Under the pieces are notes generated by a model. That model saw only the letters and a program-made list of their open reading frames with translations, was not told the origin of the DNA and made no database searches. Made by a program: the position numbers and the translations under genes. Shown piece after piece: positions 1 through 64,000 of a stretch of DNA of 64,000 nt; the stretch's first letter is position 1; every line of letters begins with the position of its first letter. Origin of the DNA: Crassaminicella thermophila (GTDB taxonomy: Bacteria > Bacillota > Clostridia > Peptostreptococcales > Thermotaleaceae); contig NZ_CP042243.1 in the NCBI RefSeq assembly GCF_008152325.1, forward strand, positions 1-64,000, given 5' to 3'.

Positions 1-1344
1 ATGAATAACCAACTGTCTGAAATATGGCAGAAAGCATTGAATTTAATCAAAACTGAGCTCACAGAAGTCAGCTATAATACCTGGCTTAAACCAATAGAAC
101 CTTTGACGATTAATGGAAAAACCATTATTTTAGCTGTAGCAAATGATTTTTCAAAAGGCATATTAGAAGCAAGATATGCTACACTCATTATCAATGCCAT
201 AAAACAAATTACCTCTGAAGAATATACTTTAGCCTTTACTGTTCCTGGAAGTGAAGCATATTTAAAAGCTTCTCAACCAAAAAATAATCATCAAAATAAT
301 AGCAGAGATTCTTTTGATGCTTTAAATCTAAATCCTAAATATGTATTTGATACTTTTGTAATTGGAAACAGTAATCGATTTGCCCATGCTGCATCACTTG
401 CAGTTGCTGAGGCTCCTGCTAAAGCTTATAATCCTCTATTTATATATGGAGGAGTTGGACTAGGAAAAACCCATTTGATGCATGCAATTGGCCATTTTAT
501 ACTAGGACAAAATCCAAATGCTAAGGTTGTATATGTTTCTTCAGAAAAATTTACTAATGAGTTAATTAACTCAATTCGAGATGACAAAAATGTAGAATTT
601 AGAAATAAATATAGAAATGTAGATGTACTATTAGTAGATGATATTCAATTTATAGCAGGTAAAGAGCGGACACAGGAGGAATTCTTCCATACCTTTAATG
701 CACTTCATGAAGCAAATAAACAAATTATTATCTCTAGTGATAGACCTCCAAAAGAAATTCCTACATTAGAAGACCGATTACGATCTAGATTTGAATGGGG
801 ACTTATTACAGATATTCAACCACCGGATCTAGAAACAAGAATCGCTATTCTTCGAAAAAAAGCTGAAATTGAAGGTATTGATGTTCCTAATGAAGTTATG
901 CATCATATTGCAAAAAAGATTCAATCGAATATTCGTGAATTAGAAGGTGCTTTAATAAGAATTGTAGCATATTCTTCTCTTACAAATAGAGAAGTATCTA
1001 TAGAATTAGCAAACGAGGCTTTAAAAGATATTATTACTTCTACTCGGCCAAAGCAGATAACTGTACAGCTTATAAAAGAAGTTGTTGCAGAACATTTTGG
1101 AATTAAGCTAGAAGACTTTAATTCAAAAAGAAGAACACGTTCTATTGCTTATCCAAGACAAATTGCCATGTATCTATGTAGAGAATTGACAGACTTATCT
1201 CTTCCTAAAATTGGTGATGAATTTGGGGGAAGAGATCATACTACAGTTATCCACGCACATGAAAAAATTTCAAAAGACATTGATTCTAATCTAGATATAA
1301 AAGAAAAAATAGAAAATGTTATAAAAGATATTAAAGACAAATAA
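1..1344 (+). CDS. dnaA: Chromosomal replication initiator protein DnaA
   Basis: DnaA binds the DnaA boxes of oriC, oligomerises with ATP and melts the origin. The 447-residue protein has the full four-domain layout: N-terminal domain I, a short polar linker near residues 92-105 (Asn/Gln rich), an AAA+ core with Walker [10 protein letters not shown] at about 150-158 and Walker B LLVDDIQF near 210-217, and a C-terminal DNA-binding domain ending in the signature [12 protein letters not shown] at about 409-420. Its length is normal for Firmicutes. The window begins at its ATG, so no upstream signal can be seen. It is followed by the oriC unwinding region and dnaN, the usual arrangement. Identification is essentially certain. 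Confidence 0.98.
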
Positions 1345-1578
1345 CCCACATGAATCTGTGATTATTATCTTAATAGAATGTTGATAAAATATTATATGCT
1401 CTATTTCTTTTGAATATGTGGATAAATATGGTCTACATATTCACATTTTATACATTTTTGTAATAATGTATTTTTCATAGCTTACGACACTTATCAACAA
1501 ATTCACATGCCCTATTACTATTACTACTAAAAATTTATATTATTTATATATGTTTGATAAAAAGGAGGTTATCCACAG
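1345..1578. other. oriC: oriC basal unwinding region between dnaA and dnaN
   Basis: This non-coding stretch has the parts of a Bacillus-type unwinding system in order. A perfect DnaA box in reverse orientation (TGTGGATAA, 1417-1425) is followed by a near-match TTATCAACA (1491-1499), a small GC cluster at 1509-1512, and six CTA/TTA triplets at 1512-1529. On the bottom strand those triplets read 3'-GAT AAT GAT AAT GAT GAT-5', the DnaA-trio pattern described in Bacillus subtilis. An A/T-only tract (1530-1550) follows, and a second perfect box TTATCCACA (1569-1577) sits between the dnaN ribosome binding site and its ATG. What is seen is the motif order; origin activity is inferred from the family pattern. 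Confidence 0.85.
1569..1577 (+). promoter_or_regulatory. DnaA box between dnaN Shine-Dalgarno and start codon
   Basis: A perfect TTATCCACA lies directly after AAAGGAGG and one base before the dnaN ATG. The dnaN translation signal and an origin DnaA box are therefore packed into the same 17 bases. DnaA bound here would close the right edge of the unwinding region and might also affect dnaN transcript passage; that second role is speculation. Confidence 0.8.
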
Positions 1579-2679
1579 ATGAAAATCATTTGTAACCAAC
1601 GCATTTTATCCTCAAGCATAAATACAGTTCAAAAAGCAGTATCATCAAAAACTACATTACCTATATTAAAAGGTATTTTATTAGAAACTTGTGGACAACA
1701 ATTAAAATTAGTTGGTACAGATTTAGAAATTGGTATAGAAAATTATATAGATGCTGAAATTATATCTAAAGGTGCTATTGTTTTATCTGCTAGAATTTTA
1801 GGAGATATTATTCGAAAGCTACCAGATGAAGATGTTGAAATAGAAGTTGATATGAATAATAATGCTACAATTAGATGTGCCAATTCAGAGTTTACGTTAA
1901 TTGGACAACCTGCTGTTGAATTTCCAGAACTACCAACAGTAGAAGAATCTGATGCTTATAAGCTCCCACAAGATCTTTTAAAGAATATGATTAAACAAAC
2001 AATATTTGCTACAGCAGTGGATGAAACCCGTCCAATTCTAACAGGTGTTTTAATGGAGCTACAAGAAGAATCTATTAATATGGTTGCTTTAGATGGATAT
2101 CGATTAGCTTTAAGACAAGCAAATATAAAAAATGCTCTTAATAATAAAGCTGTTATTCCAGCAAAAACATTAAATGAGATAAATAGGATTTTAGAAGAAG
2201 AAAATACAGATGTTGAAATTTTCTTTACAGATAAACATGTTTTATTTAATATGAATAAAACAAGAGTAATATCAAGACTATTAGAAGGAGAATTTATAAA
2301 TTATGAACAAATTATTCCAAAAGAATATAAATCGAGAGTAAAGGTAAATACAAAAAGTTTGCTAGGTAGTATGGAGCGTGCTTCATTATTGGCAAAAGAA
2401 GGAAAAAATAATCTTGTAAAATTTTCTGTAAGAGATGAATTAATGACTATTACATCTAATGCAGAAATTGGAAAAGTATTTGAATCTGTTTCTATAGAAT
2501 TAGAGGGAGAAGATGTGGATATTGGTTTTAATTCGAAGTATTTTCTAGATGCTTTAAAGATTATTGATAGTGATGAAGTTTATTTAGAATTTACGACTAG
2601 TGTAAGTCCATGTATCGTAAAACCAACAGACCATAGTAATTATACGTATCTTATACTACCAGTTAGACTTGTAGGTTAA
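1579..2679 (+). CDS. dnaN: DNA polymerase III subunit beta (sliding clamp)
   Basis: DnaN forms the ring-shaped clamp that tethers the replicative polymerase to DNA and is a docking hub for repair and initiation-control proteins. The 366-residue length, the three repeated clamp folds and the C-terminal ILPVRLVG (family ending P-[VM]-R) fit well. The conserved block AVDETRPILTGVL lies around residue 145-157 and VALDGYRLA near 173-181. The start is fixed by AAAGGAGG about nine bases upstream. It follows oriC and is followed by a hairpin terminator, so it may be largely separate from the yaaA-recF unit. Confidence 0.98.
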   Translation: MKIICNQRILSSSINTVQKAVSSKTTLPILKGILLETCGQQLKLVGTDLEIGIENYIDAEIISKGAIVLSARILGDIIRKLPDEDVEIEVDMNNNATIRCANSEFTLIGQPAVEFPELPTVEESDAYKLPQDLLKNMIKQTIFATAVDETRPILTGVLMELQEESINMVALDGYRLALRQANIKNALNNKAVIPAKTLNEINRILEEENTDVEIFFTDKHVLFNMNKTRVISRLLEGEFINYEQIIPKEYKSRVKVNTKSLLGSMERASLLAKEGKNNLVKFSVRDELMTITSNAEIGKVFESVSIELEGEDVDIGFNSKYFLDALKIIDSDEVYLEFTTSVSPCIVKPTDHSNYTYLILPVRLVG

Positions 2680-2683
2680 GAAG

Positions 2684-2719
2684 AAGGAGTTCTCTGAAAG
2701 TTTCAAGAGGACTCCTTTT
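2684..2719 (+). terminator. Rho-independent terminator after dnaN
   Basis: AAGGAGTTCTCT pairs with AGAGGACTCCTT around a short loop and is followed by TTTTC. It sits a few bases after the dnaN stop codon. Confidence 0.75.
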
Positions 2720-2800
2720 CAAAATACTAAGAGCGTTTATCTATAAATATTTGATTTTAGAAGAAAATATTTATATAGTTTATTAGAAGGAGTGATTTAT

Positions 2801-3010
2801 ATGACAGAATTAAAAATAGAAGGGGACTATATACAATTAGACAAAGCATTAAAATTTGCAAATTTAGTTCAAACAGGTGGACATGCTAAGATGCTTATAC
2901 AAGAAGGCTTGGTAAAAGTAAATGGTGTTATTGAATATAGGAGAGGAAAAAAATTAAGGCCTGGAGATATTATACAAGTAGAAGGAGAGCAAATTCTTAT
3001 TAAAAATTAA
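2801..3010 (+). CDS. yaaA: S4-domain RNA-binding protein YaaA
   Basis: This small protein (69 residues from the chosen ATG) is a single S4 RNA-binding domain: LDKALKFANLVQTGGHAKMLIQ followed by the VKVNG...RRGKKLRPGDII core. Members between dnaN and recF are conserved in Firmicutes and are linked to ribosome or large-subunit assembly; the exact role here is inferred from the family. A GTG nine bases upstream could also open the frame, but the GGAG at 2789-2792 is correctly spaced for the ATG. The position between dnaN and recF is diagnostic. Confidence 0.93.
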   Translation: MTELKIEGDYIQLDKALKFANLVQTGGHAKMLIQEGLVKVNGVIEYRRGKKLRPGDIIQVEGEQILIKN

Positions 3011-3054
3011 AATTCATAAATACAAGTGAAGTTAAAGCACAAGGGGTGCATAAG

Positions 3055-4176
3055 GTGTATTTAGAAAGCTTAAAATTAATAAACTTTAGGAATTATAACC
3101 AACTGCAGTTAAAATTTCATCCTAAGTTAAATGTATTTGTTGGAAATAATGCACAGGGAAAGACAAATATCTTAGAGGCGATTTATCTAACAAGTACAGG
3201 TAAGTCTTTTCGAACGAATAAAGATAGAGAGTTAATTAAATTTGATAAAGAGCAGGCATATATAAAGGTGGAAGGAAAAAAGAGATATACAGATACAGTT
3301 GTAGAGTTAAAGTTAGAAGAAAATAAGAAAAAACAAATTAAGGTAAATGGTGTAACATTAAGTAAAAATACAGATATTCTTAATAATGTTTATGTGGTGG
3401 TTTTTTCACCAGAAGATTTAAAGTTAATTAAAGAAGGACCTAGTGAGAGAAGAAAATTTATGGATGATGAAATATCTCAAATGAAACCTAGTTATTTTCA
3501 CTATTTGACTCAGTATAATAGAGTACTTTTACAGAGAAATAATCTTTTAAAGAAAATACATCATCATAAAAAATATATGGATACCCTTGATATATGGAAT
3601 GAGAAAATAATAGAAATAGGAACAAGGATTATTATAGAGAGAGCTAAATTTGTTACAAGAATAGCTCCTTTAAGCCGATTGATTCATAGAAAAATAACGG
3701 AGAATAAAGAGAATCTTGAAGTAAAGTATATTAGTAATATTCAATTAAATAATACTTTTGAAGAAACATTAGAAAGTTTTAGAAGCAGATTAAAAGAATC
3801 TTTAGAAGTTGATCTACAAAGAGGAACTACAACTGTAGGACCCCATAGAGATGATTTAGGTGTTTTTGTAAATGGAATTGATATAAGAAGTTTTGGATCA
3901 CAAGGACAGCAAAGAACTTGTGCACTATCTTTAAAACTTGCTGAGATTGAACTTATAAAAGGAGAAACTTCAGAATATCCGATTCTTTTATTAGATGATG
4001 TTATGTCTGAATTAGATATAAATAGGCAAAAATTCTTAATAAAAGCATTAAGAGATGTGCAAATATTTATTACAACAACAGAAAGAGAACATTTAAATGA
4101 CTTAAATGTAGATAAAGAATATGTATTTTATGTTAAAAATGCAATTGTTAGAAAGGAGAAAATAGAATCAGTATAA
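3055..4176 (+). CDS. recF: DNA replication and repair protein RecF
   Basis: RecF is an SMC/ABC-like ATPase that helps load RecA at gaps and stalled forks. Visible landmarks are the opening VYLESLKLINFRNY typical of the family, Walker A GNNAQGKT at about 30-37, the signature region GSQGQQRTCALSLKLAE and Walker B ILLLDDVMSELD toward the C-terminus. I chose the GTG at 3055 because AAGGGG is eight bases upstream and it gives the family N-terminus; a GTG nine bases earlier is the alternative. There is no terminator between yaaA and recF, so they are likely co-transcribed. Confidence 0.96.
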   Translation: MYLESLKLINFRNYNQLQLKFHPKLNVFVGNNAQGKTNILEAIYLTSTGKSFRTNKDRELIKFDKEQAYIKVEGKKRYTDTVVELKLEENKKKQIKVNGVTLSKNTDILNNVYVVVFSPEDLKLIKEGPSERRKFMDDEISQMKPSYFHYLTQYNRVLLQRNNLLKKIHHHKKYMDTLDIWNEKIIEIGTRIIIERAKFVTRIAPLSRLIHRKITENKENLEVKYISNIQLNNTFEETLESFRSRLKESLEVDLQRGTTTVGPHRDDLGVFVNGIDIRSFGSQGQQRTCALSLKLAEIELIKGETSEYPILLLDDVMSELDINRQKFLIKALRDVQIFITTTEREHLNDLNVDKEYVFYVKNAIVRKEKIESV

Positions 4177-4182
4177 ATTTCT

Positions 4183-4210
4183 TTTACATCCATTGATAAA
4201 AGGTTATAAT
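4183..4210 (+). promoter_or_regulatory. Sigma-A-type promoter for remB
   Basis: TTTACA and a perfect TATAAT are separated by 16 bases, just after the recF stop and about 30 bases before the remB start. remB therefore probably has its own promoter. Confidence 0.65.
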
Positions 4211-4242
4211 ATAATGTGGAGTAATTTTAGGGAGGTTTTTTC

Positions 4243-4560
4243 ATGTTTCTTCATCTGGGAAAAGATGTTGTAGTCCCTATTGAAAATATTGTGGCAATTA
4301 TAGATAGTGCTTCAATTGAAAAATCTAAAGATAGTAAAGAATTTTTTCGTATTGCTGAAGAAGAAGGTTTTGTAGAAAAAATATCGGATGAAAAAATAAA
4401 ATCCTGTATTATCGCTGAATTTGTAGAAAAAAATGGAAAACCTACAAAAAAAGTTGTTAAAACGGTTATTTATTATTCACCTATATCGTCCGTTACCCTT
4501 CAAAAAAGAGCGAATCTAATAGATGATATGTATAGCTTAGAAGAAGTTTATATAAAATAG
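4243..4560 (+). CDS. remB: Extracellular matrix regulator RemB (DUF370)
   Basis: RemB/YaaB belongs to the DUF370 family of small proteins. Its relative RemA is a DNA-binding activator of matrix genes in Bacillus, and RemB is the copy found next to recF/gyrB. The N-terminus MFLHLGKDVVVPIENIVAIID and the block YYSPISSVTLQKRAN are the family hallmarks. At 105 residues it is somewhat longer than the minimal family because of the middle section (about 27-70). A GGGAGG site precedes the ATG. The family call is sure; the regulatory target in this organism is unknown. Confidence 0.9.
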   Translation: MFLHLGKDVVVPIENIVAIIDSASIEKSKDSKEFFRIAEEEGFVEKISDEKIKSCIIAEFVEKNGKPTKKVVKTVIYYSPISSVTLQKRANLIDDMYSLEEVYIK

Positions 4561-6715
<2,155 letters not shown>

Positions 6716-6730
6716 TAAGGGGGAGAATCA

Positions 6731-9167
6731 ATGGTAGAAGATAAAAGTAGAATAATTCAAGTTGATATAGAAGAGAAGATGAAAACATCCTATATTGATT
6801 ATGCAATGAGTGTAATCGTAGGACGTGCATTACCAGATGTAAGGGATGGATTAAAGCCAGTTCATAGAAGAATTCTTTATGCAATGAATGAATTAGGCTT
6901 AACGCCAGAAAAACCTCACAGAAAGTCAGCTCGTATCGTTGGGGACGTTCTAGGTAAATATCATCCGCATGGAGATAGTTCTGTTTATGATGCAATGGTA
7001 AGAATGGCACAGGATTTTTCAACTAGATATTTATTAGTCAATGGCCATGGGAATTTTGGTTCCATTGATGGAGATGGTGCTGCTGCCATGCGTTATACAG
7101 AAGCTAAGCTTACAAAATTATCTGTAGAGCTTTTAAGGGATATAGGAAAAGAAACAGTTGATTTTTCACCAAACTTTGATGAAACATTAAAGGAGCCAGT
7201 TGTTCTTCCAAGTAGATTTCCAAATTTATTAGTAAATGGTTCTAATGGTATAGCAGTTGGAATGGCTACATCTATCCCACCTCATAATTTAGGGGAAGTT
7301 ATTGATGCAACTGTTAAATTGATCGATGATCAGGATACAACAGTAGAAGATTTAATAAAAATTGTGAAGGGGCCAGATTTTCCTACTGGTGCAACTATAA
7401 TGGGAAAAGAATCAATAAAAGAAGCATATAGAACAGGGCAAGGAAGAGTCGTTGTTAGAGCAAAAGCAGAAATAGAGCAAACTGCAAAGGGAAAAAATCA
7501 AATTATTGTAAGTGAAATTCCATATCAGGTAAATAAAGCAAGATTAATTGAAAAAATAGCTGATTTAGTAAGAGATAAAAAGATTGAAGGAATCTCTGAT
7601 TTGAGAGATGAAAGTGATAGAAATGGTATGCGCATTGTTATAGAGTTAAAAAGAGATGCTAATCCAAATGTAGTATTAAATAAGCTTTTATAAGCATACA
7701 CAACTTCAAGATACATTTAGTATTATTATGATTGCGCTTGTGAATGGTCAGCCAAAAATTTTAAACCTTTATGATTTAATATATTATTATTTAGAACACC
7801 AAAAAGATGTAGTAACAAGAAGAACAAAATATGATTTAGCAAAAGCTGAGGATAGAGCTCATATATTAGAAGGATTAAAGATTGCTCTAGATAATATTGA
7901 TGCGGTTATTAAGTTGATAAGAAGCTCTAAAAGTGTATCTCAAGCAAAAGAAGGATTGATGAATACATTTAATTTATCAGAAAAACAAGCACAAGCAATT
8001 CTTGATATGAGACTTCAAAAGCTTACAGGATTAGAAAGAGAAAAAATTGAAGCAGAATATGAAGAATTAATAAAATTAATTAATCATTATAAAGAAATTC
8101 TTGCAAATGAGAGATTGCTTTTAAATATCATTAAAGAAGAAATTCTTGAAATAAAAGAATTATATAATGACAAAAGAAGAACAGATATTAAGGCTGCTGC
8201 AGATGAAATAGACATAGAAGATTTAATAGATGAAGAAGAAGTAGCAATTACTTTAACCCACTTAGGATATATTAAAAGACTTCCTGCAGATACGTATAAA
8301 AGTCAAAAAAGAGGTGGGAAAGGTGTAGCAGGACTTACTACAAGGGAAGAAGATTTTGTTGAACATTTATTTATTACTTCAACCCATAATTACCTATTAT
8401 TCTTTACAAATAGAGGAAGAGTTTATAGATTAAAAGCTTATGAAATACCAGAAGCAAAAAGGCAAGCAAAAGGAACAGCTATTGTAAACTTATTGCAATT
8501 ACTTCCAAATGAGAAAATAACAGCTGTTATTCCTGTTAAGACATTTGAACCAAGCAAATTCTTATTAGCAGTTACGCAAAAAGGAATTATTAAAAAGACT
8601 GATTTATCACAATTTGATACTTCAAGAAAAACAGGTTTAATTGCTATTAACTTAAGAGAAGATGATGAATTAATCAGTGTAAAATTAACAGATGGAAATC
8701 AAGAAGTCATTATGGTTACAAGACAAGGAAAAGCTATTCGCTTCCATGAAAATGACGTAAGAGATATGGGTAGAGCTGCAATGGGTGTAAAAGCTATGAA
8801 TTTAGATGATAACGATATAGTTGTAGCAATGGAATTAGTAGAAGAAGATAGTGATTTATTGGTTGTGAGTGAATATGGATTTGGGAAAAGAACTTCTCTA
8901 GAACAATATAATACACAGGCTAGAGGAGGTAAAGGATTAATTACTTATAATGCAAAAGAAAAAACAGGAAAATTAGTAGGGGCTAAAGTTGTAAAAGATG
9001 ATGATGAGATTATGATCATTAATAAAGGTGGCGTAATTATAAGACTAGAAGTAAAAGAAATTCCTACAATGGGTAGAAATACACAAGGTGTAACATTGAT
9101 GAGGGTAGATCAAGAAACAAATATTGTTTCTATTGCAAAAGTAATTCAAGAAGCAGATGAAGAATAA
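6731..9167 (+). CDS. gyrA: DNA gyrase subunit A, reading frame interrupted by a one-base shift
   Basis: GyrA carries the DNA breakage-reunion site of gyrase. The first part (to 7693) has the winged-helix/tower start, [17 protein letters not shown] of the quinolone-resistance region at about 78-94, and the catalytic Tyr122 in AMRYTEAKL. It then stops at a TAA after residue 320. Removing one T from the run at 7686-7689 restores [17 protein letters not shown] and joins directly to the second part, which continues through the tower, the C-terminal beta-pinwheel (GQ..K motifs) and the end at 9167. The combined length, about 812 residues, is normal. Since gyrase is essential, a sequencing or assembly indel is most likely; a real mutation or recoding cannot be excluded. 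Confidence 0.9.
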
Positions 9168-9178
9168 AATATTGTTTT

Positions 9179-9216
9179 TATACGCAAAGGTAGTATTACT
9201 TTTGCGTATTTTTTCT
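9179..9216 (+). terminator. Terminator after gyrA
   Basis: ATACGCAAAGGTAG pairs with TACTTTTGCGTAT and is followed by a run of T. It closes the gyrBA unit. Confidence 0.85.
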
Positions 9217-9225
9217 ACAAGATAT

Positions 9226-9250
9226 GTTTAATGAAAAAAATACTGGGTAA
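9226..9250 (+). promoter_or_regulatory. Sigma-B-type promoter in front of the rsbV-rsbW-sigB operon
   Basis: GTTTAA and GGGTAA are separated by 13 bases. This matches the SigB consensus GTTTAA-N12-15-GGGTAT in all but the last position and lies 40 bases before rsbV. An operon encoding SigB that carries a SigB-type promoter implies positive autoregulation, as known in Bacillus. The match is seen directly; activity is inferred. Confidence 0.7.
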
Positions 9251-9289
9251 CATTAAACTAGAAATAATGAAACGGAAAGGGGTTTTTTT

Positions 9290-9610
9290 GTGTCACTTAG
9301 GATTAATACAAATTACATGGAAGAAGAAAATATTTGGTTGATGGATATAATAGGAGAAGTAGATATTTATACAGCAAATGAATTAAAGGAAACATTAAGG
9401 AAAATGTTAGATGAACATGTTGATAATATAAAGATAAACTGTTCAGAATTAACTTATATTGATAGCACAGGTTTGGGGGTTTTAATAGGAGCACTAAAAA
9501 GATTAAAAAAGGAAAATAAAAACATAATAATTGTAAATCCAAAACAAAATATTTCTAAATTACTTAAAATAACTGGTTTAAATAAAATTTTTATATTAGA
9601 AGGAGAATAA
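9290..9610 (+). CDS. rsbV: Anti-sigma factor antagonist RsbV (STAS domain)
   Basis: RsbV-type proteins release the sigma factor by binding the anti-sigma kinase when unphosphorylated. The 106 residues form one STAS domain. The phosphorylatable serine is expected at Ser59 in YIDSTGLGVLIG, the family signature. The frame opens with GTG after GGAAAGGGG. It is followed seven bases later by the anti-sigma gene, then by the sigma factor, so the module is complete. A SpoIIAA assignment was considered, but the partner sigma factor is SigB-like. Confidence 0.88.
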   Translation: MSLRINTNYMEEENIWLMDIIGEVDIYTANELKETLRKMLDEHVDNIKINCSELTYIDSTGLGVLIGALKRLKKENKNIIIVNPKQNISKLLKITGLNKIFILEGE

Positions 9611-9655
9611 AGATTTATGTATAATAATAAAATCATAGAGAAGGTGGAAAAGGAA

Positions 9656-10069
9656 ATGACTGATCATTTTTCAATATCCGTGCCAAGTAAACCTGAATAT
9701 GTTCATGTTGTTCGTTTAACAGCATCTGCAATAGCAAGTAGAATGGGATTTGATATAGAACAAATTGAAGATATAAAGGTAGCAATAGCAGAAGCTTGTA
9801 CGAATGCAATTGAACATGGTCTTTGTTATAACAAACAAAACTTTGATATAAACTTTTTTGTAGATGATGAAAAAATGACAATTGAAGTATTTGATAGGGG
9901 ACATGGGTTTGAGAGTAGCCAGTTGAAAGAGCCAGACTTAACTAGTCCAAAAGAAGGAGGTTTAGGGATATTTATCATTAAATCTTTAATGGATGAAGTA
10001 GAAATCCTATCAGATATAGGAAAAGGTACAATGATAAAGATGATAAAATATCTAGGGGATGATTTTTGA
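9656..10069 (+). CDS. rsbW: Anti-sigma factor / serine kinase RsbW
   Basis: RsbW binds and inhibits SigB and phosphorylates RsbV. The sequence is a GHKL-type kinase with the N-box EACTNAIEHG, a DRGHGF D-box and the GGLGIFIIKSLMD G-box. I chose the ATG at 9656, preceded by AAGGTGG, because the protein then starts a few residues before the conserved SVPSKPEYVHVVRLTASAIA; an ATG at 9617 with AGGAGA upstream is also possible and would add 13 residues. Its stop overlaps the sigB start (TGATG), implying translational coupling, which helps keep inhibitor and sigma factor balanced. Confidence 0.9.
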   Translation: MTDHFSISVPSKPEYVHVVRLTASAIASRMGFDIEQIEDIKVAIAEACTNAIEHGLCYNKQNFDINFFVDDEKMTIEVFDRGHGFESSQLKEPDLTSPKEGGLGIFIIKSLMDEVEILSDIGKGTMIKMIKYLGDDF

Positions 10070-10857
10070 TGAAGCATACAAAAGATATTGTAATAAATGG
10101 AAATGCTAATTCCCTGAGTGATTTAAATGAAAAAGATTTATTTAAGTTATATGCTGAAAAAAAAGATCAAGATATAAGAAATGAGCTAGTTAATCGATAT
10201 TTATATATAGCTGAAATTTTATCGAAAAAATATGTGAATAAAGGGATTGAATATGAAGATATTTATCAAATTGCATCCCTTGGCCTTATTTTTGCTATTG
10301 AGCGTTTTGATATAACAAAAGGGTTTGAGTTTTCTAGTTTTGCTACACCTACAATTATTGGTGAAATAAAGAAATATTTTAGGGATAAAGGATGGGCTAT
10401 AAGAGTTCCTAGGAGAATACAGGAATTATCTAAAAAAGTAAATAATGCAAAAAATATATTAACCCAACAACTTCAAAGAACCCCTAAGGTTTCAGATATT
10501 GCAGAGTATTTAGATTGTACGGAAGAACAAGTGCTAGAAGCTATGGAAGCTAGTCAAGTTTACACGCCTAAGTCTTTAGATATGCATTATGATACAGATG
10601 GAGATGACAAAGATATGCAGCTTAAAGACTTAATTGGAGAAAATGATGAATACTTTAATATTTTAGAGAATAAAGACTTTCTAAAAAAGAGTATAGAAAA
10701 ATTAAATGAAGTAGAATTGAAAATAGTAAAATATAGATTTTTTAAAAATAAGACTCAATCACAAGTTGCAAAATTACTAAATGTATCTCAAATGACTGTA
10801 TCAAGGATGGAGAAAAAAATTATTAATAAATTTAGAAAGGAATTAAACAAAATATAG
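10069..10857 (+). CDS. sigB: RNA polymerase sigma factor SigB (general stress type)
   Basis: This is a sigma-70 family factor of 262 residues without region 1. Region 2 contains GLIFAIERFDITKGFEFSSF, followed by FRDKGWAIRVPRRIQEL, which is typical of SigB rather than SigF/SigG. Region 3 and a C-terminal helix-turn-helix (KTQSQVAKLLNVSQMTVSRM) complete it. It is translationally coupled to rsbW. The gene order gyrA-rsbV-rsbW-sigB matches Clostridioides difficile. Targets in this window are not obvious apart from its own operon and perhaps the hemerythrin gene just downstream. Confidence 0.92.
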   Translation: MKHTKDIVINGNANSLSDLNEKDLFKLYAEKKDQDIRNELVNRYLYIAEILSKKYVNKGIEYEDIYQIASLGLIFAIERFDITKGFEFSSFATPTIIGEIKKYFRDKGWAIRVPRRIQELSKKVNNAKNILTQQLQRTPKVSDIAEYLDCTEEQVLEAMEASQVYTPKSLDMHYDTDGDDKDMQLKDLIGENDEYFNILENKDFLKKSIEKLNEVELKIVKYRFFKNKTQSQVAKLLNVSQMTVSRMEKKIINKFRKELNKI

Positions 10858-10884
10858 GAGACAACGTTTAAAGGGGGACAAAAG

Positions 10885-11298
10885 ATGTTTGAATGGAAGG
10901 AAGAATATTGCTTTAATATTGCTGAGATTGATAAACAACATAAGCATTTATTAGAAATAGGGAAAAAATTATATGATATTTTAACATTAAAAGATGAAAT
11001 AGATCATTATGATGAAATTGTGGAAATACTAGTAGAATTAAGGGAATATACAATTTATCATTTTACATATGAAGAAAAATTACTAAAGCAGCATGGATAT
11101 GAAGGATTGCAATTACATAAGAGACAACATAAATCGTTTATAAATAAAATTATTCAATTTGAAAATCAAGATATTGATGAAAAACAAATGGAAATGAAAC
11201 TGAAAATGATGGAGTTTCTTGCGGATTGGATTGAACAGCATATCTTAAAAAGTGATCATCAGTATAAAGATTTTCTTCAGGAAAAAGGTGTTTATTAA
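10885..11298 (+). CDS. Bacteriohemerythrin
   Basis: This 137-residue all-helical protein has the di-iron O2-binding ligand pattern: His19 (DKQHKHL), His59 and Glu63 (HFTYEE), His78 and His82 (LHKRQH), then His119 and Asp124 (EQHILKSD). Such proteins bind oxygen and are thought to sense, store or scavenge it in anaerobes. It lies 27 bases after sigB with its own AAGGGGG site and no terminator between them, so it is likely part of the stress operon. A strong terminator follows. Confidence 0.92.
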   Translation: MFEWKEEYCFNIAEIDKQHKHLLEIGKKLYDILTLKDEIDHYDEIVEILVELREYTIYHFTYEEKLLKQHGYEGLQLHKRQHKSFINKIIQFENQDIDEKQMEMKLKMMEFLADWIEQHILKSDHQYKDFLQEKGVY

Positions 11299-11336
11299 AA
11301 GCCAATTGCTTTTAAGCAATTGGCTTGAGTTTTTTG
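11299..11336 (+). terminator. Terminator after the sigB-hemerythrin operon
   Basis: GCCAATTGCTT and AAGCAATTGGC form a perfect stem, followed shortly by GTTTTTT. A near-identical copy of the stem occurs 280 bases downstream on the other side of a repeated element. Confidence 0.88.
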
Positions 11337-11352
11337 ACAAAGTTATATTTGT

Positions 11353-11565
11353 CTATAAATTGAAAAATAACGCTCATAAACAAATTTTTAGAGAAAACTA
11401 AGATTCATAATTTCGAAAAATCCTAACGCATCTAATCAAGACATCCTATCTTGTAGGATGCTGGCTTAGCATCCATGCTAAGCCTACGGATTTTTCAAAA
11501 ATTCTTCATCAAGTTTTTTTGCTAAAACTTTGCAATTATTCGCTTTTATTTTTCATTTATAAATT
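11353..11565. repeat. Long-hairpin repeat element, copy 1
   Basis: About 210 bases of non-coding sequence fold into one giant imperfect hairpin: the left arm (to about 11432) is complementary to the right arm (from about 11486). The centre has two local stems, CATCCTA/TAGGATG and a perfect GGCTTAGCAT/ATGCTAAGCC. A second copy lies at 15231-15434 and a diverged third at 60193-60431. It is flanked by two copies of a terminator stem. No reading frame of note is present. It may be a miniature inverted-repeat element or a structured RNA. Confidence 0.75.
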
Positions 11566-11583
11566 CTATTTTCTTTATAGTCT

Positions 11584-11612
11584 GAGCCAATTCCTTTTAA
11601 GCAATTGGCTTT
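11584..11612 (+). terminator. Second copy of the CCAATT...AATTGG terminator stem
   Basis: GCCAATTCCTT and AAGCAATTGGC repeat the terminator stem found after the hemerythrin gene with one mismatch, followed by TTTTA. It forms a flanking duplicate around the repeat element. Confidence 0.6.
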
Positions 11613-11644
11613 TAAAGTGAGTATATCTATGGATAACTAACTTT

Positions 11645-11693
11645 AATAAAAAAATATAAAGATACGTTTATTCTTACGTGTCTTTATATTTTT
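11645..11693. terminator. Hairpin with T-tract upstream of the polyprenyl synthase gene
   Basis: AAAAATATAAAGATACG pairs with CGTGTCTTTATATTTTT and ends in seven T. No gene lies between it and the previous terminators, so it could also be a leader attenuator for the gene that follows. The rest of the gap up to 11793 is AT-rich with no further clear signal. Confidence 0.6.
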
Positions 11694-11793
11694 TTAATGT
11701 TTAGGTTATATATATATATGAAATTTCTGTTTAAATTAAAGTAAGTTTGTAAATAATTTATAGATATACTATAAAAGAAAGCAGGTTGTTAAT

Positions 11794-12786
11794 TTGAGTA
11801 AAGTAATAGTTAAAGAAAAAACTCAAAGAGAGATGTTTCACGTGAAAAACATCAATGGACTTAAAGAAGTTGAAGAAAAACTTTTAAAGGAAATATTAGA
11901 TGTTAATGGAGATATATATAAAATATGTTTAAGACTTATAAAATCTGGAGGGAAAAGAATAAGGCCTATATTAGTTTTATGTTCTTCACAATGCTTTGGA
12001 GAATTAACTAAAGAAGCAATTCAAACGGCAGCAGCATATGAATTTATTCATATGGCTTCTCTTGTTCATGATGATATTATTGATGAGTCCTTTGTAAGGA
12101 GAAATAAACCTACAGTAAATGCATTAGAGGGAAATCAAGTATCTGTGTTGGTAGGAGATTATTTATTTGCAAAGGCTTTTGAAATACTCTCTACAAATAG
12201 ATCAATAAAAAGTATGTCTATTGCAGTAAAAGCTATTCAGCAGATGTGTGATGGTGAAATTGTTCAGGCAGATAATAAATTTAATTTAAATCAAACTATA
12301 GAGAATTATTACGAAAGAATTTATAAAAAAACAGGAATATTGATTGCTTCTTGTTGTCAAGCAGGAGCAATAATAGGGGGAGCAGATAAAGTTCAAGTAG
12401 AAGCTTTAAAAGCTTATGGTAAAAATTTAGGGTATGCTTTTCAAATTATAGATGATTTATTAGATTTTACAGGAAATGAAGAATCTTTAGGAAAGCCTGT
12501 AGGATGTGATTTGAGGGAAGGAAATATTACATTGCCTATATTAAAGCTTATAAATCAGAGTATATATAAGGATCGGTTAAAAAAAATGTTTAAAAAAGGA
12601 ATAACAGTAGAAAGCTACTATGAAATTTTATACCTTCTTAAAGAAAATAATGCACTAGAAGAAGCTTATGATGAAGCAGTTTATTGTATAAAAAAAGCAA
12701 AAGATGCATTAGAAATAATAGAAGATTCTATGTATAAAAGGATGTTGCTAGATATTGCAGACAAAGTTTTAGTTAGGAAAAATTAA
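11794..12786 (+). CDS. Polyprenyl diphosphate synthase (heptaprenyl/octaprenyl type)
   Basis: This enzyme condenses isopentenyl diphosphate onto an allylic prenyl diphosphate to make long-chain prenyl diphosphates. The first aspartate-rich motif is HDDIID near residues 92-97 and the second is IIDDLLDFTGN; GGKRIRP near 52-58 binds diphosphate. The 330-residue length is normal. The frame opens with TTG and a modest Shine-Dalgarno site, so the exact N-terminus is uncertain. The gene is single, ending in a terminator. Chain length cannot be read reliably; a DUF2600 terpene cyclase 2.7 kb downstream suggests a possible metabolic partner. Confidence 0.88.
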   Translation: MSKVIVKEKTQREMFHVKNINGLKEVEEKLLKEILDVNGDIYKICLRLIKSGGKRIRPILVLCSSQCFGELTKEAIQTAAAYEFIHMASLVHDDIIDESFVRRNKPTVNALEGNQVSVLVGDYLFAKAFEILSTNRSIKSMSIAVKAIQQMCDGEIVQADNKFNLNQTIENYYERIYKKTGILIASCCQAGAIIGGADKVQVEALKAYGKNLGYAFQIIDDLLDFTGNEESLGKPVGCDLREGNITLPILKLINQSIYKDRLKKMFKKGITVESYYEILYLLKENNALEEAYDEAVYCIKKAKDALEIIEDSMYKRMLLDIADKVLVRKN

Positions 12787-12787
12787 C

Positions 12788-12822
12788 CAATAAAAGATCC
12801 TAAAGATAGGATCTTTTATTGA
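12788..12822. terminator. Bidirectional terminator
   Basis: AATAAAAGATCCTA pairs with TAGGATCTTTTATT between two convergent genes, with T-tracts on both strands. Confidence 0.85.
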
Positions 12823-12830
12823 AATATCTT

Positions 12831-13379
12831 TTACTTATCAAAATAACGTTTTAATAGGCCTTCAAAAACTTGACCATGTCTTGCTTCATCCTTACACATT
12901 TCATGAACAGTATCATGAATTGCATCTAGATTTAATTTTTTTGCTTTTGTAGCCAAATCTTTCTTGCCAGCACAAGCACCATGCTCAGCAGCTACTCTCA
13001 TTTGCAAGTTTTTCTTTGTGCTATTTGTAACTACTTCACCTAATAACTCAGCAAATTTTGCAGCATGTTCTGCTTCTTCCCAAGCAATTCTTTTATATGC
13101 TTCAGCGATTTCAGGATATCCTTCACGGTCAGCTTGACGACTCATAGCAAGATACATACCTATTTCAGTACATTCTCCTGTAAAGTTCATTCGAAGCCCT
13201 TCTAATATCTCAGGATCTACACCTTTTGCTACGCCTACAAAATGCTCATCTGCCCATGCTAATTTTTCTGTAGATTGAACAGAAAATTGTTCTTTAGGAG
13301 CCCTACATTGAGGACAGAAATCAGGTGCTTCTGTTCCTTCATGTACATAGCCACATACTTTACATATAAATTTTTTCAT
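12831..13379 (-). CDS. Reverse rubrerythrin
   Basis: Rubrerythrins reduce hydrogen peroxide in the cytoplasm of anaerobes. Here the rubredoxin-like domain is at the N-terminus ([10 protein letters not shown]...[11 protein letters not shown]) and the ferritin-like di-iron domain follows (ExxH motifs such as EEAEHAAKF and [13 protein letters not shown]), which is the reversed order of classic rubrerythrin and resembles the clostridial peroxide-inducible type. The ATG is preceded by AGGAGG. It is about 182 residues. It is a single gene; a peroxide-responsive operator was not identified by eye. Confidence 0.92.
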
Positions 13380-13481
13380 AATAATACCTCCTAAAAATAT
13401 ACATTCATTTTTTATTGTTTTTTTACACATTTTATATTTACCCATAGAATTTTTATTAAAACAAATTTTTACAAAAAATAA

Positions 13482-13510
13482 AAAACACCCTAAAATTTTA
13501 GGGTGTTTAG
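13482..13510 (-). terminator. Terminator of the cold-shock gene
   Basis: AAACACCCTAAAA and TTTTAGGGTGTTT form a perfect stem, with a T-tract on the minus strand, downstream of the csp stop. Confidence 0.85.
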
Positions 13511-13550
13511 ATACATAGTAGTCTATATATAAAATATTTATTATATTCTA

Positions 13551-13751
13551 TTATAGTTTAACTACATTAGCAGCTTGAGGACCTCTGTTACCTTCTACTA
13601 CTTCAAATTCAACTTCTTGCCCTTCTTCTAAGCTTTTAAATCCTTCTCCTGTAATAGCAGAGAAATGTACAAAAACATCATCTTCTCCCTCTACAGAAAT
13701 GAACCCAAATCCTTTTTCACTGTTAAACCATTTTACAATACCTGTTTTCAT
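13551..13751 (-). CDS. Cold-shock protein, CspA family
   Basis: The protein is a 66-residue single cold-shock domain that binds single-stranded nucleic acid and acts as an RNA chaperone. RNP1 KGFGFI and RNP2 VFVHF are intact, and [16 protein letters not shown] is the standard start. GGAGGA precedes the ATG. It has its own strong promoter and terminator, so it is monocistronic. The 5' leader is about 40-50 bases, shorter than that of E. coli cspA. Confidence 0.96.
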
Positions 13752-13798
13752 TAAAAAATTCCTCCAAAAATATTATTTGTAATTTATTTTACTATTTA

Positions 13799-13827
13799 AT
13801 AGTATCACCCATATTTGTTCTTGTCAA
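13799..13827 (-). promoter_or_regulatory. Sigma-A promoter for the cold-shock gene
   Basis: On the minus strand a perfect TTGACA and TACTAT are separated by 17 bases, about 50 bases before the start codon. Confidence 0.75.
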
Positions 13828-13856
13828 ACTAAAAATATTATTTTTTATAAAAATAA

Positions 13857-13885
13857 TTGAATACAATAGCAAAAACGGATATAAT
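13857..13885 (+). promoter_or_regulatory. Sigma-A promoter for the trpS T-box leader
   Basis: TTGAAT and a perfect TATAAT are separated by 17 bases. The predicted transcript starts about 13892, ahead of the T-box structure. Confidence 0.7.
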
Positions 13886-13924
13886 TAAAAAAACAAATTA
13901 TTGATGAAAATTTAATAAGATTAA

Positions 13925-14142
13925 AGTGATGATAAAGAGTAGTAAATATAAATAAGGTTTCAGCGATTTGGGGATGGTGTAAGCCCAAAACCAATATTTA
14001 TATTGAATGGACTTTAGAGCTTAAATCTGAAATTGTAGTAGGATTTAACGGAGATCCGCCGTTATAGGATTAAGTGGACATTTGTCAACTAGAGTGGTAC
14101 CGCGGGATACAATCTCGTCTCTATATAGAGGCGAGATTTTTA
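13925..14142 (+). promoter_or_regulatory. T-box riboswitch (tryptophan) upstream of trpS
   Basis: The leader has the conserved T-box sequence AGAGTGGTACCGCGG at 14091-14105, followed by a terminator (ATCTCGTCTC/GAGGCGAGAT and T-tract, 14112-14142). Within stem I, GAATGGA places a UGG tryptophan codon at 14008-14010 in the specifier position. Uncharged tRNA-Trp would stabilise the antiterminator and permit trpS expression. The specifier codon agrees with the gene downstream, which confirms the call. Confidence 0.93.
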
Positions 14143-14206
14143 TATTGATTTGGAATATAATTTTTACAATTGAAAAAATTAAATAAAGGAATAGGAGGAA
14201 TAATCA

Positions 14207-15214
14207 ATGGATGATAAAAAAGTTATATTAAGTGGCGCACAGCCTTCAGGAAAATTAACACTTGGAAATTATCTAGGAGCATTAAAAAACTGGGTAGCTT
14301 TGCAAGATGAATATAATTGTTATTATTGTATTGTAGATTTACACGCAATTACTGTACCACAAGAACCAAAAGATTTAAGAAGAAATTCATTAGAGGCATT
14401 GGCTCAATATTTAGCATGTGGATTAGACCCACAAAAAAGTACTATATTTATTCAATCTCATGTAACGGCTCATGCTGAGTTATCTTGGGTGTTAAATTCT
14501 ATTACTTATATGGGTGAGTTAAATAGAATGACTCAATTTAAAGATAAGTCAAAAAAAAGTGAAGCAAATTTAAATGCAGCACTATTTACTTATCCTGTAC
14601 TTATGGCAGCAGATATTTTATTATATCAAGCAGATCTTGTTCCTGTAGGAGAGGATCAAAAGCAGCATTTAGAATTAGCTAGAAATTTAGCCCAAAGATT
14701 TAATAATAGATATAGTGAAACTTTTAAAGTTCCAGATCCTTATATACCGAAGGTAGGTGCTAGAATTATGAGTCTTCAAGAACCTACAAAGAAAATGTCT
14801 AAATCAGATGAAAATGAGAATGCTTATATATCAATAGTTGAAAATCCAGATGCTATTATAAGAAAGATAAAAAGAGCTGTAACTGATTCTTTAGGAAGAA
14901 TAAAGTATTGTGATGAACAACCTGGTATTAAAAACTTAATGATGATTTATTCAAAACTTTCAGGGAAGAGTATAGAAGAAATCGAAGCTATGTATGAAGG
15001 AAAAGGGTATGGAGAATTTAAAAATGATGTGGCTGAAGTTATCGTAGAAGGATTAAGACCTATAAGAGAAAAGTATGAAGACTTGTTAAAAAATAAAGAC
15101 TATTTAGAAACAGTTTATGCACAAGGAGCAGATAAAGCGGAAAGAGTGGCAAGAAAAACTTTGAGAAAGGTTTATAAGAAGGTAGGGTTTATTCCAAGAA
15201 AATTTTTAAAATAA
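14207..15214 (+). CDS. trpS: Tryptophan--tRNA ligase
   Basis: This class I aminoacyl-tRNA synthetase charges tRNA-Trp. The HIGH-like motif is PSGKLTLGNYLGAL near residues 13-26, and the KMSKS loop appears as KKMSKSDENEN. At 335 residues it is normal length. A GGAGGA precedes the ATG. Expression is governed by the tryptophan T-box leader. A repeat element follows directly, and no clear terminator is seen before it. Confidence 0.97.
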   Translation: MDDKKVILSGAQPSGKLTLGNYLGALKNWVALQDEYNCYYCIVDLHAITVPQEPKDLRRNSLEALAQYLACGLDPQKSTIFIQSHVTAHAELSWVLNSITYMGELNRMTQFKDKSKKSEANLNAALFTYPVLMAADILLYQADLVPVGEDQKQHLELARNLAQRFNNRYSETFKVPDPYIPKVGARIMSLQEPTKKMSKSDENENAYISIVENPDAIIRKIKRAVTDSLGRIKYCDEQPGIKNLMMIYSKLSGKSIEEIEAMYEGKGYGEFKNDVAEVIVEGLRPIREKYEDLLKNKDYLETVYAQGADKAERVARKTLRKVYKKVGFIPRKFLK

Positions 15215-15230
15215 GTTTGTTAATAAAATC

Positions 15231-15434
15231 AATGAATAAAAAAATGCTTATAAATAAAGCTTTAGAGAAAACTAAGATTCATAATTTCGAAAAATCCTAA
15301 CGTACCTAATCAAGACGTCCTGTCTTGTAGGCTGCTGGCTTAGCGTCCATGCTAAGCCTACGGATTTTTATGAAATTATTCACCAAGTTTTCTTTACTAA
15401 AGCTTTGCAACTATTCGCTTTTATTTTTCATTCA
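15231..15434. repeat. Long-hairpin repeat element, copy 2
   Basis: This is a second copy of the element at 11353-11565, with long identical blocks such as AACTAAGATTCATAATTTCG and CATGCTAAGCCTACGGATTT. Changes between the copies often keep pairing: the central stem CATCCTA/TAGGATG becomes CGTCCTG/TAGGCTG, and GCAT becomes GCGT opposite ATGC. The outer arms are again complementary. It fills the whole gap between trpS and the convergent DUF2600 gene. Confidence 0.75.
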
Positions 15435-15441
15435 TAATAAT

Positions 15442-16503
15442 TCATTTTATTATTTTTTTTATTCTTAATAATTTACAGCAATTATATAAAATATTTGTAG
15501 TATAGAAAGCTTCTTTTAGTATCTTTTTAGAAGTAATTTTTTTGTCTTGTAAAGTTATTTTTGTATCAGAAAGATACATAGCAAGTAAACCTTCTATGAC
15601 AGTTCTATGAAATAATGGATTTTTTAAATTTAAAGTTTTATATAATGATTGCTTTAAAAAGTAAATAAGTCTCTTTTCTTTTTCAGAAGGGTCTTTATAA
15701 TAAGATAAAAAGTTTAAATCTCCTGTATACAAATCTTCTTGTTCATCAATAAAATAATCTAATAAAATATGCAACCCACAGACCCATGGAAAGTAAGCAT
15801 CCATTATTTTTTGTACTTCTTTTTCTTCTAAGTCTTTACTTTGAGCAATTGTACAAAGAAGAAAGATTCCTAGTGTTGATCCAGCAGCTGCAGAAAATTC
15901 CCATATAGATAAATCTTTATGAATTTGAATATATTTATTAGACCAATTATTCATAGCTTCTTCTCTTTTGTTTTTATTTATATGCTTATAACTTTGCATT
16001 TCTCCATATAATTTTCCTAAATATAAGACCTTTTCTTGAACTAAATGATAACTTGGTAACGTACGGATATATGATTTACATGTACTAACGAGATGATAAA
16101 GATAACCTCCATCATTATTATGAGGATAAGTATTATAATAATTAAAAAAACGATTATCTGGACGTAATGCATCTGTAATAGCTTGATGAAGTTGCAAAAA
16201 TGATTTTTCATCTTCTATCCCAGCTCGATCACATAGATTATCTAGATAGTCACTAATTGTTTGTAATGCCACAATAAATTTAATTAGTTTTAAGTTTATT
16301 TGATTATAGTATAAGCTATAAATACAACCTCCTTGAGCATGAAAAGACTTTTTTTGTATACTAGAGATAGCTTGATATGATAATATTTTATCAGGGATTT
16401 TACTAGCATAGGTTTGCCAGTAGGATAATTCTTTTTTTACCTGTGGAAATACACTTTTTACGAATTGATAAATAAGTTTAGATTGTATAAAGGGTTTTAT
16501 CAT
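15442..16503 (-). CDS. DUF2600 / YtpB-like terpene cyclase family protein
   Basis: The 353-residue protein resembles the YtpB family (DUF2600). In Bacillus this family converts heptaprenyl diphosphate to the C35 terpene tetraprenyl-beta-curcumene. Visible features are the family-like N-terminus (VFPQVKKELSYWQTYASKIPD), an aspartate-rich helix QTISDYLDNLCDRAG, and GLHILLDYFIDEQEDL, both candidate Mg-diphosphate sites. GGAGGAAATC precedes the ATG. The family call is good; product identity is inferred. A long-chain prenyl synthase gene lies 2.7 kb away, so a short terpene route is possible. Confidence 0.8.
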   Translation of the reverse strand: MIKPFIQSKLIYQFVKSVFPQVKKELSYWQTYASKIPDKILSYQAISSIQKKSFHAQGGCIYSLYYNQINLKLIKFIVALQTISDYLDNLCDRAGIEDEKSFLQLHQAITDALRPDNRFFNYYNTYPHNNDGGYLYHLVSTCKSYIRTLPSYHLVQEKVLYLGKLYGEMQSYKHINKNKREEAMNNWSNKYIQIHKDLSIWEFSAAAGSTLGIFLLCTIAQSKDLEEKEVQKIMDAYFPWVCGLHILLDYFIDEQEDLYTGDLNFLSYYKDPSEKEKRLIYFLKQSLYKTLNLKNPLFHRTVIEGLLAMYLSDTKITLQDKKITSKKILKEAFYTTNILYNCCKLLRIKKIIK

Positions 16504-16616
16504 AGGATTTCCTCCAAAATATTTATACATAATAGTATTTTAGGCAAATAGGAAGGAATTTATGTGATTTTGGATAATAATACAAATATCTAAAAGTATT
16601 GTTAGGGGCGAGTTTT

Positions 16617-17192
16617 ATGTATACCTTAGAAGAATTAAAATGTTTTGTTTATGGTTGTAGGAAATGTAGCCTCCATGAGGGAAGGACAAAAGTAGTTTTT
16701 GGACAAGGTAATCCTCATGCAGATATAATGTTTATAGGAGAAGGGCCAGGATATTATGAGGATAGAGAAGGACTAGCTTTTATAGGTCCAGCAGGTCAGC
16801 TTCTAACTAAAGCTATTGAAGGAATAGAACTTACGAGAGAAGAAGTATATATTGCCAATATTGTAAAATGTAGACCTCCTAATAATAGAAATCCTTTTAA
16901 GGAAGAAATGGAGGCTTGTATTCCATATTTAAGATGGCAGGTAAAAATAATAAAACCAAAGATTATTGTAGCTTTAGGAGCAATTTCTTCAACCAATATT
17001 ATTGATGAAAACTTGAAGATTACAAAGGAAAGAGGAAAGTGGCACTGTAAAAAAGGAATATGGATTATGCCTACGTATCATCCTTCAGCAGTACTTAGAG
17101 ATGTGTTTAAAAAAAGACCTTTTTGGGAAGATTTTAAAAAAGTGAAAGAAAAATATAAAGAGTTAAGGGAAGATAAAAATGAAAACAGATAA
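16617..17192 (+). CDS. Uracil-DNA glycosylase, family 4 (4Fe-4S type)
   Basis: This enzyme removes uracil from DNA at the start of base-excision repair. It has the family-4 iron-sulfur cysteines at Cys14, Cys17, Cys85 and Cys101, the active-site motif GEGPGYYEDREGLAFIGPAG at about 41-60, and the HPS-type motif TYHPSAVLR near 153-161. At 191 residues it is normal. I chose the ATG after AGGGGCG rather than an upstream TTG-type start. Its 3' end overlaps the next gene by 14 bases in another frame, so the two are translationally coupled. Confidence 0.93.
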   Translation: MYTLEELKCFVYGCRKCSLHEGRTKVVFGQGNPHADIMFIGEGPGYYEDREGLAFIGPAGQLLTKAIEGIELTREEVYIANIVKCRPPNNRNPFKEEMEACIPYLRWQVKIIKPKIIVALGAISSTNIIDENLKITKERGKWHCKKGIWIMPTYHPSAVLRDVFKKRPFWEDFKKVKEKYKELREDKNENR

Positions 17193-17754
17193 ACTAGAAA
17201 AACTAAAAAAAGAGTGCATAAAGATTAGTAAAGAACCTATTGTATTTGGAGAAGGAAATCCAGATGCAAGCATTGTTTTAGTAGGAGAAGCTCCTGGAGC
17301 AAAGGAGATCGAATTAAAAAGACCATTTGTTGGTCAAGCTGGCAAAAACTTGGAAGAATTTTTAGAAGTGCTAGAGCTTAAAAGAGAAGATATTTATATT
17401 ACAAATGTTGTAAAGATAAGACCTTATAAAATAAACGAAAAAACAGGGAGAAAATCAAATAGAGCACCAAATCAAGAAGAAATAAAAAAGTATGAAAAAT
17501 ATCTTTTTGAAGAGATAAATATTATTAAGCCAAAAGTGATTGTAACCCTTGGAAATGTTCCTTTAAAAAGTATCTTAAAAGATAAAAAAGCAACTATTGG
17601 AAGTAAACATGGTACAGTTATAGAAATGGATAAGTTTTTTGTGTTTCCTCTTTATCATCCGGCTTCAATTATATATAGACGAGAATTAAAAAATATATAT
17701 CTTGAGGATTTATATAAGCTTAAAAATTTTAAAGAAAGAATAGAAGAAGACTAG
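17179..17754 (+). CDS. Uracil-DNA glycosylase superfamily protein lacking the Fe-S ligands
   Basis: This is a diverged neighbour of the preceding glycosylase. It keeps GEAPGAKEIELKRPFVGQAG (about 37-56) and LYHPAS (about 158-163), so the uracil-pocket fold is recognisable. However, only one cysteine (Cys13) is present: the CxxC pair and the two downstream cysteines of family 4 are missing, with Ile at the place of the third. It may be a cluster-free glycosylase with changed specificity or a partner of the first enzyme. The overlap with the upstream gene and the shared terminator show that they are made together. Confidence 0.82.
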   Translation: MKTDKLEKLKKECIKISKEPIVFGEGNPDASIVLVGEAPGAKEIELKRPFVGQAGKNLEEFLEVLELKREDIYITNVVKIRPYKINEKTGRKSNRAPNQEEIKKYEKYLFEEINIIKPKVIVTLGNVPLKSILKDKKATIGSKHGTVIEMDKFFVFPLYHPASIIYRRELKNIYLEDLYKLKNFKERIEED

Positions 17755-17786
17755 GTATGGTTTTTATTCATACCTAGTTTTTTATA
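17748..17786 (+). terminator. Terminator after the glycosylase pair
   Basis: ACTAGGTATG pairs with CATACCTAGT, followed by TTTTTTA. Confidence 0.88.
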
Positions 17787-17940
17787 AAGATAAACAACAA
17801 TTTTGTTTATCTTTATTTCTTTTTTAAATTAAAAAAATAGGATTTTTATGTATTAAAATCCAAAAAAATCAAAATAATAACTAGTGGGAAATGAATGAAA
17901 TTTATGTGCAGATACAAACAATAATGAAGTAAATGAATAA

Positions 17941-21486
<3,546 letters not shown>

Positions 21487-21489
21487 AAT

Positions 21490-21517
21490 GAACCCAGGTC
21501 AGTTGACCTGGGTTTTG
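21490..21517 (+). terminator. Terminator after nifJ
   Basis: AACCCAGGTCA pairs with TGACCTGGGTT, followed by TTG. The T-tract is short but the stem is perfect. Confidence 0.75.
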
Positions 21518-21524
21518 TAACAGT

Positions 21525-21692
21525 TTACTTTTCGTTGGTATCTACCCATTCTTTTGCATTTTCTACTTCTAATTTATTAGGTGTTGGAACACATGATTCT
21601 GGTTTTAAATTTTCTATATTTGCCCAAGGAGCAGTTTTATGATTTTCTATTGGTTGTGCTAGATTTTTTTTCTGCAATTTATTTTTGTTCAT
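21525..21692 (-). CDS. DUF3787 family small spore surface protein
   Basis: This 55-residue polar protein has the family pattern of the C. difficile spore surface protein CDIF630_02480: QPIENHKTAPWANIENLKPES followed by the ending NAKEWVDTNEK. I chose the inner ATG because GGAGGG lies about six bases upstream on the minus strand; the frame is open a little further. Such proteins are recovered from spore coats and their role is unknown. It sits alone between nifJ and the rRNA promoters. Confidence 0.72.
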   Translation of the reverse strand: MNKNKLQKKNLAQPIENHKTAPWANIENLKPESCVPTPNKLEVENAKEWVDTNEK

Positions 21693-21790
21693 ATAATCCC
21701 TCCTTGGTTTTATTATTTTCAAAGTTTGTCAAAATAATTCTATTTTGTCTAAACTCTGATATAAAAAGAGTATTTAATAAAAAATAATAG

Positions 21791-21819
21791 TTGACTTGTG
21801 ATAATAAACGTGATAAGAT
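21791..21819 (+). promoter_or_regulatory. rRNA operon promoter P1
   Basis: TTGACT and TAAGAT with a 17-base spacer, about 180 bases before the 16S start. It is the first of two tandem promoters. Confidence 0.75.
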
Positions 21820-21872
21820 ACTTCTTGTCGTCGCTGATAGATAACTGTTTGAAATAAAAATAAAAAAAGTTA

Positions 21873-21901
21873 TTGACAGAGAGGCGAAAAAATGATAAAC
21901 T
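21873..21901 (+). promoter_or_regulatory. rRNA operon promoter P2
   Basis: A perfect TTGACA and TAAACT with a 17-base spacer. Between it and the 16S start lies TTTGATCTTTGAAAACT, similar to leader antitermination sequences seen before Firmicute rRNA genes. Confidence 0.8.
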
Positions 21902-21995
21902 AAGCAAGTCGCTGTTAAGCAATGAAAAAAGTTTGATCTTTGAAAACTACACAGTGTAAGAAATTAAGCCAGCAATAATTTTTAACCTCGAAGAT

Positions 21996-23534
<1,539 letters not shown>

Positions 23535-23574
23535 AGGCTTAACTTACACTGTTTAGTTTTGAAGGATTAAGTTT

Positions 23575-23651
<77 letters not shown>

Positions 23652-23680
23652 TTTAAATCTTTCAAATCGTAGGATGTACT

Positions 23681-23752
23681 TTAAGCAACAGAAATCATGA
23701 GTGTAACGAATGATTTTGTTGGCGCCGTACATTTTACGAAGTAAAATGTACT
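23681..23752. repeat. Spacer hairpins, including a CAAC-GAAAT...GTTGGCG repeat
   Basis: CAACAGAAATCAT pairs with ATGATTTTGTTG and is followed by GCGCC, the same plan as the hairpin upstream of gyrB. Immediately after it a perfect GTACATTTTAC/GTAAAATGTAC hairpin occurs. They may serve rRNA processing, or be a dispersed palindromic repeat that landed in the spacer. Confidence 0.5.
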
Positions 23753-23786
23753 TTGAAAACTGAACAATGCATAAAATACAATTTCT

Positions 23787-26865
<3,079 letters not shown>

Positions 26866-26902
26866 AATATGCATTGTTCAGTTTTGAGGGTACAACCTCT
26901 AA

Positions 26903-27018
26903 TCCAGTGACAATAGCGAAGGGGTCACACCTGTTCCCATACCGAACACAGAAGTTAAGCCCTTCAGCGCTGATGGTACTTAGGCGGAGACGCCTTGGGA
27001 GAGTAGGTCGTCGCTGGT
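26903..27018 (+). rRNA. rrf: 5S ribosomal RNA
   Basis: The block CACACCTGTTCCCATACCGA and GAAGTTAAGCCCTTCAGCGC are standard. The 5' CCAGTGAC pairs with the 3' GTCGCTGG. Length about 116 bases; ends approximate. Confidence 0.96.
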
Positions 27019-27025
27019 TTTAAAA

Positions 27026-27066
27026 GGAACTTATGACAAAGTAAATTTGTTATAAGTTCTTTCATT
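27026..27066 (+). terminator. Terminator of the rRNA operon
   Basis: GAACTTATGACAAA pairs with TTTGTTATAAGTTC, followed by TTTC and more T. Confidence 0.88.
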
Positions 27067-27121
27067 TTTGAAATAAAATCAAGTTATGTAAAATCTATTA
27101 GGGAAAATTCTGTTAAAACAC

Positions 27122-27150
27122 TTTACAATATATTTATTACATGTTAAAAT
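27122..27150 (+). promoter_or_regulatory. Sigma-A promoter of the glp region
   Basis: TTTACA and TAAAAT with a 17-base spacer. The predicted start lies about 15 bases before the conserved leader element. Confidence 0.7.
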
Positions 27151-27170
27151 GTTGCTAAATCGATAAATGA

Positions 27171-27238
27171 AGGCATGAGAAATGGAGAGCCGCACACAAA
27201 TAAGCCTAAAAAATAGGTTTATTTTGTGCGGCATTTTA
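27171..27238 (+). promoter_or_regulatory. Leader terminator, putative GlpP antitermination site 1
   Basis: A conserved lead-in, GGC-TGAGAA-TGGAGAGCC, runs into a 19-bp hairpin (GCCGCACACAAATAAGCCT against TAGGTTTATTTTGTGCGGC) with a short T-rich tail. A second copy of lead-in plus hairpin lies in front of the glpA-like gene. In Bacillus, GlpP with glycerol-3-phosphate binds such leaders and prevents termination. Being upstream of glpP itself implies autoregulation. Confidence 0.75.
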
Positions 27239-27307
27239 TGTGTAGCGAACATTAGAATATTTTATAAATTTTTAGTATATATGCTATTTACCAGAGGAGA
27301 GATTTAA

Positions 27308-27874
27308 GTGAATAATCCATTTTATGACAAGATAGAAGCAAATCCTGTTATTGCAGCAGTAAACAGTATAGAAAAAATTGATTTAGCTATTAAATCTCCT
27401 TGTGAAATTGTTTTTTTGCTAACAGGGAATATTTTCAACTTAAAAGGAACCATAGATAAGGTTAAGGACAATGGCATGGATATATATGTGCATATTGATT
27501 TAATGGAAGGATTTTCAAAAGATATGACAGCATTAAAATATATCTATGAAAATATGAAGCCTGACGGAATTATTACGACAAAGAGTAGTTTAGTAAAAGC
27601 GGCAAAAAGTATGAATATATATGCCATACAAAGACTGTTTATATTGGATTCTCTTTCTCTTGAGAGAGGAATTAATTCTATAAATGCTACGAAGCCTGAT
27701 GCAATTGAGATTTTACCTGGCATTATGCCTAAAATTATAAAAAAAATTTATAATGAAACAAAGTTACCAGTAATAGGAGGTGGTTTAATAAACGATAAAG
27801 AAGATGTCATTGAAAGTCTTAAGGCAGGAGCTATAGGGATTTCAACAAGTAAAGAAGAAATTTGGTATATGTAA
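27308..27874 (+). CDS. glpP: Glycerol-3-phosphate-responsive antiterminator GlpP
   Basis: GlpP binds glycerol-3-phosphate and nascent glp leader RNA to prevent premature termination. The 188-residue protein is a TIM-barrel-like fold with the family blocks CEIVFLLTGNIFNLKG, VHIDLMEGFSKD, DGIITTKSSLVKAAK, EILPGIMPKII and PVIGGGLI. The frame opens with GTG after GAGGAGA. The gene follows a leader terminator of the kind it is expected to control, and it precedes glpT. Confidence 0.94.
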   Translation: MNNPFYDKIEANPVIAAVNSIEKIDLAIKSPCEIVFLLTGNIFNLKGTIDKVKDNGMDIYVHIDLMEGFSKDMTALKYIYENMKPDGIITTKSSLVKAAKSMNIYAIQRLFILDSLSLERGINSINATKPDAIEILPGIMPKIIKKIYNETKLPVIGGGLINDKEDVIESLKAGAIGISTSKEEIWYM

Positions 27875-27978
27875 AAAATGAAGATTTTTTATTAATCTTT
27901 GGGAAAATGTTTTCTAAGCTTATGTGTTAATTTACATATAAGAATTAAAATTATATTATTCAGAAAGGTGGTAATAAA

Positions 27979-29322
27979 ATGCTAGAATTTTTCAAACCTG
28001 CCCCGGCCATCGACCGTATGCCAGAGCATAAAATCGATGCGGAATATAAAAGATACAGAATGCAGGTATTTATGAGTATCTTTATTGGTTATGCAGCCTA
28101 TTATTTCATTAGAAAAAACTTTAATATGGCTGTACCATATCTAATCGAAACATATGGATACACAAAAGCACAAATTGGTATAGTAGGTTCTGCACTAGGA
28201 TTATCTTATGGATTAAGTAAGTTTATAATGGGGAATGTATCAGATCGATGTAATCCAAGATATTTTATGGCAGCTGGACTTATATTATCTGGATTTGTAA
28301 ATATGATGTTTGGTTATGCATCATCTATTCCTATGTTATTTATTTTAATGTTTATGAATGGTTGGTTCCAAGGTATGGGATGGCCACCATCTGGAAGAAC
28401 AATGACACACTGGTTTTCAGATAAAGAGCGTGGTGTAAAAATGGCTATTTGGAATGTTGCTCATAACGTTGGAGGAGCTTTAGTTCCAAGATTAGCATTA
28501 ACAGGATTAGCAGTATTTGCTACATGGAGAGGAATGTTCTACTTTCCAGCAACATTATCTATTGCTGTTGGTATTGGTATTTTAATTTTCTTAAGAGATA
28601 CACCTCAATCAGTTGGTCTACCACCTATTGAGGAGTATAAAAATGACTATCCAGAACATGATGTGGAGGATAGAGAAAGAGAATTATCTGCAAAAGAAAT
28701 CCTTTTTAAATATGTGTTATGCAACAAGTATATTTGGTATATTGCTATTGCAAACATTTTTGTATATTTAGTAAGATATGGTGTTATGGATTGGATTCCT
28801 ACATATTTAAAAGAAGTGAAAGGCTTTAATATTAAAGAAGCTGGTTTAGCTTTTGAATTATTCGAATGGGCAGCTATTCCAGGAACAATTATCGTTGGAT
28901 GGATCAGTGATAAGATATTCCATGGAAGAAGGGCACCAATGGGTGTAATTTGTATGTTAGGTGTAATTGCGGCAGTATTTATCTATTGGAAGAGTGATAG
29001 TATGATGGCTATTAATATAGCTGTTGCTTCAGTAGGGGCTTTAATTTATGGACCAGTAATGCTTATTGGAGTTGCAGCTCTTGACTATGTACCGAAAAAA
29101 GCAGCAGGTACTGCAGCAGGTTTCACTGGACTATTTGGTTATGTAGGTGGAGCAGTATTAGCGAATGCAGCTGTAGGAGCTATTGTTGATAAAGCAGGAT
29201 GGGATGGAGGATTTAAGTTAATTATTGCAGCTTGTTTCATAGCAGTATTCTTCTTAGCTCTTACATGGAATACTCATGATAGATCAGAAAAAAGTAAAGA
29301 AGAGGCTTTTAGTAAAGCTTAA
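27979..29322 (+). CDS. glpT: Glycerol-3-phosphate transporter (MFS)
   Basis: The 447-residue membrane protein belongs to the organophosphate:phosphate antiporter branch of the major facilitator superfamily. The N-terminus RYRMQVFMSIFIGYAAYYFIRKNFNMAVPYL and the block GWFQGMGWPPSGRTMTHWFS are typical of GlpT/UhpT, with about twelve membrane segments. It imports glycerol-3-phosphate in exchange for phosphate. AAAGGTGG precedes the ATG. The glpP neighbour and the downstream G3P oxidoreductase genes support G3P rather than hexose phosphate as substrate. Confidence 0.93.
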   Translation: MLEFFKPAPAIDRMPEHKIDAEYKRYRMQVFMSIFIGYAAYYFIRKNFNMAVPYLIETYGYTKAQIGIVGSALGLSYGLSKFIMGNVSDRCNPRYFMAAGLILSGFVNMMFGYASSIPMLFILMFMNGWFQGMGWPPSGRTMTHWFSDKERGVKMAIWNVAHNVGGALVPRLALTGLAVFATWRGMFYFPATLSIAVGIGILIFLRDTPQSVGLPPIEEYKNDYPEHDVEDRERELSAKEILFKYVLCNKYIWYIAIANIFVYLVRYGVMDWIPTYLKEVKGFNIKEAGLAFELFEWAAIPGTIIVGWISDKIFHGRRAPMGVICMLGVIAAVFIYWKSDSMMAINIAVASVGALIYGPVMLIGVAALDYVPKKAAGTAAGFTGLFGYVGGAVLANAAVGAIVDKAGWDGGFKLIIAACFIAVFFLALTWNTHDRSEKSKEEAFSKA

Positions 29323-29355
29323 ATTATGTTATAATAAATGAAAATAAATATTTAA

Positions 29356-29424
29356 AGGCGTGAGAAGTGGAGAGCCGTACAAAGTTATCCTATGAAATAG
29401 GTTTAGCTTTGCGCGGCTTTTTTT
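29356..29424 (+). promoter_or_regulatory. Leader terminator, putative GlpP antitermination site 2
   Basis: The same lead-in as in the glpP leader (GGC-TGAGAA-TGGAGAGCC) precedes a hairpin GCCGTACAAAG.../...CTTTGCGCGGC and seven T. Only the lead-in and hairpin ends are conserved, as expected for a protein-binding terminator. A TATAAT at 29330-29335 just upstream could start a separate transcript, although its -35 match is poor. Confidence 0.75.
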
Positions 29425-29454
29425 ATTTGCAAAGTTAATGAAGGAGGTAATTAT

Positions 29455-30936
29455 ATGTATGATGTAGCGGTAATTGGTGCTGGTGTTATAGGTACTTTTA
29501 TAGCAAGAGAGTTATCAAAGTTTGATTTAAAAATTATATTAATAGATAAAGAAACAGACATAGCAAATGGGACAACAAAAGCAAACAGTGCAATTGTCCA
29601 TGCTGGATATGATGCAAAACCAGGTACTTTAAAAGGTAAATTAAATGCTTTAGGAAACCCTATGTTTGATAAAGTATGTAAAGAGTTGGATGTGCCTTTT
29701 AAAAGAATTGGGTCTTTGGTTATTGCTACGAATCAAGAAGAAATGGAAAGTATAAAGGAGTTATATGAAAGAGGAATTAAAAATAACATTCCTGATATAA
29801 AAATATTATCTCAGAAAGAAGTAAGGAAAATGGAACCAAATTTAAATAAAGAAATTATCGGTGCTTTATATGCGCCTACTGCAGGAATAGTTAGCCCTTG
29901 GGAATTAGCAGTGGCACTTGCAGAAAATGCAGCAGATAATGGAGCGGAAATTAAACTTGAAACAGAAGTTACAGGAATAAAAAAGAAAGAAGAAGAATTT
30001 TTTATTCAAACAACTAATGGAAAAATTAAAGCAAAATATGTGATTAACTGTGCAGGAGTTTATGCTGATAAAATTAATGAAATGATTGCTTCTAAAACTT
30101 TTGAAATTCACCCAAGAAGAGGACAGTACAATATTTTAGATAAAAGCACAGGAGATATTGTAAATCATGTAATCTTCCAAGCACCAACAAAGCTAGGAAA
30201 AGGAGTACTTGTAGCACCTACAGTACATGGAAATCTATTAGTTGGGCCAGATGCTGAAGATCTTAATGATAAAGAAAATACAGAAACAACTAGTGAAAGA
30301 ATTGCATTTATTAGAGAAAGATCTAAAAAAACAATAAAAGAAATACCATTTGGTACAACTATTACTAGCTTTGCAGGATTAAGAGCTGTATCTAATGTAG
30401 GGGATTTTATTATAGAAGAAGCAAAAGAAGCAAAAGGATTTATTAATGTGGCAGGAATTGAGTCTCCTGGATTATCAGCAGCTCCAGCTATTGCACAATA
30501 TGTAATAGAGATTTTTAAAGGAGTTAAGAAAGATTTAAAAGAGAAAAAGAATTTTAATCCAACTAGAAAACCAGTAATCAGATTTATGGAGCTAAGTGAT
30601 GAAGAGAAGGCTGAATTAATAAAGAAAGATCCAAGATATGGAAGAATAATTTGTAGATGTGAAAATATTACAGAGGGTGAAATTGTAGATGTAATAAACA
30701 GAAATGCAGGAGCAAGAACAGTAGATGCTGTTAAGAGAAGAGCTAGGCCTGGTATGGGAAGATGCCAAGGTGGATTTTGTGGACCAAGAGTAATGGAAAT
30801 TTTGGCAAGAGAACTAGGAAAAGATATTACTGAAATAGTAAAAGATCAAAAGGATTCATATATTTTAACAGAAGAAACAAAGAAAAATAATCAATCAGAA
30901 GTAGATGTTATAGAAGATATGACAATGGTATCTTAA
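29455..30936 (+). CDS. FAD-dependent glycerol-3-phosphate dehydrogenase-like subunit with [2Fe-2S] domain (GlpA-like)
   Basis: This 493-residue flavoprotein starts with the FAD-binding motif VIGAGVIGTFIARELSKF and carries a DAO-type oxidoreductase domain over about 370 residues. A C-terminal BFD-like [2Fe-2S] domain follows, with cysteines in ICRCENITEGE and GRCQGGFCGPRVME. It resembles GlpA of the anaerobic enzyme and the G3P oxidase-like proteins of Thermotoga and clostridia. It lies 11 bases from the next flavoprotein gene. The likely reaction is oxidation of glycerol-3-phosphate to DHAP; the electron acceptor is not evident. Confidence 0.88.
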   Translation: MYDVAVIGAGVIGTFIARELSKFDLKIILIDKETDIANGTTKANSAIVHAGYDAKPGTLKGKLNALGNPMFDKVCKELDVPFKRIGSLVIATNQEEMESIKELYERGIKNNIPDIKILSQKEVRKMEPNLNKEIIGALYAPTAGIVSPWELAVALAENAADNGAEIKLETEVTGIKKKEEEFFIQTTNGKIKAKYVINCAGVYADKINEMIASKTFEIHPRRGQYNILDKSTGDIVNHVIFQAPTKLGKGVLVAPTVHGNLLVGPDAEDLNDKENTETTSERIAFIRERSKKTIKEIPFGTTITSFAGLRAVSNVGDFIIEEAKEAKGFINVAGIESPGLSAAPAIAQYVIEIFKGVKKDLKEKKNFNPTRKPVIRFMELSDEEKAELIKKDPRYGRIICRCENITEGEIVDVINRNAGARTVDAVKRRARPGMGRCQGGFCGPRVMEILARELGKDITEIVKDQKDSYILTEETKKNNQSEVDVIEDMTMVS

Positions 30937-30947
30937 GGAGTGATAAT

Positions 30948-32213
30948 ATGTTGAAATATGATATTGTAGTAATAGGAGGAGGTCCTGCTGGGCTTGCTGC
31001 AGCAATTGAAGCAAAGAAAAATGGCGTAGATAGTATTTTAGTAATAGAAAGAGATAGAGAATTGGGTGGAATACTTCAACAATGTATCCATAATGGATTT
31101 GGGCTACATGAGTTTAAGGAAGAATTAACAGGGCCAGAATATGCAGAAAAGTTTATTGTTCAGTTAAAAGAGTTAGGAATTGAATATAAGTTAGATACAA
31201 TGGTACTTGATATAAGAGAAGATAAAATTATTAGTGCTATTAATACTGTAGATGGGTTTATGGCAATAAAAGCAAAAGCTATTGTACTTGCAATGGGATG
31301 CAGGGAAAGAACTAGAGGAGCAATAAATATTCCTGGAACAAGACCAGCAGGAGTATTTACTGCAGGAACAGCACAAAGATTTGTTAATATGGAAGGGTAC
31401 ATGGTAGGAAGAAAGGTAGTAATCTTAGGTTCTGGGGATATTGGATTAATTATGGCTAGAAGAATGACTTTAGAAGGAGCAGAAGTTTTAGCTGTAGCAG
31501 AACTTATGCCTTTCTCTGGAGGTCTTACACGAAATATTGTACAATGCTTAGATGATTATAACATTCCATTATTATTGAGTCATACATTAATAAAAATTAA
31601 AGGTAAAAATAGGGTAGAGGGAGTAGTTATTGCAAAGGTTGATGAGAATAGAAAGCCTATCCCAGGGACAGAAAAAGAATTTGAATGTGATACATTATTA
31701 TTGTCTGTAGGATTAATTCCAGAAAATGAACTTTCTATACAAGCTGGAATTAAATTAGATCCAGTTACTTCAGGACCAATCGTAAATGAAGCAATGGAGA
31801 CAAATATAGAAGGTATATTTGCTTGTGGAAATGTAGTACATGTGCATGATCTTGTTGACTTTGTTACAGCAGAAAGTAGAAGAGCAGGAGAAAATGCGGC
31901 AAAATATGTGAAAAATAAATTAAAGAAAGATGGAGCAGTTTTAAAAACACAGCCAGGAGATGGTATTCGATATATTGTACCTCATGTAGTAAGATCAGAG
32001 AATATTGAAAAAAATCTAGATTTATTTATGAGAGTTGATAATGTATATCATAATATGAATATGGTAGTAAAAGTAGACGGAAAAGAAATTAAGAGAATTA
32101 AGAAAAGACACTTAGCCCCAGGAGAAATGGAATCTGTAAGGATTAATAAAGAAGATTTAGCATGTATTTATGAATCAGTAATTACTGTTTCTTTAGAAAG
32201 GGAGGGTGCTTAA
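30948..32213 (+). CDS. NAD(P)/FAD-dependent oxidoreductase (second subunit of the G3P oxidoreductase)
   Basis: The 421-residue protein has two Rossmann motifs, VIGGGPAGLAAAIEAKKNG at the start and VVILGSGDIGLIMARRM near residue 155, as in thioredoxin-reductase-like NADH-dependent flavoproteins. In this three-gene arrangement it probably moves electrons between the GlpA-like subunit and a nicotinamide or ferredoxin pool. AAGGAG precedes the ATG, and the stop overlaps the next start by one base. The name glpB is avoided since it differs from the E. coli subunit. Confidence 0.85.
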   Translation: MLKYDIVVIGGGPAGLAAAIEAKKNGVDSILVIERDRELGGILQQCIHNGFGLHEFKEELTGPEYAEKFIVQLKELGIEYKLDTMVLDIREDKIISAINTVDGFMAIKAKAIVLAMGCRERTRGAINIPGTRPAGVFTAGTAQRFVNMEGYMVGRKVVILGSGDIGLIMARRMTLEGAEVLAVAELMPFSGGLTRNIVQCLDDYNIPLLLSHTLIKIKGKNRVEGVVIAKVDENRKPIPGTEKEFECDTLLLSVGLIPENELSIQAGIKLDPVTSGPIVNEAMETNIEGIFACGNVVHVHDLVDFVTAESRRAGENAAKYVKNKLKKDGAVLKTQPGDGIRYIVPHVVRSENIEKNLDLFMRVDNVYHNMNMVVKVDGKEIKRIKKRHLAPGEMESVRINKEDLACIYESVITVSLEREGA

Positions 32214-32566
32214 TGGAAAAACACGAATTGATATGTATTGTATGTCCAATGGGATGTCGCTTAGAAGCTATAAAAGAAAAAGAGGAATACAAAATAGAAG
32301 GAAATAAATGTCCTAGAGGAAAAGAATATGGTATAAAAGAATTGACTAATCCAACAAGGGTAGTAACTTCAACTGTAAGGATAAAAGGTGGGATGCTCAA
32401 TAGACTTCCTGTTAAGACAAATGGAGATATTCCAAAAGAAAAAATATTTGAATGTATGAAGTTATTAGACCTTATTGAAGTTGAAGCACCAATAAAAGCA
32501 GGAGATATTATTGTAAAAGATCTTTTTGGAACAGGTGTAGATATTATAGCGGCTAGAAGCATGTAA
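32213..32566 (+). CDS. DUF1667 domain protein, small Cys-rich subunit
   Basis: The 117-residue protein has the family core ICIVCPMGCRL...GNKCPRGKEYG, four cysteines that probably hold a metal or Fe-S centre, then VTSTVRIKGG and PVKTNGDIPKE. DUF1667 proteins nearly always follow the two flavoprotein genes seen here and are likely a small electron-transfer subunit. Its ATG overlaps the upstream stop codon, indicating coupling. A terminator follows. Confidence 0.9.
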   Translation: MEKHELICIVCPMGCRLEAIKEKEEYKIEGNKCPRGKEYGIKELTNPTRVVTSTVRIKGGMLNRLPVKTNGDIPKEKIFECMKLLDLIEVEAPIKAGDIIVKDLFGTGVDIIAARSM

Positions 32567-32572
32567 ATTATA

Positions 32573-32603
32573 TGAGTGGGCTTTCAATGGCCCATATTTT
32601 TTT
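32573..32603 (+). terminator. Terminator after the glp operon
   Basis: GTGGGC and GGCCCA form a short stem followed by ATATTTTTTTAG. It is weak but well placed. Confidence 0.6.
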
Positions 32604-32645
32604 AGTTATTGTTCAAAAAAAAATGATAAAAAGCTTTAGTTTATA

Positions 32646-32659
32646 AGAAAACGCTTTCA
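32646..32659 (+). promoter_or_regulatory. Candidate cre (CcpA) site
   Basis: AGAAAACGCTTTCA matches the catabolite-response consensus TGWAARCGYTWNCW at all but the first base. It lies in the 400-base gap between the glp operon terminator and the GntR gene, about 230 bases upstream of the gntR promoter. The remainder of this gap is AT-rich and shows no gene. Confidence 0.4.
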
Positions 32660-32877
32660 AAAGTGCAGGAAAAAATGATAGAGATGTCATTATATATATA
32701 CTATGAAATATATAAAGACTTTATGGCATGATATTATAGAAATATGTGAAAATACGTAAAATGGTGTGATGTACAATTACAAAAAGGTTTAGAAATGAAG
32801 CTAAAAAAAAATATATATCATGCAATCTGCAAGAGTAGATGCAATAACTTTCAAATACTTGAAAATACTTGTATACA

Positions 32878-32906
32878 TTGACATTACGGTATATTTGTAT
32901 TAAAAT
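32878..32906 (+). promoter_or_regulatory. Sigma-A promoter for the GntR gene
   Basis: A perfect TTGACA and TAAAAT with a 17-base spacer, about 65 bases before the start codon. Confidence 0.75.
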
Positions 32907-32969
32907 ATCCTTGCAAGAAGTATGCTTACCGATAATTAGGTAAAATATCAATGAAATGTGGTGGGTAGT

Positions 32970-33647
32970 ATGGCAAGGGATATATTAAAGGAAGATAGCA
33001 CAGGGTTGTCTCTAACAGCAAAAATATTCAATATACTAAGAGAAGATATATTAAATGGAAAATATGCTGAAGGCGAAAAGTTAGGAGAAGCAAAATTAGC
33101 TGAGGAGCTTGGTGTAAGCCGTACACCAGTAAGAGAAGCCCTCAAACAGCTTGAACTTGATGGCATTGTAGAGAATAAACCAAATAGAGGAGTAATTGTA
33201 CTTGGTATATCCAAACAAGATATCGAAGATATATATACTATAAGAGCAGCTATAGAAGGAATTGCAGCTAGATGGGCTGTAGAAAGAATTACAGAAGAAG
33301 AATTGAATGAATTAAAAGAAACATATGAATTAATGGAGTTTTATACTTTTAAAAATGATGTTGAAAAATTTGCAGAACTAAATACAAAATTTCATGAAAC
33401 AATTTACAAAGCAACGAAGAGTCGATATCTTGAACAAGTATTGAAAGATTTTCAGTACTATATGAAAAAAACTAGAAGAAAATCTCTTCAAGTTGAGGGA
33501 AGGATTAAAGAATCATTAGAAGAACATAAAGTTATTTTAGATGCCTTTTTTAAAAAAGATGCAGAAGCAGCACAAAATGCCCTTACGATACATGTTGAGA
33601 ATTCAAGAAAGAACGTAGAACAAAATGTAAAAAATCAAAATAACTAA
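32970..33647 (+). CDS. GntR family transcriptional regulator (FadR/FCD type)
   Basis: The protein has an N-terminal winged helix with LGVSRTPVREALKQLELDG as recognition region and a C-terminal FCD effector domain (about 90-220). The FCD domain contains the usual metal-site histidines (LNTKFHETIY, ALTIHVENS). FCD regulators typically sense organic acids or sugars. I chose the ATG after GGTGGG; GTG codons 9 and 12 bases upstream are alternatives. It is monocistronic, with its own promoter and terminator. The ligand and targets are unknown; the adjacent glp operon is a possible target but nothing in the sequence proves it. Confidence 0.87.
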   Translation: MARDILKEDSTGLSLTAKIFNILREDILNGKYAEGEKLGEAKLAEELGVSRTPVREALKQLELDGIVENKPNRGVIVLGISKQDIEDIYTIRAAIEGIAARWAVERITEEELNELKETYELMEFYTFKNDVEKFAELNTKFHETIYKATKSRYLEQVLKDFQYYMKKTRRKSLQVEGRIKESLEEHKVILDAFFKKDAEAAQNALTIHVENSRKNVEQNVKNQNN

Positions 33648-33651
33648 AGAT

Positions 33652-33681
33652 AAAAAGACTACTGTACAGTAGTCTTTTTTT
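33652..33681 (+). terminator. Terminator after the GntR gene
   Basis: AAAAAGACTACTG pairs with CAGTAGTCTTTTT, a perfect palindromic stem with T-tract. Confidence 0.88.
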
Positions 33682-33697
33682 ATAAGGAGGATTTATT

Positions 33698-35134
33698 ATG
33701 AAAGATGCTATTATTTTAAGTAAACTTAAAAAACTCTCAAAAGAAAATATTGTATCTTTTCATATTCCAGGGCATAAAAACGGTAAAATATACCAAAGAT
33801 ACAATAAGAAATATTTCCCAGAATCAATATTATCGTTAGATGTAACAGAAATTCCTGGGACAGATAATCTGCACAATCCAGAAGAAATGATTAAGGAAGC
33901 ACAAGACCAAGCAGCAAAATTTTTTGAAGCAGAGCATACCTTCTTTCTTATAAATGGAACTTCTACAGGAAATATTTCAGCACTTATGACAGTGGCAAAC
34001 CCTAATGAAAAAGTAATTGTAGCAAGAGACTGTCATAAATCTGTGATGCATGGATTAATACTTGGAGGACTTATTCCTGTATATATTACTCCAGAAGTAA
34101 GCAAAGAATCGAATATTCCTATGGGGATTAAACCAGAAAAAATAGAAAAGGCCATTGTAAAAAATCCTGATGTAAAAGCTGTAATCCTTACCTATCCTAA
34201 TTATTATGGGATCTGCTCAGATATTGAAGCTATTGCTAATATTGTACATAAATATGAAAAAATATTGATTGTAGATGAAGCCCATGGTTCACATTTTAAT
34301 CTAAGTGAAGATTTGCCTATTCCAGCTATAAAGGCAGGTGCAGATATTGTAGTTCAAAGTATTCATAAAACACTTCCTAGTTTTACTCAAAGTTCTATGC
34401 TTCATGTAAAATCAAATAGAGTAGATATAGAGCGTTTAAGATTTATGCTAATGATGAATCAAAGCAGCAGCCCTTCATATTTATTAATGAGTTCATTAGA
34501 TGTAGCAAGAGCTATTTCAGAGAATGAAGGAAAGAGCTTGATGAAGGAATTGTTAGAAAGTATAGATTATTTTCATGAAAAAATTGCTAATGAGGAAGGG
34601 ATAAAAGTTCTAGATAAAAATTTAATAGGAAAATATGGTGTTAAAAATATTGATAAAACAAGGCTTGTAATAGACATGACAAAATTGGGGATTAGTGGTA
34701 TTACTTTAGATAAACTATTGAGAGAAAGATATAAAATACAGATGGAGATGAGTGATATAAATAATGTTGTAGCAGTATGTACCATTGGGAATGATAGGAA
34801 GGATTTTGAAAAATTATTAAAGGCATTGATTAATATTAAAAAAGAAATAACTTACAAAAAGATATATTTGCCACCATTTTTTTATCATGTTCCTAAGATG
34901 AAAATAACCCCAAGAGATGCTGCTTTTCGAAAAAAAACAGCAATAAATTTTGAAGAAAGTATTGGGAAAATTAGTGGAGAATATATAATCCCTTATCCAC
35001 CTGGAATACCTATTTTATGCCCTGGAGAAGAAATTACTGATGAAATAATCATATATATAAAAAGCTTAAAGGAAAGAGGAATAAATATTATTGGGATGGA
35101 TGACGTGGATTTAGAGAAAATAAAAGTAATATAA
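33698..35134 (+). CDS. PLP-dependent Orn/Lys/Arg decarboxylase family protein (SpeA/YaaO-like)
   Basis: The 478-residue enzyme belongs to the fold-I decarboxylases. The N-terminus carries SFHIPGHKNG, the middle FLINGTSTGNISALM and VDEAHGSHF, and the PLP lysine is in VQSIHKTLPSFTQSSMLH. The C-terminal Orn/Lys/Arg domain ends with YPPGIPILCPGE. Substrate (arginine or lysine) cannot be assigned from sequence alone; polyamine synthesis is the likely role. AAGGAGG precedes the ATG. In many Firmicutes a relative sits near tmk and holB, which is not the case here. Confidence 0.88.
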   Translation: MKDAIILSKLKKLSKENIVSFHIPGHKNGKIYQRYNKKYFPESILSLDVTEIPGTDNLHNPEEMIKEAQDQAAKFFEAEHTFFLINGTSTGNISALMTVANPNEKVIVARDCHKSVMHGLILGGLIPVYITPEVSKESNIPMGIKPEKIEKAIVKNPDVKAVILTYPNYYGICSDIEAIANIVHKYEKILIVDEAHGSHFNLSEDLPIPAIKAGADIVVQSIHKTLPSFTQSSMLHVKSNRVDIERLRFMLMMNQSSSPSYLLMSSLDVARAISENEGKSLMKELLESIDYFHEKIANEEGIKVLDKNLIGKYGVKNIDKTRLVIDMTKLGISGITLDKLLRERYKIQMEMSDINNVVAVCTIGNDRKDFEKLLKALINIKKEITYKKIYLPPFFYHVPKMKITPRDAAFRKKTAINFEESIGKISGEYIIPYPPGIPILCPGEEITDEIIIYIKSLKERGINIIGMDDVDLEKIKVI

Positions 35135-35243
35135 TAAACAGAAGATTAAAAATTTAGCAAGGTCATTATAGATAAAAGGATATTTACCAATTATGTCGAA
35201 ATATTACATTTGTAAAAAAAACAACAAAATAGGGGAGAGGCAT

Positions 35244-37355
35244 ATGAAGAGTATAAAGCATCAATTGATTTGGGTTATGCTATTACTTGTATTGGTACCT
35301 TTTATAGTATCAAGTTTTATGGGGCATTATTTTATTTCTACAAATTATGAAAAAGAAATAAAAGAAAACAATAAAATGCTTGCAAATGCTGTTGCTGATC
35401 AGGTAAGTGCTTTTATTGACAAAGCTTATACGGTAACTGAGGAAATTGTACATAACAATGATGTAAAAAGTTTTATAGCAGAAAAACAAAAAAATGTGAT
35501 AGTAGGTACAGTACAAAGAAATAATTATTTTGATCTATTGTTTATACAAGGAACAGATGGAATGCAGACAGCGAAGACAAGAGGAGTTTTGGGAGATAGG
35601 TCTAACAGATGGTGGTTTAAAAAAATTATGGAAGATAAAAAGCCTTTTGTAAGTAAATCTTATTATTCTAAAACAGGAAATATCCCTGTTACTTCAATAC
35701 TTATACCTATCTATGATGAAGATAATAATTTAAAGGGAATAATGGGTTCGGATTTAAAATTAGATTATTTACAAATGATAATAGAAAAATTTAGTACAGG
35801 AGAAAATAAGTATGCATGTGTAATAGATGGAGAAGGGGTTGTGATTGCCCATATAGATAAAAAACAGGTATCAGAACTTTATAATTATAAGAATCTTACA
35901 AAGACTGTTTTGGTAAAGGATATTAATGGCAAAGTAGTATTTGATGAAAAAGGTAATGAAAAGACAGAAATTCAAAAGATAAAAATACCAAATAAACTAC
36001 AAGAAATAACAAATAAGGCTTTAAATGGTGAGTCTGGAGTAGTTGAGTATGTTGACAATAATGGAAGTAAGGTAATCAGTGCATATACTGCGATTAGATT
36101 ACCTGGTAATTCTAATCATTGGGCTGTGATTACTGTTCAGAAAAAAGCAGAAGCAATGGCTTTTGTTACAGATGTTCAGAAAAGAAATGGATTTGTAGCA
36201 GTAGGTTTAATATTATTGGTAATATTTGTTGCATATAAGGTTTCAAATCGAATAACAAAACCTATCATTTATATGATGAAACTTATGGAAGAAGCTTCTG
36301 ATGGAGATTTAACTGTCATTTCTAATATAAAATCTAATAATGAGATAGGAAAACTTAGTGAAAGCTTCAATAAAATGATAAAAGGTATGAAAAAACTTAT
36401 TGAAAGAATTAGTGAAATGTCTAAGTCAATTGATGAATCTTCTGAATTACTAGCAGAGACTACAGAAGAATCAGCAGCAGCTATTGATGAAGTAGCAAGA
36501 ACAATTGCTGAAGTTGCAAATGGTGCAAATGAACAAGCAAAAGATATTGAATTAGGTGTTGATGCTGCATCAGATCTTTCGCAGGAAATAGAAAAAATGT
36601 CAGTACAAATAAAGGAAAGCAAAAAATATGCAGATCAAGTTTATCATATAAATAATAAAGGTATAGAAGCTATGAAGCTGTTAGAAGATAAGACATTTGA
36701 AAGCAATGAAGCTTCAAAACAAGTGGAAAAAGTAGTAAATGATTTAAGTGAAAAAACGAAAACAATTGATCATATTGTAGAAACTATTATGAGCATTTCA
36801 GAACAAACTAATTTATTAGCTTTAAATGCTGCTATTGAAGCAGCAAGAGCAGGAGATGCTGGACGTGGATTTGCAGTAGTAGCTGAAGAAGTTCGAAAGC
36901 TTGCTGAAGGAACAGGAGAATCTAGTAACAATGTAAGAGAAATTATTACAACAATTCAAAATGATGTAAGGTTCGCTCAAGAGGCAATGCAGACTTCTAA
37001 AATAGTGGTAGAAGAACAAAATAAGGCAATTCAGCACACACAAGAAACATTTAAACATATTGCAAAAGCAGTTGAAACAATTGTAGATAAAATAAATAGT
37101 ATGGTTTATAGTGTAGAAAGTATATCTATCAGTAAAGATAAAGTGATGTCAGTTATTCAAAATGTATCTAATGTATCAGAAGAAACAGCTGCATCTTCTC
37201 AGCAGGTATCTGCTTCTACTGAGGAGCAGACTGCATCTATAGAACAGTTAAGTTCTCTTGCAGAAGAATTAGAGCAAATGGTAAAAGAACTGGATGAAAC
37301 AATAAAAGTATTTAAGTTAAATGATGAACTGAAAAATAATTCTATCTTGGCCTAA
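35244..37355 (+). CDS. Methyl-accepting chemotaxis protein with extracellular Cache sensor
   Basis: The 703-residue chemoreceptor has a first membrane segment at about 7-29, a periplasm-side Cache-type ligand domain (about 35-290, with [20 protein letters not shown]), a second membrane segment near 315-335, a HAMP domain and a long signalling coiled coil. The hairpin tip is the hallmark [37 protein letters not shown] chose the ATG after GGGGAGAGG; an upstream ATG would add 17 polar residues before the membrane segment. No chemotaxis genes are adjacent, and the ligand is unknown. Confidence 0.93.
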
Positions 37356-37380
37356 GGATTTAGTCCTTAGGTTTTTATTA
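37350..37380 (+). terminator. Terminator overlapping the chemoreceptor stop codon
   Basis: CCTAAGGA and TCCTTAGG form the stem, followed by TTTTTATT. The stop codon TAA is inside the left arm. Confidence 0.8.
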
Positions 37381-37419
37381 TGGTATAATATTTTAAACGA
37401 TTATAGAGAGGAAGATGTC

Positions 37420-37944
37420 ATGTTAACAGAGGAAAGAAGAAAAGAAATTATAAAAATATTAAAAAATAATGAAGAACCTATAACAGGGACAGAGCTTGCT
37501 AAAAAATTTAAAGTAAGTAGGCAGGTAATTGTACAGGATATTGCTGTAATGCGTGCAAAAGGATATAATATTATTGCAACTTCAAATGGTTATATGATTT
37601 CTAAATTGAATGGAAAAAAGAAAAATATAAAGACTATTGTATGCAGACATGAAGGATATTCAAATATGGAAGAAGAACTAAAAATTATGGTAGATATGGG
37701 GGCACGAGTATTAGATGTAATAATAGAACATCCCATATATGGAGATATTAGAAGTACATTGATGATAGATTCTAGAATGGATTTAGAAGACTTTATGGAA
37801 AAAGTAAAAAACAACAAAGCAGCACCATTAGCATCCTTGACAGGTGGAGAGCATATTCATACAATAGAAATTCCAAATGATAGAGCTTATAAGAAAATAA
37901 TAAAAGAATTAAAAGAAAAAGGATATTTGATAAAAGGAGAATAA
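37420..37944 (+). CDS. niaR: Niacin-responsive transcription repressor NiaR (HTH-3H)
   Basis: NiaR represses NAD-synthesis and niacin-uptake genes when niacin is present. The 174-residue protein has an N-terminal HTH (ITGTELAKKFKVSRQVIVQDIAVMRAKGY) and a C-terminal 3H domain whose metal-binding histidines are visible in CRHEGY, IIEHPIYGD and GGEHIHTIEI. A candidate operator lies between niaR and nadA, which matches its expected target operon. AGAGAGG precedes the ATG. Confidence 0.93.
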   Translation: MLTEERRKEIIKILKNNEEPITGTELAKKFKVSRQVIVQDIAVMRAKGYNIIATSNGYMISKLNGKKKNIKTIVCRHEGYSNMEEELKIMVDMGARVLDVIIEHPIYGDIRSTLMIDSRMDLEDFMEKVKNNKAAPLASLTGGEHIHTIEIPNDRAYKKIIKELKEKGYLIKGE

Positions 37945-37992
37945 CGATTAAAAAAATTATGGATTTATATTTATATTTACAAATCTAAGGTA

Positions 37993-38021
37993 TTGTATAA
38001 AGATGAAAGATTTGTTATATT
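37993..38021 (+). promoter_or_regulatory. Promoter of the nadABC operon
   Basis: TTGTAT and TATATT with a 17-base spacer. The predicted transcription start falls next to the candidate NiaR operator. Confidence 0.5.
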
Positions 38022-38030
38022 TTTTATAAT

Positions 38031-38050
38031 AGGTGACAAGACAGGTGTAA
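38031..38050 (+). promoter_or_regulatory. Candidate NiaR operator
   Basis: AGGTGACAAGACAGGTGTAA (reverse complement TTACACCTGTCTTGTCACCT) resembles the ACACCTGTC-type sites described for NiaR in Firmicutes. It consists of two similar half-sites in tandem, directly downstream of the promoter, where a bound repressor would block transcription. The motif comparison is from memory and needs a proper profile. Confidence 0.5.
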
Positions 38051-38150
38051 AGGCATATATAGGAATAAATTTGGAAATCTATGATATATTTTATAAATTT
38101 TCATAGACTAATGGTACAAGCATTTATGAATATAGAAAGGATTGAAACTT

Positions 38151-39062
38151 ATGAATGAAAAAGAAATGATACTTGAGATAAAAAGATTAAAAGAAGAAAA
38201 GAATGCAATTATTTTAGCACATAATTATCAAGTACCTGAAGTACAGGATATAGCTGATATTGTAGGAGATTCTTTAAAATTAAGCCAAGAGGCTGCAAAA
38301 ACAGATGCAGATGTTATCGTTTTTGCAGGTGTTCATTTTATGGCAGAAAGTGCAAAAATTTTATCCCCAGACAAAAAAGTATTGTTACCTGTATATGATG
38401 CTGGATGTCCTATGGCAGATATGGTAGATGCAGAAAGTCTTCGTTTATTTAAAAAGGAAAATCCAGATATTCCTATTGTATGTTATGTAAATTCTTCAGC
38501 AGAAGTAAAGGCTGAGAGTGATATTTGCTGTACATCTTCTAATGCAATAAATATTGTAAAAAGCATAAAAGCTAATAAAATATTGTTTGTGCCTGATCAA
38601 AACCTAGGAAGTTATATTGCAAAACATGTGCCTGAAAAAGAAATAATACTTTGGGAAGGATTTTGCATTACCCATCATAGAGTGAGAAATTCAGAAGTGG
38701 AAGCTGCAAAATTAAATCATCCAGATGCTTTAGTTCTTGTTCATCCAGAGTGTAATGAAACAGTAGTTAAAAAGGCTGATTTTGTTGGAAGCACCTCTCA
38801 AATTATAGATTATGCAAATAAGTCAGCGAACAAAAAATTTATTATTGGAACAGAAATGGGAGTTCTTCATAAACTTCGTAAAGAAAATCCTGATAAAAAG
38901 TTCTATTTAATATCACCAGCATTAACCTGTTTTAATATGAAAAAAACAACACTTATTAATATTTATAATTCTTTAGCATTTGAACAGTATGAAATAACTG
39001 TTGAGGAGGAAATTAGACAAAAAGCTTTAGGATCTCTTGAGAGAATGCTTGAGTTAAGTTAA
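38151..39062 (+). CDS. nadA: Quinolinate synthase NadA
   Basis: NadA condenses iminoaspartate with dihydroxyacetone phosphate to quinolinate using a [4Fe-4S] cluster. The 303-residue protein shows [31 protein letters not shown], cluster cysteines in the region [26 protein letters not shown], and [11 protein letters not shown] chose the ATG with AGAAAGG ten bases upstream; a TTG nine bases earlier also opens the frame. nadB follows closely. Confidence 0.96.
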
Positions 39063-39075
39063 GGAGATGAAAATA

Positions 39076-40644
39076 ATGAAACCCAGATATATAAGCGGTT
39101 TTCATGATAAGAATATCAAAAAAAAATATTGTGATGTAGTTGTTATAGGAACAGGAGTGGCGGGGCTATTTACTGCTTTAAATATTGATCATAAATACAG
39201 AGTAATTATTATTTCTAAGACTGAACTAGATGAAAATAATAGCAATTTAGCTCAGGGAGGCATTGCTGCATGTATAGATGATCAAGATGATTTTCAATCA
39301 CATTATGAGGATACAATAAGGGCAGGAGCTTATTATAACAGAGAAGAGGCTACTAAAATTCTAATTGAAGAAGCACCAAAAAATATTGAAAAACTATTAG
39401 CTTATGGTACAAATCTTGATAGAGATGAAAAAGGTAGATTAAAGGCAACTAGAGAAGGGGGACACAGCAAAAGAAGAGTTTTACATGCAAAGGATGCTAC
39501 TGGAAGAGAAATAATAAGGGCATTAGCAAAAGAAGTACGAGGAAGAGGAAATATTGATATTCAGGAAAATGTTTTTGCTATAGATATTATAACAAATCAA
39601 AATGCAATATGTGGTGTCTTAGCTTTAGATGAGAAGGAACAAAAGGTTATATATAGAACAAAGGCGGTTGTTTTGGCAACAGGTGGAGTAGGGCAGGTAT
39701 ATAAAAATACGACAAATCCATCTGTTACTACAGGAGATGGTATTGCAATGGCTTATAGAGCAGGAGCTAATATAAAAGATATGGAGTTTATACAATTTCA
39801 CCCTACTGCTATGTATGATAAGGAATATGGACAAAAGTTTTTAATATCAGAAGCTGTAAGAGGAGAAGGTGCTATTTTAAGAAATGCAGATGGAGAAGCT
39901 TTTATGAAAAAATATCATAAAATGGCTGATTTAGCACCAAGAGATATTGTAGCAAGAAGTATTTTCATAGAAAAAGTAAAGACGGGGAAACCTTATGTAT
40001 ATCTAGATATTACCCATAAGGATGCTGAATTTATTAAAAATAGATTTCCTACAATATATAAAAAATGTCTAGAGAAAGGAATTGATATGACTAAGGAATA
40101 TATTCCAGTATCCCCTGTACAGCACTATATTATGGGGGGAATATATACAGATACAAATGGAAAAACAAATATTAAAGGGCTTTATGCATGTGGAGAATGT
40201 GCTTGTACAGGAGTTCATGGGGCAAATAGGCTTGCAAGCAACTCTTTACTGGAAGGAATTGTATTTGGAAATAGAGTAGTTACAGCTTTGAATGATTATG
40301 TAGCAAAGGCAGTTATAAGAGCATTGCCTATGTTACCAATGATTAAGTATGAGAATAAATATGAAAAAATAAATCTTTATAAGGTAAAAGAAAGACTTCA
40401 AGATATAATGGATGAATATGTATCAATTGTTAGAAATGAAAAAGGATTAAAATATGCATTAAAAGAAGTAGAAAAAATGTATCAAGCTTTATTAAGAGAT
40501 AAAATTTCAGTAAAATACTATGAGTGTATAAACATGTGTATAGTAGGAATGTTAATTATAAAAGCTGCTTTAAAAAGGAAAGAAAGCCTTGGAGCACATT
40601 ATAGAGTAGATACGGAGGGTCAAGGTTGTATAATAAATTTTTAG
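39076..40644 (+). CDS. nadB: L-aspartate oxidase NadB
   Basis: NadB oxidises aspartate to iminoaspartate, the substrate of NadA. The FAD-binding motif VVVIGTGVAGLFTALNI lies near residues 19-35, and the succinate dehydrogenase/fumarate reductase-type blocks SNLAQGGIAACID, FIQFHPTAMY and GGIYTDTNGKTNIKGLYACGE are present. AAGGAG is spaced for the ATG at 39076 rather than the overlapping ATG nine bases earlier. Its end overlaps nadC by 19 bases. Confidence 0.95.
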   Translation: MKPRYISGFHDKNIKKKYCDVVVIGTGVAGLFTALNIDHKYRVIIISKTELDENNSNLAQGGIAACIDDQDDFQSHYEDTIRAGAYYNREEATKILIEEAPKNIEKLLAYGTNLDRDEKGRLKATREGGHSKRRVLHAKDATGREIIRALAKEVRGRGNIDIQENVFAIDIITNQNAICGVLALDEKEQKVIYRTKAVVLATGGVGQVYKNTTNPSVTTGDGIAMAYRAGANIKDMEFIQFHPTAMYDKEYGQKFLISEAVRGEGAILRNADGEAFMKKYHKMADLAPRDIVARSIFIEKVKTGKPYVYLDITHKDAEFIKNRFPTIYKKCLEKGIDMTKEYIPVSPVQHYIMGGIYTDTNGKTNIKGLYACGECACTGVHGANRLASNSLLEGIVFGNRVVTALNDYVAKAVIRALPMLPMIKYENKYEKINLYKVKERLQDIMDEYVSIVRNEKGLKYALKEVEKMYQALLRDKISVKYYECINMCIVGMLIIKAALKRKESLGAHYRVDTEGQGCIINF

Positions 40645-41465
40645 TAGAAAAAATCATAAAGAATGCATTGATTGAGGATATGAATTATGGAGATACGACT
40701 ACAGATCTATTAATAGATGATGAAAGTATCTCAGAAGGAATTATGATTGCAAAAGAAGATGGGATTGTGGCAGGGATTCCTGTTGCAGAGATGGTGTTTA
40801 AATTATTAGATGATGGTATTGAATTTTATGATATAAAAAATGATGGAGAAATGGCCAAAAAAGGAGATCATATTGTTAGAATTAAAGGTAGTACTAAAAA
40901 TATATTAAAAGGAGAAAGACTAGCTTTAAATCTTATGCAGAGAATGTCTGGAATTGCAACAAAAGCAAGATTATATGCAGATGCAGTAAAAGAATATAAT
41001 ACGAGGATAGTAGATACTAGAAAAACTACACCGGGACTTAGAATACTAGAAAAATATGCAGTTCGTATAGGAGGATGTTATAATCATCGATTTAATCTAT
41101 CCGATGCAGTTATGATAAAGGACAATCATATAATGGCAGTAGGAGGAATCAAAAAGGCTGTAGAAAAGGTACGTAGGAATATTTCGCATACTACAAAAAT
41201 AGAAGTAGAGGTTAAAAATTTAAAAGAATTAGAAGAAGCATTAGAAGTAAATGCAGATATTATTATGCTAGATAATATGGATATAGAAACTATGAAGCAA
41301 GCTGTAGAGATTACAGATAAAAGAGCGATTCTTGAGGCTTCTGGAAATATTACAATAGAAAGATTAAAAGACATTGCGAAAATAGGTGTAGATATAATTT
41401 CTGTAGGAGCTCTTACCCATTCTGTTAAGGCAATGGATATTAGTTTTATGATTATAAGATCGTAA
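40626..41465 (+). CDS. nadC: Nicotinate-nucleotide pyrophosphorylase (carboxylating) NadC
   Basis: NadC converts quinolinate and PRPP to nicotinate mononucleotide. The 279-residue enzyme has IEDMNYGDTTTDLL at the start, DTRKTTPGLRILEKYAVRIGGCYNHRFNL, and the C-terminal ISVGALTHSVKAMDISF. The TTG start lies inside the end of nadB; the GGAGGG six bases upstream, within nadB coding sequence, decides it. This gives tight translational coupling. Confidence 0.95.
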   Translation: MYNKFLVEKIIKNALIEDMNYGDTTTDLLIDDESISEGIMIAKEDGIVAGIPVAEMVFKLLDDGIEFYDIKNDGEMAKKGDHIVRIKGSTKNILKGERLALNLMQRMSGIATKARLYADAVKEYNTRIVDTRKTTPGLRILEKYAVRIGGCYNHRFNLSDAVMIKDNHIMAVGGIKKAVEKVRRNISHTTKIEVEVKNLKELEEALEVNADIIMLDNMDIETMKQAVEITDKRAILEASGNITIERLKDIAKIGVDIISVGALTHSVKAMDISFMIIRS

Positions 41466-41481
41466 GCATGAGGTGACACAA

Positions 41482-42519
41482 ATGAAAAAAGAAAACTTGG
41501 CATTTAGAGAGTATATAACAAAGGCTTTAAATGGTATGGCTTTAGGATTATTTTCTTCTCTTATTATTGGACTTATATTAAAACAAGTAGGGGATTATGC
41601 AGGATTAGAGGCGCTTGTAAAGTTTGGGAAAATGGCTCAATTTGTAATGGGACCAGCTATTGGTGCAGGAGTAGCTTTTAGTATAGGGGCTCCTCCTCTT
41701 GGAATTTTTGCTTGTATTGTTACAGGAGCAATTGGTGCTGGAACGATTGCATCTAGCGAAGGAGGCACATTTATTGTAAAAATAGGAGAACCTGTAGGGG
41801 CTTTTGTTGCTGCATTAGTTGGTGCAGAGTTTTCAAAGTTTATATCAGGTAAAACAAAGGTTGATATTGTTTTAGTTCCTGCTGCTACTATTATTATAGG
41901 AGGATTAGCAGGTATTTTTATTGGGCCGATTATGGCATCAGTTATGAAAACTTTAGGAGGAATTATTAATAGAGCTACTGAGCTTAGACCAATACCTATG
42001 GGAATTATTATTTCAGTACTAATGGGGATGATTTTGACACTTCCAATAAGTAGTGCTGCTTTATCTATATCATTAGGACTTAATGGTCTTGCTGCAGGAG
42101 CTTCTGTAGTAGGTTGTGCAACACAAATGATTGGTTTTGCTGTAGCAAGTTATAGAGAAAATGGTATTGGAGGAGCTATTGCTCAGGGATTAGGAACATC
42201 TATGCTGCAAGTTCCTAATATTATAAAAAATCCTTTTATTTGGATTCCTCCAACGCTAGCTAGTGCAATTTTAGGGCCTATTGCTACATATGTGCTAAAA
42301 ATGGAGAATAACAGTATTGGAGCAGGTATGGGTACGAGTGGTTTGGTTGGACAGTTTGGTACTATTGCTGCTATGGGAGGGAGTCAATCAACAACTATTA
42401 TTATAGGTAAAATTGCTTTATTACATTTTATTTTACCAGCGCTCCTTACTTTTATAATCTCTGAATATATGAGAAAAAAAGGATGGATTAAATATGGAGA
42501 TATGAAATTAAATCCATAA
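41482..42519 (+). CDS. PTS_EIIC_2-type membrane protein in the nad operon
   Basis: This glycine- and alanine-rich integral membrane protein (345 residues, about nine or ten hydrophobic segments) looks like the PTS EIIC_2 family, with segments such as GPAIGAGVAFSIGAPPLG and GMGTSGLVGQFGTIAAMGGSQS. The phosphotransfer domains of a true PTS are not fused or adjacent. It starts 16 bases after nadC with AGGTGA and ends at the operon terminator, so it is expressed with NAD synthesis. A transporter for a pyridine precursor is an attractive inference. The family call is moderate and the substrate unknown. Confidence 0.75.
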   Translation: MKKENLAFREYITKALNGMALGLFSSLIIGLILKQVGDYAGLEALVKFGKMAQFVMGPAIGAGVAFSIGAPPLGIFACIVTGAIGAGTIASSEGGTFIVKIGEPVGAFVAALVGAEFSKFISGKTKVDIVLVPAATIIIGGLAGIFIGPIMASVMKTLGGIINRATELRPIPMGIIISVLMGMILTLPISSAALSISLGLNGLAAGASVVGCATQMIGFAVASYRENGIGGAIAQGLGTSMLQVPNIIKNPFIWIPPTLASAILGPIATYVLKMENNSIGAGMGTSGLVGQFGTIAAMGGSQSTTIIIGKIALLHFILPALLTFIISEYMRKKGWIKYGDMKLNP

Positions 42520-42531
42520 TTTGAAAAATTT

Positions 42532-42580
42532 ATTGCTCGATAGTATAATGTACTAAAGATGATACTATCGAGTATATTTT
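42532..42580 (+). terminator. Terminator of the nad operon
   Basis: CTCGATAGTAT pairs with ATACTATCGAG around a 15-base loop, followed by TATATTTTT. Confidence 0.8.
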
Positions 42581-42647
42581 TGAAAAAAATACTGACAACT
42601 GGGTATATTATGAAATATAAGGAATATTGTGAATAGGGGTGAAAAAT

Positions 42648-45368
42648 TTGAGAAAAGGAAAGGTTGTTTTAGTTGGCTTAGTTATGGCCATATTTTTTGT
42701 ATTAACTTCCTTTACAAGTATTATTAATTTTATAACAGATTATCAATGGTTTAAAGAAATTGGGTATAATGAAGTTTTTTTAACAAAAATTATAACCCAG
42801 TTTAAAATAGGGGTACCACTTTTTATTATATTGACTTTACTGTTGTATCTTTATTTACTATCTATTAAGAAAAATTATAATAAAAAAATACATACAGTAT
42901 ATATTGGTATAAGTGAAAAAAGAATTAATCAAATGGCTTTAGGAATTGCTACTTTTGTATCGTTTCTAGGGACTTTAGCAGTTTGTGGAAATCTCTGGTT
43001 TGAAATATTAAAATTCTTTAATATGACTAAATTTAATATTAAAGATCCGATATTTAATCATGATATATCATTTTATATGCTTAGGTTACCTTTATTAGAA
43101 AAAATTTATTATTTGCTTATGACCTTTATTGTGTTTTTAGTAATTATTACAGTCGTTTTTTATATGATTATGATGAGTACAAGAAGACCTACATTATTTG
43201 ATGTCAATCAAGAGATGGGAGAGGCTAGAGGAAGAAGGTTTAATAGTGATAATGGAAGACAATTATTACATATTGCACTAGGGCAGCTAACTTTTTTAGG
43301 TGTAATATTTTTTATAGTCTTGGGATTAGGATATATACTAAAAACTTATGATTTACTTTATTCACCTAGGGGTGTAGCATATGGTGCGAGCTTTACAGAT
43401 ATACATATAACCTTGTGGGATTATCGAGTAAAGATTATTATATCTATTATTTCTGCTGTTTTGCTTGTAATAGGAGCAAAATCAAGGAAAATGAAGTTAG
43501 CTTTATCAGGACCAGTAATTATGATTTTACTAAGCATTGTAGGAAATATGATTGCTTTAGGTGTACAAAATTTTATTGTAGCACCTGATGAAATTTCAAA
43601 AGAAAGAAAGTATTTAAAATATAATATAAAATATACGAAGATGGCTTATGGACTAGATAAAATAGAAGAAAAAAATTTTCGAGCAGATCAGACTATAACA
43701 AGAGGAGATTTAGAGGAAAATAAGGAAACCATAAAAAACATACGCATTAATGATTATCGGCCTACAAAGCAGTTTTATAATCAAAGACAAGGGATTCGAC
43801 TGTATTATCAATTCCATGACGTAGATATTGATCGATATAATATTGATGGTCAATTGACACAAGTATTTTTATCTGGTAGAGAGATTGATGAAAGAAAAAT
43901 AAGTGAACAATGGATTAATCAGCATTTAAAATATACCCATGGATATGGTGTTGCATTATCTCCTGTAAATGCGATTACTAGTGAAGGGCAGCCAGAGTTA
44001 CTTATAAAAAATATTCCACCAAAGTCACTGATAAAAGATATCACCATTGATCGTCCACAGATTTATTTTGGAGAATTAACAAATAACTATGTAATCACCA
44101 ATACAAAAGAAAAAGAATTTGATTATCCAAGTGGAGATCAGAATGCAGAAACTTTCTATGAAGGAAGTGCTGGAATACATCTAGGAGGACTTAACAAGCT
44201 TTTATATGCAATAAAAGAAGGGAGTTTAAAAATATTAGTATCTGGAAACATAACTAAAGACAGCAAGATTTTAATATATAGAAATATTAAAGAGAGAGCA
44301 CAAAAAATTGCACCTTTTATTTATTATGATGAAGATCCTTATCTTGTAATAGATGACGGAAAGTTATATTGGATTTTAGATGGCTATACGGTTAGTAGTA
44401 ATTATCCTTATGCAAAACCCTATGCAAATGGACGTACAAATTATATTAGAAATTCTGTAAAGGTAGTGATTGATGCTTATAATGGAGATACTACTTACTA
44501 TGTATCAGATGAAAAAGACCCTATTATTCAGACAATGATAAAAATTTTCCCTCAATTGTTTACGGATATGGATAAAATGCCTGAAGGAATAAAAAAGCAT
44601 ATAAGATACCCACAAACATTATTTGATATACAAGCAAATGTATATAAAGTGTATCATATGACAGATACAGATGTATTTTATCAAAAGGAAGATTTATGGG
44701 ATATTGCTAATGAGATTTATGAAAGAGAAAAGCAAGTTATGGAATCTAATTATTTCATCATGAAATTGCCAGGTGAGAAGAAGGAGGAATTCTTACTTTC
44801 TATTCCTTATACACCAAAAAATAAGCCTAATATGACAGCACTTCTTATGGCAAGAAATGATGGAGAAAATTATGGAAAACTCATTATTTATAAGATGCCA
44901 AAGCAAAAAAATGTTTATGGTCCAATGCAGATAGAATCTAAAATAGACCAAGATACTACAATTTCAAAGGAGTTCTCATTATGGGGGCAAAAGGGATCTA
45001 CCTATATTAGAGGAAATCTATTGACTATACCTATTGGAAATTCACTGCTATATATTGAACCAATTTATTTAAAAGCGGATAATGAAAATAGTTTGCCAGA
45101 AGTAAAAAGGGTTGTTGTGGCTTATGGTGATAAAATTGCTTATGAAGAAACCTTAGATAAAGCTTTATCTAAGTTGTTTGGAGAAGAGCAAAAACCAGAT
45201 ATTACTATTCCAAAAGAGGATACATTAAATATAAGCCAATTGATTCTAAAAGCAAATCAAGTATTTTATCAAGCACAAGAAGCACAAAGAAAAGGAAATT
45301 GGGCAGATTATGGAAAATATATTGATGAATTAAAAGTATTATTAGAAAGATTAAAAAATATAGAATAA
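42648..45368 (+). CDS. UPF0182 family large membrane protein
   Basis: The protein of about 906 residues has around seven hydrophobic segments in its first 320 residues, with conserved DYQWFKEIGYNEVF and DPIFNHDISFYMLRLP. A large extracytoplasmic part follows with IRINDYRPTKQFYNQRQGIRLYYQFHDVDIDRY and KILIYRNIKERAQKIAPFIYYDEDPYLVIDDG. This is UPF0182, widespread in clostridia, actinobacteria and cyanobacteria, with no established function. AGGGG spacing favours the TTG at 42648; a GTG nine bases earlier is the alternative. It is monocistronic. Confidence 0.88.
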   Translation: MRKGKVVLVGLVMAIFFVLTSFTSIINFITDYQWFKEIGYNEVFLTKIITQFKIGVPLFIILTLLLYLYLLSIKKNYNKKIHTVYIGISEKRINQMALGIATFVSFLGTLAVCGNLWFEILKFFNMTKFNIKDPIFNHDISFYMLRLPLLEKIYYLLMTFIVFLVIITVVFYMIMMSTRRPTLFDVNQEMGEARGRRFNSDNGRQLLHIALGQLTFLGVIFFIVLGLGYILKTYDLLYSPRGVAYGASFTDIHITLWDYRVKIIISIISAVLLVIGAKSRKMKLALSGPVIMILLSIVGNMIALGVQNFIVAPDEISKERKYLKYNIKYTKMAYGLDKIEEKNFRADQTITRGDLEENKETIKNIRINDYRPTKQFYNQRQGIRLYYQFHDVDIDRYNIDGQLTQVFLSGREIDERKISEQWINQHLKYTHGYGVALSPVNAITSEGQPELLIKNIPPKSLIKDITIDRPQIYFGELTNNYVITNTKEKEFDYPSGDQNAETFYEGSAGIHLGGLNKLLYAIKEGSLKILVSGNITKDSKILIYRNIKERAQKIAPFIYYDEDPYLVIDDGKLYWILDGYTVSSNYPYAKPYANGRTNYIRNSVKVVIDAYNGDTTYYVSDEKDPIIQTMIKIFPQLFTDMDKMPEGIKKHIRYPQTLFDIQANVYKVYHMTDTDVFYQKEDLWDIANEIYEREKQVMESNYFIMKLPGEKKEEFLLSIPYTPKNKPNMTALLMARNDGENYGKLIIYKMPKQKNVYGPMQIESKIDQDTTISKEFSLWGQKGSTYIRGNLLTIPIGNSLLYIEPIYLKADNENSLPEVKRVVVAYGDKIAYEETLDKALSKLFGEEQKPDITIPKEDTLNISQLILKANQVFYQAQEAQRKGNWADYGKYIDELKVLLERLKNIE

Positions 45369-45401
45369 ACAAAGGGATCTCGTTTTGAGATCCCTTTTTA
45401 A
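45368..45401. terminator. Bidirectional terminator between convergent genes
   Basis: AAAGGGATCTC pairs with GAGATCCCTTT around GTTTT, followed by TTA. Confidence 0.85.
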
Positions 45402-45402
45402 T

Positions 45403-46017
45403 CTAAAAGAAAATACTTACTAAATTATGATAAATATTTAGTATTGGAGGGCTAATGATTTTATCAATTAAATTGGTGATAATTAATAAAGGAAGTATAA
45501 TTCTTCCCTTTGTGTAAATTTCATAATAAAAAGGTTTTTCCTTTAGTCCAAGTATTCCAAAGAAGATATGAGAACCATCTAATGGTGGAATAGGGAGTAA
45601 ATTAAATACAAATAAAACAACATTTATCCATACAGTATAATCAAAAACATCCATAATAGTTGTATAAAGATTATTAGGAATAGGTAGGTTATAGCATATT
45701 TTCATCAATATAAGAAAAAATAAAGCAATGATTAAATTCATAACAGGACCTGCTAATGATACGAGTATATCGTCTCTTCTTGGATTTTTAAAATTGTTTT
45801 CATTAATCATAACAGGTTTTGCCCATCCAAATCCAGCCCAAAGTATAAAAAGAAAACCGAATGGATCAATATGAACATGAGGACTTAGTGAAAGTCTACC
45901 TTCAAGCTTTGGGGTATCATCCCCTAACCAAACAGCTACTTGTGCATGTGCATACTCATGAAAGGAAAATCCTATCATAATTCCAGGTATTAATAAAAGT
46001 GTTTCTCTTACGTCCAT
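45403..46017 (-). CDS. Site-2 protease family protein (M50 zinc metalloprotease)
   Basis: The 204-residue membrane protein has the zinc-binding HEYAH near residues 20-24 and the second motif NLLPIPPLDGSHI, where Asp supplies the third ligand. About four to five membrane segments are visible. It resembles the small YwhC/FtsH-independent rhomboid-neighbour group of M50 peptidases, without PDZ or CBS domains. GGAGGA precedes the ATG. Substrates are unknown. Confidence 0.9.
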   Translation of the reverse strand: MDVRETLLLIPGIMIGFSFHEYAHAQVAVWLGDDTPKLEGRLSLSPHVHIDPFGFLFILWAGFGWAKPVMINENNFKNPRRDDILVSLAGPVMNLIIALFFLILMKICYNLPIPNNLYTTIMDVFDYTVWINVVLFVFNLLPIPPLDGSHIFFGILGLKEKPFYYEIYTKGRIILPLLIITNLIDKIISPPILNIYHNLVSIFF

Positions 46018-46086
46018 GAATTTCCTCCTTTATATTGTTAAAAAGTCTATATTTATTGTATAACAAATTATTCTATTTGGAAACAA

Positions 46087-46866
46087 TTAACTTTTGGAAT
46101 TATTTTGGTATGTTTTATATTTTTCATTTAAAAGGATATTGGATTCTTTTAACTTATTTTTAATAAAATGATTAAATTTATATGAACCTATTTCTTTTTT
46201 TAATCTTTTTTTTATAATAGAATATTTAATTTTTTCAAATAGATAGTTACGATAAGCTTCTTCTGTATCTAATTGAAAGAGTTCTTTTTCTCTTGTTTTC
46301 ATAAAGGAATAAAAATATTGATAATATATATTCTCATCTATTTTTTCTTGAATATTGCATAAATATGTTTCATAAGCTTTTTCTAATTCATTTTTTGTAG
46401 GCAAAAGAGATCTAGATTTTGCTTCTTGCAATATGATTACATCTTTTAAAGCTTCTTCAAAAGCAGCTATAACATTATTTTGCTTATTCAATATTTCTTC
46501 ATAGACATCAATTTCTTTTAGTAAAAAATATCTTAAAGCTTCTACATCTTTATATCCATTTAATGAAGCAATAAAGTTTCTTGCATCTTCAAGCTTTTTG
46601 TTTTTTAGTAAATTTATAACATAATCTATATGATCTTGTCTTAAATGGAGTAGTTCTAGATTTGGATATATGTTATTTTTAAAGCTATTATACATATATA
46701 AATCTTTCTCTAATTGAAAGGTTTTAAGCTTTTTTTGTATATCTTCTACTGTTATGATATGACCATTTACAACAGCAATTTGGTTTGAATCTAAAGTTCT
46801 ATGTTTTACACAGGAAGGAAGAAACATAGATATTATTATGATGATATAAATACAAAAGGATCTCAA
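46087..46866 (-). CDS. Predicted lipoprotein with SurA/PrsA-like N-terminal region
   Basis: A short hydrophobic signal ends in the lipobox LPSC (Cys19 from the chosen TTG), indicating attachment to the outer face of the membrane. Next comes QIAVVNGHIITVEDIQKKL, which resembles the start of SurA/PrsA-type foldases. The rest is a lysine- and glutamate-rich helical protein with no recognisable catalytic (parvulin) domain. The minus-strand GAGGTGA favours TTG at 46866; a GTG nine bases upstream overlaps that site. Chaperone function is inference only. Confidence 0.65.
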   Translation of the reverse strand: MRSFCIYIIIIISMFLPSCVKHRTLDSNQIAVVNGHIITVEDIQKKLKTFQLEKDLYMYNSFKNNIYPNLELLHLRQDHIDYVINLLKNKKLEDARNFIASLNGYKDVEALRYFLLKEIDVYEEILNKQNNVIAAFEEALKDVIILQEAKSRSLLPTKNELEKAYETYLCNIQEKIDENIYYQYFYSFMKTREKELFQLDTEEAYRNYLFEKIKYSIIKKRLKKEIGSYKFNHFIKNKLKESNILLNEKYKTYQNNSKS

Positions 46867-46942
46867 TATAATCACCTCAAAATAACACTAAAATTTTCCA
46901 ATATAAAGTCCTATATTTTATGTATTAACCTATACACAAAAA

Positions 46943-46990
46943 TATTCCCAAAATACAAAAATACAAGCCTTTTTGCATTTTGGGAATAGT
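46943..46990 (-). terminator. Terminator downstream of the small minus-strand gene
   Basis: ATTCCCAAAAT-CAAAAA pairs with TTTTTG-ATTTTGGGAAT with one mismatch; the minus strand then reads ATTTTTGTG. Confidence 0.7.
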
Positions 46991-47013
46991 ATGTATATCT
47001 ATGGAAAAGAGAA

Positions 47014-47205
47014 CTATCTCATTCTAAGAAGCTTCAATTCTTCTATAGACATAGTGTCTAGATTTCTAGCCATATGTGCAAATTCTCTCCTACTTATAAT
47101 TCCTTTTGAAATAAGGATTTCTATGATTGCAGCAATGGCAAGAGTATTTCTATAATCAATTTCTTTTAAATCTCCTATTTGAGCATATAAATCAATATCA
47201 TACAT
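47014..47205 (-). CDS. Small hypothetical protein
   Basis: This 63-residue protein has no family I recognise. It is helical in character, with YRNTLAIAAIIEILISKGIISRREF resembling a small winged-helix or dimerisation segment, and ends LKLLRMR. The AAGGGGG on the minus strand is well spaced for the ATG at 47205; the frame is open 15 codons further. It has its own terminator, which supports it being a real gene. Confidence 0.6.
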   Translation of the reverse strand: MYDIDLYAQIGDLKEIDYRNTLAIAAIIEILISKGIISRREFAHMARNLDTMSIEELKLLRMR

Positions 47206-47360
47206 TTTTTTTACCCCCTTAATAATTTTTGTATTTTTAGTATTAGCCAAAATAAGGTTTATAATACATATTATTCAAAAAAATAGAAATGCATATTGTT
47301 AACATTTTATAAATATAATTCATAATATAAGGATAAACCCTGAATATGGGAGGAAAAACT

Positions 47361-47855
47361 ATGGAACAAAATTATGAGCTTACTACGAGGAGATATTTTT
47401 TTGAGCTTGGAAAGCTTTTTTTAAAATCTATAGTAGCATATTGCTTAAATAGAGATGATCAGCTTGAAAAATTATATTATCGTACAATGGATATACATAT
47501 AGAATACATTGAAAAATACTATGATGAAGAAGAAAAGGAAGAACGATTTAAAGAAAGAATTTATGAATTATTAGATTTAATTGCTTTAAGGGAGCAAAAT
47601 AATATCTTAAAAATAAAGGATAGAATATATAAAGGAATAAAACTAAGAGAAAACATTATAGATGATATGTATATAGAGTTATGGTTAATTAATAAGGACT
47701 TATATTTATATATATTTGAAAAATGTAAAAGGGAAGAAATACTGCCTTTTTATATTGAAGATCCATATCTTATATGTCTTGATCAAGTATATTATGCATT
47801 AAGAAATAAAAGAGTAGAGGGACTTTTATCCCTTTTATATAAAAAAAGCGAATAA
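47361..47855 (+). CDS. Hypothetical helical protein
   Basis: I do not recognise this 164-residue protein. It is rich in Tyr, Glu, Lys and Leu (for example RRYFFELGKLFLKSIVAYCLNR and EKYYDEEEKEERFKERIYELL), cytoplasmic and predicted to be alpha-helical, with no membrane segment or known motif. GGGAGG is spaced for the ATG at 47361. It is divergent from the small minus-strand gene and is followed by the serS promoter and leader. Confidence 0.6.
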   Translation: MEQNYELTTRRYFFELGKLFLKSIVAYCLNRDDQLEKLYYRTMDIHIEYIEKYYDEEEKEERFKERIYELLDLIALREQNNILKIKDRIYKGIKLRENIIDDMYIELWLINKDLYLYIFEKCKREEILPFYIEDPYLICLDQVYYALRNKRVEGLLSLLYKKSE

Positions 47856-47868
47856 AAGAATAAAAATA

Positions 47869-47897
47869 TTGAAAAGCTATATGTAATATGTTAAAAT
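47869..47897 (+). promoter_or_regulatory. Sigma-A promoter for the serS T-box leader
   Basis: TTGAAA and TAAAAT with a 17-base spacer, overlapping the region just after the preceding gene. Confidence 0.7.
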
Positions 47898-47924
47898 ATC
47901 CTAAAAACAATAAAGGCAATGAAG

Positions 47925-48150
47925 GGAAATAGTAAATAATCAAATTTCTTTAGAGAGTCGGTGGTTGCTGAGAACCGATGAAATTTGTTATTGAATCCGT
48001 CCTGAAGTCGCGAGCTGAAATTCTAGTAAGCTTTGTCGGGTGCGACCGTTATATCGCAGTAAAGCGGACTGATTTTTTCAGCCAATAAGGGTGGCAACGC
48101 GGAAGCACAACCTTTCGTCCCTATTTAGGGATGGAGGGTTTTTATTTTTG
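47925..48150 (+). promoter_or_regulatory. T-box riboswitch (serine) upstream of serS
   Basis: The T-box core AAGGGTGGCAACGCGG is at 48087-48102 and is followed by the terminator CCTTTCGTCCCT.../...AGGGATGGAGGG with T-tract. In stem I, TTGAATCCGT places a UCC serine codon at 47996-47998 in the specifier position. Uncharged tRNA-Ser would switch on serS. The codon agrees with the gene controlled. Confidence 0.93.
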
Positions 48151-48151
48151 A

Positions 48152-49448
<1,297 letters not shown>

Positions 49449-49450
<2 letters not shown>

Positions 49451-49478
49451 TGGAGAGGCTAGTGCCTCTCTATTTTTA
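49449..49478. terminator. Terminator between serS and cotE
   Basis: GAGAGGC and GCCTCTC form the stem with TATTTTTAA after it; it serves serS and overlaps the 3' edge of convergent cotE. Confidence 0.75.
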
Positions 49479-50063
49479 ATCTACATCATCATCATCATGA
49501 TCATCTTCTAATAATGAATCAAATATAATGTCTTTTTCTTTCTCGTCTAAAGAATATGATAAAATATTTATTTTTGCTTCTCCCATAACTTCTACGCCTA
49601 ATTCATAAGCTACTTGAATAGCAATTGTAGGAAGCCCAGACTTGTTTACAATCATTGCGCCTTGAGATACTGGATTTTTGTTTATCCATGCAATGATACG
49701 CTTGTTGAAATAATCTTGTTGGTAATATTTTTCTCCTTCTAAGCTTTCAACCGGTATTACCTCAGAGAATTTTGAATAGCTTTTAGATACATTTGTATCT
49801 CCATTTGCTTCATACCATACATGTACTTCAAATTCTCCATTGATTCTGATATTGATATTGTCATCTGAAAATTCTTCGAATTTACTTCCGTTTATTTCAG
49901 CATTTGTTACTGCACAGCCTAAAATACGATCAGGTTCTACATTATCTTCAGAGCTTATATATACAGTAGTTTGACATGGATGTATGGCTCTTCCACAAAC
50001 TGCATTTGTAATAATTGTTCTCATGGTGCTCTTATAATTATCCTTATAACTTTTATTTTTCAT
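49476..50063 (-). CDS. cotE: Outer spore coat protein CotE
   Basis: CotE organises the outer coat of the spore. The 195-residue protein shows the family pattern REIIT/TIITNAVCGR near the N-terminus, RILGCAVTNAEI, the beta-rich stretch GEFEVHVWYEANGDTNVSKSYSKFSEVIPV, and an acidic C-terminal tail (EDDHDDDDVD) that is typical of CotE. GGGAGG precedes the ATG. A mother-cell sigma promoter was not clearly identified. It is divergent from a small acidic gene that begins a spore-coat cluster. Confidence 0.88.
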   Translation of the reverse strand: MKNKSYKDNYKSTMRTIITNAVCGRAIHPCQTTVYISSEDNVEPDRILGCAVTNAEINGSKFEEFSDDNINIRINGEFEVHVWYEANGDTNVSKSYSKFSEVIPVESLEGEKYYQQDYFNKRIIAWINKNPVSQGAMIVNKSGLPTIAIQVAYELGVEVMGEAKINILSYSLDEKEKDIIFDSLLEDDHDDDDVD

Positions 50064-50254
50064 GATCTCCCTCCCTTTCTTTTACGAATTTATAAGTATC
50101 TATTCTTATAATATTCTGTGGCTATAAAGATGTGCTATTATTCTCAATATTTTTTTAAAATTACTCTATTATATTAAAATCACAAATTAGGTGTATCACC
50201 TTTCTATCATATAGGAATATAATGTATTGAGTAAAAAAAAAGGAGGGAAACTTA

Positions 50255-50497
50255 GTGAGATATAGAGAAAAATTTGAAGGAAATAGGGAAGAAATTTATG
50301 AGCAATTAAAGGAAACTGTTACAAATTTATTTAAGGGAAATCTTAGGGTAGAAGAGGCTAGTGTAAGAATTCCAAAGGATAAACTTCTTGAGTATAAAGT
50401 AAAATATGAAGATACTCCAGCTGAAGGACAATTATCTATAAAAATAACTTGGACTTATATTGAAGAACCAGAAGAGGAAGTAGATGAAGAATTCTAG
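50255..50497 (+). CDS. Small acidic hypothetical protein
   Basis: This 80-residue protein ends in EEPEEEVDEEF and is otherwise a compact alpha/beta sequence (EIYEQLKETVTNLFKG, RIPKDKLLEYKVKYED). I do not recognise the family. AAGGAGGG precedes a GTG start. It lies between cotE and cotS-like genes, so a spore-related role is plausible but not shown. A hairpin follows it. Confidence 0.6.
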   Translation: MRYREKFEGNREEIYEQLKETVTNLFKGNLRVEEASVRIPKDKLLEYKVKYEDTPAEGQLSIKITWTYIEEPEEEVDEEF

Positions 50498-50507
50498 AAA
50501 TTATAGT

Positions 50508-50540
50508 AAAAATAGGGGGAGCAATCCCCCTATTATTTTA
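50508..50540 (+). terminator. Hairpin terminator before the CotS-like genes
   Basis: AATAGGGGG and CCCCCTATT form a stem around AGCAAT, followed by ATTTTA, immediately before the next ribosome binding site. Being so close to the next start, it may also attenuate read-through. Confidence 0.65.
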
Positions 50541-50553
50541 AGGAGGAAAGATG

Positions 50554-51585
50554 ATGGATAATTCTATCATGAAAGAGATAAAAACTGTATTAAAAGAATA
50601 TGATATAACTGTTTTAAATATAAAAACAGAATCTTACAAAGGGAAAAAAGGTGTGTGGTGGATTAAAACACAAAAGGATTATAAGATTTTAAAAAAACAG
50701 GCTTATTCAGATAAGACATTAGAATTTATTATTGCAGCTATGGAACATCTTGTGAAAAATGGAATATATATACCTAAAATTATAAAAACAAAAAAAGGAG
50801 ATTCATATGTTTTATTAAATGAAACTCCTTATTTACTCAGTGAAGCAATTAATGGAAAAACCTTAAATTATAATAGCTCTGAAAATATAAAAAAAATAGT
50901 TACGGAGCTTGCTAATTTTCATAGAGCATCTGTAGGATTTGTTCCACCAAAGGGGTGTAAAGTAAGAACTCATTTGGGAAGATGGATAGAAAAATATGAA
51001 AAGGAAGTAGAAAAATTAAAAAATTACTATGATATAGAATGTAAGAAAGAAATTCATTCAGCTTTTGGGGAAGAAATATTAAAAGAATTTCCATACTTTT
51101 ATAAAAGAATGAAAAAAGCCATAGATGGATTTAATAAGTCAGAATATCATAAATGGGTAGAAGAGGTTAAGAAGGAAGGCTGTTTATGCCATCAAGATTT
51201 TACAGCAGGAAATCTTATTTTTACTGATAAAAATGAAATATATGTACTAGATTTAGACTCTATAACTATTGATATACCCCTTCGAGATATTAGGAAAATT
51301 TTAAATAAAATCATGAAGAGAAAGAAAAAATGGGATTTGACTTTAGTAAGAGATATTTTGAAATGGTACCATATGAAAAATCCTTTAAAAGAATACCAAT
51401 GGCAGGTTCTTAAGCCTACGTTGACATATCCTCATCTATTTTCAGGGATTATGGGTAAATATTATGAAAAAAGAGAAAAAACTTGGACAGAGGAAAAATA
51501 TTTAAGAAGATTAAAAGAAATGATTCAAATTGATAAATCTTTGGATAAAGTTATTGAGAATTTCAATAAAATTCTTCCATTATGA
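50554..51585 (+). CDS. CotS family spore coat protein (kinase-like fold), first copy
   Basis: The 343-residue protein belongs to the CotS/CotI group, which resembles aminoglycoside phosphotransferases. The catalytic-loop-like CLCHQDFTAGNLIF and the metal-binding-like IYVLDLDSITID are present, so kinase activity is possible. In Bacillus these proteins are part of the spore coat. AGGAGG is spaced for the second of two adjacent ATG codons. A second CotS-type gene and a glycosyltransferase follow in the same direction. Confidence 0.85.
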   Translation: MDNSIMKEIKTVLKEYDITVLNIKTESYKGKKGVWWIKTQKDYKILKKQAYSDKTLEFIIAAMEHLVKNGIYIPKIIKTKKGDSYVLLNETPYLLSEAINGKTLNYNSSENIKKIVTELANFHRASVGFVPPKGCKVRTHLGRWIEKYEKEVEKLKNYYDIECKKEIHSAFGEEILKEFPYFYKRMKKAIDGFNKSEYHKWVEEVKKEGCLCHQDFTAGNLIFTDKNEIYVLDLDSITIDIPLRDIRKILNKIMKRKKKWDLTLVRDILKWYHMKNPLKEYQWQVLKPTLTYPHLFSGIMGKYYEKREKTWTEEKYLRRLKEMIQIDKSLDKVIENFNKILPL

Positions 51586-51601
51586 TGAAGGAGGAATACT
51601 T

Positions 51602-52609
51602 GTGAAGAAAGGAAATAATACAGAGTTAAAAGAATTGGCAAAATCAGTACTAAAAAATTATAATATCATTCCAGATGATTTGAATATTATTCAAAATAAT
51701 GGATTAAAGACATTATGGAAGGTTACACATAATCAACAAAATAAGTGCTTAAAGAGATTAAAACATGAAAAAGATAAAGCTTTGTTTACAGTAAATGCTC
51801 AAATATATATTTGGAATAAAGGAGGAAAAGTTCCAAAGGTTTATTTAAATGATAAAAAAGAACCTATTACAGAGTATAATGGACAATTATTTGTATTGTA
51901 TGAATGGATAGATGGGAAAGATTTATATTTTAACAAAAGTAAAGATTTGAGTATTGCATTAGAAGGTTTAGCCAAATTTCATGTAGCTTCTAAAGGGTAT
52001 AAAGCACCATTAGGTGCTAAGATTTCATCAAAGCTAGGAAGATGGCCTAGTCAATATGAATCTATGAAAAATAGAATGCTAAAATGGAAGGAGCAGGCTA
52101 AACAAAATCCTAAAAATAAAGCTTATTCGGCTTATTTAAAATCAATTGATACTATTATAGCTATTGCAGATAAAGCATTGAATGATCTAAAGAAATCTCC
52201 TTATAATACTTTAACAGATATAGCTTTAGAAGAATCTTCGTTATGCCATCAGGATTATGGAAAGGGAAATGTATTGCTTTTAGGAAATGATGCATATGTA
52301 ATAGATCTAGATGGATTAACTTATGATTTGGTTATTAGGGATTTAAGAAAGATTATAGGAAAGCGTATTGAAAAGGGTGGAAAATGGGATAAAGGTGTTA
52401 TAGAAACTATCATAAAATATTATGAAAAGGGAAATAAATTGACAGAAGATGAGAGAGAAATTTTAAAGATTGATTTACTATTTCCCCATTGGTTTTTTGC
52501 AAAAGTAAAAAATATTTTCAAAAAGAATAAAACACTCAATCCTTATGAAATATTAAAAATTGCACAATTAGAGAAAAGTAAAGAGATTGTTTTAAAAGAT
52601 CTATTTTAA
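51602..52609 (+). CDS. CotS family spore coat protein (kinase-like fold), second copy
   Basis: This paralogue of the upstream gene is 335 residues long, with SLCHQDYGKGNVLLL and AYVIDLDGLTYDLVIRDLRK as the kinase-like catalytic and metal motifs. GAAGGAGG is spaced for the GTG at 51602; the reading frame is open further back into the previous gene, but that part is not needed. The copies have clearly diverged. It is followed 12 bases later by a glycosyltransferase gene, as in cotS-cotSA type clusters. Confidence 0.86.
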   Translation: MKKGNNTELKELAKSVLKNYNIIPDDLNIIQNNGLKTLWKVTHNQQNKCLKRLKHEKDKALFTVNAQIYIWNKGGKVPKVYLNDKKEPITEYNGQLFVLYEWIDGKDLYFNKSKDLSIALEGLAKFHVASKGYKAPLGAKISSKLGRWPSQYESMKNRMLKWKEQAKQNPKNKAYSAYLKSIDTIIAIADKALNDLKKSPYNTLTDIALEESSLCHQDYGKGNVLLLGNDAYVIDLDGLTYDLVIRDLRKIIGKRIEKGGKWDKGVIETIIKYYEKGNKLTEDEREILKIDLLFPHWFFAKVKNIFKKNKTLNPYEILKIAQLEKSKEIVLKDLF

Positions 52610-52621
52610 AGGGGGATTTAT

Positions 52622-53761
52622 GTGAAGATAGCAATGATTTGTACAGAAAAGCTACCAGTTCCCCCTATTTTAGGGGGAGCTATTCAAATATATATTAATG
52701 CCTTATTACCTATTTTATCGAAGCATCATGAAATTACACTTTTTAGTCTTTATAATAGCAAATTACCTAGTAGAGAAAAGAAAGGAAATATAAGACATAT
52801 TCGTGTATTGGGGAAAACAGCAGATCAATATATTAATAATATTAAAAATGAAATTTCAAAAGAGAAATTTGATTTAATTCATGTATTTAATAGACCCCTT
52901 TGGGTGCTTCGTATAATGGATGTTGCAAAAGATAGTACCATAAGTCTTAGTCTTCATAACGAAATGTTTTCTCCTAAAAAAATTAATAAAGCTAGAGCAC
53001 AAAAGTGTATAGATAGAGTAAGCTTTATTAGTACAGTGAGCAAATTTATTGCTGATGATGTAGCAAGTATGTATCCTTCTGCGAAGGATAAATTATATCC
53101 AGTTTATTCTGCTGTAGATCTAAACAGAATAAAGCCTTTTTGGGATGAAAGTATAATAGAAGAAAGAAAATCATTAAGAAGACAATATGGATTAGAAAAT
53201 CATAAAATAATTCTTTCAGTAGGAAGATTATCAAAGAAAAAAGGTAGTCATATTATTTTAAAAGCTATGGAGAAAGTAATGAATACTTATTCAAATACAG
53301 CACTAGTTTTTGTAGGAAGTAAGTGGTATGGAAGTAATGCAACAGATGATTATGTAAAAAAAGTACAGGAATTTTCTAAGAGGCTAAAAGGTTCCGTAAT
53401 TTTCACAGGATTTTTAGTCCCTGATGAAGTGCCAAAATATTATAATATGGGAGACATATTTGTATGCGCATCTCAATGGAGGGAACCATTAGCTCGTGTT
53501 CACTATGAAGCTATGGCGGCAGGGCTTCCGATTATTACTACTGATCGTGGTGGAAATGCAGAAGTAATAGAAGAAAATATTAATGGAATAAGTATTAAAG
53601 AATATAATAATCCAGATATAATGGCACAAAAAATTATTTATCTTTTAGAAAATGAAAAAATAGCACTTAATATGGGAAAAATGGGAAGAAAGTTTGCAGA
53701 AGAAAAGTATCATTGGGAGAGAGTAGCATCTGATTTATTAAAGCTTTTTAAAACTGTATAG
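52622..53761 (+). CDS. Glycosyltransferase family 4 protein (CotSA-like)
   Basis: The 379-residue protein has the GT-B fold of family 4: an N-terminal acceptor half (KLPVPPILGGAIQIYINALLPIL) and a donor-binding C-terminal half with SVGRLSKKKGSHIILKAME and EPLARVHYEAMAAGLPIITTDRGGNAEVI. CotSA of Bacillus is the coat-located relative next to cotS, so glycosylation of a coat component is a reasonable inference. AAAGGGGG precedes the GTG start. A terminator follows. Confidence 0.88.
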   Translation: MKIAMICTEKLPVPPILGGAIQIYINALLPILSKHHEITLFSLYNSKLPSREKKGNIRHIRVLGKTADQYINNIKNEISKEKFDLIHVFNRPLWVLRIMDVAKDSTISLSLHNEMFSPKKINKARAQKCIDRVSFISTVSKFIADDVASMYPSAKDKLYPVYSAVDLNRIKPFWDESIIEERKSLRRQYGLENHKIILSVGRLSKKKGSHIILKAMEKVMNTYSNTALVFVGSKWYGSNATDDYVKKVQEFSKRLKGSVIFTGFLVPDEVPKYYNMGDIFVCASQWREPLARVHYEAMAAGLPIITTDRGGNAEVIEENINGISIKEYNNPDIMAQKIIYLLENEKIALNMGKMGRKFAEEKYHWERVASDLLKLFKTV

Positions 53762-53767
53762 CTATAT

Positions 53768-53798
53768 AAAAAATACTGCTAATTAAGCAGTATTTTTA
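53768..53798. terminator. Bidirectional terminator
   Basis: AAAATACTGCTTAATT-type stem: AATACTGC pairs with GCAGTATT around TAATTAA, followed by TTTA. It serves two convergent genes. Confidence 0.8.
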
Positions 53799-55094
53799 TA
53801 TAGATCCTTTTCCAATTGAATAATAGTTTATGTTATATTCTTTCATTTTTTCTAAATCAAATATATTTCTGCCATCAATAATCATTGGAATTTTCATTTT
53901 TGTTTTAAGAATATTTAAGTCAATTGTTAAAAATTCATCCCAATCTGTACATATAATTGTACATATTGAATCTATTAAACTATCGTATAAATTATCACAA
54001 CAGTTTATATAAGGAAATATTTTTTTTATTTCATTTGTAGCCATTGGATCATAGCATTTTATAATAGCTCCTTTTTTTATTAGTTCTTTTATAATATAAA
54101 TGGAAGGAGATTCTCGAATATCATCTGTGTTGGCTTTAAAGGTAAGACCTAAGATTGATACAATTTTACCTTTTATATCCTTATATTTTTCTAGGAGTAT
54201 GTGTACAGGAAGTATTCTTTGATTTTCATTTACTTTTATAGCACTTTTTACAATTTGAAAATCACATTCATATTTTTCTCCTATTTTTATGAGTGCTTTT
54301 GTATCTTTTGGGAAACAGGATCCTCCAAATCCAATGCCGGCCTTTAGAAATTTAGGAGAGATTCTATTATCTAATCCTAAAGCGTAAGCAATGGTATCGA
54401 TATTTGCGCCTACTTTATTACAAAGATTTGCTAGTTCGTTTATAAAAGAAATTTTTGTTGCTAAAAAGGAATTAGAAGCATATTTTATTAGTTCAGCTGT
54501 CTCAGGCGTTGTAAAGATCATTTTTATTTTAAATGGTTCATATAATTTTTCAATCATTTTTTTAGCTTTTTCAGAATCAAAACCAATCACAATTCTATCT
54601 CCATTGAAAAAATCGTATATTGCTTTTCCTTCCCTTAAAAATTCAGGATTAGAAATAACATCAAAATTTTCTTTAGAAACACCCATTTTGAGAAGTAGTT
54701 TTTTTACATATTTTTGTGTACCAACTGGGACAGTGCTTTTATTCACAATGATCTTATAGCTTTGAATAAAGTTAGAAATTTGAGAAACTACTTCATTTAT
54801 TTGGCTCATATCTACATCACCATCATCCTTAGAAGGTGTTCCTACTGCAATAAAAATGATATCTGACTGTGTAATACCTTTTTTAAGATTATTGGTAAAT
54901 ATAACATTTTTATTATTTAAACATTCATTAAGCAATTCTTTAAGACCTTCTTCAAATATTGGTGGAATTCCTTTGTTTAGTTTATGAATCTTTTTTATGT
55001 TTTTTTCAACGCATATAACATGATTTCCCATTTTTGCAAAAGCTAATGATGTAATTAATCCTACATAACCAGCTCCTATGACACATATATTCAT
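53796..55094 (-). CDS. UDP-glucose/GDP-mannose dehydrogenase family protein (UDP-glucose 6-dehydrogenase)
   Basis: This enzyme oxidises UDP-glucose to UDP-glucuronate with NAD. The Rossmann motif GAGYVGLITSLAFAKMG is at the N-terminus, STVPVGT near 120-126, and the catalytic Cys260 is in GIGFGGSCFPKDTKAL; the C-terminal LGLTFKANTDDIRESPS block completes it. The 432-residue length is normal. AAGGTGATC precedes the ATG on the minus strand. It faces the spore-coat glycosyltransferase gene, so its product may feed coat or envelope glycans; that link is inference. Confidence 0.93.
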   Translation of the reverse strand: MNICVIGAGYVGLITSLAFAKMGNHVICVEKNIKKIHKLNKGIPPIFEEGLKELLNECLNNKNVIFTNNLKKGITQSDIIFIAVGTPSKDDGDVDMSQINEVVSQISNFIQSYKIIVNKSTVPVGTQKYVKKLLLKMGVSKENFDVISNPEFLREGKAIYDFFNGDRIVIGFDSEKAKKMIEKLYEPFKIKMIFTTPETAELIKYASNSFLATKISFINELANLCNKVGANIDTIAYALGLDNRISPKFLKAGIGFGGSCFPKDTKALIKIGEKYECDFQIVKSAIKVNENQRILPVHILLEKYKDIKGKIVSILGLTFKANTDDIRESPSIYIIKELIKKGAIIKCYDPMATNEIKKIFPYINCCDNLYDSLIDSICTIICTDWDEFLTIDLNILKTKMKIPMIIDGRNIFDLEKMKEYNINYYSIGKGSI

Positions 55095-55280
55095 ATGATC
55101 ACCTTCTTTTTCAATAGTTAGACTTTTTAATACATTATATGGAAAACAATTCTATCGGTGATAACTTACATTTTACGTGATGAAAAAATTTTTAAATAAT
55201 TTTACCGTTTGATTTTTCTTGAATACTTTGATAAATTAATTATTAGATACTCAAATACCCAAGAGAGAGGGGTGAGCTAT

Positions 55281-56387
55281 GTGCGTCTAGTTCCAATAGG
55301 AGTTGTAAAAGAAGGAACATATCTAGCACAAACCTTGTACAATGAAAGAGGTCAAATTTTATTGGCAAAAGGTGTAAAACTTACCAGTGGATTAGTGAAA
55401 AGAATTAGGGATCATGGATTTTATTCTATTTATATAATTGATGAATATAGTCAAGGAGAATTAGACGATATTATAAAGCCACAGATTAGGCAAAAAGCGA
55501 TTGCTACTGTTAGAGCTACATTAAATACATCTGCTGAGTTGGACAGTGATGATTTAAATACTTTTGAACGGAAAAAGCTTCAGAAGCAATCAGAACAGGA
55601 GTTAGCTAATATACAGGAGCTCGCAAAGCTAATTGTTGATGATATATTTACACAAAAAGATATTATGGTAAATCTTGTTGATATTAGAAGTGTGGATGGC
55701 TATACTTATAATCATAGTGTAAACTCTGCAATTTTATCTTTGGTATTAGGAATCGGATATGGCTTAAATAAAAATGATCTTTATGATTTGACAATGGGTG
55801 TAATGCTTCATGATATTGGGAAAATGTTTATACCAGATGAAATTTTAAATAAAAAGGGAAAATTCAAAGATGATGAATATGAAATAATGAAGGAGCATAC
55901 AACGAGGGGATTTAACTATTTAAGAGAAAATACGAATATGAGTACTAAAGTTAGAATTATTTCCTTGCAGCATCATGAGAAGGTAGATGGCAGTGGTTAT
56001 CCTTATGGCTTAAAGGATGAACAAATTTATATTTTATCTAAAGTAGCTGCTATTGCAGAAGTTTACGATGCACTTACATCAGGTAGGCCTTATAGAGATG
56101 CTATGTCACCTAATGAAGCTGTAGAGTATATAATGGGTTCTGGAGGAAGACATTTTAATATGGAGCTTGTGAAGGCTTTTGTAAAAAAAGTAAATCCATA
56201 TCCTGTAGGAACAATTGTATACTTAAGTAATAACAGTATAGCGGTTGTAGAAGAGATTAACAGTTTGTATATATTAAGACCGTTAGTTAGAGTGATAAAA
56301 CAAGATGGAAAAATTGTTGAGCCTTTTTTATGTGACTTAAAGAAGGAAAACAATATAGTAATAGAAGGAATATGTTATGAAGTATAA
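55281..56387 (+). CDS. HD-GYP domain phosphodiesterase
   Basis: HD-GYP proteins hydrolyse cyclic di-GMP. The 368-residue protein has an N-terminal stretch common in clostridial relatives (RLVPIGVVKEGTYLAQTLYNERGQILLAKG). The catalytic HD domain has MLHDIGK, LQHHEKVDGSGYP (the GYP motif) and DALTSGRPYRDA. GAGGGG spacing favours the GTG at 55281, which gives the family N-terminus; a GTG nine bases earlier is possible. It is a single gene between divergent ugd and a terminator, without a fused sensor domain. Confidence 0.92.
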   Translation: MRLVPIGVVKEGTYLAQTLYNERGQILLAKGVKLTSGLVKRIRDHGFYSIYIIDEYSQGELDDIIKPQIRQKAIATVRATLNTSAELDSDDLNTFERKKLQKQSEQELANIQELAKLIVDDIFTQKDIMVNLVDIRSVDGYTYNHSVNSAILSLVLGIGYGLNKNDLYDLTMGVMLHDIGKMFIPDEILNKKGKFKDDEYEIMKEHTTRGFNYLRENTNMSTKVRIISLQHHEKVDGSGYPYGLKDEQIYILSKVAAIAEVYDALTSGRPYRDAMSPNEAVEYIMGSGGRHFNMELVKAFVKKVNPYPVGTIVYLSNNSIAVVEEINSLYILRPLVRVIKQDGKIVEPFLCDLKKENNIVIEGICYEV

Positions 56388-56390
56388 ATA

Positions 56391-56436
56391 ATGGATAGCT
56401 AGCAACTTGATTATAAAGCTAGGCTATCCTTTTTAA
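56391..56436 (+). terminator. Terminator after the HD-GYP gene
   Basis: GGATAGCTAGC pairs imperfectly with GCTAGGCTATCC, followed by TTTTTAA. Confidence 0.75.
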
Positions 56437-56535
56437 TATAGTAAAAACAAAACTTGACTTACTAATTGATTCATGAGACGATTGAATAAGGAAAATGATT
56501 ACTTTAAATACAAATAAAGGATTATGGAGGGGAAA

Positions 56536-57459
56536 ATGGGAGGATTATTTAAAAATACAGATAAAAAAAGACGCTTGCTTGCAGATCTTTCATTGTTTTT
56601 AGTAGCGATTATTTGGGGTGGTGGATTTACTGTTGTGAAGGATACATTAGATAATATGACACCCCTTTATATGAACGGGATTCGTTTTATTTTAGCTTTT
56701 GTTGCAATGGCTATTCTATTTTGGGAAAAATTTATAAAAATAAATAAAAAAGATTTAATTTCAGGGGGGATTGTAGGGGTATTTTTGTTTGGAGGCTTTG
56801 TATCTCAAACTATAGGGCTTCAGTATACGACAGTAAGTAAATCAGCATTTTTGACAGGCACAAATGTTGTTATTGTTCCTTTTTTAGTATGGCTTATTAA
56901 TAAAAAACATCCTGATTGGTATGCAATGGCTGGAGCTTTTTTAGCTTCTGTAGGAATTGGACTGATTACATTGCAAGGAAGTTTTCACATTGGAATAGGA
57001 GATAGTCTTACCCTGCTTTGTGCATTACTTTTCGCAGCACATATAACCTCTGTTGGATATTTTGCAAAAGATATTGACCCTATTACTCTTGCTATGATAC
57101 AAATTGGAACAACAGGAATTATTAGTATTATGGGTGCATTTATTTTTGAGCCTGTACCTCAACTTAAAGGGAATATAGCAGATATATGTATTTCTATTAG
57201 TTATATGGCTTTTATAGCCACAATGGGAGCTCTTCTGATACAAAATGTAGCACAAAAACATACACTTTCTACCCATGCAGCGATAATATTATCACTAGAA
57301 TCCGTATTTGGAACTATATTTGGAGTAATACTTTTAGGGGATGTGTTAACTTTATCTATGATTATAGGTTGTTTACTTATATTTTGTGCTATTATAATTA
57401 CAGAAACTAAGCTTAGTTTTTTACTACCAAGAAAGAAAGAAGACGTAACAAACTTATAA
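56536..57459 (+). CDS. EamA family drug/metabolite transporter
   Basis: The 307-residue membrane protein has ten hydrophobic segments arranged as two EamA repeats; the first opens with ALIIWGGGFTVVKDT-like sequence (VAIIWGGGFTVVKDTLDNM) and the second ends before KLSFLLPRKKE. Members export amino acids, nucleosides or related metabolites; the substrate cannot be read. TGGAGGGG is spaced for the ATG at 56536; an ATG twelve bases upstream overlaps that site. Confidence 0.9.
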   Translation: MGGLFKNTDKKRRLLADLSLFLVAIIWGGGFTVVKDTLDNMTPLYMNGIRFILAFVAMAILFWEKFIKINKKDLISGGIVGVFLFGGFVSQTIGLQYTTVSKSAFLTGTNVVIVPFLVWLINKKHPDWYAMAGAFLASVGIGLITLQGSFHIGIGDSLTLLCALLFAAHITSVGYFAKDIDPITLAMIQIGTTGIISIMGAFIFEPVPQLKGNIADICISISYMAFIATMGALLIQNVAQKHTLSTHAAIILSLESVFGTIFGVILLGDVLTLSMIIGCLLIFCAIIITETKLSFLLPRKKEDVTNL

Positions 57460-57519
57460 GCTTCTACATATTATATTATTGGACATATTTAAATAATTAT
57501 ATAGGAGGTTATAAGTTGC

Positions 57520-58359
57520 ATGGATATTGTATGCGCAAAAGGGACAAAAGCTTTCCTTCATGATTATAAAGTTTCTGTTTTACCAAATAGTTCAATGATT
57601 CGATGTGAAGTAAACAATATGAATATATCTGTAAAGATGATATCAGACAAAGAGGTAAAGGTTTTTGGAGATTATGATATAGACATTTCTTATTTAATGA
57701 ATTCTCGTTATGCAAGTTCTAGTAAAAAGTTTTTTATGACAGAAAAAAAATCTTTTTTAGAAATTATTAATCTTGAAGAAATAGAAGAATATCCTATAGA
57801 TACAAAAAATTTGGAATTGAGATATTCTTTTGTATCAGAGCCAAAGTGCAATATCAAGACAGCAGCACAAAATGGTTTTCATGTACAAGTTTTAGGAGAG
57901 ATATTGATAGAACTTGTTATGGATGATTACAAAGATTCATCAGAATCCATAAAAGAAAGTCCAAAGCAAGAGGTTGATGCAGTAAATACTTCATTCTATA
58001 TGAAAGAAGACGATCATTTTATAAATACTAAAGGATCATCTCAAGGAAAGAAACAAAAACCAATAAGTAATGTTAAAAGGAATAAATCGAAATTTCAAAA
58101 GGCAGAAACATTAGAGCCTATTAAATCATGGTTATTTCAAATAAAAGAAAACCTTCCAGTTACTGAAATATTGAATATGGATATAGATACTCTTCAAAAT
58201 AAACAAGATACAGTAGAAGCTGTATCAGTAGATGATGTAGCAGACAAAAAAACTTTTGATGAGCAGCCGAAACAAGAAGAAAAGGAAGTTGATAAGAAAA
58301 AAATAACTAGTCATGAAGTAAAAATAAAATCAAATCTTCCAAAACAATTGTTCATATAA
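57520..58359 (+). CDS. Hypothetical protein with CotE/DUF3794-like N-terminal half and disordered tail
   Basis: I do not recognise this 279-residue protein firmly. The first 140 residues are beta-rich (VLPNSSMIRCEVNNMNISVKMI, KEVKVFGDYDIDISYLM, KKSFLEIINLEEIEEYP, FHVQVLGEILIELVMDD) in a pattern like the CotE and DUF3794 spore proteins nearby. The remainder is Lys/Glu/Gln-rich and probably disordered. AGGAGG lies 12 bases before the ATG. It is convergent with a DUF3794 gene, sharing its terminator. A spore-envelope role is a reasonable guess only. Confidence 0.6.
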   Translation: MDIVCAKGTKAFLHDYKVSVLPNSSMIRCEVNNMNISVKMISDKEVKVFGDYDIDISYLMNSRYASSSKKFFMTEKKSFLEIINLEEIEEYPIDTKNLELRYSFVSEPKCNIKTAAQNGFHVQVLGEILIELVMDDYKDSSESIKESPKQEVDAVNTSFYMKEDDHFINTKGSSQGKKQKPISNVKRNKSKFQKAETLEPIKSWLFQIKENLPVTEILNMDIDTLQNKQDTVEAVSVDDVADKKTFDEQPKQEEKEVDKKKITSHEVKIKSNLPKQLFI

Positions 58360-58391
58360 AAAAGGCCCCAAGTGAGGAGCCTTTTATTTTA
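58358..58391. terminator. Terminator between convergent spore genes
   Basis: AAAAAAGGC and GCCTTTT-type arms surround CCCAAGTGAGGA, with T-tracts on both sides. Confidence 0.65.
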
Positions 58392-58883
58392 TGATCCTGT
58401 TACAACACATTCAGTAGAGGTTTCTACGCAGATTTGTTCTGTTCTTGTTACTTTTACATCTACTCTAATAATTGATTTTTCATGAAGAGTATTGAATGTT
58501 CCATCTGTATTGAAATCTCTTTCTACATCTCTTTCACCTTCAACGAAAGCATCTTCAATCTGACATTGATCTCCTTCTAAAGCTCCAGGTACTTCTACAA
58601 AAAGTGCAAATGGAATGGTTACTGTACAGTGCACGACATCTCCACACACTCTTGTTACATTATCAAATTGTTCTTCTTCCTCTTTTGTTTTGTAGATAAT
58701 ATTCTTATTTAGCTCACCGTTGATGATTACTTTATTATCTACAACATAACAATCTGTTATTTCAACTTTTTTGATAATGTCTATAATTTCAAAAACAGGA
58801 ATGTTAAAAGGAATGTCAACGACTGATAAATATTGTGCAGAACCAGTACCAATCACCTTAGGAACCTTAATTAATTCAGCCAT
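58389..58883 (-). CDS. DUF3794 (SPOCS) domain protein, probable spore coat component
   Basis: The 164-residue protein is one DUF3794 domain, the building block of SipL, which anchors SpoIVA in C. difficile, and of other spore-coat proteins. Typical segments are ITDCYVVDNKVIINGELNKNIIYKT and VTIPFALFVEVPGALEGDQC. It lacks the LysM domain of SipL, so it is a short coat-type relative. GGAGAG precedes the ATG. It faces a second probable spore protein. Confidence 0.85.
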   Translation of the reverse strand: MAELIKVPKVIGTGSAQYLSVVDIPFNIPVFEIIDIIKKVEITDCYVVDNKVIINGELNKNIIYKTKEEEEQFDNVTRVCGDVVHCTVTIPFALFVEVPGALEGDQCQIEDAFVEGERDVERDFNTDGTFNTLHEKSIIRVDVKVTRTEQICVETSTECVVTGS

Positions 58884-59088
58884 AAGATCTCTCCTTTCAT
58901 AATGATTTTGGATCTAAGAGGGTTGGCTAAATCCCCTTGTCCTAATACATAGTATTCAGAAAGCTTTTTTTTGACACACTTTGTCTACATTTAAAAAAGT
59001 TAATGTTGTTTATATATAAATTATGATATAGTATGATAAGGATAAAGTTTCAGAAAATTAGTTTAAAGGTTACGAAGGAGGAAGGGTA

Positions 59089-60165
59089 ATGAAAAATTAT
59101 AAAATAGCAGTTATTCCAGGAGATGGAATAGGAATAGAGGTTATGCAGGAAGGAATAAAAGTACTAAATACATTATCAAGATTAAATAATAATATTAGCT
59201 TTGATTTTACTTGGTATGATTGGGGTTGTGAATATTACTTAAAATATGGAAAAATGATGGATGAAGATGGATTAGAAAAATTGAAGGAATATGATGCTAT
59301 ACTTCTTGGAGCAGTAGGGTTTCCAGGAGTTGCAGATCATATTTCCCTACGTGATTTGCTTCTTAAAATAAGACAAGGGTTTAATCAATACATAAACCTA
59401 AGACCTATTAAGCTATTAGCGAGTGAGGATTGTCCTTTAAAAAATAAAGGTGTAGAGCATATAGATATGGTATTTGTCAGGGAGAATACAGAAGGAGAAT
59501 ATGCCGGAGTAGGAGGGATTCAAAAAGAAGGAACAAAAGAGGAAGTGGCATTACAAACCAGTGTATTTACCCGCAAAACTACAGAAAAGGTTATGGATTA
59601 TGCTTTTAAATTGGCAAAAGAAAGAAACAAGTTAAATAAAGTAACTAGTGTTACAAAATCAAATGCACTAAATTATAGTATGGTTTTTTGGGATAAAGTA
59701 TTTAAAGAAAAATCAGATGAATATAAAGAAATAGAAACAGAATCTTTTCATGTGGATGCTACATCTATGTATATGTTGCAGCGTCCAGAAACCTTTGATG
59801 TAGTAGTTGCATCGAATCTTTTTGGAGATATTTTAACAGATCTTGGCGCAGCGCTTCAAGGAGGTCTTGGGTTTGCAGCTGGTGCAAATATCAATCCAGA
59901 AAAAACATATCCATCAATGTTTGAACCTGTACATGGATCAGCACCTGAAATAGCAGGAAAAGGCTTAGCAAATCCTATTGCTATGATATGGTCAGTAAAA
60001 ATGATGTTAGACTTTTTGGAGCATAAAGAATTAGGAAATAGGATAATGGATGCTATTGTTGAAGCTGTAAAAGATAGAGAAAAGTTAACACCAGACTTAG
60101 GAGGAAAAGCAACTACTAGTGAAGTTGGAGACAGAATTTGTAGTATAATAGAAAAGATGGGATAA
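59089..60165 (+). CDS. Tartrate/D-malate dehydrogenase family protein
   Basis: The 358-residue enzyme belongs to the isocitrate/isopropylmalate dehydrogenase family. KIAVIPGDGIGIEVMQEG opens it, LLKIRQGFNQYINLRPIKLL carries the substrate-binding arginines, and FDVVVASNLFGDILTDLGAALQGGLGFAAGANINP holds the metal aspartates. ENTEGEYAGVGG is more like tartrate dehydrogenase/decarboxylase and D-malate dehydrogenase than LeuB. No leucine genes are near, supporting a catabolic role. GAAGGAGG precedes the ATG. Confidence 0.88.
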   Translation: MKNYKIAVIPGDGIGIEVMQEGIKVLNTLSRLNNNISFDFTWYDWGCEYYLKYGKMMDEDGLEKLKEYDAILLGAVGFPGVADHISLRDLLLKIRQGFNQYINLRPIKLLASEDCPLKNKGVEHIDMVFVRENTEGEYAGVGGIQKEGTKEEVALQTSVFTRKTTEKVMDYAFKLAKERNKLNKVTSVTKSNALNYSMVFWDKVFKEKSDEYKEIETESFHVDATSMYMLQRPETFDVVVASNLFGDILTDLGAALQGGLGFAAGANINPEKTYPSMFEPVHGSAPEIAGKGLANPIAMIWSVKMMLDFLEHKELGNRIMDAIVEAVKDREKLTPDLGGKATTSEVGDRICSIIEKMG

Positions 60166-60181
60166 AACCTATCTTTTTTTG
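60152..60181 (+). terminator. Terminator overlapping the end of the dehydrogenase gene
   Basis: AAGATGGG and CCTATCTT flank ATAAAA, followed by TTTTTTG. Confidence 0.7.
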
Positions 60182-60192
60182 TAAATATATTA

Positions 60193-60431
60193 GATAAACG
60201 AATTTCAAAATAAATATAAAAAGAACGTTCATGCCAAGATAACTTTTGAAAAAACTAAACTTCATTACATGAAAAAATACTAAACCTTCAAAACTCACAT
60301 TCGTTCAAACAATGAAGGTTCTTAACGTATTTTTTCATGTAATTTCAGTAAGTTTTTTTACTCACAAAAGTTATCAAAGTTATTCTCTTATCTTTTTATA
60401 TTTCTTTTTGAAAATGTTGATGTTGTTTATC
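60193..60431. repeat. Long-hairpin repeat element, copy 3
   Basis: A giant imperfect hairpin of about 240 bases. Innermost arms TTACATGAAAAAATAC and GTATTTTTTCATGTAA are perfect 16-base complements. The loop contains AACCTTCA/TGAAGGTT, and pairing continues outwards (AACTTTTG/CAAAAGTT, AAATATAAAAAG/CTTTTTATATTT, GATAAAC/GTTTATC). Arm sequence resembles copies 1 and 2 (GAAAAAACTAAACTTCAT compared with GAGAAAACTAAGATTCAT), but the central loop is different. It fills the gap before hutP. Confidence 0.7.
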
Positions 60432-60446
60432 TATATATAACAAACT

Positions 60447-60520
60447 TTCAAAATAAATATAAAAAGAACGTTAATTTCAGATAAGTTTTGAAAAAAGTAA
60501 TATTTGATGAAAAATTTAAG
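60447..60520. repeat. Truncated left half of the long-hairpin element
   Basis: TTTCAAAATAAATATAAAAA and GAACGTT repeat the left arm of copy 3 exactly (first seen at 60203-60229), followed by a diverged AAGTTTTGAAAAAAGTAATA. No right arm follows; the hutP ribosome binding site comes next. It appears to be a partial tandem copy. Confidence 0.65.
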
Positions 60521-60532
60521 GAGGGTTAAAAA

Positions 60533-60955
60533 ATGAAATGGGATAGTATTGATGTGGCAAGAGCGTCTGTTGAAATAGCTATGTCTTCTTCAAGAAATGT
60601 AGAAGATAAGCTTGTAGAGGCTTTTAAAAGTAAGGGAATAAAAACAGTAGCTGTTGATATTGGAGGGAATTTAATAGCGTCTATTCCAAAGATTATTGAA
60701 AGGGCAATTGTTTCATCAAGAAGAACAGGGGTTATTAAAGAGTCTCATGTTCATGATGGTGCTGTAGCAGGAGCAGCTAGGGAAGCCATTATGCAAGTAG
60801 CGGCAAAAGCAAGCGGATTAAATGTAGGTGGAAAAATAGGAATTGCAAGATATAAAGAACATCTAAGTGTATGTATTTTTATGAGTATAGGTTTGCTTCA
60901 TTTAAATGAAGTAGTCATTGGTTTAGCACATCGATCTATACCAGATATTGAATGA
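60533..60955 (+). CDS. hutP: HutP family RNA-binding antiterminator
   Basis: HutP binds L-histidine and Mg2+ and then NAG triplets in nascent RNA, preventing termination before histidine-utilisation genes in Bacillus. The 140-residue protein carries the family block IKESHVHDGAVAGAAREAIMQ, whose histidines coordinate the metal, and a compact alpha/beta remainder. AAGGAGGG precedes the ATG. No hutH, hutU or hutI genes are in the window. Immediately downstream lie a perfect promoter and a leader rich in UAG triplets ending in a terminator, which makes the following ABC transporter its probable target. Confidence 0.88.
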   Translation: MKWDSIDVARASVEIAMSSSRNVEDKLVEAFKSKGIKTVAVDIGGNLIASIPKIIERAIVSSRRTGVIKESHVHDGAVAGAAREAIMQVAAKASGLNVGGKIGIARYKEHLSVCIFMSIGLLHLNEVVIGLAHRSIPDIE

Positions 60956-60959
60956 TCTG

Positions 60960-60988
60960 TTGACATACATAATAGACATTGTTATAAT
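60960..60988 (+). promoter_or_regulatory. Perfect sigma-A promoter downstream of hutP
   Basis: TTGACA and TATAAT with a 17-base spacer, both matching consensus exactly. Transcription would start near 60995, just before a cluster of UAG triplets. Confidence 0.85.
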
Positions 60989-60994
60989 TGATGT

Positions 60995-61187
60995 TAATTT
61001 AGTAGATGGTTTGTAGGTTTTGTAGAATAGGTTGGTAGTTTATTAAAATAAATAGTAGACATGTAGCATAGTAGGAGATATAGTTTATAAAATCCTTTTT
61101 TAAAAGGGTTTGTTTTGACATGGAAAAATACTCTCTTACAGAGAGTTTTTTTATTTTTAAAGATGTAAAATTTAGGGGGATGGTAGT
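60995..61187 (+). promoter_or_regulatory. UAG-triplet leader with terminator ahead of the ABC transporter
   Basis: The predicted leader starts with two clusters of UAG: six at 61000, 61003, 61014, 61023, 61028 and 61036, then six at 61053, 61056, 61064, 61069, 61072 and 61081, plus GAG at 61075. A weak hairpin (AAATCCTTTT/AAAAGGGTTT, 61090-61112) and a terminator (ACTCTC-TTAC-AGAGAGT with T-tract, 61131-61155) follow, then the ribosome binding site. The layout is that of a protein-controlled attenuator; HutP is the neighbour candidate and TRAP an alternative. Triplet spacing is irregular. Confidence 0.65.
61131..61155 (+). terminator. Leader terminator (attenuator) before the ABC transporter
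   Basis: ACTCTC pairs with GAGAGT around TTACA, followed by seven T and TATTTTT. It lies between the promoter and the first transporter gene. Confidence 0.75.
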
Positions 61188-62201
61188 ATGGTAGGTAAAA
61201 AAAGTTTTGGAAAAAGGGTTTTTGTATTTTTTGTAAGTTTATTTTTATTTACGAGTTTGGTAGGATGTGGAGGAAAATCTGATTCTACAGGGGTAAAAAA
61301 AGATGTAATAAAAATTGGGATTACACAAATTGTAGAACATCCTGCACTGGATGCAGCAAGAGAAGGATTTATTGATGCACTAGAATCTAAGGGATTAAAA
61401 GATGGAGAAAATATTTCTATTGATTTTCAGAATGCCCAAGGGGATATGCCAACAGCTCAAACCATTGCACAAAATTTTGTGTCAAAGAAAAAAGATATTA
61501 TATTGGCTATTGCTACACCGACAGCTCAAGCAGCTTTTAATGCTACAAAGGAAATTCCTATTATAATTACGGCTGTTACTGATCCTAAGGAAGCGGGGCT
61601 TGTTAAGTCTTGGGAAAAGACTGGAACAAATGTTACAGGAACGAGTGATATGGCGCCTATAAAGAAGCAGTTTGCATTATTGAAAAAATTAGTTCCGAAT
61701 GCAAAAAGAGTTGGAATTTTATACAATACAAGTGAAACAAATTCTGAAATACAAATTCAGAGAGCAAAAGAAATTGCACCAGAATTTGAATTAGAAATTA
61801 CAACAACAGGTGTTACAAGTGTGAATGAGGTTCCTCAAGCATTGAGTGAGTTGCTTGGCAAAATAGATGTTTTATATACGCCTACAGATAATCTTGTTGC
61901 TTCGGCTATGCCTTTGGTAGCATCAGAATGTATGAAAAAGCATATACCAATTATTGGAGCTGAAAGAGCTCATGTAGAAAATGGAGCTTTAGCTACCGAG
62001 GGAATAGATTACTACAAATTAGGATTTCAAACAGGACTTGTTGCGGTAGAAGTAATAAATGGAAAAAATCCAAAGGATATTCCTATAGCTACATTAGAAA
62101 ACACAAAATTAGTTGTAAATATGGATACTGCAAAAGGATTAAAAATTGATTTACCTAAAGATGTAAAAGAGCAAGCAGAATTGCTAGGAGGCGACAAGTA
62201 A
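61188..62201 (+). CDS. ABC transporter substrate-binding lipoprotein (TrpX-like)
   Basis: The 337-residue protein has a signal peptide ending in lipobox LVGC (Cys27), and the mature part is a periplasmic-binding-protein fold of the ABC_sub_bind family (KIGITQIVEHPALDAAREGF, ILAIATPTAQAAFNATKEIPIIITAVTDP, VLYTPTDNLVASAMPLV). Such proteins pair with a one-domain permease and an ATPase and have been proposed to bind tryptophan or other aromatic ligands. GGGGGATGG precedes the ATG. The stop overlaps the permease start. The ligand is not established; the hutP neighbour raises histidine as another option. Confidence 0.87.
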   Translation: MVGKKSFGKRVFVFFVSLFLFTSLVGCGGKSDSTGVKKDVIKIGITQIVEHPALDAAREGFIDALESKGLKDGENISIDFQNAQGDMPTAQTIAQNFVSKKKDIILAIATPTAQAAFNATKEIPIIITAVTDPKEAGLVKSWEKTGTNVTGTSDMAPIKKQFALLKKLVPNAKRVGILYNTSETNSEIQIQRAKEIAPEFELEITTTGVTSVNEVPQALSELLGKIDVLYTPTDNLVASAMPLVASECMKKHIPIIGAERAHVENGALATEGIDYYKLGFQTGLVAVEVINGKNPKDIPIATLENTKLVVNMDTAKGLKIDLPKDVKEQAELLGGDK

Positions 62202-63106
62202 TGGAATTTTGGTTAAATATTTTGGAACAAGGATTTATATTTGGTGTTATGGTTTTAGGAGTATATATTACTTATAAGATACTTGACTTTCCAGATTTAT
62301 CAGTAGATGGCAGCTTCCCATTGGGGGCTGCTGTTACTGCATCATTATTAGTTAGTAGTATAAATCCATTTATTGCAACCTTTCTTGCTGTTGTAGCAGG
62401 TGTTGTTTCAGGAGCAGTTACAGGATTTCTTCATGTAAAATTAAAAATAACAAATCTTTTGTCAGGAATATTAGTTATGATTGGTTTATATTCTATTAAC
62501 CTAAGAATTATGGGAAAAGCAAATATTCCTTTGTTTAATCAAAGGACAATTTTTAGTTATAATTTAAAACCAATCTTTATAATTTTATTTTTTGCTATCT
62601 TTATGAAATTTGCATTAGACATTTTTTTTAAAACAAAATTTGGATTTTTGATAAAAGCTACAGGAGATAATCCTCAACTTGTTACTTCTTTAGGTATTGA
62701 TATAGGAAAGACAAAAATAGTAGCTTTAATGATTTCTAATGGGTTAGTAGCTTTATCAGGATCTTTAGTAGCACAATATCAGCGATTTTCAGATGTTGGT
62801 ATGGGAACAGGAATTATTGTCATGGGGCTTGCCTCTATTATATTTGGAGAAGCTATTTTAAAAAATTTTTCATTTGTTGTTCCGACAACTATGGCACTAT
62901 TTGGATCTATTTTATATAAAATGAGTACGGCTTTTGCGTTAAAACTTGGATTTCCACCTACGGACTTAAAATTGATTACTTCTATAATTGTAATTGGAGC
63001 ATTAGCAATTCATCAAGGGAAAAATCCTTTTAAAGGAAAAAAGCTTTTTGCTGTAGGGGGTGATTCTATTGTTACGAATCCAAAATCTATCAAAAACCTT
63101 TCATAA
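62201..63106 (+). CDS. ABC transporter permease (TrpY-like)
   Basis: The 301-residue integral membrane protein has eight or so hydrophobic segments and the family blocks DFPDLSVDGSFPLGAAVTASLL, LLSGILVMIGLYSINLRIMG and ATGDNPQLVTSLGIDIGKTKIVAL (branched-chain/sugar-type permease). Its ATG shares a base with the upstream stop. The tail overlaps the ATPase gene by 38 bases and looks atypical (GGDSIVTNPKSIKNLS); one more G in the run at 63056-63060 would end it at VGG instead. Confidence 0.88.
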   Translation: MEFWLNILEQGFIFGVMVLGVYITYKILDFPDLSVDGSFPLGAAVTASLLVSSINPFIATFLAVVAGVVSGAVTGFLHVKLKITNLLSGILVMIGLYSINLRIMGKANIPLFNQRTIFSYNLKPIFIILFFAIFMKFALDIFFKTKFGFLIKATGDNPQLVTSLGIDIGKTKIVALMISNGLVALSGSLVAQYQRFSDVGMGTGIIVMGLASIIFGEAILKNFSFVVPTTMALFGSILYKMSTAFALKLGFPPTDLKLITSIIVIGALAIHQGKNPFKGKKLFAVGGDSIVTNPKSIKNLS

Positions 63107-63863
63107 GCATACAATAAATGAAAAAACTGTTTTTAATAATTTTTCAATACATGTAGAAGAAGGAGATTTTATCACAATTATTGGAAGCAACGGAGCGGGA
63201 AAATCTACTCTTTTAAATATTATATCTGGATCTATTCAAGCAGATGATGGTGTTATTTTCTTAAAGAATAAGGAAATATCGAAAGAACCAGAGTTTAAGC
63301 GTACAAGAGTTATTGGAAGAGTATTTCAAGATCCATCTATGGGAACTTCTCCGTCCATGACAATTTTAGAAAATTTATCTATGGCAATGAATAAGGGGAA
63401 GAGATTTAATTTGACTATGGGGGTTTCAAAAAAAGATATTCCTTACTTTATTGATATTTTATCTCAACTTTCTTTAGGGCTTGAAAATCAATTAAATACA
63501 AAGGTTGGGTTATTATCAGGAGGCCAGAGGCAAGCATTATCTCTTATTATGGCGACCATTTCAAACCCTCATATTCTTCTTTTAGATGAACATACAGCAG
63601 CGTTAGACCCAAAGACTTCTGAGCGAATTATTGATTTAACACAAAAAATTATTGCTAATAGAAGTATGACTACTCTTATGGTTACTCATAATTTAAATCA
63701 GGCTATAAATCTTGGAAATAGATTGATAATGATACATGGAGGAAAAATTGTACTAGATATAAAAGGAGAAGAAAAGAAAAGTTTAAATATAGAAAAGCTT
63801 CTTGCTTGTTTCGAAAAAATACAGACAAATGATTTAATTAGTGATCGTTTATTATTTTCTTAA
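63069..63863 (+). CDS. ABC transporter ATP-binding protein (TrpZ-like)
   Basis: The ATPase of the system has Walker A GSNGAGKST, the signature motif LLSGGQRQALSL, Walker B ILLLDEHTAALDP and the H-loop MVTHNL. I chose TTG at 63069 because GGGGG lies eight bases upstream and the protein then begins MLRIQNLSKTFHK as in its relatives; a GTG at 63060 is possible but overlaps that site. With 264 residues it is normal length. It closes the operon and is followed by a terminator. Confidence 0.92.
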   Translation: MLRIQNLSKTFHKHTINEKTVFNNFSIHVEEGDFITIIGSNGAGKSTLLNIISGSIQADDGVIFLKNKEISKEPEFKRTRVIGRVFQDPSMGTSPSMTILENLSMAMNKGKRFNLTMGVSKKDIPYFIDILSQLSLGLENQLNTKVGLLSGGQRQALSLIMATISNPHILLLDEHTAALDPKTSERIIDLTQKIIANRSMTTLMVTHNLNQAINLGNRLIMIHGGKIVLDIKGEEKKSLNIEKLLACFEKIQTNDLISDRLLFS

Positions 63864-63900
63864 TAAAAGAGTTAACCAATACTGGTTAACTCTTTTATTT
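63864..63900. terminator. Bidirectional terminator after the ABC operon
   Basis: AAAGAGTTAACCA pairs with TGGTTAACTCTTT around ATAC, with T-tracts on both strands; the minus-strand gene ends inside it. Confidence 0.88.
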
Positions 63901-64000
63901 GTTTTGTTCTAACCAAGCTTTTAATTTATCTGCAATAGGATTAAACGCTTGATTATTTTTTGGATCTTGATAATTTAATCCACCCTTCTTTTGCTTAGGA
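63895..64000 (-). CDS. C-terminal fragment of an unidentified protein, cut by the window end
   Basis: The minus strand reads an open frame entering from the window edge and ending at TAA inside the terminator. The visible 34 residues are polar (KQKKGGLNYQDPKNNQAFNP, then IADKLKAWLEQNK). This is too little to name a family. Its strand, clean stop and shared terminator support a real gene. Confidence 0.5.
   Translation of the reverse strand, partial: PKQKKGGLNYQDPKNNQAFNPIADKLKAWLEQNK

Follow-up and report, generated by a model that had tools for sequence, protein, structure and literature searches.

What reads the leader that lies between a gene for a HutP-like regulator and the genes of an ABC importer in Crassaminicella thermophila, to which amino acid does it answer, and does its reader turn the importer on or off? 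The locus lies in what we call the window, the whole stretch of 64,000 nucleotides that was analysed, which is the start of contig C1 in a genome of 3.08 Mb that is 99.8% complete. A first-pass annotation had HutP of this lineage control an amino-acid transporter instead of hut genes, and the anatomy that it described for the leader is borne out (Table 1). The promoter is indeed an exact TTGACA-N17-TATAAT beginning 4 bases after the end of the hutP-like reading frame (60955), and similar promoters were seen by eye in many of the relatives' leaders that we viewed. A recount likewise returned twelve UAG triplets and one GAG within 84 bases, in two groups of six UAGs and with the start-to-start spacings originally listed, and the hairpin and the terminator reported ahead of the transporter are both present. 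Three further UAGs around the Shine-Dalgarno sequence and the start codon had been missed. The leader is furthermore the densest place for UAG in the window, with 12 in 84 nt; when it is excluded, the maximum per 84 nt is 8 on the plus strand and 6 on the minus strand, and the five other orderings of T, A and G reach at most 9 per 84 nt anywhere in the window. Dinucleotide shuffles of the leader gave an expectation of 8.5 UAGs against the 15 observed, a number matched in 1 of 50 shuffles, but this null is a weak and too conservative one because it preserves the UAG-derived dinucleotides. An Rfam scan of window positions 55000-64000 at E ≤ 1 returned no T-box (RF00230) and no convincing family, with one chance-level match elsewhere. 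Just upstream of hutP (59089-60165) there is a tartrate dehydrogenase/isopropylmalate dehydrogenase-like gene (TIGR02089, 496 bits, above cut-off), and a similar gene is found in loci L007 and L009.

Table 1. Features of the regulator gene, the leader and the importer genes in the window
Feature	Position	Strand	Basis or remark
HutP-family regulator (transporter-type HutP paralog), 140 aa	60533..60955	+	PF09021 151 bits; AF2 model matches HutP 1vea_B
Sigma-70-type promoter TTGACA-N17-TATAAT of leader transcript	60960..60988	+	12/12 consensus match
UAG cluster I, six UAG triplets	61000..61038	+	UAG starts 61000, 61003, 61014, 61023, 61028, 61036
UAG cluster II, six UAG and one GAG	61053..61083	+	UAG starts 61053, 61056, 61064, 61069, 61072, 61081; GAG 61075
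Predicted antiterminator 5' strand AGUAGGAGAU	61070..61079	+	Overlaps cluster II UAGs; computed duplex with 61131-61139
Middle hairpin, inside antiterminator	61090..61111	+	Folding; similar hairpins by eye in relatives
Intrinsic terminator (61130-61146 plus T-tract); 5' arm doubles as antiterminator 3' strand	61130..61153	+	
Three UAGs across Shine-Dalgarno, start codon and SBP codons 2-3	61173..61194	+	UAG starts 61173, 61184, 61192
Substrate-binding lipoprotein (SBP) of ABC importer	61188..62201	+	PF04392; best PDB 6hni; pocket Glu259/Tyr275
Permease	62201..63106	+	PF02653
ATPase, longest frame from a GTG, overlaps permease	63060..63863	+	PF00005

The UAG leader is an authentic conserved regulatory element. 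PF09021 is present in 10 of 16 genomes of the family to which the window belongs, and in seven of these ten the same substrate-binding protein (SBP) gene directly follows hutP, all seven with UAG clusters and a terminator, and also with UAGs on the ribosome-binding site (RBS), so that the comparison of relatives keeping hutP beside the transporter, which the first-pass annotation had proposed, finds clusters and terminator conserved. In G002 and G012 a single gene stands between hutP and the transporter and the full leader stays with the transporter; all nine family genomes with an SBP close to hutP have both HutP and leader, and G002, G009 and G012 contain three SBP paralogs at 55-59% identity, none of which carries a UAG leader. 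When named genomes were searched with the HutP alignment, 77 loci were returned. Among 108 HutP loci, including 12 without an annotated hutP reading frame, the SBP directly follows hutP in 47, of which three or more are duplicates, and 39 of the 47 have seven or more UAGs within 100 nt between the genes; of the eight below this number, L004, L064, L068 and L092 have shorter clusters and L032 is almost free of UAG. The taxa concerned are Clostridium, Fonticella, Hathewaya, Tepidibacter (by way of one gene) and Haloplasma with related non-clostridial genomes, the Haloplasma-type leaders being short, with two to four UAGs, often five-base spacers and a UAG at or near the start codon. One locus, L057 (JADPRS010000008.1), is labelled Lutibacter sp. 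B2 and has clostridial genes; it is probably mislabelled.

The leader also follows the regulator gene. Among 91 SBP upstream regions selected from family and order searches (L174 and L183, at contig ends of 31 and 40 nt, were excluded), at least two UAG-N5-UAG precede the SBP in 24 of the 47 that come from genomes with HutP and in 0 of the 44 from genomes without it (a single UAG-N5-UAG occurs in one of these 44), and within the HutP-bearing genomes this holds for 23 of 29 SBPs at most 4.5 kb from hutP as against 1 of 18 elsewhere. The lone exception beyond 4.5 kb, in G198, lies ~5.5 kb from hutP and has five UAGs together with RBS UAGs, and its leader showed no visible terminator when inspected. 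Six SBPs at most 4.5 kb from hutP stay under this UAG threshold; five are without an evident leader, and the sixth, in G079 (leader L026), combines dispersed UAGs with a terminator and strong antiterminator pairing. Within the genus g13, G220 has HutP and leader, while G040 and G050 have neither a HutP match nor such a leader. The SBPs of HutP-less genomes are mostly less like the window SBP (at most 57% identity), and UAG leaders are also found at 44-50% (G198, G220, G042); since common descent underlies the presence of HutP, the similarity of the SBPs and the UAG leaders alike, these counts are not independent and Fisher p-values for them are descriptive only. For many HutP homologs (Family XIII, Anaerovorax), both this transporter and the UAG clusters are missing from the vicinity of hutP. 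Loci L085, L088, L090, L091, L098, L100, L103 and L114 (Anaerovorax, Sinanaerobacter and others) are of this kind, and their recurring neighbourhood consists of a divergent reading frame of ~970-1150 aa and a gene of 800-850 aa that is ComEC-like in L085 (PF03772). Very distant HutP-family proteins occur in L216 (2481-2885; G169; 57 bits) and L217 (G023:C15; 83 bits), where the neighbours by eye are an IclR-type regulator, a peptidase and a transporter gene, and in L028 (G198) a hutP-like gene is followed ~20 nt on by an NhaC-family antiporter gene.

The leader has the layout of a TRAP-like attenuator, in that its triplets overlap an antiterminator which competes with a terminator. In 44 of 49 leaders the strand that best complements the terminator 5' arm shares bases with a UAG, which alone says little because the region is so rich in UAG, and it is the cluster II UAGGAGA in only 18 of the 49; differing arms go with differing upstream strands, as in L026 (AAUUGGAGU with ACUCCAAUU), L006 (GGCGAGU with ACUCUCGCC) and L093 (UAGAAC with GUUCUG). 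From this set L046, L047, L048, L057, L032, L077, L070, L083 and L019 had been omitted beforehand, and L064 has no terminator. The pairing of each leader's own strands averages -10.21 kcal/mol over 35 non-redundant leaders, compared with -9.12 (sd 0.28) for permuted partners, and the own-pair mean was reached in 3 of 20000 permutations; here five poor terminator picks (L025, L056, L087, L109, L136) were dropped and near-identical leaders thinned, from 44 to 35. The permutation test says nothing about the window leader by itself, with which 19 of 34 arms from other leaders pair as well. When the terminator 3' arm of the window leader is blocked in folding calculations, the antiterminator forms with the cluster II UAGs paired, and when the UAGs are blocked, the terminator and the middle hairpin remain. 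For the full leader without protein the minimum free energies are -28.8 kcal/mol for the terminator fold and -23.2 for the antiterminator, and since the terminator is thus favoured even without protein, which weakens the argument from energies, read-through must depend on co-transcriptional kinetics.

The three UAGs near the start of the SBP gene are likewise not peculiar to the window, as UAG-N1-2-AUGG..UAG is found around the start codon in 37 of 51 HutP-linked leaders (55 less four duplicates) and in 0 of 44 HutP-less controls, the former figure being if anything low, because a non-first SBP was taken for L070, L077 and L083 and because the starts of L016, L017, L062 and L109 are doubtful. 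Since cluster II overlaps the strand complementary to the terminator 5' arm and the two covary, binding should cause termination, as with TRAP, and this overlap together with the RBS UAGs leads to the prediction that binding shuts the genes off. What the anatomy predicts is therefore termination and translational repression instead of HutP-type antitermination. Antitermination through UAGs in the terminator itself does not suit the window leader, whose terminator has no UAG and whose UAGs overlap the antiterminator strand. A UAG lies within the terminator hairpin in 17 of the 49 leaders, three of them poor picks, and with none in the window we do not take HutP-style terminator binding for the general mechanism; the leaders that do have one would suit such action there.

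From these sequence data we infer RNA binding, a ligand and a direction of regulation, and it seems rather likely that the leader is a protein-operated attenuator, an off-switch of the importer, which is read by the neighbouring HutP-fold paralog with tyrosine as the best-guess ligand. When the imported amino acid, perhaps tyrosine, is plentiful, the liganded protein would occupy the UAG clusters with an 8-nt spacing (UAG-N5) and cover the cluster II strand (AGUAGGAGAU in the window) that otherwise pairs with the terminator 5' arm, whereupon the terminator would form and transcription would end ahead of the transporter genes, and transcripts that escape would be silenced through protein on the UAGs at the RBS. 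Under scarcity of the amino acid this strand would be free, the antiterminator would form and the importer would be made. The same protein probably governs a Na+-coupled (NSS/SNF) symporter through a second UAG leader in the genome. The fullest form of this proposal, a tyrosine-sensing HutP-fold attenuator and translational repressor of an ABC importer/NSS symporter regulon in Clostridia and Haloplasma relatives, convergent with TRAP, with an 8-nt code and a sign opposite to that of HutP, may in our judgement be right or wrong with about equal chance.

The second leader lies at ~C1:424031-424099 on the minus strand and precedes the gene of a sodium:neurotransmitter symporter (PF00209; best PDB match 4us3); it is of the same design, with a promoter, ten UAGs, a hairpin and a terminator that has the same ACUCUCC arm as the window leader; against RF00230 at E ≤ 0.1 it gave no T-box match. 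Orthologs of the symporter (70-100% identity) have 15-19 UAGs upstream in 8 of 8 family genomes, each with at least one UAG-N5-UAG and four of the eight with at least two. The motif occurs in 4 of 39 more distant homologs, in three of them at the RBS, and these three carry T-boxes with the specifier UAC (Tyr), two of which are below the Rfam gathering score; the homologs counted are a selection of those found, with L267 (a duplicate) and L285 and L286 (contig ends) excluded, and here as below we read the specifiers off the Rfam alignment by eye. The symporters of L270, L271 and L289, which combine a tyrosine T-box with RBS UAGs, may possibly be under double control by tRNA and the HutP paralog. 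Across the window's genome UAGN5UAG clusters are not enriched, with 103 matches as against 198 for the reversed pattern, and only the transporter and symporter leaders stood out by eye. Of the other UAGN5UAG places two were inspected (343 kb and 1073 kb), neither of them such a leader, so that the list of the regulon is not exhaustive.

Tyrosine is our best guess for the ligand, and histidine and tryptophan would fit less well. T-boxes with a UAC specifier are found on four HutP-less SBPs, three of which share the pocket sequence GAExAHV that is usual among SBPs with a UAG leader. A Glu/Tyr pocket is found in the SBP of the window and in all aligned UAG-leader SBPs, and this is the pair reported for the tyrosine-binding CD0873 of C. 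difficile (PMC6816091); a T-box survey describes Tyr-specific NhaC and NSS transporters in Firmicutes (PMC2494555). Histidine is not favoured, as the Tyr-specifier T-boxes on homologous genes and the CD0873-like pocket point to tyrosine; control of hisXYZ is ascribed to HisR, a T-box and a leader peptide in an account whose text makes no mention of HutP (PMC9413887). The description of the importer as TrpXYZ-like holds for its set of SBP, permease and ATPase genes and fails for the SBP at the level of the TrpX equivalog NF041285, against which it scores 329.5, below the cut-off of 390. It may also be that the repressive HutP-paralog attenuator is as proposed and answers to another ligand (Phe, Trp or His) or to several aromatic amino acids, which we think unlikely. 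Phe and Trp T-boxes do occur on paralogs of both transporters, since a paralogous symporter in 4 of 8 genomes has a UGG (Trp) T-box and UUC-specifier T-boxes are found on three SBPs, one HutP-less and two from HutP-bearing genomes (L190 has a weak T-box whose specifier is unreadable). The Glu/Tyr pair is furthermore the commonest in HutP-less SBPs too and is also found in the three SBPs with UUC (Phe) T-boxes, and is therefore no proof of tyrosine, and the symporter's best PDB match 4us3 is what we take to be MhsT, presumably with a broad substrate range. Against these points stand the Tyr T-boxes, both on the four HutP-less SBPs with their largely shared pocket and on the symporter homologs that keep RBS UAGs, and the Val/Asn pocket of both SBPs with UGG T-boxes (L332, with leader L207, and L083).

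Whatever its ligand, the putative reader, a HutP-fold paralog, has to be placed relative to HutP itself. The window protein scores 151 bits against PF09021 (gathering score 25) and is the only match to this family in its genome. Its AlphaFold2 model, built from a 54-sequence alignment, has a pLDDT of 90.9 and is best matched by HutP, both in VIA-align (1vea_B, Z 18.1, rmsd 2.1 over 128 residues, 23% identity; first non-HutP row Z 8.2) and in Foldseek (E 3.4e-9). The HutP equivalog NF002838 (cut-off 155 bits) gave no match for the window protein and three relatives at E ≤ 0.01, nor for ten proteins of alignment A1 at E ≤ 1, and as a positive control the hut-linked paralog P0001 of G208 scored 184.3 bits and matched the HutP structures 1wmq and 4ok9. 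No HutP chain was returned by a PDB sequence search with the window protein and alignment A1, and an hhalign comparison of A1 with P0001 was insignificant. Sequence searches alone thus miss hut-type HutP, and the link to HutP rests on PF09021 and the fold; by these the window regulator belongs to the HutP superfamily, and it would be separate from hut-type HutP. The metal- and histidine-binding residues of B. subtilis HutP, which we take to be His73, His77 and His138, fall on Gly76, Gly80 and Glu126 in a MAFFT alignment at ~20% identity with a possible local shift. In the same alignment the glutamate at chain index 54 of hut-type HutP corresponds to Glu56, kept in 54 of 54 sequences. This may hint at a conserved contact with the RNA and a remodelled ligand site, and at so low an identity it is a hint only.

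Linkage to hut genes is absent in the window's genome, which has two members of the histidine-lyase family (PF00221), both away from the regulator gene, at C1:236652 and C1:2499827. A comparison with Bacilli by way of the Haloplasma class and phylum contained no Bacillus hut loci, and the comparator was taken from G208 instead, where a second, hut-type HutP paralog adjoins hutH- and hutU-like genes by eye. Both protein types thus coexist in G208, the transporter-type locus of which (L198) is without a UAG-N5 leader. In L218 and L220 (G023 and G034) UAG leaders are found before a TRAP-type (DctP) transporter-like gene beside hut-like genes, as judged by eye, and hut-type HutP possibly controls a transporter there.

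HutP recognises UAG-N4-UAG, a register of 7 nt. In 52 leaders (55 with three duplicates removed and the odd L032, L070, L077 and L083 retained) UAG start-to-start distances peak at 8 nt, with 148 pairs where shuffles give 15.7, and further peaks are found at 3 (89 vs 16.5), 16 (75 vs 14.2), 11 (75 vs 15.6) and 5 (57 vs 16.4), whereas the 7-nt distance is at background (16 vs 16.3 expected). The first-pass annotation had rightly cautioned that the 7-base HutP register is missing. The leader between the hut-type HutP gene and the hutH-like gene of G208 does have UAG-N4-UAG-N4-UAG just before its terminator; this N4 register was found in that one hut leader only, and downstream of the hut-type paralogs of L218 and L220 the UAGs have other spacings. 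That the regulator is HutP itself is not supported, there being no NF002838 match, no hut-gene linkage and an 8-nt register.

The canonical alternative, in which histidine-loaded HutP binds the UAGs, antiterminates and so induces a histidine importer, can draw on the HutP fold and family of the regulator, on the two histidine-lyase-family genes of the genome, on the UAG sites before the terminator of the hut-type leader in G208 and on the leaders that have a UAG within the terminator hairpin (17 of 49). We nonetheless regard it as improbable, since the protein does not match the HutP equivalog model, the window terminator is free of UAGs whereas the antiterminator strand has them, the register is 8 and not 7 nt, the UAGs on the RBS imply repression, the presumed metal-binding histidines are not aligned with histidine (in a weak alignment) and homologs of both transporters carry Tyr T-boxes. 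That another UAG-binding regulator, TRAP or some other protein, reads the leader with hutP as a mere neighbour is very improbable, for although TRAP binds (G/U)AG repeats and attenuates in this manner (PMC3913778), UAG leaders track HutP presence even when not directly adjacent, the register is 8 nt, and the search for the TRAP gene (mtrB, PF02081) that the first-pass annotation had suggested came up empty in the window's genome and in 55 of 55 HutP-bearing genomes, with completeness known for some of them and a positive B. subtilis control, so that TRAP was rejected as the binder. As TRAP is absent and the leader tracks HutP presence, a HutP-family protein is the likely reader, and the HutP-fold paralog very probably reads the UAG leader. 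The original idea that HutP controls the transporter thus survives for the protein family and not for HutP itself.

An off-switch read by a HutP-fold paralog would resemble several known systems without coinciding with any. It shares with the hut antiterminator of B. subtilis HutP the protein fold, a regulator that adjoins its target and UAGs before a terminator, but the window regulator would form a separate subfamily without an NF002838 match, its leader has an 8-nt instead of a 7-nt register and many more UAGs, these UAGs occupy both the antiterminator strand and the RBS, and the targets are transporters and not hut genes, probably with another ligand and the opposite sign. B. subtilis HutP is described as the antiterminator of the hut operon, which binds terminator RNA only with inducer (PMC12456014). 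The likeness to TRAP (mtrB) on the trp operon of B. subtilis (PMC3913778) lies in about a dozen (U/G)AG triplets, an antiterminator set against a terminator, and an amino-acid-dependent termination and translational control that are predicted for the UAG leader; the protein is however an unrelated one, the TRAP gene is absent, the amino acid is probably tyrosine, and the leader has an 8-nt register, tandem UAGUAG and two clusters. T-box riboswitches (RF00230) act as attenuators on these transporter families elsewhere in the clostridia and presumably respond to a similar amino acid, but the T-box is a tRNA-sensing RNA and the window and symporter leaders have no Rfam match. With the TrpXYZ/CD0873-type importers (PF04392), finally, the importer has in common an SBP, a permease and an ATPase and a pocket like that of the tyrosine-binding CD0873, while its SBP is below the TrpX cut-off and a HutP-linked UAG leader precedes it. 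In titles and abstract starts of the open-licence literature we found no report of this HutP-paralog UAG system, and a subscription paper on it could exist.

If the proposal is true, a widespread sister family has put the HutP scaffold to use again as a sensor of amino acids that acts on RNA, and a second protein, unrelated to TRAP, does the work of TRAP. The UAG-N5 code could help to find further targets, and clostridial genes annotated as HutP may not be histidine regulators. For these anaerobes the leaders suggest that protein-RNA control governs amino-acid uptake where relatives use T-boxes.
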